Positions 1-64,000 of a DNA stretch of 64,000 bases are shown here, piece after piece. Source of the DNA: Lobosporangium transversale (lineage: Eukaryota > Mortierellomycota > Mortierellomycetes > Mortierellales > Mortierellaceae). Made by a program: the position numbers and the translations under genes. The DNA lies in the NCBI RefSeq assembly GCF_002105155.1, contig NW_019028983.1, positions 894,001 through 958,000 of the forward strand, written 5' to 3'. Numbering within the stretch: position 1 is the stretch's first letter; the number at the start of each line of letters is the position of its first letter. Under the pieces are notes generated by a model. It was not told the origin of the DNA. It did not search any database and worked only from the letters and a program-made list of their open reading frames with translations.

Positions 1-2928
1 GACTTCTGCAGATCTTGGGGCCCCAAATGATATTTTAAGACTGTCACTTGAATATTCATTTCCAGCTAAAGTAAAAGATCCATTCAAGGATTCGTCTTGA
101 AAAGTTTGTGACAGTTCTATCCGGTCTTGCCGCCTTGCATTCTCAACCTCGATTGACTCTTGAAGGGCTGCATATCCATTCAAAAGACCCAGCATGGGCA
201 CAAGACTTTGCCCAGCAATCGCACGATACAATCGAAGCTCGCTCTCCGAATGCCCTGCTACGATAAAACCAATCAACAATGCCAAATATGCCGCTAAAAC
301 TTGGTTTTCTGTCTATTAACCAAATAACAAAAGTTATGCGTCGTGAAATAAATGAATAAAAATATAAATAGTACTTTCTTTCTTACCATTTCACTGATTA
401 TAGCCTCTGTATTGTAAATATCCACCAGTCGCTCCAGGACTTCAGTACTCTTTTCACACTGACACTGTCCATGGAAACAGTCGCCAATAGCCTTGCAGTC
501 TAAACCTATAGCTGTGAGCACATTGAAAAGGGTTTTCGTCATTGATCAATAATAGGTTTCCCATCAGTCACAAATAAGAAAAAGAAAAAGAAAAAGAAAA
601 ATAAAAAATGCAAATAGTTTCTACCTCTGCCAACGAGTTCTTCCTTCCTCACTGGATTTAATTCCAGCATATTGATCAACAATGCAAGTGATAGCAAAAG
701 AATGTCATACCACTCATTTGCATCATCCCCAACTATGATTTCTGGAAAGTTTTTACAGGATTCCTTCTCTTCCTGCCCATTAACCTCAGTACGTAAATTA
801 TTTGCTCCCACATTTGCCAAAGCCAAATCTTTCAATAAGAATGTTCGACTGGAAGGTCTCATATCTAGCCGGCATTCAACTTCTGTCCTAAGTGCCCGCT
901 CTATCCCAACTTGTATATCCTCAGGATTATAATTCCTACAACGTGCATAGAACTGGACGAAATTTTGGATGAAGACATGAATAGAGTCGCTTTGAGCGAG
1001 TTTATCGCAGCATGGCTCGTTCCCATTTGTGAGATTAACCAATAGGCGTAGCGTATGCAGCATAATATTAATAGAATCTATACGGATATAGTTAAATTAG
1101 TAAGAGGTTTTTTATACTTCTATTTTTCTATAATATGATAGCGGTTCGTTATCGGGAGCTGCGAGAGCCTTACCAGTTCGACGTGGGTATTGAAAGGAAT
1201 GAGCGCGACAGAGAGTAATTAATTGCACAAGAAGAGGAAATAGACGCGTATTTTCTGCCAACGACGCAGCCGGACGTTCAGAGACAAATGCCAGTCTCTC
1301 GATTATACGAAGGCAGTTCTCTATCCTATCAATGTCCAACACATCCGGTAGGAAAGCGCCCTTGAGTCAAAAGCGGTATTGAAAAAATATTAGAAAAGTT
1401 TCGACACAACAGCGCCTAACCAATAGCGCCTAACCAATAGCGCCTAACCATAAGTATAAAAAAAAACAAAAACAAAAAAGCAGCCATACTGATGACAGCG
1501 ACGGTTGCTTAATCCAAGCGAGATCATCAATTAAAAGCTCGATGACGGTATGCAAGAAGTCAGGGTCCTGATTGATGACTGTAAGTGCTTCTATATCCCC
1601 TGAGGAAACACTCTCAGTGATAAGACAGGCTATCGCTGATAAAACTATTGACTTTGTCAAGACCTTTTGGCCTTTTTGGATAATGCCTGATTGACGCGCA
1701 ATATCTTTGAAGTCGTTGTACTAACAAGGTAAGTCCCAAAAAAATACAATGCGGATTAATTGCTATGAATCACACCGTTAAAGTATTGTTGAACATGTCC
1801 AAAAAGACTGACCATTGTCAGCTCTTGTCGAGTACTTGGCATCAAAGCCATTGGGTCCATTTCCATTCCAAGCCCACTACAAAGGTATTTAAGGAGATTA
1901 TCGATGGCAACAATATCGTTACAAGCTCGTATATCTTGAAGGACAATCCCTAACATGAGTATCGAACAAGAAAATACGAACTATCCAAATATTAGGTTGG
2001 CGATAAGGCTTGGTGGAGGGAATACACTCTAGATAAATGCAAAAGGATGCTGGATTTACTGGATCTTGATCATGATGTATTGCTTCGAAGATGATGGGCA
2101 TATATTGGTGCGTCCTAACTTGCTCAACAAATTCCTTTTTCAACATTAAACGTGCAAGCTCTAGGCAACTGTTCGGTGTAAAGACGTATTATGAGCTTAC
2201 TGAGGGCCAGCTGACACCCACATAAACAAAAAAAAAAAAAAAAAAAAAAAAAAAAGAAAAAGAAAAAGAAAGAAAAAAAAAAGAAAAGCATCGTGATCGT
2301 GGGTAGTAATTTTTTTTTAAGCGTGCCTGGATTGGCGAATTTTCAGCTTGTCTTTAGATCTGACGCCCTCCATGACATATTCAATCTCGTCCTTGAATCG
2401 ATGACCCTGCCCAACTTCACGAAGTTCATGTGATGCCTTCAGAGTTGCTGATTGCTCCTAAAGGATATAATCCAAGAAGAGTGAACATGACAAAATTGTA
2501 TCAGTATTGATTATAGTCTGTCTAATATTTGTTAGCCAGCTTTATTATAGGCAATTGTTCACCAATCTTTCGCCACTAACCTTTGATCCTTGGCAGCATG
2601 TGTTACTCACGGTGGAGTAGGCATGAGGGTTAAATCGATTGCTCTGTATGCCTCCACGCTTTATTGCTGGAAGTATACTAATATCAGAGTTGATCCTTTT
2701 GAGCGGCAAGGTTAAACTGCTGAGCGAGGATTGTTGTATATCGCTATTCTTACAGAGCTCTTCATCCCCCAATTGATTATCTATTGGCTCCTGCTGGTCC
2801 AGAAAGCTTCGCTGTCGTCCATAGGTCTGCCTTGGCATAAAGCCGAGTGTTTTGCGTGGTCTAGGAGGCATGTACTTATTATGACTGCCGAAGTTGTTTA
2901 AAAAAGCTTCTCCATTTCCGAGATCCAT
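1..2928 (-). CDS. WAPL-family cohesin-release factor (multi-exon, C-terminus cut by window edge)
   Basis: Wings apart-like protein, which releases cohesin from chromatin. The start is the ATG at 2926-2928. The N-terminus carries an arginine-rich TYGRQRS motif like that of plant and fungal WAPL. Exons then read right to left. The 2330-2460 exon encodes ELREVGQGHRFKDEIEY, the hallmark opening of the WAPL domain. Later exons encode helical ARM-like segments, including LRLLVNLTNGNEPC at about 1020-1060, the conserved 'LRxLVNLTN' helix. The last visible exon (1-300) still encodes WAPL C-terminal helices (AAYLALLIGFIVAGHS). Introns carry homopolymers, e.g. the A-rich run at 2227-2285. The 5' end lies only 112 bp from the divergent SREK1IP1-like gene, so they probably share a promoter. 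Family assignment is strong; exact exon borders are not resolved and the C-terminus is off the window. Confidence 0.87.
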
Positions 2929-3040
2929 GGTCGAAGGCTTTGGATGCTGTTCATATCACGTGAAAACACCTACAACCAAATGCCTTTCCTACGCTTCTTT
3001 TCCTTTCCATTACATCCAACTTTGATTGTACCTTAGCGAA
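2929..3040. promoter_or_regulatory. Short bidirectional promoter between WAPL and SREK1IP1-like genes
   Basis: Only 112 bp separate the two divergent ATGs. The spacer contains a CACGTG-like element (tcacgtga, about 2957-2964), the E-box core bound by bHLH factors such as Cbf1 or USF, and a pyrimidine-rich block near 2985-3010. Shared regulation is inferred from spacing. Confidence 0.4.
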
Positions 3041-4234
3041 ATGTCTGATTTCCAGCGTGGATTGCAAGCTTATGAGCGATTACTCAAGTCTGATGAAGGC
3101 GTGCGTGCTGGCACATGTCGGAAATGCGGTGGAAGTAAGTCATTCAGTCGTGTCATTCCGTATTGTTTGGTTTATTTGCAAGCGTCCGTGGAAGTAAATA
3201 TTTATATTTTGACATGTTACTACAGGTGGCCATTTGACATATGAGTGCCGAAATTTTATCAAATTGGATCCGCCAGCAGCTAAACCAAAGGCAAATTCTC
3301 GCTTTGGCTTCTTGAAGAAACAGCTAGGGGTTGCAAGCTCTGCTTCACCTTCGCCTTCAGCTTCTGCGAGCGGTGGAATGCCTCAAATAGTTTCATCGAC
3401 AACAGTAGGCGGCGATATTGAAAAGACAAAAGCACGGAGAAAGTCGCCTTCATCATCTCGACAGAAGGAAAAGAGACATAGAAGCGCCAGTAGCCACAGT
3501 GATAGCAACAGTGACAGCGAATACACATCTTCAGATTCCTCATCGGATTCGGAGGATGATCGTCGCCATAGGAGAAAGAGAAGACATAAATCTTCAAGAC
3601 ATAGAAAAACTGACCATAGCCGTAGCCGTAGCCGTAGCCGTAGTCGCAGGATTAGTCGACATAGACGCCAATCTTCACGGGACAGGTCTTCGGATAGACA
3701 TGAACGAGATAGTCGGGACGATCGAAGAAGTTCAAGAGCTAGTCATCGCCAATCACATTCTCGACGGTCTCGGTCTCGTTCCATTTCAAATTCCCCTATA
3801 CGTGACAGATCTAGATCAAGGTCAGAAGACTGCTAACCCAAAGCTATTGATGTTGTATGCATTTGAATCCTCGTCAACAAACTAACTCTCTTGCTTTTAT
3901 AATTTGCCTGATTAGGGAACGCAGCAATACATATAATAAGTCGCCGAAACGTGCGGCTAGACCGCGCTTTCGTTCTCATTCTCGTTCTCGTTCTCGTTCT
4001 CGTTCTCGTTCTCACTCGCCCCAGAATTTGAAGGAATATCGAGCAAACTCAAAATCTCGGTCACCTAGCATTTCTAGAGGACGACCCCGTACCAGATCGC
4101 GATCTCCTTCTCTCTCCAGCTCACACACACACTCCTTCCAAGTTACGAGGAGAGATGATTCGCGATCTATGTCACGTTCTAGGTCACCGAGACGAAGCTC
4201 TAATTTAAGATCCAGGTCCAGAACCCGTCATTAA
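3041..4234 (+). CDS. SREK1IP1-like zinc-knuckle RS-domain splicing protein
   Basis: Three exons, 3041-3134, 3226-3820 and 3916-4234, join in frame. The start is the ATG at 3041. Residues about 25-45 form a CX2CX4HX4C zinc knuckle split by intron 1; the spliced reading is CRKCGGSGHLTYECRNF, very close to human SREK1IP1 (p18SRP), which binds the SR protein SREK1. The rest of exon 2 and exon 3 is a long RS/SR-rich tail with (SR)n blocks, typical of nuclear-speckle splicing regulators. The animal homologue has a Lys-rich rather than extended SR tail, so this is an orthologous domain with a fungal-type tail. Splicing role is by family. Low-complexity arginine repeats create several spurious ORFs in other frames. 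Confidence 0.82.
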
Positions 4235-5108
4235 AAAAGCAACTACAATTTTGATGAAAGAGTATTAAGAAATAAAGATATTTACATTTATACTAAACAA
4301 AGAGAGGTTTTTCCTGTTTTACTTACTCCAAGCCAATTGCGAACTCCAATCATTTTTGGTTATTTTACTAAAATACCTACCCTAAGCTGAATTGAAAAAG
4401 CTTGATCTCTAAAATCCAACAATGCATCAAGAAAGCTTTCCAGCTTAACCACATCATTTGGTCTGGTGCCATAGGCATGAAAGAAGGCGAAGACAATGAG
4501 GCCCCCGAAGAGAACATGGCTAATGACTCTAAGCCCACTTTTAAGAATGGCCATGTCCGGAAGTAATACCAATACTTAAATCAACTACCAGCAGATATAC
4601 GACTAGTATTTTGTCCAAGAACAGTATTTGGGAGGCCTCTCGTCAATCTCAGGAGACTGCCTCGCTAGCTCTATTACGAGAAAACGGAGCGGAACATCCT
4701 ACAAGATCGATTCTGGTAAACAAGATCTGTACGTATGGTGAGACTAATCGCTTGACTAAAAGCAACTATGAGCGCTATTGTATCATTTATTAATCGGAGA
4801 CCAGATCCATCAGGGCCGACCCCAAGAAAAGCCAAACGGCATACGGAAAGCGGTTAACGACGATGACAGGGCTTGATGCAGAAGCTCGGCATTGGCCTAA
4901 TGAAGCACCACCTTGATACCTGAAACGATACTAGGGTGGTACGCCAGCTAATCAACTCATTCCTCCACCTTCCCCCATCGCGCCGTCTCCCTATGGATAT
5001 GTGCTCTCCAGTCACCTGCAAACTAATGGACCGAGGGCATATGTGGATGCATTTAATATTATAAAAGTACGTGTCGGATAAGTCGAGAATCAAGGTACCA
5101 GATATGAA
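4235..5108. other. Stretch without a supported gene
   Basis: A 3' UTR follows the SREK1IP1-like gene. A 70-codon minus-strand ORF at 4360-4572 has one hydrophobic segment but no recognisable family. From about 4580 the sequence drifts into short broken frames leading into the Fanzor-like relic. I searched for a decayed FEN1-like N-terminal region here (MGIKGL, IDG or EAD motifs) and saw none. Confidence 0.5.
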
Positions 5109-5935
5109 ATGCTATTTTCAAACCGTTCTTCTATCGAGGCATCACTAGGTAACGGCCCTGACAAGGTTGTAGTCGTAAGTGTTGATCCTGGAGAGATCAT
5201 ATATGCGTCCTTTTGCGCGTTTGACCATTCATTCTCATGTCGCCAGTCTCTGGAAACCCTCAAGAGACACAGACCAATCGTGACCCAGCCCGCCGAGATC
5301 GGCTCAACCATTAGGATCATCCTATATAAGCGTGAAAACACCGCTGAAGAGTACATCGAATTGCCAAGTATCAAGGAGTTCTCTAGGTCTTTACCAGACA
5401 GGTACTTTGTGTCAATCGAAGCACACAAGGAAGGGCCCGAGCAATGATGGTATCTACATGGCGCACTGTCCGGATTTTATGTGCTACACCAGCTGAAAAA
5501 TGATCCTGGGATCATTTCAAGGCAGCAAGGCTGAGAAAGACTGGGCTTTCTATGGTGCATTAAAAGTGTCCGATTCTTAAGGAGAGGTCCCCTCGAGGCT
5601 GACTATGCTTGTATACGATGATGGGTAGTTCACAACCACCAGAAGCCTGTCGTCGAAGTATGCAGCCTTCAAACACTTCTACCAAAAAGCTACAAGTCTC
5701 GGATATGTAGTGGTCGAGGCCGACGAGTGCTTGACGTCAACGAAGCGCCCAAGCTGCGTATCTAAAAACCACGACTTCAGGCTAGCCAAACCGACGAAGA
5801 GTCCTGTATTTGTTTGTATAATGAGTCTCAAACGTGGATGGGCCGTGATGGCATTGGTGCCTATTTCTTCTCCGTCATTGGTCGAACTTGGATCCACGAC
5901 ATAGCCCGCCCAACACCCTCCAGCGCCCAGACTAT
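5109..5935 (+). pseudogene. Decayed Fanzor/TnpB-like RuvC-Zn-ribbon relic
   Basis: The remains of a TnpB/Fanzor-type nuclease gene are scattered over frames. At 5169-5196 an open segment reads KVVVVSVDPGEIIYASF, matching the RuvC-I strand with its Asp (codon 5184-5186) and the DPGE motif of the gene at 51943-55356. At about 5640-5760, in another frame, SSKYAAFKHFYQK then GYVVVEADECLTSTKRPSC matches the helix, strand and first half of the Zn ribbon (canonical xEYYTSxxCPxC). At about 5810-5890, in a third frame, TWMGRDGIGAYF matches the RuvC-III DRDxxGAxN motif. Two of four zinc cysteines are replaced (RPSC for CPxC; CLYN for CxxC), and stops or frameshifts separate the pieces. It is therefore dead. 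No TIRs or target-site duplications were found. The order and spacing of motifs make chance unlikely. Confidence 0.75.
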
Positions 5936-8071
<2,136 letters not shown>

Positions 8072-10801
8072 ATGCCAGCACCAGCACCAGGACTACAGTC
8101 CATTTCGGACTTGACAACAACCTCTCGTATCACAATCGGCGACATCCCGCCTCCGCTCGTCGGTGCAACCATGACTATTGTTGACGACAAATTGTATCTC
8201 TTTGGTGGTCGTCTCATCCAGACACGTCAAATGACCAACTCACTCTATATCCTGCACCTCGAGGATTTTCGCTGGGAGAACGTTTCCGAGATCGCTAATG
8301 TCACACCTACGAAGTTGCCTGTTGGTGATCCTGGAGCAGAGGATGAAAACGAAATGTCGCCTCCACCAGCAGAGCGATATTTCCACTCCGCCAACGCCTA
8401 CAAGAACTTGATTGTCTTTTTTGGAGGAATGGGTCCTTCTTCCGGATCAACCGATAGCCAGCAACAGGATTTAATCGTTTTCGATGACATCAAGGTATTG
8501 GACCTTGAGCTCCTTCAGTGGCGTCAAGTGCGCATTCCCTCTTCTCCACATGCACCAAAACCACGCTATGCCCATCTCTCTAGTATCTCTGGTAACAAAT
8601 TGGTTGTCATCGGAGGTCAGGACATTGGCAACCAATATATCGAAGAGATTAATGTCCTTGACCTCGACAGCTGGCAGTGGGTTACATCTATGCCATTTGA
8701 CAAGCATTGCGGATCTTATCGTTCTATTGCAGTCAGTGGCAGTGGACAGGGCATTGCCATTCCACAGATCGGAAGCGAAATCGACCAAAATTTAAACAAT
8801 CAACTCTCGCCAACTGTAGATGGCTTCCCAACATCTTATCTCCGCAAGGCTTCGTCCAACACCTCTCTCCACTACACTCCTTCTCTTCGGAAGAGCTCCT
8901 CTAATCTTGCACTTCCCAAGAAAGGTGGCCCTATGTCGCGACTGTCTGGTAGCGCTGGCAGCTTTGGTGCCTTCGGTAGCTTTGGCAGTTCGCCCCCAAA
9001 TGAGAATCGTTCATCCATCTACCGCCTCTCCCACATCATGTCGCCTACGCCTGTTCAACAGGAGGAACATCCTATCTATCTTTATTCAAATTTCAATTTT
9101 ACAGATGTCAAGCGTGAGCTTCAGGTCTTGAGTCCTCCACAGTTCCAAATTCAGGATCATTCACAATCCATGTCTGGCAACCTACTCCCTCCAGGCCTCC
9201 GCTTCCCCACGGGCGCAATCGCAGGACAGCATTTGCTTCTTTCGGGAACTTATCTCACTAATACCCAGCAATCTTTCAGCATTTGGTCCCTCAATCTTTC
9301 TAGCCTTGTTTGGACTCGCATCGATACAGGTTCTGTTTTCAGCTCCGGCTCCTGGAATCGAGGACTATTGCTTGAGTCATCAAATGCTTATCTTGTCTTT
9401 GGAAACAGGGACAGAAATCTTGCAGACGACTATCAGAATCGTCAGACTAATTTTGAGCATGTTTCGATCGTGGATCTGGAAGCATTTGGAATATATCAGC
9501 ATCCACCAACTACTATGACCCAAACAGCACAAGAACTTGGCCTTGGTCTGTTGAATGACCCTTCCATGGCTGACTTTGAGATTCTTACTATTGATGGACA
9601 GCGTATCCCTGTGAATTCTACTATCCTAGCTGCTCGTTGGCCATATTTTGGCGCACTTTTACGGGAACAGGAAGAACTAGATGCGGCAAATTTAACTACA
9701 GAGAGCTCGCAGAGTAATAATGAATGTGACCCTGGCATGTTCTCAAAGAGAACTCTTTCATTGCCTGAACCATACACAGTGGTCTTAGCATTCCTGCAAT
9801 ACCTTTATACTGACCACCTTGTCACAGCACAACAACACCATTCTCAGGTCCTTTCACAGCTCTTACTACTTGCAGATATGTATGGTCTTGATCGTCTCCG
9901 AGACCTGGCAACACACGCTCTTCATCAAATGCTGAACATGTCAACAGCAGCAATGGTTTATGAAACAGCGGCTCTCTCACAACAAACAGGACTTCAGATT
10001 CGTTCATTGAAAGTGATGATTGCAGCCAAGAAGATGCTCCAACAGCAGCAACTGAAGCTACAGCAACAACAAGCACAGAGCCAAAGCATTTCTGCGGAGC
10101 ATGCTTGGAGATCTGGAGAGATTCAGGACGACCAGTTCGCATCACCTTATGGGGCGAACGCGCCGTATATGTCACAGCAACAAAACATTCACGGTCTCTT
10201 CCAGCCAACGCCACCACCCCCGCTGTCACCCAGCTCTGGTGGACCTGTCTCTCCTGAATATAATCGTCTTTCCATCAATGGATCACAGAGCACAGCCTTG
10301 CCTCATCCCATGGTCCGGAACAGAGGCTCTCTCACGGGGACCATGCAGCCCCAGCATTGGAATACAGAGCCACTGACACCCCCACCAGTCTCGCCACCAC
10401 CACCTGCAGCAGTTCCTCCAAAATCTGCACCGGCGGCTAAACAATCATTTTTCTCTTTCCCTGGCTCCAAGAATAAAGCAGCACAGCAAGCTACATCGAG
10501 TAATCTCACCAGTTCGGTAGCCAGCATAAGATCTAACCTTACAGGCACGACCGCTGTCAGTAATGCCAGTAGTAATGGAAGCTCGAAGAAGATTCCGACA
10601 TTCGCCAATATGGGTATTTCACCATTGACAGCACAGTCTGATGCTGCAAGCATCCGTAGCGCCAAATCCTCTGGGTCAGACAACAATCCCGAGAAGAAGA
10701 AGCAAGATGAACAACACAAGCGTGAAGTCATGCAGAGACTTTTAGACGGAAGCTTTGGTACATCAATGGGAGGCAGCGGTTTCGGGCCTGGAGGATTTTA
10801 A
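8072..10801 (+). CDS. Kelch-repeat BTB/POZ protein (Ral2/LZTR1-like architecture)
   Basis: A 909-residue protein in a single uninterrupted exon; the start is the first ATG after stops. Residues about 25-225 hold kelch blades with double-glycine motifs (LYLFGGR, IVFFGGMG, LVVIGGQ) and a further blade region continues to about 450. A BTB/POZ fold spans about 495-600 (MADFEILTIDGQRIPVNS, then a helix-rich part ending LLLLADMYGLDRLRDLA), followed by a BACK-like helix and a poly-Gln stretch (about 652-672). The C-terminal third is Pro/Ser-rich and disordered and ends FGPGGF. Kelch-plus-BTB resembles fission yeast Ral2, a Ras-pathway activator, and LZTR1, a CUL3 adaptor for Ras. Either role is inference. 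Lack of introns is unusual beside these intron-rich neighbours. Confidence 0.85.
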   Translation: MPAPAPGLQSISDLTTTSRITIGDIPPPLVGATMTIVDDKLYLFGGRLIQTRQMTNSLYILHLEDFRWENVSEIANVTPTKLPVGDPGAEDENEMSPPPAERYFHSANAYKNLIVFFGGMGPSSGSTDSQQQDLIVFDDIKVLDLELLQWRQVRIPSSPHAPKPRYAHLSSISGNKLVVIGGQDIGNQYIEEINVLDLDSWQWVTSMPFDKHCGSYRSIAVSGSGQGIAIPQIGSEIDQNLNNQLSPTVDGFPTSYLRKASSNTSLHYTPSLRKSSSNLALPKKGGPMSRLSGSAGSFGAFGSFGSSPPNENRSSIYRLSHIMSPTPVQQEEHPIYLYSNFNFTDVKRELQVLSPPQFQIQDHSQSMSGNLLPPGLRFPTGAIAGQHLLLSGTYLTNTQQSFSIWSLNLSSLVWTRIDTGSVFSSGSWNRGLLLESSNAYLVFGNRDRNLADDYQNRQTNFEHVSIVDLEAFGIYQHPPTTMTQTAQELGLGLLNDPSMADFEILTIDGQRIPVNSTILAARWPYFGALLREQEELDAANLTTESSQSNNECDPGMFSKRTLSLPEPYTVVLAFLQYLYTDHLVTAQQHHSQVLSQLLLLADMYGLDRLRDLATHALHQMLNMSTAAMVYETAALSQQTGLQIRSLKVMIAAKKMLQQQQLKLQQQQAQSQSISAEHAWRSGEIQDDQFASPYGANAPYMSQQQNIHGLFQPTPPPPLSPSSGGPVSPEYNRLSINGSQSTALPHPMVRNRGSLTGTMQPQHWNTEPLTPPPVSPPPPAAVPPKSAPAAKQSFFSFPGSKNKAAQQATSSNLTSSVASIRSNLTGTTAVSNASSNGSSKKIPTFANMGISPLTAQSDAASIRSAKSSGSDNNPEKKKQDEQHKREVMQRLLDGSFGTSMGGSGFGPGGF

Positions 10802-11670
10802 AAAGTTGATTTGGATTGTAAAAAAAAAAAAAAAAAACCTACCTTCTTACCACTGACGTCCCTTACTACTGTGCTGCACATATATACTCTTTCTTTTATC
10901 CACAGGGTTCCGGTCAGGTTAAGGACTTTATGGCTCGTTCTTCCATAAGGAATGTACGCCTTTGATCATACTGCGGCTTTTTGTATTTCAACGGTTCTAC
11001 TTGGTTCTTGACCTTCACATCCCTCTCATAATGGACGGATCTTCTTTTATCTTCTGTCTTACTCCTTCCATGCTCCTTAAACATGGCTATGTCATTGGTC
11101 TTTTTTACTCTGGATCTATTATGTCTACAATACTCATCGGAATCAAGCTGGCTGCATCTCTCATCTTCATTGTTGTAACACCTTTTCATTTCATTTTTCA
11201 TTTTTGTCATTTACCCTTTATTTTTCTGTTTCCTTGAATCTAAATAAAAAATATCCAACGTCATGGTCATCAAAAAGAATAGGATGTAGAAACAATGGGC
11301 TTGTTTTTTAGTGTACCGTTTTCTACCTGCTTCATACATATCGTATTATCATTAAACAATATGTAGGATTTCTCTTCGAACGGCACTAGAAAATCTTTGT
11401 AAGTTTGACAACGACTGCAAGATCTTGTGGGGCTCCAAGCACATTTTTTTTTAAACGTCCAAAATGTAAATGATCTCTCATCACATTTAGGTCAAGGGCT
11501 TTTATTGCATGTGAATCTTGTTTAGGTTGCGGCAAGACAGACAGAATTCCATTTTAAGTGGGGAGCAGGCTTGAAGAGAGACGTGGAATACGGGCAGGTT
11601 CCTTTAAGGAGTAACAATGTCCATATCCAACTTGAATTTGCAATAAACGAATAAGGTTTGGGCGAATTAG
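10802..11670. other. Intergenic stretch, no gene seen
   Basis: 3' UTR of the kelch-BTB gene with a short A-run at 10820-10837, then AT-rich spacer and the likely promoter of the ATP-grasp gene. A 98-codon antisense ORF at 10914-11210 is Lys/Arg-rich without family resemblance. Confidence 0.5.
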
Positions 11671-13691
11671 ATGTTTCCATCCCCCATGAGCGACATTACT
11701 TCTCATTGCGTCTCAGTTCATTACTCCTCCATCTTCCAGAAATCCCTTCGCCCTTCGAAACTCCAAAGAAAAAAGTTTGATCTTACTTATCTTTGCTCAA
11801 TTGCTTTTGATCGCGCAACGCTAAATAACGTAACGCAGCCTAACAATAGAGGAATGCTAGTACAAATGCCGGCCACTGTCGCGCGTGCAGCTATCCGCAT
11901 CCTACGGCCTACACAAAGCCGTCGCAAGCTCTCTGGAGGAAGTGTGCATCACCAGTTGCCACTGGAACTGGACCCTACTGATCCTATCACACTCTCGAAT
12001 GAGTTTGACCGAACACAGTCAATACAGGACCTGCGTGGTCAGCTTGAGAAGGCAGGCTTTACAGATATTGAAGTGATCCCAGTTTCATTGGAAACAATTG
12101 ACACTGTAGTCGACCGCCTGGAGAAGGAGATGAAATCAAAGCAGCAGCATGGACAGGAGCTCATTGTTTTCCAACTCTGCGATGGCACGGGTAAGTTTTT
12201 TTTTTTTTTTTTTTTTTTTTTATTGTAGAAGTTTATCACGGAATTGATCTTATATATGTATATAGAGTTGGACGGTTATCCTGGTGTGTCTATAATAAAG
12301 GCACTTGAAAAGTACAATATTCCTTTTACCGGCTCAGACTCTGGTATGTTCCACCACCTGAGAAAAGTGCAAAGTATTCCCTTCATATATTGATACCGAG
12401 AACGATATACCATAAATAGCATTCTATATCATATCAAGCTCCAAGCCGGTCTTGAAGCGCGAATTACAAGCGGCCCAGGTACCAACTTCCTCGTTTAAAG
12501 AGTTTGCGAACCCGCCTCAGATGGAGGATTTGCAGGACATTATCAAAGAAATTACTTTTCCCATGATTGTCAAGCCTTCCATCTCTTATGCTTCTATCAA
12601 CATCTCGCTGAAATCAGTTGTCCATACGCCTGAGGAGTTATTGCAGCAGATCAATGAATCTTTAAACGCAGCTACGGGAGGAGGCACCTGCCGTGATAGT
12701 AATGATAATAATGACAACAGTGATATTAGTGAGGATAGCGATATTCATAGGGGTAGTCGTCATCATACCAATGTCATGGAACCTAGGGTTAGAACAAGGG
12801 CCTTTCTTCCCAAAGAAGGGGGGTTACATCTGGATCAGATTGACATCGAGACACCTACGGTATTTGTGGAAAAGTTCCTTACAGGCCGTGAGTTCACAGC
12901 TTTGGTCGTCGGTGATGAGGATTGGGGGGTGAGAGTATATCCTGTTGCTGAACGTGTTTTCGCTCCAAATTTGGATAAGTTTGCACGACTCCTATCCTTT
13001 GACCAGTAAGTGATGCTTATTTTATTATATACACGTATATATTATTGCTGTTTTCTGCGGTAATAGTATATTATAGCTAACAGAAGCTGTAAAATGTGTA
13101 AAAGATACTGGGATGGATATACATTGGAGGGTGGAAATGGTAAGGATGATGGCTTTTGTAAGTATGAGATGGCTGAAATGGCGTGGCAGAAGCCTTTGCA
13201 GGAGGTGGCCAAAAATGCTTATCTTGCTCTGCAAGGAAGTGGTTATGGAAGAGGTAATTCAATATCTCAGGATTCACTCACTATGTTTTACAATATTGGC
13301 CGTCTCTTGCCATGGTTATCAATCCTGTGTTACTGACATCACGAATATTTCACGTCTGACTAAGTTGACATTCGCACAGTGGATATGGACAAATGTGAGC
13401 CTTTCGTACTGGAGGTCAATGCCAACTGTGGTTTATCATTTGAAAAAGGTACGTGTACACGATTGATAGACCACAGAATAAACAAGGCTTTTTACTTTAA
13501 ACCCTTGAGCAAATGACTATGTGGTGTCCATCTCACTATTCTTCCTTTTGTTGCTTTAATAACTAGACTCGTCCTCGTTGGCTAACATATTAATTATGTC
13601 CAAAATTGCAGCTCCTGGGTTTGTGTGCGATTTACTTGATCATGCACTGCAACGCAATAAACGCCTGAACAACGTATGCTTACACGAATAG
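11671..13691 (+). CDS. D-Ala-D-Ala-ligase-like ATP-grasp enzyme
   Basis: Six exons join in frame: 11671-12190, 12266-12343, 12420-13005, 13105-13253, 13379-13448, 13567-13691. The N-terminal (pre-ATP-grasp) fold is followed by ELDGYPGVSIIKALEKY and IPFTGSDS, matching the 'GxxQGxLExxxIPYTGS' region of Ddl ligases. The middle holds MIVKPS (ATP-binding Lys strand) and VFVEKFLTGREFTALVV (ATP-grasp strand). The metal-binding strand is FVLEVNANCG (canonical EvNxxPG) in exon 5. The last exon encodes the Ddl-like tail SLANILIMSKIAAPGFVCDLLDHAL. An Asn/Asp/Ser-rich loop at about 280-300 is an insert. An inner Met (about residue 66, MPATVARAAIRILRP) begins a plausible mitochondrial presequence, so the start is uncertain. 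Fungi lack peptidoglycan; the substrate is unknown. Introns show a true nuclear gene. Confidence 0.8.
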
Positions 13692-13891
13692 CTGCCCGAA
13701 ACCAATGAGCAAGAGCACCACGCCGATGTTCTTCTTGAGAAAGTCGACAAGGGATTGTGAAGTTGTGATAATCAGACACGTAAATTTTTTTGTGTTTAGA
13801 TTGAAGCCAAGAAAGGAAAGAGAGATTTTATTGCCAACGTCTTCACCCTCCGTATGTTAATGATTTAATCAACGAATTGCACAAATAAATA

Positions 13892-13975
13892 ATGGATCCA
13901 GAGGCGACGAGCAAATCTATCGAGCGATGTAGCGCGTATGTAATGCTGCAATCAGGCTCTGTATTTGCAATTGCA

Positions 13976-14014
<39 letters not shown>

Positions 14015-15672
14015 ACAAAACATTACTCTCACTGACAGACTGTATTCTTCATGGTGCTTATTTAGTCTCACAACCGAGTTTCAGCAAAGTCGGCTATACA
14101 TTCATGGATTGCAGGAAGAGTTCCTGGAAAGTAATAAGCTTGACAAGCTAGAAGCTGTGTCCGGAGGTGCGGCACTAGCATTAACCCGACTAGAAGGGGA
14201 TTTGCAATACTACAAGGTATAGAGGATGCCGGATACCTTACTGGAATGAAGCACGGACAAAGAATAGAGTAATTTATTCCATATATTCTTCTCCCTCAAC
14301 ATCTGCTAGAGTCATTTTGATAAGCTGGCTATTTCATATACAGAGCTTGCAACGAAAGAGCGCTTCTTGGGATTCATTGCAGAGGAGATTCCTCTCAACA
14401 TCAGTCTTGAGGATAATCGAGAAATGGGTAAGGAGCACAGTGGAGAAAATGCACGATTAAAACCTGATGCAGGACTGATTCGCTGATGAAAATCAGAAAA
14501 AAAAAACTCTATGCTCAATAATTGATATCATTAGAGGTGAAGGCTGCTGAGGCGAAGAAAGCAGAAGAAATCATGGAACTGAGTGTGATTGAACTCCAAA
14601 ACCAGATTAAGGAGACGGCAGAGCTGGCATGCACAGGTACGTAACCAGGCCCAGGACAGGAACCATGACAAAATGGTTCAGAATCACTTACAAGGCCATA
14701 TTTACTCCATCATAATATATCCCGCTAGAATACGATGGGTTACATCAGGGAGTCCTTGATATGACCAAAGCATTAAAGGAAATGCAAAGCATGGTATGAT
14801 GACTGCTTGCTGAACGAATGTGGTTGGCAGCTGTGCGTGTTCGGCATCAGAATATATAGACATATAAATTATGGACATGTTGTTGTTTATATTTCTGATA
14901 GGAAAGAGCTTTGGCGGAAATGAAGAAGATGGATGATCAATACAGAGTAGGATATATGCCTTATTCTTGATGGTGAGCTTGAGGTATCAATGTGGATATA
15001 GAGCTTTGTGTTTATTTATCACTATTGTTTTATAAACAGGGTATGACACTAGAACATTCACAGTCCGTGCTGGCAGCGCAAACACAGCAGCTCTACCAAC
15101 TCCATCAGGATATTGATGAAATTACCTCTGAAATTGAAAACCTAAAGTGGCAAGAGAGCAAGTTACGAGAGCGTAATCAAAAGTTGGAAACGCAATGTAT
15201 CCAAGTCGAGTCGCAGGCAAAGGACGCGATCCGTATGAACGCATTACGTTGTCCTGAAATCGAGGATGCATACCGAAGTTGCCTTGCGGTCACGAACCAG
15301 TATCAGGAAGGTGTTGGCTTGAAATCCATTCAATACTCGGCTGATTCCAGCTCATTGATACTAGAATATCTTGTCGTCCCAGGTTCAGCAACTATTCAGG
15401 CTATAAACTCTTCATTATCATCATCATCGGCAACAGGTGTCGTAGTATCCAATAAAGGACGGGGAAGCGGGAAGAATGGCAACAACAACAACAAGGTAAT
15501 AATGACACAGTTCCTGATCAAGATCCACCCAAAAAGCGGGAGGTTACTTTCAGCCAGTATTGAGAATGCGGGATGCGATGTTAAAGATATCATTCAAATT
15601 GCCAAAGCAAGGAACGACATCTCATTCTTAGTGGTGGAGACACTTGATCGAGTTATGAAGGCTCATCCATAG
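13892..15672 (+). CDS. Sos7-like kinetochore protein (Kre28/Zwint family)
   Basis: Multi-exon gene. Exon 1 starts at the ATG at 13892, with donor gtatgt at 13936, and continues from 14038. The exon near 14310-14430 encodes SHFDKLAISYTELATKERFL, matching the 'HFxKLxxSYxExxTKExFL' signature I associate with fungal Sos7, the partner of KNL1/Spc7 at the outer kinetochore. Next comes a long coiled coil (VKAAEAKKAEEIMELSVIEL; then LHQDIDEITSEIENLKW). The last exon (15041-15672) ends in a beta/alpha segment (IQYSADSSSLILEYLV and TQFLIKIHPKSGRLLSASI) consistent with an RWD-type fold seen in Zwint/Kre28-class proteins. A T-run (13979-14004) lies in intron 1. Family call rests on motif memory; a generic coiled-coil protein is the alternative. 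Confidence 0.65.
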
Positions 15673-17515
15673 ACAGCAAAGGGCCTGCTATTGCGAGCAA
15701 GAAACTTCGGCCTACTCCTTAACCTCTATATAATCTTTATAATACCACTTCTGTAGCATAGTATTATTTTGTTAAGCAGGCAGATTTCTTTTAAAACCAC
15801 TTAAGCTGGAAGGATATGTATTAAGTAAATACTTATTAGCCTACAGACGCTCATAATGTCATCTCTTAGTTCCATATATTTATTTTGAAGCGTCAGATAG
15901 TATGAGATATATTGGCCGAACGGAGGACTTTGAGAGAAACAAGGTGTCAGCAACCTTATTATTCTGATCGCCCGTTGTTTTTAAGCACTCTCCGATATCC
16001 AATCAAAAGTAGTGGAATCCAGATGGGACTTTCCATTTTAAACTAGACTCGTTTTGAACCCAAATGAGTTAAATCCACACTACGCGGTGGCTGTGTTTGT
16101 ACATTGTACTCATTAACCTTAACTGGGGATTGGCTCTATTCTTGATATCTCTAGCGAAGTCGATCTGGATAAAAATCGACTTGGTCAATCAGTCTCCTGA
16201 GGAGGTCCACGTATAATATAATAAAATTGCTGTTGATAACCTCGATCTTGCTTCTATAACAGATCTTATCGACACTTATTTCCCTTCAGACTTAGTTTAA
16301 AAAGAAATAAATGGATAAGGCCGCCATAGATAGGTTTGCGAGACTGAGCTAAATACTCCCTGGCCTTGCCCATGACATCCAATCGCTGAGAACCATTATG
16401 GAGTGATTGCTCAAAAAGGCCGGTTTGGACTAAGACGACTATATCGGGTGAGCTAATTTTTATAAGTACCATCTCTCTGAACTGTACTTACTTGGGATGC
16501 TATGAATTAATTCCTTTCCATCTTTGGGCTTGCCAGTGAGGATTTGGAGAGTTCTAGACCCGCAGGAGAGCTTTTGCGATGGGTCTGATGATTGATGCCA
16601 GGTAAACAGATTTTCAACCTGCGATTAGTAATACTTTATTGTGTTTCCAAGAGTAAAGCAGTGGTATTTGTTATGCAGATGGACTTCCGTTTACAACACC
16701 TTCCAAGCGTATCTCAAAGAGGAGTTAAAGGTGCCTCCAGTATATTTTTCGGAATGGATGGATTTTAGCTGCAAGCGCAAGGCTTGGCTCCGTCTGTAAG
16801 TGGAATCGAGGCGGTACATAAATGGCTTAATACTGATGTTGATTTTCTGCCTAAAAAGTTGATAAAAGCGGCATTAGCAGCAATAACAGTTTGTATTGAT
16901 AAAGATATATTCAGTGATATCATGGAGTCTCAAAATAGAGGCTCGGGCTGCACCCTAGTCATGTTTGGGCGGTTGATGAGCATGCCTAACCAAGGTGCCT
17001 ACATGTATGTCCCGTACAGGTAGTAACTTCAAAGAATGGATTGGAGGTGTTTCCGTTACCCCTGACACATTTGTACTCATGAAAATGGGCTTACCACGTG
17101 ATTACTTTACACACATTTAGAGAAAGCTGACATGATGAAGAGGAAGAAATGATTATAATCTTTACTTTTCACAGCATTGTTATGGAATACACACATTAAA
17201 TTAAACTGACCACACTTTACAAATATTGGACATTGCTCTCTCATTGTCTTTGTCAGCTCACTTATATCTGTCTTGTCAACTCTCATACAACATCCTTTTT
17301 TTACACCCACACTTCATACAAAAACGATCAAACACAATAAATAAGTGAAAGAGTACCTCTCCATTCATCTACACAGGGTATAAGACACTAGACACTTGCC
17401 CAGACGGTTTTCTCTCTCTGCAGTTCTGTCAAAATCACTTATCTTTCTTAGTACGATCATTAAAGTGAAAAATAAAAACACCGTTAAGACTAGCGATCCA
17501 TCACTACAATTCACA
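15673..17515. other. 1.8 kb stretch with unresolved coding fragments on both strands
   Basis: Two candidate coding traces overlap and neither can be closed. On the minus strand, about 16500-16630 reads TLQILTGKPKDGKELIHSIP. After only 39 nt (GTAAGT...TTAG, too short for a normal intron here) 16266-16455 reads SPDIVVLVQTGLFEQSLHNG in a shifted frame. On the plus strand, fragments at 16580-16602, 16678-16731 (WTSVYNTFQAYLKEELK) and 16769-17023 (GIEAVHKWLNTDVDFLPKK) could be spliced, but one intron would be only about 37 nt. No family is recognised. This could be a decayed gene or one with very short introns. 17024-17515 is the upstream region of the NCoR-like gene. Confidence 0.35.
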
Positions 17516-20500
17516 ATGGAGCGGTCGCCCTTGCTCTCGCCCTTGCAAACAGCATCCAGTCAACTTAAATCATCACGAATCCATTCAACCGTCAGCTCAC
17601 CAGGTGGAGTTCAACACTTGCGTTCGTCTTCGCGATCGCCACCTCCAATAAAACCAAGGTCAGAAAGCCACGACCGCTCTTTCTCAAATACGAGGTAATA
17701 TATCATCTTATGCATGGATTGACAGCTAGTTTGGCTATCCCTTACTGTTCGCCTGATTTTTGAAATTTCAGACATGCTGACCTATTCCGTCGTTTTTTTT
17801 TTTTTTTTTTTTTTTTAGGAAATACTATGAACGAAGTCGTTCACAGGAAAGGGACGAGCGAAATAGACCTAAAGACTTGTAAGGGAGAAAGTTGTGATGA
17901 TACAGGATGCAAAAAACGGTGACACATATGTGTGTCTCATTAGCTTGATGTCTGACTTGAGTTCCCATCCTCACTTCCATGGCGATACTCTGACTCACTT
18001 TGTAGCCCGAACATAGATAGACGAAGACCTCCGAGGAATGGAGCCGCAGGCAGCTCCAGTAGAAACGGACCAGATGGTTCACCGCCCTCAGATGTGAATT
18101 TTCATGAGGTAAATGCCCATTATTCTAGTCCTGTCATGTTTGTGCATTCCTAACTTCCAATTGCTCTTCTTGTCCTAATATTTGTTTTCATCACGAATAA
18201 GCCATACCAAACTACCGAAAGAAGAATCTATCATAATATTCCATAGCAACATACTGATTTAAAGCACATCATTTGCTTCTCACCTGATAGTCCCCTAGGT
18301 TGAAATATCCTGACCGCTTCGCACAGAGGGATGGACGCTTTCGACCATCAGAGAGTCTAAAACATAGTCCCACTAATGATCATTCTGGACAACCATCAGT
18401 ACCATCAAGATTCTTTGGATCTAATTCTGTACCAAACACGTCTTCAATACCTTATACACGAGATTTCAGTCCACCGACAAGCTATAAAGGCTCAGCATCC
18501 AATGAGCTCGGAAATAACCGGTCTATAGACTATTTTGCGTCATCCTCTGGTATGGGTGCTAGTACAGGACTCGGATTAGGACCAACACGCTATATGGATC
18601 GTGATGATTGGAGAAATCGGCTAGGTCATTTCCCTAGAGAGTTTGACAGAGACAGGGACTTTAGAGGTCGGGATATCCGTCAAGATATCCGTGAAATCCG
18701 TGATCCACGGCCCTCAAGAGATATACGAGACATACGGGACTTGCGCGACCGTGACATCAGGGAACATGACATGCTTTATCCACGCGACATTGACTACAGG
18801 GATCGCGACCGTGATCTTCGTGAAACAGGCATTACGACTCGTGAGCTTCGTGAAAGAGATAACAGAGAGTTTCGTGATCGCAGTCTATGGAGCAATGATA
18901 TTAAAGGAAGGGACTCTTTCTCCAATCGAGAGGGGCCGGAGGATGTGCGTGAACTCGTGGAGCGTGAGCGTGAGCGGGAACGGGAACGAGAACGCGAACG
19001 CGAGCGCGACAGAAATCGAGAACGTCCAATCCGTCTTCGTGAGCTAGATAAAGATGTTGATGGTCCTATCCCAACCCGTCCCGCGTTAGACAGCAGTAGC
19101 CGGGAGCGAGAAAGAGAACGTGAGCGGGCATCAAGTTCGAGGTCTATGGCATGTGAGGAGCTCGATCGGGACTTGTTGGCTTACACCTCAGACAAGTCAG
19201 GAGAGGCAACACAAAACTCTGAACGAACTGGGGCCAAGTCAATAGGTTCCTCAGGCGTATTATTTACACAGGGTCAGCGGGAGACAAAAACTAATGGCGA
19301 TGAGGAAATGATAAATCGTGACCGTGATCGTGGCCGAGTAAAGGGGCGAGGTTCTCCTCAGCACAACGATGGAAAAGATGGACTTGACGTAGATGGAAGG
19401 ATAGAAAAAGAGCAATTACGAGGTCTAAAACATAATTCTCAGGGTCATTCTGATAACACAGGCGCTCGTAAAGGCGCTGATGACCGTCTACAGAAAAGCC
19501 CGCCCGTCAGAAGACCGCTTTCCGGTGTATCGACAGTTGATGATGTGGGTCATGACAAATCACCACAATCAAAAAACCAGGAAGGCCATAGCAAAAGTAA
19601 CTATTCCATATCGCAGAATATGCTTCTTAGACCATTTCCCGATAGCAGCAATGGAATTGAGAATGATGAACGGTTTCGTGACAATAAGAATTCACTGGCA
19701 TCCAGACCTCTTGAGCCAAACTCGGAAAGCAACTCTGAGATTGTAGTTTCCTCGGGACACGGGAAAAAGATACAGGGCAAGGAGCATAAGGTTGTTTCAA
19801 CTGACTCTGAACATACCACCGAGCATGCTAATCAACAAGGGGACAGCAACGACACTTCAGCCACAATCCCTACCACGGACGACTCCCATAAAAGTAAATT
19901 AGGTGCTCCATTCGCTAATGAGCAGTCTTTACACGATCAAGGCTCTGAGAAAAAGGAAGTTGGAGACGATGCGATAGCAGTGAAGGTTGAATCTGGGAAG
20001 GATATCCCGAAGAACAATATGCCCGACTCTTCTGATACTTTGCATCCACCAACCGATGCAATGCTTCACTTAGAGAATATGAAGGTTGACATGGTTAGGA
20101 CTCAGGTGACAGATAGTTCGCCTACAGTCCCTAATTCTGTGGCAGAGATGGACTTGGACAGCGAGGAAATAGAATCAGACGCTCTCGAGCAAAAAACGGA
20201 ATTCGAAAATCATGCAGATATTTTGGTAGAAATCGACAAGATTGATGGAAGGATCCAAATGTATGAAGATTTACTGATGAAACATCGGACACAGAAGGAG
20301 CTGCTTCAAACAGGGGCTGTGATTGCAGCAACTCATGAGCCTATGAAAGATGAAGATGTACCGATTACTATTGAACAACCATATATGGAGTCAATTGTAG
20401 AAGAGACTTTGATGGACACGGACGACAAGTCCGTCGGCGAGGCAAGAGGTGTGGTAGATGATATCAAGCAAGAAGAAGAAGATACTCTCATGCAAGATGA

Positions 20501-23500
20501 AGATGTTGTTAGTCCGGCTGACCTTGTGCCAGATAAGGATACAGTATACTCACCACTTGTGCCTGTTGACAACGAGAATGTTTTGATGGCTGGTTCGGAC
20601 GATGAGGTAGAGAAAGATAGACGTCGGCAAATTGCTCAGAAGTTTTCTTTGAAAGAACTTCAGCATCCCATCGATCCTGACGACCCATTCTTTAGACGTA
20701 AAGAACAACAAACACGACGACCACAGCTCTTTGATCAAATTTACGCTGAGAATAATACTCGTGCTAAAAAGTATGGCCGAATTCATTTTGGCGCTGGATC
20801 ACGCAACTCAGCTCATTCTCATCATTCTCATAGTCAGGAAAGCACAAAAATATATGAGTCCATTGAAGATTATCCTTGTTATCAAGAGAACATTGAGAGC
20901 CATAAACGACTTCGCAATGCAATGCTGCACAATATGGCGAACAAGGCCGCAGCTTTGGACGAGAAAGAGCTTCAGCTTAAACGGGAGTATAAGCATTACT
21001 GGGAGGCATGGATAAAGAAGGTCGAGAAATTGGACAAGATTAAAGAGAAAATGTCAAACGCACCATTACTGTCTAATGTTCGCGAAGAAGATTTGGTTCA
21101 TAGTGATAGTGTTTTGATCTCGACTCGGAATCGTCGTGGAGCTTATACCAGTGATGCGGTTAGGAGCGAGGCTGAGCTTTTAGAGATCATTCAAAGCTTG
21201 GAGAATGCGGATATGCGCAATCCGGACTTGAGAGCTTCTAGGACTGCAGCTACAGTGCCACCCATGATCCTTGACCCTTACATCCGTGAAAAGGTTCATT
21301 ATTATGATCGCAATCACCTTGTGACTGATCCTGCTAAGTACTACCGTGTTGGACCTGTAACTGATCTATGGACAGAGGAAGAACGCCAGACATTCATTCA
21401 GCGATACCTCATCTACCCAAAACAGTTTGGCAAGATTGCTGCTGGGATCGAGGGCAAGACGGCATCCCAATGTGTATTGTTTTACTACCGCGAGAAGAAA
21501 AAAATCGGATTCAAGGAGATGCTTTCTAATCGTGGTCGGAAGCGTAAGACTACAGCAGGCAAGCGTAAAGAGAAGACTGCTCAACAAGCACCCTCTGGGC
21601 CTGGAAAGAAGCATAAAGGCAGTGCATTGATCGAGGATATTGGTCAAGCGAACAGGAAGCAGGCCAAGAGTAAAGAGATTCGTGAATTGCAGGATTTGAG
21701 TCAGAGCTGGGGTGATGCTGAAGAACCAACCACCAGGCGCCGCGTGCGAAGTGGCGTTGCTAACCAACAAGGAAGTATTTTGGGACTTGAAGAAAGCAAT
21801 AGTAATGCAGCTAGTCCAGTGCCTTCTACAGCATCAACATCCATTGGTCTCGTATCAGATCGCAGAAGACCAAGGACCAAGGGGACAACAACTCGCTCCT
21901 CAACTGCAGCTATCGCGAACACAAAGGCACTCTTGGAGCAGGTGGCAGTTGATGATAAGAAATCTAAGGCTGAAAAGACTTCCGTGGTCACTGCTTCTGT
22001 TGTGACCACTAAATCATCGTCCAAGGTAGAGGGGGCAGCTACAAGTCAAGAGTTATTGACAGTTAGCCCACCAACGCTCTCCAAACAAGACGTTGTTGCC
22101 GTGCCTGAATCTACTGTAGACAATGTGCCGCCCACCCCAACTGGAGGCACGGCTCGGTGGACCACGGTAGAGCATACCAAGTGTATTGCAGCACTAAAGA
22201 AGTATGGACGTGATTTTGAAATGGTAGCAAATGCTGTTGGAACTAAGACTGTGGACCAGTGCAGAAACTTTTGTTTCAATTATAAGCGAAAATTCGGTGT
22301 CAGTGCCCTTGATGATGCAAATAATGTCGACCTAAGTGTACTTGATGAGGAAGGTGAAGATGTGGAAAAGGAGAAGGAAAAGAAGGAAAAGGAAAAGGAA
22401 AAGGAAAAGGAGAAGGAGAAGAAGGAGGAGAAGGAGAAGGAGAAGGAGAAGAAGGAGGAGAAGGAGAAGGAGAAGGAGAAGAAGGAGGAGAAGGAGAAGG
22501 AGAAGGATACGCCGTCTGCATCTGTCAGTGCGGATAAGAATAAATCAAAGAAGGGCAAAGCAGCCAGTACGATCGCGACATCGACGCAGGCAATCAATGC
22601 TTCTGCTTCCTCCAACGGTACCAAAGAGACTGCTAGCCCTATTATTTCAGGACGACGCAAGTCAACAAAGCAAACAGCGCAAGACGTTGGCAAGGAGGAG
22701 CCTTCCAGCACATCCAATGCACAGACAGTCGCCGTTGAAACACCAGAAACTAATGCGGACAAGAAGAGAAAAAAAAGAGTTGGATCCAAAAATGAGGCCG
22801 GATCAATCTCTAATGAGGTGGCGCCTTCATCCAATGCTACCTCCTTCCGAGCTCTCTACTCACGCGACCCTCCTTCTGATGAGAGCCCACTCCCACTATC
22901 CACGGCACTCCCTGCCGATGATCCGGCTTCTGGACAAAGTGGGATAGATGGGCCCTCTCGCAAGCCCATCTTTTCGTCTTATTGGTCTCGTCAGGAAAAG
23001 ATTGATTTTGCGAGGTTGCTAAGTGTTCATGGAAAAGATTGGGAAAAGATATCAAAGGCAATGAAGACGAAGACGCCTATCCAGGTTCGAAATCACTATA
23101 GCAACAATGCAGAAAGGCTGGCTGCAGATGGTATAATAGCAATGGAGTCTCAGAACTTGCCAGCAACTCCTGCAAAAGAACAAGGAGCTGCTGCTGCTTC
23201 CGAGACAGCTCTTGTGCAATCGCAATCTGATCTTCAAGAGGCACTTGAGATTGATCGGGAGGATGTTGAACGAAATGAGGAGCTTGATGCTCCTATAGTC
23301 GCTTCTGAACAGTACGATCAGACTCCAGTTCCAACAAGTCCAAAGGCAGGCCATATTGTAACTTCTCACACCAATAGTAGATCCGATTTTGTTCAACAGG
23401 AGGGGCAACGAGCATTCACTCCACCCAGGCGTGTCACCAACATCGACAACTTACTTAACACTCAGGACGAAGATGTTAATGTTGCTGCAGAGGATTGGTT

Positions 23501-25037
23501 TGGCAATAGCGATGATAATGATAGCAATCAATCTCAGGAGCATTCTTTTGAGGCTGAGCGTCCCATTGAAGAGGCGCCTGTGCAGAATCACCCGCAACGG
23601 TATGTCAATGAACGTACTCCCATTGAGGAAGAGGGTATTGAAACCGAGAACGGATTTGAGCGTGCACAGCATGCACATATCGGCTGTACATCGAACTCTT
23701 CAAGCATAATACGCAGCGAAAGACGTACCTCAGATGCAAGTGTTTCACAGATGAAACACGGTTATTCATCGAGTTTGCCTGTCACATCTAGCTACTATGG
23801 CAATAGCCACTCTATCCCGTCACATCCATCTCAGCAGCACCCTCCACATTCAAGCCCCGGAATACATGGGTCATCATATGGTAGCCGGCAATATTATGCA
23901 TCTTCGCAGTCCAATGCTAAATATCGATCGCCTCCTCCCTCGTCCATTCCTCCTGTATCAGCTGGTCATCAGTTAAAGCGCGTATCATCCCCCTCAGCAT
24001 CGATCCCATCTATCCCTACGCCTGCTTTAATGCAGTCAACTCACTACTCTTCGGCACAGATGACTCATCCACACCAACATCAGCGATCAAGCAGCATCAG
24101 TCATGTCGAGATGGCCCCACGTTCGATCCCATCGCCACAGTCCAATATCCGCGCTCACTCGCCAATGTCACATCAAGGAGCTTATTTTACGCAGGTTCCC
24201 CAACATCACGGATATGTGCAAACGCCGTCTTCTCACGTTTCATATGGGTATAATCGTAGTTCACATTACACAGATCAGACGGAGGTTTTAGCGCCACGCC
24301 CTCGCCATATCAACGAGTCCTCGATGATTCTTGACCATCCAGCTTCACCAGCGCCTGTCACAAGTCATAGCCGTGGTCACAGCTACAGCCATAGCCATAG
24401 TCATAGCCATGGTCATAGTCATGGTCACGGGCATGGGCATGGGCATGGGCATGGCCATAGTCATTCTGGATCAATATCAAGGTACAGCAGCTCTCCACAA
24501 TTACCAGGACCCGGTAATGTGCGTGGATCACCTGGACCTGTTGGTCCTACAAATGGACCTGGATCCCCAGTCCATTTAGGTCATAGCGGGCATATAGCTT
24601 CTCGTTATTCGCCTATCCCAGCATCAGTTGTCACTTCTGGATCTGCCATGCCTAATGTTATGGGACCAGTAGCTGTACCAGAGTCCGCCGCCCATCTTTC
24701 CCATCAATCGCAATACGCACAGCATATGCGCCGGTCATCAAGCCCATTCCAGCAACATATCCCAGGTCAATTACCGGCACCCTCGTATCTGCAACATCCT
24801 CATGGAATTCATTCCTCCGGATCCAAGCATCAGCTATCGTCATCTTTTTCATATGGACCTTCATCTGTGGTATCTATGCTGCCGCCACCTCTGCCCCCAG
24901 CGTCCTCGTCAAGTTATCATTCGAATCATCAGCACCAGCTTTCGTTTGGCAACTCACAACATTCTGCTTCATCCTATGGTTCTCCACATCCACACCACCA
25001 TCCACACCAGTCAAGCCGACATCATCATCCACAATAG
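17516..25037 (+). CDS. NCoR/SMRT-Snt1-type SANT co-repressor, 2,362 residues
   Basis: Four exons join in frame: 17516-17694, 17819-17878, 18006-18108, 18291-25037. The protein is a Set3C/NCoR-type scaffold: fungal Snt1 organises a histone-deacetylase complex. The N-terminal third is disordered with dense Arg-Glu/Arg-Asp repeats (18640-19140). Then comes the NCoR-type conserved block (DPDDPFFRRKEQ; YESIEDYPCYQENIESHKR) with a coiled coil. SANT 1 is at about 1140-1190 (DLWTEEERQTFIQRYLIYPK), SANT 2 at about 1403-1450 (RWTTVEHTKCIAALKKYG) and SANT 3 at about 1677-1720 (YWSRQEKIDFARLLSVHGKD). A Lys-Glu repeat (22366-22506) lies between SANT 2 and 3. The C-terminus is Ser/Pro/His-rich with a His-Ser/His-Gly array (24361-24470). 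Exon 2's acceptor is preceded by a T-run. The exon 4 acceptor was chosen as ...cacctgatag because it keeps the frame. Confidence 0.88.
22366..22506 (+). repeat. GAAAAG/GAGAAG repeat encoding a KE-rich tract
   Basis: About 140 bp of purine-only AAGGAG-type hexamers within the NCoR-like gene. The units KEKEKEKK and EEKEKEK repeat at higher order (a 36 bp period recurs three times). The coding frame gives a charged single-alpha-helix-like linker. Other frames give poly-Arg or Ser-Phe ORFs, which are artefacts. Confidence 0.9.
24361..24470 (+). repeat. His-Ser/His-Gly codon repeat
   Basis: Tandem catagc/catggt/catggg hexamers encode alternating His with Ser or Gly (HSHSHSHGHSHGHGHGHG and similar) near the C-terminus of the NCoR-like protein. 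Such arrays can bind metals or drive condensation. The function here is unknown and it may be simple replication slippage. Confidence 0.85.
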
Positions 25038-25245
25038 ATAGTAGTGATGATACTCTGTTCCTATAATTTCTATTTGTACTTTAATCATTGCTATATACAA
25101 CTTATGTTTCTCGTAATAATAGTCATGAGCCATTTCGATATATTGTATCATATATTTATGTCTATATGCTATACAAGTATTTTATTTTATTTGTTACTAT
25201 CTTCCTCTTTTCTTAAAACCAATGGCGAGGTTTTTATGAACTTAC

Positions 25246-26416
25246 TTAATAGCGACGTCTATAGTCCCGATCTCGATCATAATCCCGTCTACTGCCACGG
25301 TCCCTACTCCTGTCACGCCTATCTCTTCCGTCTCTGCCGTCCCGATCCCGGTCCCGACGATCTTCTCTACGGTAAGGCTGGTCACGGTAACTCCTGCTAT
25401 CCCTGTATCCACCACGATCACGATCCCTGCTATCGTTGTAGGGGTGGTCACGGTGGGGTCCTGGGCCTCCATAATCATTATCACGATGTCGTCCGCGGGA
25501 AGAGGATGATGATGACGATGAATGGTGATAGCGATCGCCACGCTGTTTCTTCATCTCCTCATATGTTTCGTGGATCTTTTGATAGCCAGTGTGTTGTTTG
25601 CCCTGTAAATGAGCATCCAATCTGTTGGAAGTATCGTTCATGACTAAGAAGGCACCACAAACATGACAGACCTCCATCTTGTTTTCTTGACGAAAGATTG
25701 GGTTAACATCATCATTTGACTTGAGATGTTCGAGATCTGCCTGCATTTTCTCGACTTGTTCGGATAGAGCTTGAGCTTCGTCCACATGACCTTCTTCACC
25801 GGCTTCTTCAACCTTGGCGAGTGTATCCTTGATTTTTTGTTCAAGCATGACAATCCTTTCTTCTTTCTCATCCTTGCGAGGATTAAGTAGCTATATATTT
25901 GTATGTATAAATTGTATACATAAAAAAATGGTGTTTATATGGTATGCCAATGAGTATGCGCGCCATAGAGAAAAGATAAAATTGAGGCGAATTTCGGCTT
26001 ATATGCTTGTAACTATAATATTTGTAATAATTAGAGTATTGCTTACATTTTCATCAACTTCCTTATCCTTGCGTTCCTTGCCTCGTCGAATCTTTCTCTC
26101 CAGATCATTATGAAGATATGTCAGGTATTCAAAAAAATCATCCTCGTACCGATAACTGTCTTTGTCAGGGGCATTCTGATACCTATTAACAATAAAAGGC
26201 AATTAAATCAAAGAGAGAGTAAGAAAGATATTATTGTATCCATAACAGTGGCGTGATACCCTTCTTTTTATTTTAAGAAAAAAAAAACAAAACCTACTCT
26301 TCGCGTAGTTTCTCGTCGTGAATAAGATCGCAATTGCCTAGATCAGATTTTGTGTTTGTAAACAAGCTATTTGGGCAAAACTTGACCAAGAAATGTTTAC
26401 AGACCTGTATGATAAC

Positions 26417-26453
<37 letters not shown>

Positions 26454-26596
26454 AGGTAAGTAAAGTAGACTAGAATAAAAATATAGTTAAAAAAAATGAA
26501 GTATCAACTTTCCTCTTTATCCCAAAACTTGTGTTTACTGGGCTCGAAAGGCGCGAAAAGCTCGCTGACGAGGGATCGTGCGTAGTTATGAGTCAT
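25246..26596 (-). CDS. LUC7L3/CROP-type U1 snRNP-associated protein
   Basis: LUC7-family factor of the U1 snRNP, acting in 5' splice-site selection. The minus-strand ATG at 26594-26596 opens MTHNYARSLVSELFAPFEPS, which lines up with the N-terminal helix of CROP. The first zinc finger follows (VCKHFLVKFCPNSLFTNTKS; Cys/Cys/Cys/His), then the acidic helix and IRRGKER, shared with LUC7L3 rather than LUC7L1/2. The second zinc finger is MEVCHVCGAFLVMND with LDAHLQGKQHTGY. The last exon (25246-25848) ends in an RS/RD-rich tail. Introns include an A-run at 26420-26450. It converges with the NCoR-like gene, with 208 bp between stops. Confidence 0.88.
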
Positions 26597-28121
26597 GACT
26601 TGAAGGGCTCGAAGATTCGTCTCTGTTTGCTTCCTTATAATCGCTGCTTGCTTGGAAATGAGTTCCTGATCAAAATTGAATGGCAGATGGGCGCAAAATA
26701 ATAATAAAAAATCCTCAATGATTATACGTCACCGCCTATGTGAGCTATGATTGGCTAGATGGAAATATAGCCTTTCTCTGTTCCAAAGCGCCTTTTCTGC
26801 TAATGGTATGTTGCCTTCGATACCATAGCTCCCCTGAGTGAAGTCGTCCACATATTGATAGATATCTCTTCTAACCCGTCTCAAGCACTACTAATCCGAT
26901 AAATACCTACACGTTCATATTCGTTGTGTATTGTTGAACGTTGTAGGGCCATCAACCAGTTCGTAATTTAGCCTTTTTGAACTCCTTTAATCGAGGAAAA
27001 GGCATCTATGGGATGCTTGTTTTGACCGCATTTCCAGACAAAGATCCCCTCCCTATCAGGAAGACGATAGCATAAAAGAGATACATGACAGAAAGCTGAT
27101 ACATGGTGGCTATGACAGCGGCTGTTGGGTAAAATATATTTTTGCGGAAGTTATGCGATCATATCAGTGCTAAAGGCAAGGTAAGCAATGCTTTATGGCA
27201 GTGCACAGAGCAGCCAAGTTTCTCTCGGAAAAGGGCCTTCTGTACCATACTTTACTCTAATAATACTTCGAATACTTCTCCTGCATGCTTTCTTGACAGC
27301 ATACTAGCTCATCTGGTGAGCTTTGAGGCAAGCTGAACGTCCTTAGGAACAAATATTGAATCCGTTTTTTTTTCCTTCATAAAATATCTGTACAACAGTA
27401 TATGCTCTTAATGGCATTCATGTGTCACATGTTCTTTGCCTCCTGACACCGGTTTGCCGCGGACCCAAAGTCTTGTATTCATGATAGACGTATGCTACCC
27501 AAATGCAAAGACTTTGTTCGAGATCCAGATGACCTGGTCTTGCGCCTCACATTACGATTTACGATTGTAGATACTGAATCATAACCTGATCTTTTGTTAG
27601 CCTCATTCCACAGGTAATAGTTGAACAGATATCAGTGCTGATACTTTATTCTGTTTAATAAACTCTGAAGCTGCACTGATGCAGCAATGGGCAAATGATC
27701 GTCGAAACGAAGGTATAACCGAAAGGGTCTGCGTCACCACCAACTTTGATGGTTGGTAGAGCACCTAGTGTGAGAATCGTATCCAAGCGTTCCCAGTAAG
27801 TCACAATGGGTAGACGCTACAGCATTGGCCCGCAGGGTTGTTGGGATGTCACTGAGCTCTAGTGCTACTCTTTGACCAGACAGTACTTTGTAATAGTTAA
27901 TGAGTTTCATCTCTTAAGCACGATATTTGCTCGAAGAGACTGGTGAGAAGCCGTTCATCATTTTATGCCTTGTGAATCTCAACGTACGAAGTACAGCTTG
28001 CTTACTGATGCTTTGCACGGCATTTTTGAAAAAAAATCACATTTGGTATCGTTTGTCATGCCACAGCATTAAGTCTTTCATTCAAGGCTGACATAGCTAT
28101 GGCCTACTTGACATGGTGTGC
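26597..28121. other. Gene-poor stretch
   Basis: Nothing recognisable apart from the LUC7 upstream region. A minus-strand frame at about 27765-27900 stays open for roughly 45 codons (SGQRVALELSDIPTTLRA), which may be a decayed coding relic. No tRNA-like fold or repeat array was seen by eye. Confidence 0.45.
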
Positions 28122-28646
28122 TAGGTTCGTAACCAGCCTAAGGCAAGGCCATCGACGTTGTGACGGAGAACCTTTTTTTCTCAGGCTGGGTACAAACATT
28201 GCCTACTAGCGGGAGTTCTTGACCTTTTTGGCTTAGTTTTTTTGGAGGGCTTACTGCCCGCCGTGGTTCTGGTTCCTTCTTTCAGCTCTTATACCTTAGC
28301 GTCTTTATCTTTTCAGTTCCACTTCTTTTCTCCTTCAACTTAGTTCCCTCTCAGACATACAAAAGTAAAATAAAGCGAAAATAAAAAGATTAGTAAATTT
28401 ATTGAGATTGGTTTTTGCACTTTGAGAAAGAAGGGAAGAAAGATGAAGGAGAAAAGATAAAGTGGTTAAGGTGCAAGGACCGAAAGAAGGAACGAGAATC
28501 ATTAAGAGACAGCGGGCACTAGGCCCTCCAAAAAAGTCAAAAAGGTCAAGAACTCCCGCTAGTAGGCAATGTTTGTAGCCAGCCTGAGAAAAAAAGGTTC
28601 GCCATCACAACGTCGGCGGCTTTGCCACAGGCTGGTTACAAGCCTA
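28122..28646. mobile_element. 525 bp non-autonomous inverted-repeat (MITE-like) element
   Basis: The two ends are imperfect inverted repeats about 200 bp long. The left end starts TAGGTTCGTAACCAGCCT; the reverse complement of the right end starts TAGGCTTGTAACCAGCCT. Inside both arms the same blocks follow in order: GACGTTGTGA, TTTTTTTCTCAGGCTGG, then ACAAACATTGCCTACTAGCG and GGGAGTTCTTGACCTTTTTG. The core (about 28320-28450) is A/T-rich and non-coding. Flanks are ATGGTGTGC (28113-28121) and ATGGTGCGC (28647-28655), a 9 bp target-site duplication with one mismatch. Long TIRs with 9 bp duplications suggest a Mutator-like (MULE) MITE. It sits about 200 bp upstream of the primase start. Confidence 0.85.
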
Positions 28647-28847
28647 ATGGTGCGCTCCAGAAGGAATAATTAATCACATGTGATCTCATACTTGTGGCTG
28701 TTATTTTCATTTGCCAAAAGAAGACACGCGTTTCAAAAATAAAAAACAAACAGTCGCGTCTAGGCGCATTTTTTTTGTAGTTGAACTTTTGAGTCGGGGT
28801 AGGGTTGGGCGCCATCGTTTTTCGTCTAGATTCTAAATCACCAAATC

Positions 28848-29800
28848 ATGTTCACACAAGCCGACAAAAAAAACTCAAGGAAGCAGAAATTGGTCTCTGG
28901 TGCGAGGATCAGCTACAATGATGTGCCCTACCCAACACGACTCAACTTTTACATGTCACCACCGTCACTTGAAATCAGTATCGAGGAGTTTGAGCAGTTT
29001 GCTCTTGACCGTATGCAAGGTATAAACAAGTATATCCATTCTTTTCGCTTTTTAGCCCTTGTGTATCATCCATTAAACAATACCGGCTCTAATTGCCTTT
29101 GCCATGGGATATTCTTTGCGTTACTTTCAACGGCTATGGGACGTTTTATTTGAACCTTTATTCAGTCCTTACAACACTCCTCAATGCTCAAGTACGAAAC
29201 ATGACGTCCGAACAATTGGACAAGAATGTCGATGCAGCCATCAGAAAGTATATGCCCATGCATAAAAATACCTCGGGAATACCCCAAAATCAGTTGATGG
29301 ACGAGAGACGCAAAGATCATGTTAGCCATTTTATTTTACGACTGGCTTATTCTCGAAGGTACTGATATAGAAAAAAAGGAATTGTGAATTGATAAGTCAA
29401 GAGAGGTAAATGAGGAGGAAAAAAACTCGTAGTGTCATGCTTCTCATTCTCCCTCCTTTTCATTTTAATCATATTTGTCGTGATAGCCAGGAGCTCAGAT
29501 CATGGTTTTTGCGCGCAGAATGTGCACTTTTCAGGTATGTTCTTTTCTCTGTCAGATTAAATAGTTTTTAAATTTCATGGCGTTAATTTCATTTTTTTTT
29601 TTTTTTTTTTTTTTTTTATCTAGATATCGCTTTGAGAAAGAGATTCTATCAGATCAGTTGGAATTTTTAGAACAGCAAAATTTGAGCTGGAAGAAGGTAC
29701 TCTTTTTTTTTCTTCATAAAAATCTCTTAAGCATATTTATATTGCTGGACTCAACATCTAACCGTCTTTCATCCTGGATCGACTGGTTGTCTCTCTCTCT

Positions 29801-29849
<49 letters not shown>

Positions 29850-31261
29850 GGTCAGTGATGATGATAAGAGCCTACTTAAAGAAAAGTTGTTGCCATTAAT
29901 TAAGCCTCATAATAATACAAATTTGGATGGAGTAACGTACTTTGAAGTCGATTTCGAAAGAGTAACAGGATTGGTCGGGCGGAGACAAGTGTATGTCCAA
30001 GGAGGAAAGGCATATGTCCCTTTAGCAGATCAGGTTGTCTTGGTTCTAGATGAGTTCAAAGAGCGACTTGCTCATGCCTTGGAGGTAATTGTTAATTATC
30101 TTAATTATCTCCAAAAAAAAAAAAAAAAAACAAAAAAAAAAAAAAAACTTGGACTTGAATTTACATTGCCCTTGTTCGCTTGCAAGCCTTGTTGCCTTTT
30201 CTTTTTCCTTTGGATTTGTTTGTTCTGAGTCGATACGTTTTTTTGAATATATATTTTTAGGTTACAGGAAAGATCTTACCAAGGATGGAAGAAGATGACA
30301 GACTGATGCCTGTTCTGAACAATATCAACAAGCAATATTTGGGTCGCGAATTCACTACATCGGCTATTGCAGGAGAAATCCAGGCTCAGGATGTAGATAA
30401 TCTTAAAGTGCATATGCCGTTATGTATGGAGCATTTACACAATGAGCTTCGTCGTGAAAAACATACTCGGCATGGAGGACGTATGCAATATGGCTTATTC
30501 TTAAAGGGCATAGGTCTCTCCCTGGAGCAGGCATTGATCTTTTGGCAAATGGCTTTTGAGAAACTGACACCGGATCAATTCAACAAACAATACGCATACA
30601 ATATCAGGCACTCATACGGTATGGAGGGTAAACGCACAGACTATACTCCTTTCAGGTACAGAGAATCTTAATACATTGCTTGCTCAATGATTCAGCTTGC
30701 AGGTTATCGTGTTCTTCATTCGGCAAACTGTCCCTAATCCTATCAAACGTTAAACTTTTTAGCTGCCGACATATTATTCAGAACAATGCTCCAGGGCCGG
30801 GTGATCATCATGGCTGTCCATTTCGTCATTTCAGTGCACCTAATTTACGCGCTACGCTAGCTGCTCATCATGTGGATGATTTCGATACAGAGGATATTAT
30901 GAGTTTAGTACAGGGTCGCCACTTCCAAATCGCATGCACACGGTATTATGAGGTCACACGGGCAAGAATGCTGGACATTGCTACCGAGAACCTAAAAGGT
31001 GGTGGAATCAATGGTGGTCAAGGGAATACAGGCATGGTGGCCAGTCAGGAATTGATTGAACACCCAAATCAGTTCTTTGAGCAAAGCTATCTATTGATGC
31101 AAAGCAAAGAATCATCTGCATCTATAGCAAAATCTGGTAATGGTGATTTTATGGATGGGCAAGCACAATCGACACTCCAACCGACAGTCAAGGGACAATA
31201 CACATATAAAAAATCAGGGGTTCAGACATCCTCCCATTCGAATCTTGATATGGAGCTGTAG
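28848..31261 (+). CDS. PRI2: DNA primase large subunit
   Basis: Large subunit of the primase-polymerase alpha complex that starts Okazaki fragments. Start ATG at 28848. Exons in order: RISYNDVPYPTRLNFYMSPP (typical N-terminal motif); the helical N-terminal domain (DHVSHFILRLAYSRSQELRS, RYRFEKEILSDQLEFL); LPRMEEDDRLMPVLNN; then the C-terminal 4Fe-4S domain. Its four cysteines are visible in MPLCMEHLHNEL, FSCRHIIQNN, DHHGCPFRHFS and FQIACTRYYE. The third to last splice joins TTCAG to CTGCCG, giving FSCRH. Introns contain long homopolymers (T at 29589-29619 and 29801-29836, A at 30112-30147). The length matches the family. Confidence 0.92.
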
Positions 31262-31708
31262 AAATAAAAAACGCATGGAAACTACACTAGCTGTTGTTGT
31301 TGTTGGACTTGTAATTACAGCTGTCCCCGAGAATTACCCGATAAGCATATAAAAGGATCACTGTCCTCAGAAGTAGTTGCCATTCTTATCTTAATATAAA
31401 TTTTGAAGGTATCAAGTTCTATCGCCCATTTATTTTAGGATCAACTAGGACTAACTTGCAACATTGGTTTGATAATGATTCTTTCGCCGTTGCTTACTCA
31501 CAAGACGATTAAACTTTCGTAGCTTTAATTTGGATGCCTCTCGATCCTTTAATTTCTCTATCTCTTCTGCCCTACCACTAACTAGTATCGCTTGCTTTTT
31601 TCGAAAAAGACGGTATCAAGTACAAAGTTACTTTGACTGGAGAGATGAAACTTCATTTTTCGTGTGACATAAGAAAACCAAACTTGAGTCCTGGTTCTTC
31701 ATCAAAAT
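31262..31708. other. Convergent intergenic spacer with a possible alternative terminal exon
   Basis: On the minus strand about 31450-31605 is open and Lys/Arg-rich (AEEIEKLKDREASKLKLRKF), preceded by an AG acceptor but no ATG. A donor-like GTAAAC inside the last GPCR exon (about 31739) would splice to it in frame, giving an alternative C-terminus. Transcript evidence would be needed. Confidence 0.3.
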
Positions 31709-34700
31709 CTATGAATATTTCTTGGACTGGTTGTTTACAGAGAGCGGTTGTTTAGCCATGGCTGCAGCAAGGGCTTCCGATTCTGACCACCCTGCGCTGA
31801 CAGCGGATGCAGCTGCCGAAATCACAGCTGCAGAAGGGATCGTGTTGCTTTGTGGTAGGCTATATCTGCTTTGTCGACGACCATGGCGACGCCTACGGCC
31901 GCCACCGCCAATACCGAATTCAGGGTCATAAAGGTCGTCAGAGTCATCAGAGTATAACACATTAGACGGAGCATTCTGGAGAGGAGACTGCATTAGCAAC
32001 TCAGATTGGCAAGGGGTTTTATGCGCTCGTGATGTTGAGGGAGAACTGATACTGTTACTGCAAGTATTGCTTCCGACGTAATTGGTAGGAAGATCAAGGT
32101 CATCCTTGTTGTCAGTGATTCTGGGCAGGTGTTCAAGCATATTGCTCTTACTGGAACTACAAGGTGCATGACTGTGGCTAGTTTCGCCCAATTTAGAGGG
32201 AGCCCCTGTCTCTAGGTTTGGGTGATGTAGCAATTGACCAGGTGGCAAGGCACCCGCTATTTCGTCATTCTCCATATCTCTATGGCCAAGTTTGTTGGTC
32301 TCCATAACTTGTTTGCCTAAGTTATCTAGACTCTTCGAGCGCCTCATTGTAGGTATCTCAGATAATAACTGAGTACTCAAGGCTTCAAGGTCATCATTCG
32401 AAAAGAGGCTCACCCAGTAATCCAGACGCGCTTGGTCTGGAAAACGGATCAGGAGCGTCCGCCTATGGGAAGTAGTGACTTGAATAGTGGGCTCATTGTC
32501 ACAATCAATCTGGGTCATCGACAGCATCAGGTAACTTGATAGTCCGCCATTAAGGCTCTTAAAATAGCAACAATTATAATGAAGTAAGGTAAGTAAAACA
32601 TGCAGTTTTCGGACAAAAATAATACAGCCATTTTTCAGGTTGAATTCCAACACCATACTTCTACTGTGAAGATCAAATGTGCCTCGGGAATAAGGATGAG
32701 TGTTGCCATGAACCAATGCGATAGGAAGCTAAAGAACTTATTTCGAACCACGCGAATTGGAAGGAGGAACTAATGACTTTGAGATTAGTATATATAAGAA
32801 AAATGTTAAAAGTAACTTAAGCTAATGTAGACAATAGCAATAACTTCAGTGCTTACTACGAAAGACTCGAGCTGCGTTAAAAGAAAAAAAAAAATCAGCT
32901 AAGGTTCCTATTGATGAAGAAGTATTATCCTGAAAAAGAAGTGGAAATACGTACCATTCTTGAGCCTTCTGAAGTTTTAGTCCCTAATGTGCGGCCATAA
33001 AGCACTCTTGCGTACAATGGTTCGTCCGAGATAGCAGCAATTGCCCTAGTACCATCACTGTTGGCTGTATATGAGCCTTGAAGCTTTATATTGTTCAAAG
33101 CCGGTAAACGAGGACCTGTCACATCCCCTCCATGGATATCGTATGAAGTGTAATTTGACGACGTGGTGGTGGGCTTTGTACATCCATCTATATTGTTTTT
33201 AAGCGCGTCGTGTGCTGAATTGGTTCTGGCTGTCCTTGCAGGGGATTCTAAAACAGACATTGGTATGTCATGGCTCCCCATCGAGGCTGACTGATTAGCC
33301 CTGAGACCGTCAGGCACGCGTCCCAGGGCATTAGAGCTTCCAAAAATGCCGCCGCCATTGCCACCTAGATGATGAGGGTGTTGACTGTATATGTGTAAGG
33401 CCCTGCTGGAGGTCCATGTTTGATGCTGACTCTTCCAGATTTCCCAAAACTTGGGCGCAAAAAGTATGAGCAGCGATAAGAGTGCGATTGAATATATTCC
33501 AATGTAAGTCAGATAAAACGTAGCAGGGTAAAATTCTATTGGGAAGAAGTGTGAAGCGACAATCATGATCAAGAAAAAGAATGCGTTACTTGGAAAGAAA
33601 AGAAAAGATATATATTAGTGGAAAGGTGATTTGACCATTGCACATTCTTTTTTTTAAGAATACAATAATAGAAGAAAATAAAAGCTTACTATATTACGAA
33701 GGATATTTGCTTGGCCTCATTCCATAGAAACATTACATTCCTAGTCTTGAACGCAAGGAACACTCCAAAGATAATCAAAACGATAGGCACAGCCAATGAT
33801 GATATAAGCCATTGAGTCTGGTGTCTGGTTCCATTGCAGCGAATCCATTGCTTTGCTTCGATATTAAGTTCTTCATATGTTGGCATCTCAACAATAACTT
33901 GCACGACTGGAGGGATCGTTGAGAGTATCACAGCCACGACCAAATAACGAATAAGTGTTCTGGTCTGGAATTCTTGCTTAATAGCTTTAACAGAGTTGAA
34001 GATTCGATATATCCTGTAGTTTTTGATGGCCAAAGATCTGCAAGCATTGATATGAAGGGTTAGAGCTAAATTGCCTCCAAGTCAGTCAAGACAGCAAGAC
34101 AGCTTTCTGCATATTCATAAGCTTAACTTACCCAGCAAAGAAGGCTCCCCCAATTGGAAGTATAAAAACTTCAGCAGCACATTCCCCATGCCGAGGGATA
34201 CCAATGCGAAGAATACACCACACCATCATCAAGAGGATGCCAAATAGCTCGCATATACAAAAAGTAGGACTAGCACAAAGCATAATTGTATTTTAAAAAA
34301 GTAAGTAACAAATTAACTTAACATTGAAATTTAAAGGGTATCAGCCGTACCTTGTTGCTTTGATGACAATATAGTTTCTGTAATGCACTACAAGAGCAGC
34401 CGATAGTAGTGTCAAAAGAATGCCAATGATACTTAATATGCCAAGTATAATGCCACTTGGATTGGTCCACCTCGGGTTTTGGACTAATATAGGTAAGCAA
34501 CAAATGCATAATAGACCAAGGTCAATACGTATAATCAAGCATCGTTAGTGAAGTAACGATAAAGTACTTACTAATCCCTGGAGGAGTGTCATCGAGGAGA
34601 TTAGGGTATCCATCTTTAAAAAATGGCAAACTTGACAAAATAAGATCCCCAAAGAAGTGTTTAGCAAATTGAACAGACACTCCTTTACGCATACTCGAAA

Positions 34701-34795
34701 ACACAAAGTACCTGTATCGCATAGCGATAATAGTAGCGCCAGCGGAAGTAGGAGAGGATTTGAAAGGAGACACAACTGTAACATTATTAGTTGGA

Positions 34796-34829
<34 letters not shown>

Positions 34830-36988
34830 CCCTTAAAAGAATGTCATAAAGATCTTGTAAACCATACCCCTCTTTCCTATCACCACTAGGATCAAGGCTT
34901 ATAGGCCCATTTGGTCCAGAATAAGAATCATTTCCAAATATATCCAGCACCTGAACTTTCCCTGTATGTTCTCCACCAATCAAGCTTTTAATGAAGGGGT
35001 GGGTCGGCATCCGATGCGCAGGATTAGTAATCGTTGACCTGATAAGCTTGCCATACGCCTGGGCTATCATCATCACGCATGAGTAAGCCATCCCTTCGTT
35101 ATTGACGAGTATGGGGTCCTGTGCTAGTGGATATCTATCATAGCATACGCTAGTGGTCAGTTGTCTTTGATTTTCCTGTCAATATGGAATACTAATCTTT
35201 AATCAAGGTAATTATACATACTCCGTTGGGTCCAAATTCTGCCATTCAGAAAGAAAGTTGTCAAAAGGGCCATACCCTTTCAGGTCCCAGCCGTTATCAA
35301 TCATAATTAGTCCATCGTAATCGGGAATACTATCCTTTTCCTGTTGAACTGAGCTAGAGACGTCATTCGTTGTTATCCATGCATACTTTGGGCTCATATA
35401 ACCCGAATCCCTAAATAACGAAAGCGCCAATTCCATATGCCCCATCAGTATTTGGATCGAAAAGATGAAGAGTAAAAGAGTATAGCTAGTTTCGCTTACT
35501 TCATTTCGCGCAAGAAATCAAATTGGTTATTTTGGGTAGCTATTAAGACTTGAATACGCGATCGAGAAGACTGGAGTTTATCCTTTACATGATGGAAAGT
35601 TGGGTCATATGGCTTCCCAAATATCGTCATAGGCACAGCTGCAAGGACATAAATACCCATTTCCTTGGCTTTATCCTCGAAATGCTCTCGTTCTTATAAT
35701 GTATCCGAGCCGGGCAATTAGGAGCCTGGTTAGAACGCGTGTGCTTCTGAATCTCCTGAGTAATAACCCATTTCAACCCTACATCTTACCAGACCACCCA
35801 AGTGTATCGGCATCATAGATCAACGAGATACGCCTCCACCCTAATGTATGTACGAGGGCAAGGAGACTATCCAAGATTACAATAAGAGTTGGAATAGTGC
35901 GAAAAAAGAATGGATATACTCTCATATCCGAGAGCGTAGTGCTGACTACCATAAAGTCACATAATTAAAAAAAAAGAAAAAAAAAATGTTAAGACATGCG
36001 GCAAACTTGAGAGACGAATAAATTCATCACATAGTTCTTCAGGCTTTGTTCGTACCGGAGCTAAAGGAGCATTGTGGTATGCCTACACTTGAAGTCATCA
36101 ATGCCTCATATCGTGTGAGAGAAGAGCGGAGGTCGCCGATGACTCCGCTAACCTGAAATTTGTTTCAGATAATTCAATATCAACTGAAAGTTGAAAAAAA
36201 TTACCATCATGAGCCTTGCAAAGACCATTTCATACCTTCGCAGTAATCAAATCACTTGCTGCTGAAATAGCTGCTGACCCTCCAGTTATCGTGAACAAGT
36301 CAGGGTCCTGGCTATCTCGAAGAATAAGTGTCATGTTGATTCCAGGAACTATCTTTTGCCTATTCACATGATTAATGGCCAGTCGGATAGCTGAAAGAGC
36401 CTTACGAGCTATGATATGCTCCCTTGACCCTGTTGGTGCATTCAACGGTAAGAGCACTCCAAACCGCAATGTTTCCACATCTGGATCCCACATTGTCTCG
36501 TACTCATAATCCGTGAGCAGATGAGGCTTAGTTTTTGGTCGAAGCGAAATAGTAGCAGCTGAGTATTTGGCACCAACTTTTGTGCTGGAAAAGTCAGTAG
36601 CTGATAATGGTGGAGGTTGTATCTTTGTTGGTATTAGTGGGCTAGCTTTGCTGACAGCAGAGTTAGTAGTACTTGGTAGAATCGTGTGTAGGCTAGCTGT
36701 GGGCTGTCTAGTGCCATCTAAAGCAGCAGCATCATGTCGGCGAGGCACCAGTATTGACGATGCCGTAGGTTCAGATTGTGCTGCTATTGGCAGGGACTGA
36801 TCTAGCGATAAGAACGTATGGGCTGGAAAAACTAAACATGGTGTAGGACGCAGACCGTTATTGTTGTTGTGAGCTGAGGCGGATACGTAGATATTCTCTG
36901 GTAATCTTACAAATGCAAAGGGAACGATATATGCAACCGAAAAGATTCTGGAGATAGCAAGAGTGAGGAGAAGGAGAGGAGATCGCAT
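31709..36988 (-). CDS. Class C (GABA-B-like) GPCR with cytosolic PH-like domain
   Basis: The start is the minus-strand ATG at 36986-36988, which opens a signal-peptide-like segment (MRSPLLLLTLAISRIFSVAY). A Ser/Thr-rich linker follows, then a periplasmic-binding-type ligand domain (LRFGVLLPLNAPTG; ALSAIRLAINHVN; later exons KYAWITTNDVSSS, IDNGWDLKGYG, NEGMAYSCVMMIAQAYGK). The 7TM_3 bundle runs over small exons between 34540 and 32925: GIILGILSIIGILLTLLSAA (TM1), FGILLMMVWCILRIG, IRYLVVAVILSTIPPVVQVI, LAVPIVLIIFGVFLAF and YIGIYSIALLSLLILF. The tail (31709-32716) carries SHRRTLLIRFPDQARLDYWV, resembling the last strand and helix of a PH domain, then Ser-rich disorder. Ligand unknown. Some exon borders in the N-terminal domain (35450-36230) are unclear. 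Confidence 0.85.
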
Positions 36989-38345
36989 ATTGCGGGTCGT
37001 CTTTCTCTTGGACAAACTGCTTTAGCAATGTTAATGGCAAATGTAGTCGTAAACTGTGTGTTTGTGCTGTGCTTCTACAGTCCAATATGAGTTGTCCAAT
37101 ATGAGTTGCTCGACGACTAGAGATGATTTTCAGCCTGTATGGACAGACGTCCAACAGTAGTGTAAGAGGTAGAAAAAGAAGTAAGAGAGAGTGAATGCAC
37201 TTTACTTGAGTCATAATAGTATATATGAATTTATGAGGCTTTAGGATAGCGAGAGGTATGTCTTGTTTTTGGATGTAATGAAACATGGGGCTACTCATAA
37301 TCGGTAATAAGTTTCTAGATGACGTCGTTGGGAGCTCGCAGGGCTGATCAACTGTTGAATTAATTGGACTTGAAGCTGCAATCGATTTGGTAGTGAATAA
37401 CTGAGAATCGCCATTTCCTGCAGTGGTCTTGGAGATTGTTGATGTCACTGGAGGAAGAATAATCGATCAGTACCTCTACCTGATGCTAAATCCCAGATTA
37501 TAGTACTCTTCTAGACCATATTTCAATCTCGGTTACCGTTAACTTGTAGCTAGGAGAAGTACGAGGGTCTTAAATAACCGAGTTACTCAATTCATCAGTT
37601 ATTTCCTCATGTCGCTGGGGCAGTCAATTTTTAAATACAGCAACTCTCTCTCTGGCTTTATTATATTATATTTCAAAAATATGACACGTCAACCAAGACA
37701 AAGTCAGTCTGGTTTCGGCGAGAAGCACTTTTTTTATTTGCTATGATCTTGGATTTTAAAATCACGAGATTTGTGCTATTCACTTTTGGCAATTACGAGA
37801 ATTGTGTAAGGAACACATTTAAAAAGAACCACAGATCTCCGGACTCACTCTCGCGTATAGAGTCGAGACAGAACGATCGCATGTTCGTCTTTTTAATAAT
37901 GTAGAGTACGGCTCCATAAGAGAACGCCTTAATAGTGCTACTAATTAGGTTTCCAATTTCGTTAGACAAATGAAGCGGTTTGCTTCGCCACATATATGGC
38001 TCTGATCTTCACATTGGCCAGAAGACACATTTAAAAACAGAGTCAGCAAGATCAGAGTCAGTCCTGCAAGTGTCACTTAAATATGCTCCAACTACACATT
38101 AAATCTCGTTTACTTTTACGGCTAAAGTAGCATATAGTCCCTAATAAAGGTGATTTACAAAGTTCAAAGTAAAAAGGGAAGTTGCTAAATTGCTTCACTT
38201 TCAATTATGAAGGGACTTGTGTAATCAGAAAAACTATTCGTTTTATTCTCCTTTTTATTTAATTTAAGTAAAAATAAGGTTGCTGACATGCCTGTCATCA
38301 TAAGATGGATAAGATAGGGTCGCTAAATAATATATAGTAGAGTCA
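36989..38345. other. Intergenic stretch, no gene seen
   Basis: Upstream region of the GPCR gene and 3' flank of the CHZ gene. A 196-codon minus ORF at 36858-37448 overlaps the GPCR first exon in another frame and looks like a shadow. Composition is AT-rich with no clear repeat. Confidence 0.5.
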
Positions 38346-39275
38346 TTATTCATCATCAGAGCCATCAGGACCAAACTTAGTATAATCGACTCTGGCACCT
38401 CGTGTCCGTCTACCTGTGGTAATGATATTGCTCGTATCAATCGCGTTATCCTCTATTGAGCATGAAAAAAAGAGGTCGTATTAAATGTTAAACCCATGCA
38501 TTATGTGTCCTGAAAAATAAAATAAAAAAAAAACTACCTTCGCCTGAGCGCTCAGATTCGCTCACTACCGAAAGATTGTCACTATCGTCGTCATCACTAT
38601 CTGATCCCATTCTTTTCTTCTTGGATGATTTGGACTTTGAGGATGATGTCCTGGATTTTTTCTTTGGAGGTGTTGAAGAACGACGCGATGATGACTTCTT
38701 GGAGGGAGCACTTCTCTTGTTGGATGATGATGACTTTTTCGGTCTGTCTGAATCATCAGAATCCACGTCCGAAAACTCTTCTTCTGAGATGTCACTCTCA
38801 ACATCATCATTTTCACTATTATCGGTATTATCGTCATCATCATCATCATTCTCATCTATGAAGATTTACAAACACGGTTCATCGAGTCAGAGTAAGTAAA
38901 ACATCGCTTTCAGTTGATATTCACTCGTTGATTTTATCAATTCGAAAAGATGTGCCATTACCTCTCAAGGACCGGCCTTTGCCTGGAAACCTTGACTTGA
39001 ACACCGGCTTGGAGGATGATGAGTGCTTGGCATCAGGTTTCTTGGCCTCAGGTTTTTTAACCTGAGGGGTTGGCCTGATTAAGTGAGTTATCATTAGGTT
39101 AAAGATTATTTTTTTTTTAAAAAAAAAAAAAAAAAAAAAAGGTTTAATATCAGGGCCTCTATTTCTACGACAATCCGAGAATGATGTAGACAAACTATTA
39201 CTTGTCGCTTGATTCAGATGCGCGTTTAGCAGCTAAAGCTTCGAGTTTTTTTCTTCTCTCAGCGGGGTCGGACAT
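38346..39275 (-). CDS. CHZ-domain histone H2A.Z chaperone (Chz1/HIRIP3-like)
   Basis: The start is the minus-strand ATG at 39273-39275, giving MSDPAERRKKLEALAAKRAS. The second exon is Lys/Ser-rich (about 38930-39075). The third is strongly acidic then basic (DENDDDDDDN..., SSSKSKSSKKKR, DSDDDDSDN). The last short exon reads DNAIDTSNIITTGRRTRGAR then VDYTKFGPDGSDDE; NII-x3-RRTRG-x2-VDY is the CHZ motif that binds H2A.Z-H2B dimers in Chz1 and HIRIP3. Introns include a T/A homopolymer at 39110-39140. Divergent from the PPR gene. Confidence 0.75.
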
Positions 39276-39737
39276 GATTCTGTTTCTTGTTAATATTATT
39301 GATTTCAGATGAAGCGCAAAAGGATGAAAGAACAGAACACTCTAGTGGAGGTCGTCCAAAAAAAAAAAAAAAAAAAAAAAGAGAAGGAGCAAGCGTTGTA
39401 GCTGAATGTTCGATTGACAGGAGACAAAACCCTTACAAATGATGTTCTGCCCAATAAGAGCACCGAGGGCGATGCGAGCACAACGCGCAACCAACTGAAG
39501 TTCCCGCCACAAATTCTTGTTTTCAGTGAATGATCTCTAAGCCACGCAAGGTAGGCTTCTCATTGCCAAAAAAAGAAAAAACTACTTCCTCTATTCTCAT
39601 TAACAGCACTACTAGGGGATCCATTGAGAGACTTGTAGATTACCTTTCTGATATTTTTATATAAAATCTAAAAAACTTTTCCGGAATCTGAATGGTTGTT
39701 CTTGGTCAACATTCTAGTTGCTGATCGGGTTTTCAGC
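39276..39737. promoter_or_regulatory. Divergent promoter region between CHZ and PPR genes
   Basis: 462 bp with an A-run at 39359-39380 and no ORF of note. It must contain both promoters, unless 5' UTR introns extend further. Confidence 0.4.
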
Positions 39738-42173
39738 ATGTCACAGTATGTTTGTCGTCAGTGCGCCCTCTCTTTCCTTCTCCGGAGGGGAGCGTCAAAG
39801 ATTGCCGGAAACCCAAGGATAGCATTATCAGATGCTCAGACACCTGCGTTATTCATCCGTACTTTCTGTCTGCCTCAACAGGCTCCTTCCAGGTATTTAA
39901 GCTCCTCAATTCCAGGACGATCACTACCAGAGCCGGTTGCAATAGGATCATCAGTGTCAACGAACCTCACAGATTCCCGAACCAGCCGCCTCAAAACAAC
40001 GATACGACCTGTTAATCCTTCGTCACTGGAGCCTCTTCAGGATCTGGAGGCATCTAGACAGAAGCGCATCAGGATGACTCGCAAACGAATCTATAGATTC
40101 GTCAGATATCTTGAGGTTGATAAACTATATCTTGAATTTTGGAAGACCTGCTGCACCGAGACCTTGGACGATCAGCGGGAAATTTGGCGCTCCTCTAATG
40201 ACAAACCGGATCTGTTAACCACTCAAGAAGCTGTCTACAGAGCCTTCAATTCGTCGAGTCCGCCGACACATTCAGTATATCCTGTCTGGAGGAGGAAACT
40301 GAAGGATGGTAGGCCATTTCCAAGATTCAAACTTACTGTGGAATACGAATCAGCACAGAAACCTATGGTTTACACGCTGGCATTTATTGATCAGTCGCAT
40401 GCTAGGCGGTTACTTCAAATGCATCAGTATTTTGAGGAGGTATTGGGTATAAAGGCCGGATACCGCTCTATGATCGCACTTCTTGTGGCTTTTTCTTCCC
40501 GCGGTGATATGGCAACAACTCTCACGATCTTTAATAGATGGAGGGAAAACCAACAGTTTAACCAAAGTGGGGGGAAGGAGATGTATTCTTCTGTCATCCG
40601 AGGCCTTGTCGGTCGAAACTGTCAAAGTTCCCCACTTGATCCACACTCGCTGGCCAAGAATAATAGAGCTGGAATCAGGAACCAAGGCGTTACCCAAATA
40701 TATGCAGCTTTAGAGCTCTTTTACGATATGTTGCGTCAAGGTTGTACACCGACTTTTGAAACCTATCATTCATTGATAGTAGGCCTGTCAACGTTCAAGA
40801 ATGATATGGAGGCGGCAGAGTTGTTACTGGATCATATGATTATCATGAAGAAGAAGCCTTACGTCCAGGTATTGCACGTAATATGTAGAGAATATGTCCG
40901 TCGTCGAGATTTCCCGTCTGCAGAGAGGATTTTCAGGATGCTGAAAGAATACAGGATTCGGCCAAAGGCTCTGACGTGCAACTTGATGCTTAAGGCAGTG
41001 TTTCAAATGTCAGACGCTGATGCAGCACTATACCTCGGAAAAGACGAAGAAGAAGAAGATCAGCTGGAAGATATACAAGCTAGGGGTCGTCGTTTAAAAC
41101 ATAAAAAAATTAAGGAGATACACGATTACATGGTTGAGAGCGGGGTCTTGCCAGATGAAGTCACGTTCAGTATCCAGTTCTACGGATACGGTCATATGGA
41201 GGATGGATACTCAGATCTGCGTGCTGTAATGACCGAAATGGCAAATCGACAGGGGTTGACGATAGAGCCTAATATGATTATTCTCAACTCGCTACTATTC
41301 GCACACATCAACCATGGCAAGCTGAAGATGGCAGAATCGATTCTGGACCAGATGCTGCAATCAACGCATCCTGTTAATAGGGCGAGAGCGGACTCCTTTA
41401 ATAAAAAACAACAAGTCAGGAGCCCATTCCTCAATCCACAAGAGGGCGAGGACATAGATTTATTTGATGGTGATGAGCAACCAAGAACAAGGAGGCGACG
41501 GCTCAAAGACAGTGCATCGCTTGAAGGACTGCGGATGATTCCCGGAAAAGGCGCTTTTCATGCATTGATGCTCGCATATGTCGACCAAGGGGATATTATA
41601 GGGATGGAGCGTGTCTTGGATAAGATGATAGGCGCTCGTAAACATTTACAACAGGAGTGTATTCAAACCTCTCCCCACTTAAAACAGTCGGAGTATCGTG
41701 CCGCTTTCCCAAGGCTCAACCTGGATGCGGATGAATATACCGCCAATATCATGCTTCTGGGCTATATCATGCAGCGTGATTACGAGAAAGTGGAGCTTAT
41801 TCGACAGCAGATTCTGTCACGCCTGGACTGGACAACTAGTGCATCTTTTGCTCAGCGAGAGCAATATCGTGAACAACTTATCGCATTTGTACAACAGCAA
41901 AGTTCAAGATCAATGACAAAGCGATTTTTACAGGACGACGTCGACGATGATGATGGCGCTCTCTCGAGATTTTTATTCAATTCATCCTCGCCCTCCAAGG
42001 GCGTAACTCAAGGAATCGGTTCCTGTAGTGACGCGAAAGCGTGTGATCCTCGAGACAAAAACATTGAGAGCGATCTAGATGATAGCATTGAGATCGATAT
42101 CACAACTCTCTCGGCCAAACTACGTTGCCTTTTGAATTCAACTGCTACATCTCAATCTTCGTCTTCGTCATAA
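39738..42173 (+). CDS. Mitochondrial pentatricopeptide-repeat protein
   Basis: An 811-residue single-exon ORF; the start is the ATG at 39738 (an upstream TTG in frame is ignored). The N-terminus is Arg/Ser-rich, as in a mitochondrial presequence (YVCRQCALSFLLRRGASKIA). Helical pairs with PPR character recur from about residue 225: YRSMIALLVAFSSRGDMATT, TFETYHSLIVGLSTFKNDME, YVQVLHVICREYVRRRDFPS, then LNSLLFAHINHGKLKMAESI, and FHALMLAYVDQGDIIGMERV. An acidic insert follows the fourth repeat. The tail is Ser/Asp-rich. PPR proteins bind organellar RNA; the specific target cannot be told. It converges on the Cdt2 gene, with 128 bp between stops. Confidence 0.85.
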   Translation: MSQYVCRQCALSFLLRRGASKIAGNPRIALSDAQTPALFIRTFCLPQQAPSRYLSSSIPGRSLPEPVAIGSSVSTNLTDSRTSRLKTTIRPVNPSSLEPLQDLEASRQKRIRMTRKRIYRFVRYLEVDKLYLEFWKTCCTETLDDQREIWRSSNDKPDLLTTQEAVYRAFNSSSPPTHSVYPVWRRKLKDGRPFPRFKLTVEYESAQKPMVYTLAFIDQSHARRLLQMHQYFEEVLGIKAGYRSMIALLVAFSSRGDMATTLTIFNRWRENQQFNQSGGKEMYSSVIRGLVGRNCQSSPLDPHSLAKNNRAGIRNQGVTQIYAALELFYDMLRQGCTPTFETYHSLIVGLSTFKNDMEAAELLLDHMIIMKKKPYVQVLHVICREYVRRRDFPSAERIFRMLKEYRIRPKALTCNLMLKAVFQMSDADAALYLGKDEEEEDQLEDIQARGRRLKHKKIKEIHDYMVESGVLPDEVTFSIQFYGYGHMEDGYSDLRAVMTEMANRQGLTIEPNMIILNSLLFAHINHGKLKMAESILDQMLQSTHPVNRARADSFNKKQQVRSPFLNPQEGEDIDLFDGDEQPRTRRRRLKDSASLEGLRMIPGKGAFHALMLAYVDQGDIIGMERVLDKMIGARKHLQQECIQTSPHLKQSEYRAAFPRLNLDADEYTANIMLLGYIMQRDYEKVELIRQQILSRLDWTTSASFAQREQYREQLIAFVQQQSSRSMTKRFLQDDVDDDDGALSRFLFNSSSPSKGVTQGIGSCSDAKACDPRDKNIESDLDDSIEIDITTLSAKLRCLLNSTATSQSSSSS

Positions 42174-42301
42174 AAATCAAATTAAACATTAGCTAGAGCT
42201 GCATCAGCCACTGTTGCTTTAATAAGATGTTGGTTCAAACTATTTAATCCATCTTGAAAAGTGGTAGAGTACAGTTTCCATGACGTATACACTCAGAAGG
42301 G

Positions 42302-44603
42302 TCACTCAGTGACCATACCATGCATGTTCTTTAAACTTTCGTTCTCTTGGCATTCTTCTACGAGCGGTTTATTTGGCCGCCAAATTCGGACTGTGGCATC
42401 ATCCGAACACCCACTCAGCTATAGGTTAAGAGCAAGAAATTAGCTTTATCAATTCAATATTCAGAGGCACATAAGCATTCATCAAGCATGATAAGAGTGT
42501 ATACCTGTGTGCCGTCCCCGATATCCTTGGCCCAATCTACTCCTGTGACTTCCCTCTCGTGGCCATGGAAAATAAGTGGTTTTTTGTCCGGCCGCTTGAC
42601 TTCCCACACATAAAGGTCTTTGCAGGAGCCAGCAGCAACATAATTACCATCTGGTGAAACACTGATCTTGATATAATAACTTGAGCACATAAAGTCACTG
42701 CCCCCGAACTGCTCCACAGGCCCACCGAGTACCGTGGTGTTAAACATATAAATATGGTTATCGGAACTGACTGCATACAAGGCGCTGCCATCGGGAGACA
42801 ATGCCATCGATGTCATTCCGTGGGCACGTTTCGTTAATGGTGTGTAAGTCGATGCGGCAAGAGGTGTTGGGAAGTCGTGTCTAAAATAAGTACCATGCTT
42901 TCGGACATCCCAGTATTTCACAGAACTATATTATGGGTGATAATAGCATACGTGAAGATCCTGAATTAGAAAGCATATACCAGCTACAAAGTGTATAACG
43001 GTCAAATATACTCAAATATATGTTACCCGTCTAATGTGCCAGTGGAAGCAATGATGTTCTCATTATGCATCATGTACTGCACAGCTGAGGCTGTGTTAGG
43101 TCCATCAGATCCGTGCTTGGACTTTTTTGGTGGGATACTTCTAGCTGAGTTGGCATGAACGTTCAATAATCTGTCGGCTGGTCGATAAAGAATATCACCA
43201 TGAGGAGTTGTAGTGCTTGAACATCGTACATCCCAAATCATAATAGCGCCATCTCTTGCAGCTGTCGCGAAGATTTCTAGACACAGAAGAGACGGACGTA
43301 CATCATTAAGACTTTTTTTTTCTACTTTTTGGTGAAGCGATAATAATAATAATAAAAGGCGTATAATATAACCTGAGTAACATACTGTCATCATTAAACT
43401 TCATTGATGTACTCTTAATGCTTCCAGCATGGCCTGAAAAGGTACCGAGGCATGCTTTTGTTTCAACATCATACAACTTTGCCGTCTGGTCGCCAGACGC
43501 TGTAATCTAACGGAAATGACATAGATATTTACACATTGAGAAATAATCTCTATGAGCGATCAGATCGTGCAACCATAGGTAAAATATGCATCCTTACAAT
43601 CTTGGAATCGTCCCTTGTCCAGCAGAGGTCGAAAATAGCGTTCTGATGAGCCTGAATGCGAATAGTTCCCTCTAGCAAATAATTAAGGTGATAGTGAATT
43701 GATTGGAAATTGCATTCTTTTTTGTTTTTTTTTTTTATTTTTTACCCATGCGCGACAAAAAAATACCTGGATGTGCATCATCTCTTCTAGTGTCAACAAT
43801 ATGTATTGTGCCATCTTCATCCCCAACTGCTAGATTTCGTGCTTCGTTAGCCACTGTTATAAATGTACATATTTGTATTCAAAGATTGACCATTAGTGAG
43901 AATCCATCTAGTATTTATCATCCATGTATTCGATCAAAGATGGTAGAGCATAATCCGTTTCGGAAATATATACCGTTATTGTAGGCGCATGAAAACGGCG
44001 GTACAAGTGTGGTTGAATCCTGTGAAATAAACGTGTATGTATCGCTTGGTCGACTAATGTAATCCAACATATGAAAGCGTGTTGAGACTATCACAAGAAA
44101 CAAGATAGGGTTAGTGATATTGAGAATTATTAGAAAAATTGTCAATGAGCTCAGTCCATCATACCGTAAGATGGTTTGTTTCTTTGTCGCCCATATAACC
44201 GTTCCTGAGACAATGTAGAGATGAGATTAAGAGGCTGTTTTGAGTTGTATGAGAGGGAGAACCTGGACTTTATAGGACCTTCAGCTTGATTTGCTGAGTT
44301 ATATGTTGCAACTTGAGTTGATGATAGCTGTTGTATCTCTCTTTTTGAATTAAGAGCAGGTGAAAAGATTGGGAAAGATGGATGGTGATCACATTCTTCG
44401 CTGGTTAGCTTCAATGATCTCTTTCGGCTAATGGACCCAGTTTGAACTGCAGCGAAGATCTCAAGCAGACCCCGAGTAGGATTATTCTCTTCTCCTGAAC
44501 CTGCGGAGCATGTGAGACTAGCTACTGCTTGTGATGGAGTATTGTTAGACCGACGTCCTGTTAAGGGCCGATGAGTAATGTCAGTAAGCGGCGCTTTCCG
44601 CAT
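42302..44603 (-). CDS. Cdt2/DTL WD40 substrate receptor of CRL4
   Basis: CRL4-Cdt2 ubiquitin-ligase receptor that recognises PCNA-bound substrates during S phase. The start is the minus ATG at 44601-44603 (MRKAPLTDITHRPLTGRR); an upstream in-frame GTG is not used. A Ser-rich N-terminal exon is followed by WD40 blades over about seven exons. Diagnostic matches to DTL are ATAARDGAIMIWDVRCSS, the blade-insert with SARSIPPKKSKHGSDGPNTA, YAVSSDNHIYMFNTTVLGGP, YIKISVSPDGNYVAAGSC, and the last blade GCSDDATVRIWRPNKPL. The WDVR and similar DxR motifs fit DDB1 binding. The N-terminal extension before the propeller is longer than in animals, and the long disordered C-terminal tail of animal DTL is absent. 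Confidence 0.85.
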
Positions 44604-44784
44604 GGCTGCGTTAGAAGGCACTTGGAGGACGTCTACTTGGAGATTAAGCGACGTAAAAAAAAAAGTACGCTTCTAAGGATAGTCTATGTGACTGCGCGTT
44701 TCATAACACTCATATGAAACTAACTGACTTTTTTATTTTTTTTTATTTTATATTTATTTCACTAGAGATATGATATAATATGAT

Positions 44785-45680
44785 CTATTCAAGGTGATCA
44801 TCTGGAACTGTTGAACTTCGCCTCTCGTCCCTATGTCTCTGCTCTTCCCGTCTCTTCTCACGCAAGTAGTTCCTTTGAGATGCATATAACTCTCTCTTAA
44901 GATTTCTATCTGCTGATTTAAGATGCATAAAGTTGCATAGACCACCTCGAGTGCATTCAGAATTTTCATATTGGCGGCAACAGGCTAGAGTTTATTAAAA
45001 TAAAACGGAAAAAAAGCCTTAGTATTTTGTCTGATATTCCATTAATTGATTATTTCGTCCATCGTTCCGCCATTGATATCTTACCTTCTCGGAAATCCGT
45101 TACTGGAGAAAGCTCAGCCCAAAGTGGCCGACCTGCATAAAAGCGGTTATTGAGGCTTTCAACAGCATTTCCAGCGTCCTCCTCATATTTAAATCTGGCA
45201 TATATGTTGCCCACAAGATGATCGCCGATATTATCACAAACATGCATTTCTTCTATTTCCCCATATTTAGCCAATTCGACAAAAAAGTCTTCGTAAATGT
45301 TGTCAAAATCCTCCTGAATTTCCTGTTTCGTCATATTACAATTGGCGTCATGAGATGGGTTGTGATACACGTTGGGGATAAGGATCGTTTGTGAAAAATT
45401 TGGTTTGACATGTTTCCTGGAACAGCGGTCGCCATGCCTACAGGCCCCGATCTTAAAGTAAAAGGAACAGTTAACCCTGTAAAAGAGAAGAAGGAATAGA
45501 TACAGAAATAAACAGAAAGGGCGTGGAAGCGTTGAAGAGTATTGAAGTGTTGAAAGTTAGACATATGCAAAGCAATAATCAATGAGCACACATTCTTCAA
45601 AGTAAAAGATGTCGTAATGTTTGGGACTCTACATACTTGTCTTTCTCTGTACCGTAAATAGATGCCAAATATGTTGCCAT
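44785..45680 (-). CDS. U2AF1: U2AF small subunit (U2AF35)
   Basis: 3' splice-site AG-recognition subunit. Exon 1 (45636-45680) encodes MATYLASIYGTEKDK. Exon 2 (about 45085-45474) encodes zinc finger 1 (CSFYFKIGACRHGDRCSRKH) and the UHM/RRM with DFFVELAKYGEIEEMHVCDN and GNIYARFKYEEDAGNAV. The last exon has zinc finger 2 (CRQYENSECTRGGLCNFMH), then a basic tail ending TVPDDHLE. All eight CCCH zinc ligands are visible. It lacks the RS/Gly tail of animal U2AF1 and is short, like yeast U2AF23. It follows Cdt2 on the same strand. Confidence 0.93.
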
Positions 45681-46420
45681 GTCTGTAATGCTGTTGAGAG
45701 AAGGCGTAAAGATGTGAAGAAATTAAAAGGCTTGAGAGTCTGAGGTTTAATGTCCCTTTATAAGAAGCACATTCTAGCAAAAAAGATGACTAAGCCACTT
45801 ATCATGTGATCTAGTCTCACCCCGGGTCTCTTCCAAATCTTTGATATCCATCCACGGAGCCATCCACATTGACAAAGCCATCCATCGATCTGGCGTCCGT
45901 CAGAAGCCTTAATTTGTGGTCTTTGTGTGTGGACATATTCTGTGGCTACTCTTGCTGGCTTCACTTCCATTAATAGATACTTCTCGTCTTCACGGTGCAG
46001 GATGATTCCATTTCTGCCGAGACCACCCGGGGCATAGAAGTGTCCGTCTGATATGGACACGTCACATTTTTTTTTTTTGGATATTTAAAGAGAAAGTAGC
46101 CTCTCGTTTTCCTTTTTTTTTTTTTTTTTTTTTTCTCCCTCGCTCTTTTCTCTCTCCTATTACCACTCCCGCTCTCTTTTTCACTCTCGCTAGTTCACTT
46201 CATTTTCTCTCCACTTCACATATTCTTTACGCACTAGTGAGCCGTGAACACCATTCATTTACTCTGGCCACCACTCCTATTCCTTTTTCTTTCTTCTTCG
46301 GTGTGAGAGCGAAATATTCTGGGAGCGAAGAACACGCTACTCTCTTTTACGCTCTTTTTATTTTATTTCTTTGTATACATTATATCATACGCCCAATATT
46401 TCCGACATAAACAACCAGTA
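45681..46420. promoter_or_regulatory. Divergent promoter region U2AF35 / BET gene, with a doubtful minus ORF
   Basis: 740 bp. It holds a 100-codon minus ORF (45758-46060) opening MSISDGHFYAPGGLGRNGII, which has normal amino-acid composition but no recognised family and a hydrophobic end running toward U2AF1. It may be a small orphan gene or chance. A T-run (46112-46134) and a CT-rich tract lie upstream of the BET gene. Confidence 0.4.
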
Positions 46421-47388
46421 ATGATGTCTAGTAGCGAAGAGGTTAAGAAACGACCACTCGACGATTTGGACCGTCTGAATGGAGAGCCCAATGGGTAATG
46501 AACCGCAGACCGTCTTCGCTGCTTTGCTCTTACATTCTTTTTGTTCCATATTTGCTCAGCTTAACCTTCGCCCACGCCTACCTGTATTAGTTTTGCCACC
46601 ATTTTTTTTTTCCACATATGAATTCTTGTGCAGAATCACTAACGTGAGCATAACTTTTTCTTAAAAATATATGTCATATATTACTATCTGTCGTTATGTG
46701 CTGCAAAGACATACTTCTCCTCCTCTTGAAATGCCTCCACACGTTCCCGAAGAAACTTCGCTAAAGAGGCTTAAAACTGAAGACGATGATCATGTTCCCA
46801 TGTCAACTTCCTCAACTACTCCAACCATTACATCGTCCGTAGATCACCATCCTCTTGTACCCTCCCTAGACCATTCTCGCTTGGAACCCCCTGCATCCCT
46901 CAACCACAATAGCTCAGAGCAGACGGTAGATAGTGATATGAATGTCCCGAATTCTGTACTCAATGCGCCTGTGACCAATGTATTGTCAGGACCACAAGCT
47001 CCAGCCCCTGCTTTTGAAGCAGCTACGCAGTCTGTCGAGCAGCGGAATTCTGATAACATTGATGTCTCAAAGGTCAGTTTCCCTTGTGTTCGTGTAAACT
47101 TTTGGGATAAGCTTTGTTGCAGAACGGCGCTGATACTCTTGAGGGTGAATAAAGCCTATTTATGTGTATGCACTATGTCTTGTTACCATTTACTCTACAC
47201 TGCTATGACGAGAAACCAGTGAATGGGACATGTAATATTTTGGGAAATTGTATTGGAATAAACTACATAACATGCGTATGGATTCAGTGTGAGCAATTCA
47301 CCTTGTGGACACCAAATGCAGGTTGTAGCAATAGGAGAGGGACAACAGCACTGTAGAACAAGCAGAGGAATTGTAACTCGGAATCTGA

Positions 47389-47422
<34 letters not shown>

Positions 47423-48712
47423 CGTTCTTTACTGACGCGTTGTGATTTTCAGCCTGCGCTCCCAGCTGCCACTGTTGTAACAAACCAATCGACAAACCCT
47501 ACAATCAGCACAGAGACACCTGTGGCCTCCGTCACAAACGGTGTTCGCAAGCCTGCGATGACACGCGAGCAGCTTAAGTATTGTACAGCTATCATTAGAC
47601 AACTCAAAAGGCATCGCGATGCACCTGCCTTCCTACACCCTGTTGATCCTTTGCAGCTCAAGATTCCAGACTACCCTCTCATTATCAAACACCCAATGGA
47701 TCTTTCAACAGTTGATCGGAAATTAAGTGGACTGGAATATGATGCTGTTGATGACTTCGTTAAAGACGTCAATCTAATCTTTGAGAACTGCTATTTGTAC
47801 AACGGTCGAGAGTCGCCTGTTTCTATCTGTGCATCCAATCTTGAGGCCTCGTTCCACAGCTCGTTGCGTCATATGCCTAAAGATGTAAGATGAAGAACGT
47901 TGTATCACATGAAATCGATGAGTAGAAAATGTTCAACAACATATTATTAAATTTTACTGAATATGAATATGAACATCCTGCCTTAAATATCAGAATTCCA
48001 AGATTGATGTTCCAGCCGCAAAGGAATCTGCAAAAAAGACTCCAACCACCCCCAAGCTGAAGAAGGAAGCAGTGAAAAAGGAAGATGCCAAAACCCCAGT
48101 CCCTGTTTATGTGCCACCATCAGACCCAATCCCACTGAACCTCTCTCAATCTAGAGCTGCATCTGAGGAACGTCGACCTAAACGAGATATTCATGCGCCC
48201 TCAAAGGAAATGCCTACAGCAATCGCTGTGAAGAGGAAAGGCGCAGGGAAATGGAAATCGGACCCTCAGCTTCGATACTGTGCAAGCATTCTCCGGGAGT
48301 TTTCAAAAAAGGCTCATGCGGAATTCATGTTCCCTTTCATGGAACCTGTGGACTATGAGAAGCTTGGCATTCCTGACTATCCCAAGATCATTAAGAACCC
48401 TATGGATCTTTCAACTATCCGTCAGAAGCTGGAGGACGATGAGTATGATGACCCGGCTCTATTTGAGGCTGATGTCCGTCTTGTGCTCTGGAACTGCTTC
48501 AAGTTCAACCCTGTTGGAACTCCTGTCCATATTATGGGACGCAAGATGGAGAGTTTGTTCAATGAGAAGTGGGCTGAACGTCCGTTGCCACCCGCTCCAC
48601 CAGCAATTGAAAAAGAGGAGCCTGTTGTGGAATCTGAAGATGATGTCGATTCATCTGGTATGTATCAACATGAAGTTTACCAGAAGGAGCAGTTTCTAGT
48701 GTAATCGTGCTA

Positions 48713-48744
<32 letters not shown>

Positions 48745-49721
48745 CTTGTTTTTGTTTTTCATTAACATTTATTTATTTCTCGTTTTAGATGAAAAGATTG
48801 CAGTATTGGAAAGACACTTAAAGACATTAGCTGAACAAATTAAGCAAATGAAAGCAGCCAAAAAAAAGGAAAAGGTTGATAAGAAATCGTCAAACAAGAC
48901 AGTTCAAGAGAAACCCGTCAAACCTAAGACTGCGTCCAAGACACCAGTTAAATCTCCAGCGAAATCTACGCCTGCTAAAGCGCCTGCTTCTGAAAAGAAA
49001 AGACCTCCAGTCAAACGCTCAAAACCGGTCTATACTAGCGAGAGTGACAGCAGTAGTGAGGACGATATTCCTGTCATTACATTTGAGCAAAAGAAAGAGC
49101 TCAGCGACAGCATTAACAAATTTGAAGGCGACAAGTTGGCTAATGTTGTACAAATTATTCACAACAGCATGCCACATCTCCGAGATGTAAGTTCGAACTT
49201 TTTTTTAGTTTTATTTTTATTTATATATAATTAAGCGGCCAAAGCTATGAACAAACTTTTAATGGTGTCTCGCTTCTCTTGTTCTAATTTGGTGATATCA
49301 GAATGGCGGTCAAGAGGAAATAGAGCTGGACATTGATTCATTAGATCCTAGGACGCTGTTTAAATTGTATCAGTATGTAAAGAAAAACACGACGGTGAAA
49401 CGCAAGAAGCCTGCGCCCAAGAAAGTTAAGGTTCAGTACACGGAGGAGGATGCTACCAAGAAGATAAGCGAGCTGGAACGAACATTGCAGAAGTTTGAGC
49501 AGCCTGCTGCGCATCTGAAGGGTATGTATTTAGACTGTTGTTTATAATGAAGGTTCGATTTTGTTTGGGATAGATTTAGCAGCTACTAATCACAGTCTGT
49601 TATCAAATTGTGATATGTTTTAGGGTCCATTTCAAACGTAAACGACGGTTACTCTTCAAGTTCCAGCGGAAGTTCCAGTTCGTCTGGCTCTGATAGCGAC
49701 TCTGGCAGCAGCAGCGACTGA
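46421..49721 (+). CDS. BET-family double bromodomain protein (Bdf1-like)
   Basis: Acetyl-histone reader acting with TFIID and transcription. The start is the ATG pair at 46421/46424 (MMSSSEEVKKRPLDDLDRL). Exons: a Ser/Pro linker; bromodomain 1 (TREQLKYCTAIIRQLKRHRD, YPLIIKHPMDLSTVDRKL, FENCYLYNG); bromodomain 2 (QLRYCASILREFSKKAH, YPKIIKNPMDLSTIRQKL, LWNCFKFNP); a coiled coil and Lys-rich basic patch; and the NET/ET domain (FEQKKELSDSINKFEGDKLA, IELDIDSLDPRTLFKLYQYV). Each bromodomain keeps the acetyl-lysine-binding Asn (CYLYN, CFKFN). The tail ends in a Ser/Asp-rich SEED-like motif. Introns carry T-runs (47393-47422, 48715-48744). Confidence 0.93.
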
Positions 49722-51942
49722 ACACATTATTTGCGGGTTACTGTCTGAACAGTGTCTTCGCAACATCGATGCAACCATTTGTGCATCCTGTTTTATATTG
49801 CCCTCTGATTGTTTGTTTGTACTTTGTATACGACAAGAAGCATAATGTACTTTATAATATTCTCGCATTTCTTTCTCGCATTCCTGGTGTCGTGTACTTG
49901 TATTGTCTATCTATTGTCAATGTGTTGCATTTTTAGAAGTACCCTTTTTTTTTTCCTTTCTACATGTGATTGGGTAAAAACGTTTTTATTCAAGTACTAA
50001 TCTGTCGAACCAGCTAAAAGGAATCTTTGCGCAAAGCCTTTGTAGTCATAGGCGGGTCCGCCTCACCTAGAAACTACCGAGTATAAAAGCCAAAGAAACT
50101 TCCTTCTTAATAAAGTCTTCAGTTTCCCCCACATGTCTTATTCTTCACCTGCAGTTCATCTTGCCATTTATCTTTTTCCCCTTTTCACAACAAGCATTTG
50201 TCTTCCGGTAACTCAGTTTGTGAGCTCACCTATAAAGCTCCCATCTTTTCTTTTGACATTCTATGGCGCTGTTTGTAGTCAAGGTTATTTGACTCTATTT
50301 TCTCTTGTCAATCTTGTTAACACTCTTTGTCCTGATTGTGTCTATCTTTCTGTCCCTTAAGCAAAGATATTTTTTACAACAATGCCACCAAACCAATTTA
50401 TTATGATTAAGATATGTGGGGTCTATATGTTGTCTAAATAGTCCTCCCCATAAAAAAACACCATCTAGACCAAGCATAGAAATAAAGAGATTAGTCAAGA
50501 AAGCACTGTCGAGCTAATACTTACAACTTTTTCAAGACGAAGGCCTTTCCCGACCTAGTCATGTTTGTAGTAGCTCATGAAAAATTTTAGACAGACAAAT
50601 AGTAACCAGGGAGCAGAAGTGAGAATAGGATGTGGGTTCACACATCACATCCATGGGGCATTTATCCAAATTTGTATCAAAATAAAACTGCAAGTTTGTC
50701 TCGGGCACCACACCATGGGACATAGAGCTGTTAGTATGTCTGTATTATAAATTTTCATGTTGCACGTGTACTGTGAAATATGCAACTGATCATATCCTAT
50801 TGTTGTTGCCGGCTTGGTGTCTTTCCTCCCCATGGATTCAGCGAAGGCTATTTTGGTATCTCGAATTTGGACTCAACCTGTCAGTGAGTATTGGTGCAAC
50901 GCATATAAGGCACACAGGCTGTTGACGAGCCTACTTCTCATCTTCACCGTTTGACGCAGGTCAGGGGTGTGACGGTCTAGCGAAGAAAACGTAAGGGCAT
51001 TAACAATACCAGGATCGCATTAGACGGTAGTTGTGGTATTTGCAGATGAGCATCGCCCTAGCTCATGGAATATGAGTCCAACGTTTTCAAGAAGTTTGGG
51101 GCTCCTCTTCCAGTTTATGTTTGCGTAGTCTTCATCTGTCAGGTCTTCACCGGCTGCCTTTAAAACACGCCGTGTTAAGGAATCCTTGAGAAAGTTTCAA
51201 TTCCTGGCTGAGATCTTCTTCATCTACGTCAGACTGCTGCTGTCTCTTCGTTTGGACTGTGTCATAGGCAAGTGGATTCAGAACAAGGCCATTAGTAAAA
51301 TCGTTCCTTTGAGTTTGAACCGAGTTATACCTTTGTCTTGTGCCTGTAGGGGTACCTTGTCTTGATAGCCATGAAACATGCGATCTCCTTCAATGTCACA
51401 AAGAGAGCCTGTATCTAGACCTCTTTTGTTCCCTGTACACATTCAAACACTGCAGCCTTGGAAGGATTGTCGAGAGGATGTCAGTTAGGACGTGTTCAGA
51501 CAGATACACATACCGAGGGGGGACGTAAGGAAGTCTGCTTTTTTTATTTCTTGTTGATTGTCATGGCGAAGGCTTGATTTGGTAAATGTAGATGATTGGA
51601 GAAGAGCTGTAAACAATACTCGAAATCCAAAAAGTTAAAACTTGTCGCTGAGAAACTTATTGTTTCGAGTTGTTCCAAATTCATCAGCCTTTTGTTTCGT
51701 TCTCTTTCATACACCTATAAATACGTCCTGCCTCCTTCTCTTTTTCCCTCTCTCTCTCTCTCTCATTTTACAACGACATTGCTTTCGCGCTCTCACCCGT
51801 ACTCTTACACCCTCATCCCCTCACAGATCATAACTTTTTGCTTTCTTAAAGGTAAACTATCTCTACTCTAACAACTTCAGCTTCAATCTTTAGCCGCTTA
51901 AACCAACATTGCTTGCACTGTTTTACACTATACTTTCTCTAG
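49722..51942. other. 2.2 kb intergenic stretch with a decayed coding relic
   Basis: No intact gene seen. On the minus strand between about 51030 and 51420 three frames give protein-like pieces in sequence: DIEGDRMFHGYQDKVPLQAQ, then NDFTNGLVLNPLAYDTVQTK with DVDEEDLSQELKLSQGFL, then AAGEDLTDEDYANINWKRSP with LLENVGLIFHELG. Frameshifts join them, as in a dying gene of unknown family. The promoter of the fusion gene occupies the right end. Confidence 0.5.
51716..51942 (+). promoter_or_regulatory. TATA-like box and CT-rich leader of the fusion gene
   Basis: TATAAATA at 51716-51723 is followed by a CT microsatellite (about 51750-51768) and a pyrimidine-rich leader up to the ATG at 51943, which is immediately preceded by a CT-rich stretch. 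This resembles a normal host promoter and suggests the gene can be transcribed. No transposon terminus is visible here. Confidence 0.4.
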
Positions 51943-53002
51943 ATGGGTATTAAAGGACTCTATTCATACCTTTCAAGGAGAGACCTGCCACCAAAGGAGA
52001 TTGATGTACATGAGCTTGCTGCTGAACCCCATTCATCTTTTGAGCTGGATCTGCTTGGCACTTTCCACAGCGATATACATAATATCATCCTAAGGAGATT
52101 CAGCTGGCAGAGTTCTTTCACTGCCTGCGGCCATGCTATGGCTAGTATCATTCGAAAGATCTTTGGTCCTCTTGCCACAGTGACGATACACATTGATGGG
52201 CCTCGCTGCGAAGAAAAAACGCGTGCCTATAGGGACCGAGATGCTAAGCGTACAGCAGCGGATGCAAAACTCGATACGCTCATAGCCAACATGGAAACCA
52301 AGTCCAATGAAGGCAAATGGGAATCTCGAAGCCATATGATTGTCATTAAAAAGAATCTTCGACAGCTCTTCACATTCAGTCATAACGAGAAGAGGGAGCT
52401 CGCGGCGCCATTCGGTCGATACAATAACTTTGTGATTTGCCATTGTAGAAATGAGGCTGATGTGTGTATTGCCGCCAAATGTACACCAACCAGTATCGCT
52501 GTGTCTGGGGACTCTGACCTTCTCATCTATCCTTCTATAAAAAGAGTTCTTCGTCCAATCCCTCGTCGCCATCACATGTTTGCACTCTATGAGAAACAAG
52601 AGGTCCTGCAAGCCCTTGGGTTTTCAAGGAACAGTCAACTCCTGGTCTATGGCATTATATCCGATAACGATTACACCCCAAATATCCCAACCTTTGGTCT
52701 TGCTACAAATGCTGAGATTATCTCCGCGCTCACTGACACTGATGCCGAAAAGTTGACGGTATCATATGTTCGTGAGGTCCATGCCCGTAGCCGTCGAACT
52801 CCTGCAGAAGGCCAGTTTGACCATTCAATTAATGTTTTCTTTGGTAGGATCCAAACCCAGGCTTCACAGCAACCAACCGCTGAAAGATTCCTTCATTACC
52901 ATGATAGAATGAGGACTGCGATATCTGCTAGGTACCAGAATAAAAATAATCAACCTCAACCCAGGTAAGCTCCTTCAAATGAACATTTTCCAAAGCATAT
53001 AC

Positions 53003-53034
<32 letters not shown>

Positions 53035-55356
53035 ATCTAACCCTTGACATTGTTGTTCCTAATTAGATTCTATATCCCTAAACGCGCAAAGCCGAATCGC
53101 TATCGGCCTGTTTTCCCTACCCAGAAAAAGGAACTTTTCCCTAAGAAATATGACCTGACCAACTGCAAACAACACGACCGTCCCGTCAGCTCCAGCCGTC
53201 AAAGAAAGTCCCCCAAAAAAAAGGAAAAGGAAAAAAAAGAGGATGAGAAAGAAGAGGAGGTTAAGGAGGAAAAGAAGAAAAAAAAGAAGAACAAAGGGAA
53301 GGCCAAGTATATCAGAAAGACTGATAAGACCAGGAAAGTGAAGGAGGCTACTGCCGAGGACCGACGGTTGAAGAGGGCCCACCCCACTGTTGCATTAGCT
53401 CTGGGCACGTTAAAGACATGTGTAGTTGCCAAGCTGGACTCTACTTCCGATCCCAATCTCAATCCCGAGCAACTTGCTGCAACAATTCAAGGGCTCATTC
53501 AATCATTTATTAAAATGTTGAATGAGGCACGGATTCGAGCTTTCTGGGCCTGCGCCTTGTGGATCGATAACCTGCTTACCACTGGGCCATCCAATCCAGC
53601 TGATCTCCCACAACTCCTAGATGAAGTTCTTGATAGCAGGGACTTTATTTACGGCCTTGCTACGTTGTTGTATCACGGAGTGATGAGTCCATTATCTAGG
53701 TATAGCAGGGAAGTGAAGAAAAAAGGCGAAGGGAACGTAGCCAAGCCGTCCCAGCTCAAAGCATACGAAAACTTCTATGCAAAGACAGGGCTTGGTCCTT
53801 TAAACCAGATCTATCCCGATTTGGTGATCAGCAGGTCGTCTCGGATGGTCATGGTCCCTGTTCAAGCAGCGCTAGGGTCTCACTATCGGAATGCGCAGGT
53901 AAATATAATATTATAATATTTTGAGGTTATCTTATAATATGTTTATAGAAATGTTCCTAATCATTTCTTCAATATAATGTCTAGTTTGACATAGATATTC
54001 CAGGCGATGGAAGAAGTTCCATCCAATTCTTTTTTGAGCAAAATGCAACTGCCAAAAAATATCTGGATTTCCCTACGTCTGCTTTCTCGCCTCGGTCTCT
54101 TTGCCTAACGGAAGCCTGTCTCCTGGAGATATTATGGTCTAACCCAACAGTTCGAGAGGAAATAGCCCAATTGTTGGAACTAAACATGAGTACCAAGGGG
54201 GCTGCAGAGGACAAGATCCTTAACCACAAGGGGATATTGTTGCAGGAGCTGTTTTCCTTGAAAGGATACAAGGACGTTGGACTGCAATCTGATGATGGCC
54301 CTAGAAGGAAACTACGGACATCGTTCTTTACAAACGGCCTTACCCTAACACTTCTTGCCTATGACACATCGAAGCAAAAAAGAGGTAGAGGTTCGCAAGC
54401 TGCCCAACCTTCGGATACTCAAAGATCTCAAGCAGTCCAGGCTTCTTCAAGTGCTCAGCAGGGATCCTCGCCTTCAGGCCATGGTGCAGGTGATGGTGGT
54501 GATGATGGAGACGACGACGGAAATGAAGATGACGATATCTTGCTGGGTATCAGCGATATTGACTTGCTGGAAGTTGATGAACCATTCTTAGATGGCGACG
54601 AGGGAGAAGAAGCAGCTGAAGAAGGTACATCGAGCACAAATCCACTGTCCCCGGTGAGTCCCAGTCCCCGGCGTGAGATCAACTGGAAGCAGAGATCCCG
54701 TCTCCTCGAGAATGTAGAAGTTAAATATGACACCCAGGCAGCATGCCCTCCCCCCGAAAGTACCATTATCATTGGGATCGATCCAGGCGAGAGGTACTCG
54801 ATGACAATTGCAAAGTTGGATCCAAGGAAACCTAACGAACGTGAGATCCTCCGGATTTCTAGAGCGTACCTTTACAAACCATCCAAGAAGTTTCAGGGCG
54901 AGCTAGAGAGGCGAAAGCTTAGAAGAGGAATTACAGAGATTGAAAGCCATTGTAGGTTATCATGAATACTACACATCTGCCAAGTGTCCACGACCTCACT
55001 GTGACAGTATATTGGAGAATGTTCCTTTTCGATCCAAGTACTGTCGAAATTGTAAAGCATACTTTGATCGAGATGCTGTTGGTGCTGAGAACATCGCAAG
55101 GGTCTGTGAGTCGCAGATAAGAGAGCAAAAACGACCTGCAAAATATATGCCGCCGGACGGAGGAACTCAAGGCCAAGCTTCTAGCGGTAGTGGCGGCGGT
55201 GGAGGTAGTGGTGGCAGTGGTGGTGGTAGTAGCAGATCCACAAAAAGGAAATTTTCAGATGAAGGAGGAGGAGGAGGAGTAGAGGGATCAAGACCACCGA
55301 AAGGACCTTTGCTGGGTCCAGGAGGAGGGGGAGAGACAAGCCGGCAACAACAGTAG
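51943..55356 (+). CDS. FEN1/XPG-like nuclease fused to a Fanzor/TnpB-like protein (RuvC core disrupted)
   Basis: Three exons (51943-52964, 53067-53898, 53985 onward) join in frame. Exon 1 is a FEN1/XPG-type 5' nuclease: MGIKGL start, D36 (ELDLLG), D85 (HIDGP), E171 and D173 (NEADVC), D190 and D192 (SGDSDLL), D241/D243 (ISDNDYT) then a helical PNIPTFG turn. Human FEN1 acids are at 34, 86, 158, 160, 179, 181, 233. A Lys/Glu linker (about 388-425) leads to a helical region, FFTNGLTLTLLAYD (Fanzor-type pre-RuvC strand, about 733), an acidic insert, and RuvC-I IIIGIDPGERYS (D884). After ITEIES the frame shifts by one; the next frame reads VGYHEYYTSAKCPRPHC, CRNC and YFDRDAVGAENIARV (Zn ribbon and RuvC-III), then a Gly-rich tail. 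The RuvC-I to Zn-ribbon distance is far too short. It is either a recent pseudogene or a protein truncated after ITEIESH. Fanzors are eukaryotic TnpB homologues, some proven RNA-guided nucleases. Confidence 0.82.
54780..54966 (+). other. Internal deletion/frameshift junction in the RuvC core
   Basis: From the RuvC-I Asp codon (54780-54782) to the Glu of HEYYTS (54964-54966) is 184 nt, one more than a multiple of three. In the relic at 5109-5935 the same two landmarks (5184 and 5725) are 541 nt apart. The fusion gene therefore lacks about 357 nt relative to the relic. The breakpoint lies just after ITEIES. Confidence 0.7.
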
Positions 55357-55685
55357 GACACAATTTACTACAAACATGACTGGGTCCAGAAAGGCCTTCG
55401 TCTTAAAAAAATTGTAAGTATTGGCTTGAGACATTCCATCTAGTGTTAAAAGAAGAAGTGTATTAGAACAAAGAAATAAATAAATTAACCAAAAAATATT
55501 ATCGTTTTTTAATGGGACGGACAATACACCAAAAACTTTGCAAAAACAAGTTCATTCTGATCAAGAAATTCCTTTCCTAGCCTATTAAGGGGAATGTATG
55601 CTTACAAATAAATGAATGCACATGCAATTGATGAAATGAGAACTTTTCCATTACTTTACACTACTTTTTTTTCTCAACATAAACA
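55357..55685. other. Spacer between fusion gene and NBP35
   Basis: 329 bp. In TnpB and Fanzor loci the guide RNA often derives from the 3' end of the nuclease gene. I looked here for a strong hairpin or TIR and saw none; the right end is the NBP35 promoter. Confidence 0.4.
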
Positions 55686-56739
55686 ATGTCTCCAGCACCA
55701 GAGAACGCACCTGAGCATTGTCCTGTGAGTCTTTAGTCAGGGTCGTTTTCTGCACATTGGTATTTCTCTTTCTCAGTATCTAACTGTGTTTCTTTAAAAA
55801 ATAAATAAATAAAAAATAGGGGACGGAGAGCGAACAAGCCGGCAAGGCTAGCGCCTGCGAAGGTTGTCCGAACCAAAACGCCTGCGCCACAGCACCCAAA
55901 GGCCCAGATCCAGGTAAACAACTGTCTGGAGTTTTATATCCTTATTCCTACTCTGAAAGTTCTTTCCGATGTCTTACTTTTTATTTGTTGCCTTCTCAAA
56001 GATCTACCTCTTATTAATGACCGAATGGGAACAGTCAAGCACAAACTCCTTGTTCTTTCTGGGAAGGGTGGTGTCGGAAAGTCCTCATTTACCACTCAGC
56101 TTTCATTTGCTCTTTCACACGACGAAGAAACTCAAGTTGGAGTGATGGATATTGATATTTGTGGGCCCTCAATACCAAAGATGTTTGGATTGGATGGTGA
56201 ACAAATTCATTCGTCCAATTCTGGATGGTCACCTGTCTATGTGACCGACAACCTAGGTGTCATGTCCATTGGATTTATTCTTCAGGATGCAGATGATGCC
56301 ATTATCTGGAGAGGTCCCAAGAAGAATGGGTTGATCAAACAGTTTTTAAAGGATGTGGACTGGGGCGACTTGGATTTCTTGGTTGTGGATACGCCTCCAG
56401 GTACATCAGATGAACATTTGAGTGTTGTTCAATATTTGAAAGAATCAGGAATCACAGGCGCCATTCTAATCACCACTCCACAAGAAGTGGCCTTGCAGGA
56501 TGTGAGGAAGGAGATTGATTTCTGTCGTAAAGTCAAGATCCCTATCATTGGCGTCGTTGAGAACATGGCTGGGTTCGTTTGTCCCAACTGTAAAGGAGAA
56601 AGTTCTATCTTTGCCCCCACTACAGGCGGCGCTAGAAAAATGGCTGCAGACACTAGCGTTCGCTTTCTGGGAAGCATTCCGCTAGATCCTCGCATCGGTA
56701 AGCTTCATATGCATCTTTCGAAATGAGGATATAAACCAA

Positions 56740-56770
<31 letters not shown>

Positions 56771-57009
56771 GATTTTCATTATATTTTATAGGTATGTCGT
56801 GTGATCAGGGTTTGTCATTCTTGGAAGAGTACCCCGACTCGCCTGCGACCAAGGCGTATCTGAATATCATCGAGGGTATGTTTTTATGTTTTTCCCTTTT
56901 TCTTTCATCTCGTATGGGTTTAATATTAGTACCAAGCTCATCATAGACCCTTTTGCTCATTTTCTTTTCTCTCATATATCCCATAGAAATCAAGAAAGTT
57001 TTATCCTAA
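55686..57009 (+). CDS. NBP35: Cytosolic Fe-S cluster assembly factor NBP35/NUBP1
   Basis: P-loop NTPase scaffold that assembles 4Fe-4S clusters for cytosolic and nuclear proteins (including primase, also in this window). Exon 1 starts at the ATG at 55686 ([14 protein letters not shown]). The N-terminal ferredoxin-like motif is C12-X13-C26-X2-C29-X5-C35 across exons 1-2. The deviant Walker A is [19 protein letters not shown] and [12 protein letters not shown] are the switch motifs. The bridging CPXC is [11 protein letters not shown]. The last exons encode [20 protein letters not shown] and IIEEIKKVLS. An A-run (56739-56765) lies in the penultimate intron. Confidence 0.95.
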
Positions 57010-57131
57010 ATCAAGAATTCAACGTGTTCAAAGTTGTACATGTACAATAGTTTTTTTTTAAAAAAAGTCATCTCACTAGAATAAATTCCGACATTATTTT
57101 AATTTATCTTCGCTTTTCACTTGGAATGTAT

Positions 57132-58008
57132 CTAATCATCATGTTCGCCCATTCTACCTTCACGTCTAGACATGGTCTGAAAGCCATTAGTCTCACCATC
57201 ATTTGCACCCAATTCTATATCATTGTCATGATCATGGTCATCCTCATCGATCAATGTATATGGGTTGTTAGCATACGGCCGGAACTTCCATCTACGATGA
57301 GGTGGTTGAAATACGGAGTAAAAGAAAAAAAAGGAAAATCAAGTAGCTAGTTGGTTAGATCGACTTCCAAAATAAGGCATAAATTAATAAAAAGGGGAAG
57401 AAGCTTACCCGATGGTGGCGTAGAAACCAAGAGTGATGGCTTCATTCAGGAGCTCGACCAACCATTGGACATACTGATAAGGTAATGCTACTTTCAAAAA
57501 CTCAATCAAAATCCTAGTCAAGTAGATATAGATAACTGTCACAAGGTAGAATGAACCCCAGAGCTTGTACTTGCTCTTGCTCTCGGCAACTATTAAAATA
57601 ACAACAGCAATAAAAAAAAACCCCCCTCATTCAAACGTAAGTAACTTGAAGACAATTAATATACAAGCAAACCTGTTGTCTTTACAGCATTATACCTTTG
57701 CCTTCAACTTCGGCTGCTTCACTTAAATGTCTTTGTGTCTGGATAATGACACCGAGAATCACAACGCAGCTTACTAGATCGACCATAGGGAAGACTTGAG
57801 TCTAGGTGCGAAGGATACACATCGACCAATGGCTAGTTTGCTTAGAATAAAAATGATCCTTACAAAATATAAATTCGCATACAGCGCTTCACTTACCCAG
57901 AATGACCAATTAATAGACCCGACAGCCGTCTCATTGCTGACTGTTGATGCGATATTAGAGAGGATCTAAACCGCAATAAAATGAAGCTTCATTTTAGAAC
58001 AAGAACAC

Positions 58009-58039
<31 letters not shown>

Positions 58040-59699
58040 AAAGAAAAGAAACCAAGGTATACCTGAAGAGGAATAATGACAAGAATAATTTTCTTGTCCT
58101 TCTGTGATAAAAATGGCTTGATACTTTTGTTTTCCAAATACCAGGTATAATAACATTAATCCAGACGCTTTTTTTTTTTTTTTTTTTTTTTTTTTTTCTT
58201 AGTGCAGCCACCAGGTTTAAATAGAGTATTTCTTAAGCACTTACAACATCCATCCAGATGCAATCAAGGTGATTATAAGGATGCTAAGAGATCCCTTGAG
58301 GCTATGGAGGCAATATAAGCGCGCAAATTAGGAAACGTTTGAGCCTAGTCGCATTTTTTAACATAAACAGAATCATTGTCGTTATCATCACAACTCACAA
58401 GGCAAAAATATAGAACATGACTGTCCAGCCTTCCGCATCTACTCCAATCTGCATGTAATGCACTTTAATCTAAATTTTCAAATCAGATCAGTAAAATATT
58501 GAGAAAAATCACTATTAATGAAACCTTGGACACCATTAAAACTCTAAACTTTTCAAATTTGGACTTACTGCTTGGAAGGTCTTTTGGATTCCAATCATCA
58601 CGGCCAAGATGAAGCTAGATTTGAGTATGATAAAGTGTAATTTCCATCCGTTAGAGGGGAAATAGAGCGTTTTTATACGCATAGTATTCATATGGATATT
58701 ATTTGTAAGCTATATAGATAGCTTACATGAGTTTGTGTGGCCAAAAAACTCTGGTATCCCTTCTCGTCAGCATGTAAAGCCAAATCCCACTGGCGATAAA
58801 GTATGCAACAGCTGATCCAGCATAAACTTTAGGCAGTGGAATATCCCCTGCACTCAAGTAGTTGTTTCCAGGATTGATCTCTGTAATTTTCAACTATTGG
58901 ATATTGACGATATAGAGATGTTGATGAATGAAAAAATTGATCAATCTAAGATCCCATTCAACTGTACTTTCATGGCTGATGGTAATCCTGTGGCGGCTGC
59001 TTACCCTGAATGAGACTATACTAGAAGGACAATTAACGAATAGCATGTTCCACATCTCTTCTTCACCAGGAGCGATCGTGTGGCGATATTGAAACCTAGG
59101 GAGGAGATAGGTGTTGTATATTGTAAGATTTTGTCATTAAATGAAAGTAAGAGGAAAGAAATGTTCCAAGCATGCGGTGTGGCAATTGGCAATTTCTGCA
59201 CTCCATACACTGGATTTGTCGTATCAAGCTGCAGAAACTCGCTCCTCTTTTGGTCCAATTCGTCCTTGAAATAAGGATCATCCAAAATACAGCCATCTTC
59301 CCAATCTACAACTTCTGCATCCGAGGAGCCCTTTTGAATAAGAAAACCAATTCTTTTCTCTTCATTTGTGTCGCCTTCATATGGAGTAACCTAAATATAC
59401 GTTTATAAAATTCGATTATGAAAGCGTTACGAGTTAGTTAAACTTGATGACCTATCGCCAAAAGTGTTGACAATATCATCTGTCCTTCGTAGAGCAGAAA
59501 AGGTAGTGTTGTTGCTAGAACATGAATGTACCTTTAAATCCTGAAGATCCATTTCCAGTGTACCACCAGCAAGGAAGCCAAAAGATCCCATGTAGATGAG
59601 GCCGCGCTGATCTTCAGATATGACAAGCTCTGGCCGCCCATAGGCAACAGCTGCCACCGCGGCTGCAGTTATGATGAGTGATATCACCCTAATCTTCAT
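57132..59699 (-). CDS. GPR107/108-type lung seven-transmembrane protein
   Basis: Golgi/endosomal 7TM protein of the GOST family, implicated in membrane trafficking. The start is the minus ATG at 59697-59699 with a signal peptide (MKIRVISLIITAAAVAAVAY). The lumenal GOLD-like domain spans the first exons (RGLIYMGSFGFLAGGTLEMD; RIGFLIQKGSSDAEVVDWED). The 7TM part is spread over many small exons: LPKVYAGSAVAYFIASGIWL, SSFILAVMIGIQKTFQA, WTVMFYIFAFLKGSLSILII, KKIILVIIPLQ, LVSCVVILGVIIQTQRHLSE, YKLWGSFYLVTVIYIYLTRI, LNEAITLGFYATIG. The acidic tail reads KFRPYANNPYTLIDEDD. Converges with NBP35 (122 bp) and diverges from NDUFAF7 (158 bp). Confidence 0.88.
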
Positions 59700-59857
59700 C
59701 CTTGTTGATGGGATGTGAAGTCGGGCGTGAGTGTATTTTGAATGAATTCACCAGAGAAGGCCAGGTGTAGAATAACAAAGTGCAAACAATTGTATGAGTT
59801 CTGATGTGTAAGGATGAGGAATATTAACCCAATCTTTCATTTTCAAAGAAATGAAAT
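59700..59857. promoter_or_regulatory. Short divergent promoter, lung-7TM / NDUFAF7
   Basis: 158 bp between ATGs (254 bp if NDUFAF7 starts at 59954). No clear TATA box. Confidence 0.35.
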
Positions 59858-62141
<2,284 letters not shown>

Positions 62142-62296
62142 ATTGGTTATTGATCAAAATAAAATAAAACAGAAATAATAATAATAAATGCATTATTAAT
62201 ACAGAGCAAGTTTATTATGATGATTGTTTGATGCTGTATAGACGCTTTTTGGAATCCAGTCCTGGTAAGCGCGGATTGATATGGATTTGTCGAATG

Positions 62297-64000
62297 TTAT
62301 CCGACCCGCAAATAAGTCAGAATGTCTACAATGTATGCCGCCATTCTGGGGAACTCGCCCATGATTCTAGTTAAACTCTCTTCATATGGAAGAAAGAGCT
62401 TTTGATTCCGCTTCTGCCTTGATAGATTTCTAAGAACAAAAACTGCTGTCAACGGGATACCTGCCAGTTCACGACCAGGGACCTCTAGAACATTGGGTCG
62501 CATATCGAACCAACGAGGTCGATTCGAAAATGGTTTGACAGAAGGTGTGAGCGGGAAATGCGTTTTTAGGTGTTTGATCACCTGCTGGCGGCCATGTGTT
62601 GGGGTTGTAAAACGCCGGCAACTGAGCCATTGGCAAGTATAAAGCCCCATTCCAGGAGATATATGCTCTTGAACTGCATGCTTAAATAGTTCTGCCTCTG
62701 TTGCGACCACAGTTTGACATCCAATCCATCTACAAATAATCCTGTCATCGGCTATATATATAAAGTAACCAATACAGTTGTCAGTCTTATACTAAATAAA
62801 CTGCATATATATACATATATATGACTTACCGCCAGAAAAGTCGACCCAATGCTTTTTGGCAATGCCTTTGATGACTTGAATGGGCGGTGCACCCTCTGTT
62901 TCTTGGACAAAGCTCGTCTCCATCTTTGGGAATCCAACTCGAGATACTGTTACGAGATCGGCTGAACGTAACATGGGTCCATGATTGATAAATTTTGTTT
63001 GATAGAGTTTAAAGAGTTCACCTTCATAGATGTACGCCTGTGGATTGCTTTCGAAGTTAGATTGGAGCCTATGAAAACAATTCAAAGGAACCAATAAGAT
63101 TGTGCAAGTATATCAGAACGGTTTCTCGAAGGCAAAAAAAAAAAAAAAAAAAAAAACAGGGAAGGTTCTTTTTAACGATGCCTACCAGTGTAAGGCGCGG
63201 TATGGTTCATGGAGGATTTGTTGTGCTGGGTCTACCGTAATAGGGGGAGGTAACGACTTGAGACTACCCCATGACAAGAATTGCACGAGCACAGAGATAA
63301 TATTTCCTGGGTAATTCTTAGCGATCTGAACAGCAGCGTCCCCATGGAAACTTGAGAATTGGTAAAGATAGTCCAAGGTGGCTCCAATTAATTCCTCATC
63401 CTGAATCAATAGGAGCTGTGATATCCTGTCAATAATCTCTGGGTCAATGTCACTTAATATCTTTTCATTGTGCTCATTTGCAGCCAGCCGTGTTAATGCA
63501 CGAAGACTTCCAAGAATCATCGCCTTATCGTTCGTCTGAAGCAACCTGTGAAGTTCTCGCAAGTAAGGGTCGAATTTAGAACGCAATGTAATATGAATGC
63601 TTAAGCACTCCAGTGTGTCGAGACAGTAAATCCTAAGCTCATTAAGTTGTGTAGACGAGGGCATTGATAGACCCTGTTGAAGCATTTTGCGAAAAGCTAC
63701 ATGTTCCGTCAAGATAATAACATTTTGATCGAGGAAGGAAAGGTTTCGCAAGATATGAAAGACTTGAAGGATACGCTCCATATTGTGTGTGCCACTGATG
63801 CTTAATAGGTCCTCGTCCATGGCAACCTCGTTTTCCTTTGAATCCAGCGATGTCCACCAGTCAAAGAAGGGCTGGGCAAAAGACAGCAGTTCATTCAAGA
63901 GCCCTGGAATCATATTGAGCGAAAATTCGTTCCATTCGAATGATAATGAGATAAGTCTGCTGAATGCCCAATCAATCTCATTAGGTAACTCTGACTTGAG
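62297..64000 (-). CDS. RSC9/ARID2-like chromatin-remodelling subunit (N-terminus off window)
   Basis: SWI/SNF (RSC/PBAF) subunit. Visible exons, right to left: an armadillo-like region (VFHILRNLSFLDQNVIILTE, LRIYCLDTLECLSIH, LGSLRALTRLAANEHNEKIL); the RFX-type winged helix split by an intron (YRALHW | LQSNFESNPQAYIYEGELFK, LYQTKFINHG, ADLVTVSRVGFP); a C2H2 zinc finger (CRWIGCQTVVATEAELFKHA with VQEH; then YTCQWLSCRRF); and a C-terminal helix ending DILTYLRVG. Order ARM-RFX-ZnF is that of Rsc9 and ARID2. An A-run (63136-63156) lies in an intron. The ARID domain, if present, would be beyond 64000. Confidence 0.85.

Follow-up and report, generated by a model that had tools for sequence, protein, structure and literature searches.

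A transposon gene family of Lobosporangium transversale joining a predicted FEN1/XPG-type nuclease to a Fanzor-type protein

In the genome of Lobosporangium transversale, we found a gene whose first exon, judged by its sequence, encodes a FEN1/XPG-type nuclease joined to a Fanzor-type protein, and this join is conserved. The copy that drew attention to it lies in the window, the stretch of 64,000 nucleotides that was analysed. The fusion gene is the gene of a repeated element with terminal inverted repeats (TIRs) and ends of the Tc1/mariner/pogo type, here called family A, so that two nuclease-type halves, both under constraint, are present in one transposon gene. The window copy itself is a damaged member of the family and is incapable of making the RuvC half in frame.

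The features of the window copy are collected in Table 1. Exon 1 is one uninterrupted frame of 341 codons (51943-52968), with its unspliced end at residue 341. The first-pass annotation of this DNA had placed introns at 52965-53066 and 53899-53984, and both were borne out, since they have GT-AG borders and preserve the frame into exons 2 and 3. It had also assumed a single frame up to 55356, which was found to be wrong: the exon 3 frame ends at 54965, and the HEYYTS motif with the alternative Glu, the Zn ribbon, DRDAV (RuvC-III) and the Gly-rich tail of the exon 4 remnant lie in a different frame. When the window copy was aligned with the 14 other genomic copies, about 0.55 kb at 54947 turned out to be absent from three of the 15 (the window copy, L024 and L027), and in the remaining 12 this extra sequence supplies the end of exon 3, intron 3 and the first part of exon 4. 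In most copies, the third intron reads GAAAAG/GTAA...ACAG/GCAAAATC. Since 12 of the 15 copies carry the 0.55 kb, the gene in its intact form comprises four exons, and the window copy descends from it by deletion. Because the deletion shifts the HEYYTS/Zn-ribbon/DRDAV part to another frame, the idea of one common frame fails in the window copy, and an intact fusion in the window is ruled out. The proposed fusion therefore stood as a conserved join in a gene family, but not for the RuvC half of this particular copy, and the earlier exon layout had missed both the third coding intron and the multi-copy transposon nature of the gene. The element is also cut at its left end at 49996, with about 140 bp including the left TIR gone, while its right end lies at about 55526. 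By eye, the stretch ahead of the right repeat is inverted in the window copy, including the acceptor half of the 3' UTR, which is direct in other copies.

Table 1. Features of the family A element in the window
Feature	Position	Strand	Basis or remark
Family A element	49996..55526	+	alignment with 14 other genomic copies
Family B Fanzor exon 3 antisense fragment, within the element's non-coding 5' part	50930..51514	-	BLASTN
Exon 1, predicted FEN1/XPG-type nuclease domain	51943..52964	+	frame analysis, PDB and profile matches, residue alignment
Intron 1, phase 2	52965..53066	+	GT-AG; 83-108 nt among 15 family A copies
Exon 2, Lys-rich linker and beginning of Fanzor-like N-terminal lobe	53067..53898	+	
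Intron 2, phase 0, 86 nt	53899..53984	+	GT-AG
Exon 3, shortened: FFTNGLTLTLLAYD, RuvC-I (IGIDPGE)	53985..54965	+	stop at 54963-54965, beyond the deletion
Deletion junction, about 0.55 kb lost (exon 3 end, intron 3, exon 4 start)	54946..54949	+	common to L024 and L027
Exon 4 remnant, frame differs from exon 3	54948..55356	+	frame seen in other copies
3' UTR	55414..55503	+	donor-like GTAAGT at 55414
Right terminal inverted repeat (TTTTTTAATGGGACGGACAATA)	55505..55526	+	right TIR located at 55505-55522

The protein encoded by exon 1 opens with MGI and carries the acids D36, D85, E171, D173, D190, D192 and D243. These catalytic positions had been named in the first-pass annotation and they recur in relatives, with the exception of an additional acid at 241, which is unconserved. 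In an alignment of nine rows (the window copy and eight further rows, including two other families, with three rows having no residue at 36), the residues present agree except in P0003 (85 and 171) and L036 (192), and the diverged L138 copy keeps all seven acids. A phmmer search of the PDB with the window exon gave XPG/ERCC-5 as the best match (E 4.9e-4) and an XPG/FEN1 chimera at 8.4e-4; a profile of seven exon 1 sequences matched FEN1 (1a76) with E 4e-4, and the FEN part of L138 matched RAD2 weakly (E 0.053). With Pfam XPG_I, the window exon scored 13.8 bits, below the cut-off of 24.9, and L138 scored 25.4, above it; exon 1 of L036 gave no match to this profile. The MGI start and the seven catalytic acids are shared with cellular FEN1 and XPG (Rad2), but similarity to these is low, and the L. 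transversale protein is transposon-borne and fused to Fanzor. Among the XPG_I loci of the host, the one with a frame of 1064 aa scored best of three compared out of four strong ones.

For the other half, Pfam TNB matched the window at 54907-55353 with 28.7 bits against a cut-off of 26.3; P0015 (33.7) and L138 (41.7) were likewise above this value, and P0012 (25.3), P0013 (13.8) and exon 4 of L036 (23.9) were below it. The motif of Bao and Jurka, D-x(125,275)-[TS][TS]xx-C4-x(5,50)-RD, was found in one frame in the family A copy L023, with 224 residues from D to TS followed by C4 and RD; the broken frame of the window copy does not contain it. In L023, the canonical Glu of RuvC-II is replaced by Gly, and an alternative Glu stands six residues ahead of the first Cys. 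The Fanzor signatures of Yoon et al. (PMC10711439) are DPG at RuvC-I and an alternative Glu that precedes the Zn ribbon by six residues, and the D-TS spacing, C4 and RD together with the Glu signatures are those given for Fanzor in PMC3627910 and PMC10711439. Family A reads IGIDPGE and E-YYTSAK-C and family B CDPG and HEFYTSARC; L138 shares the alternative Glu and reads DLG at the DPG position. Of the two zinc knuckles, both expected to be CxxC in Fanzor and TnpB, the second is CxxC; the first reads CX4C in members of families A and B and CPIC in L138. In the PDB, the TNB part of L138 matched the TnpB-like protein L79 (9b0l) with E 0.009. Searches with P0015, which gave mostly low-complexity matches, and with profile A2 returned no Fanzor from the PDB, the nearest match being a weak one to LaTranC (E 0.87).

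A search for homologues of both halves, which the first-pass annotation had proposed, recovered the same order in two diverged families of L. transversale, family B and L138. Family B is 31% identical to family A in exon 1 and 40% in the remainder, and intron positions and phases match between the two, partly by eye and with the start of exon 2 in family B placed by hand. Its copy L036 has a frame break ahead of exon 4. In the third family, L138, the FEN part is about a third identical, the order FEN, linker and Fanzor is kept, intron 3 is at the matching place (by eye), and each half passes its Pfam cut-off, as given above for XPG_I and TNB. The FEN exon of L138 contains an in-frame stop. Across the genome, 40 of 69 TNB matches are preceded on their own strand, at no more than 6 kb, by a FEN match, versus one on the opposite strand and one downstream in the pairing controls; the 40 pairs are not independent because 34 of them are, by eye, family A and B copies. 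The 29 TNB matches without an upstream FEN include truncated copies and perhaps FEN-less Fanzors. Outside this species, a single predicted protein of 1160 aa from Benniella sp. (P0016) aligns over 99% of an exon 1-3 query with 34% identity and stops short of the Zn ribbon. Joins of FEN sequence to linker were seen in predicted proteins of four other Mortierella-like fungi, and P0004, P0008 and P0020 (Entomortierella, Mortierella) have such a join; in P0003, P0010 and P0011 the FEN part alone was seen. The recurrence of the same plan in diverged families rules out a chance open frame, and the fusion predates family A.

Exon 1 has at least 104 matches in the 42.7-Mb genome, 14 of them full-length at 97-100% identity including the window copy, and a 15th lacking the first 19 residues; exon 1 of L034 is without its first residues. 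Long pieces of the family A copies are mostly 96-99% identical, with some shorter pieces at 85-95%. Both ends of the element carry the inverted repeat TATAG[CT]CCGT[TC]CCATT, of which the window copy retains the right one; the ends read TATAGCCCGTTCCATT and, mirrored, TATAGTCCGTCCCATT, and of the 28 distinct right ends 22 are followed by TA. Under the common splice model, only L023 among the 15 copies reads from MGIKGL to RuvC-III in one frame, of 1209 codons, and the other 14 stop at 370-944 codons. The tail of L023 differs from that of some other copies. For exons 1 to 4 in that order, the ratio pN/pS within family A came to 0.44, 0.84, 0.39 and 0.57, obtained as sums over pairs that are not independent. 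Exon 1 has no internal stop and no frameshift indel in any of the 15 copies; frameshift indels occur in 9 of 15 copies in exon 2, in 4 of 15 in exon 3 and in 4 of 12 in exon 4, several of them in A-rich tracts (in exon 2 of 1 nt), where they could be assembly errors. A transposase gene within the family A elements compared was looked for and rejected: of at least 44 matches to PF03184 in the genome, none lies, by eye, inside any of the spans compared. One Entomortierella model, P0006, has a pogo-like piece ahead of its FEN part. The loci L087 and L088 were considered as an autonomous partner and discarded, as they are short MITE-like inserts whose adjoining longer frames are, by eye, unlike transposases. 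Mirroring the right end of family B revealed no left terminal repeat for that family.

Several traits are shared with the Fanzor1 proteins of the fungal and viral DNA transposons SPu-1 (SpuFz1), PGv-1 (Mariner-type) and PUl-4 as described in PMC10432273, PMC10711439 and PMC3627910, namely the DPG of RuvC-I, the Gly for the RuvC-II Glu, the alternative Glu and RD. The Fanzor1 elements likewise end in terminal repeats with TA, and to the left of their 5' repeat a short motif is conserved; as in our case, no transposase was found inside Spu-1 in these accounts. In contrast to them, the L. transversale gene adds an N-terminal FEN/XPG nuclease, a Lys-rich linker and three coding introns, and the first zinc knuckle of families A and B is CX4C. 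A second nuclease also accompanies Fanzor in the PGv-1 Mariner element, but there it is a GIY-YIG endonuclease on a separate protein (PMC3627910), whereas here it is of FEN/XPG type and fused. Parasitella PpFz1 is another fungal Fanzor1 with a lineage-specific added domain, FRI, which is however a cyclophilin-binding insertion in RuvC and no nuclease (PMC11423790). The claim that such a fusion is new agrees with our literature search, which yielded no FEN-Fanzor fusion apart from one ambiguous sentence on 'Fanzor flap endonuclease homologs (Fendons)' in two large animal-virus contigs (PMC11071296); the wording ties Fanzor to a flap endonuclease, but the portion of that paper available gives no sequence, fusion or architecture, and the term may merely label Fanzor. 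Full-text searches pairing Fanzor with XPG or Mortierell returned nothing, those for XPG/FEN1 with transposon fusions brought up solely an archaeal genome paper, and in PMC12719977 Fanzor and flap endonuclease co-occur in the references only. Most subscription journals lie outside the literature searched, so that an earlier description is possible.

The explanation that we favour, giving it an even chance of being right, is that of a transposon-borne Fanzor1 fused to a 5' nuclease, in which an RNA-guided cut would be followed by FEN trimming and copying repair. One spliced polypeptide would consist of the FEN/XPG-type 5' nuclease, the Lys-rich linker and the Fanzor1-type RuvC nuclease. Guided by an RNA made of the right end of the element and its flank, the Fanzor half would cut element-free sites next to a target-adjacent motif (TAM) that can be read from the left flank. 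The FEN/XPG half would then trim 5' ends or flaps at the R-loop or break, and this trimming may favour repair that copies the element from the sister or the homologous site; a TA-inserting transposase of the pogo/Tc1-like kind presumably acts in trans. The fused 5' nuclease would perhaps steer RNA-guided breaks toward copying repair. A natural fusion of Fanzor with a nuclease that processes DNA ends points to the repair of guided breaks as the step under selection, which bears on why eukaryotic transposons keep Fanzor, and the family would offer a natural two-nuclease protein of the RNA-guided type.

The left flanks provide a concrete, testable TAM prediction. A G precedes TA in 22 of 24 distinct left ends (25 were found), and A is present at -2 in 16 and at -4 in 18 of the 24. 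L046 and L047 do not enter this count, nor do four ends belonging to a second MITE group, three of which have the G; in the window copy, L025 and L034 the left end is missing. A MITE that shares the left repeat has G at 4 of 16 sites (of 36 in total; Fisher p 2.2e-5 versus 22 of 24), although this control is imperfect because the right ends of the MITE and family A differ, and in the window 20% of TA are preceded by G. In Spizellomyces, a CA is conserved ahead of the 5' repeat of Spu-1 elements, and the TAM that SpuFz1 requires is CATA (PMC10432273). The G-TA of the left flank is therefore put forward as a candidate TAM, predicted to be 5'-(A)GTA; it remains a prediction because a target preference of the transposase could yield the same G.

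Between the stop codon and the right end, families A and B have a GTAAGT, a CTAAY branch site and an AG. The strict donor-branch-acceptor pattern marks the right end in 8 of 15 copies of family A and in both family B copies examined, and is absent from 78,400 control bases. Elsewhere in the window, one occurrence on the minus strand came up with a spacing limit of 90 and one on the plus strand, beyond the element, with a limit of 95. In L138, no GTAAGT was seen by eye in the stretch examined. Hairpins after the stop codon were weak in comparison with shuffles (z -2.5, -1.5 and -0.3). It is conceivable, if rather improbable, that the two-nuclease polypeptide makes a guided break and readies it immediately for copying repair with a guide RNA matured by splicing of a 3'-UTR intron, which would join a scaffold to the right end and flank.

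The most plausible rival to a single spliced polypeptide, although we consider it unlikely, is that one locus makes two products: unspliced or early-ended RNA would give a stand-alone FEN/XPG protein, Fanzor would be made separately or rarely, and the fusion would be a minor form or an artefact of gene models. In families A and B, exon 1 does run into an in-frame stop at its donor, a 341-aa exon 1 product is recorded separately as P0001 (13 sequences), and in most of the other Lobosporangium models seen the two halves are split or truncated; the absence of frameshift indels from exon 1, with many in the later exons, would also fit. However, the phase of intron 1 is common to families A and B, the first Met of exon 2 lies, by eye, well inside that exon, and gene models join FEN sequence to linker in P0004, P0008, P0016 and the Lobosporangium model P0013, the last of which uses, by eye, the same exon 1-exon 2 junction. 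Splicing into one fusion protein remains our preferred reading.

That reading assigns the FEN-like part to DNA. It might instead act on RNA, either by processing the transcript to guide RNA or as an RNA-binding XPG-like domain, as in the Mkt1/Asteroid type, rather than as a DNA flap nuclease. P0004 matches Pfam XPG_I_2 with 18.7 bits, below the cut-off of 24.2, and trimming the 5' end of a guide RNA would require a nuclease. We regard this role as doubtful, as the diverged L138 retains all seven acids and the PDB matches of the window exon and its profile, and weakly those of L138, are DNA nucleases of the FEN1/XPG kind. It is more improbable still that both halves are decaying cargo of an element moved by an unrelated transposase, with little present function in this genome: the failure of 14 of 15 family A copies to reach RuvC-III in frame and the high pN/pS of exon 2 agree with such decay, but the values near 0.4 for exons 1 and 3, the intactness of exon 1 and the plan retained by diverged families argue against it. 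A viral origin received no support from two pattern-led scans of viral contigs, which yielded 69 and 125 stretches, none of them a relative by tblastn.

Finally, the antisense fragment of a family B Fanzor in the 5' non-coding part of the window element is 86% identical over 550 bp to L036 and is also present in at least eight other family A copies.

An exon piece of the family B Fanzor, which stems from one of the two diverged families of this genome with the FEN-linker-Fanzor order, is present in antisense orientation in the window copy of family A and in at least eight other copies of this family, where it sits in the 5' non-coding part of the element. Its position in the window is listed below together with the open frames on either side of the element, whose resemblances were judged by eye.

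Antisense family B piece and open frames flanking the element in the window
Feature	Position	Strand	Remarks
Antisense family B Fanzor exon fragment	50930-51514	-	550-bp piece, about 85-87% identity
Open frame upstream of the element	47973-48704		presumably resembles the bromodomain of a BET-type protein
Open frame downstream of the element	55809-56726		presumably resembles an Nbp35/Cfd1-type P-loop ATPase

The right end of family B was constant, finishing in ...CGTACAGATCAACAGA, and TA came directly after it in each of the 22 elements whose right end was read (L035, L036 and L109-L128). A matching left inverted repeat was looked for in family B elements and was not found. MITEs with the left repeat of family A were found by pattern at 36 sites, and 16 of them were read. 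Those at L071-L086, of about 190 bp, have their left terminal repeat in common with family A and were near-identical to one another.

A protein model of Entomortierella lignicola (P0006) runs from the final portion of a DDE_1 (pogo-like) transposase into the beginning of the FEN part, the N-terminal FEN1/XPG-type nuclease half of the fusion, and this join hints at a transposase-bearing ancestor.
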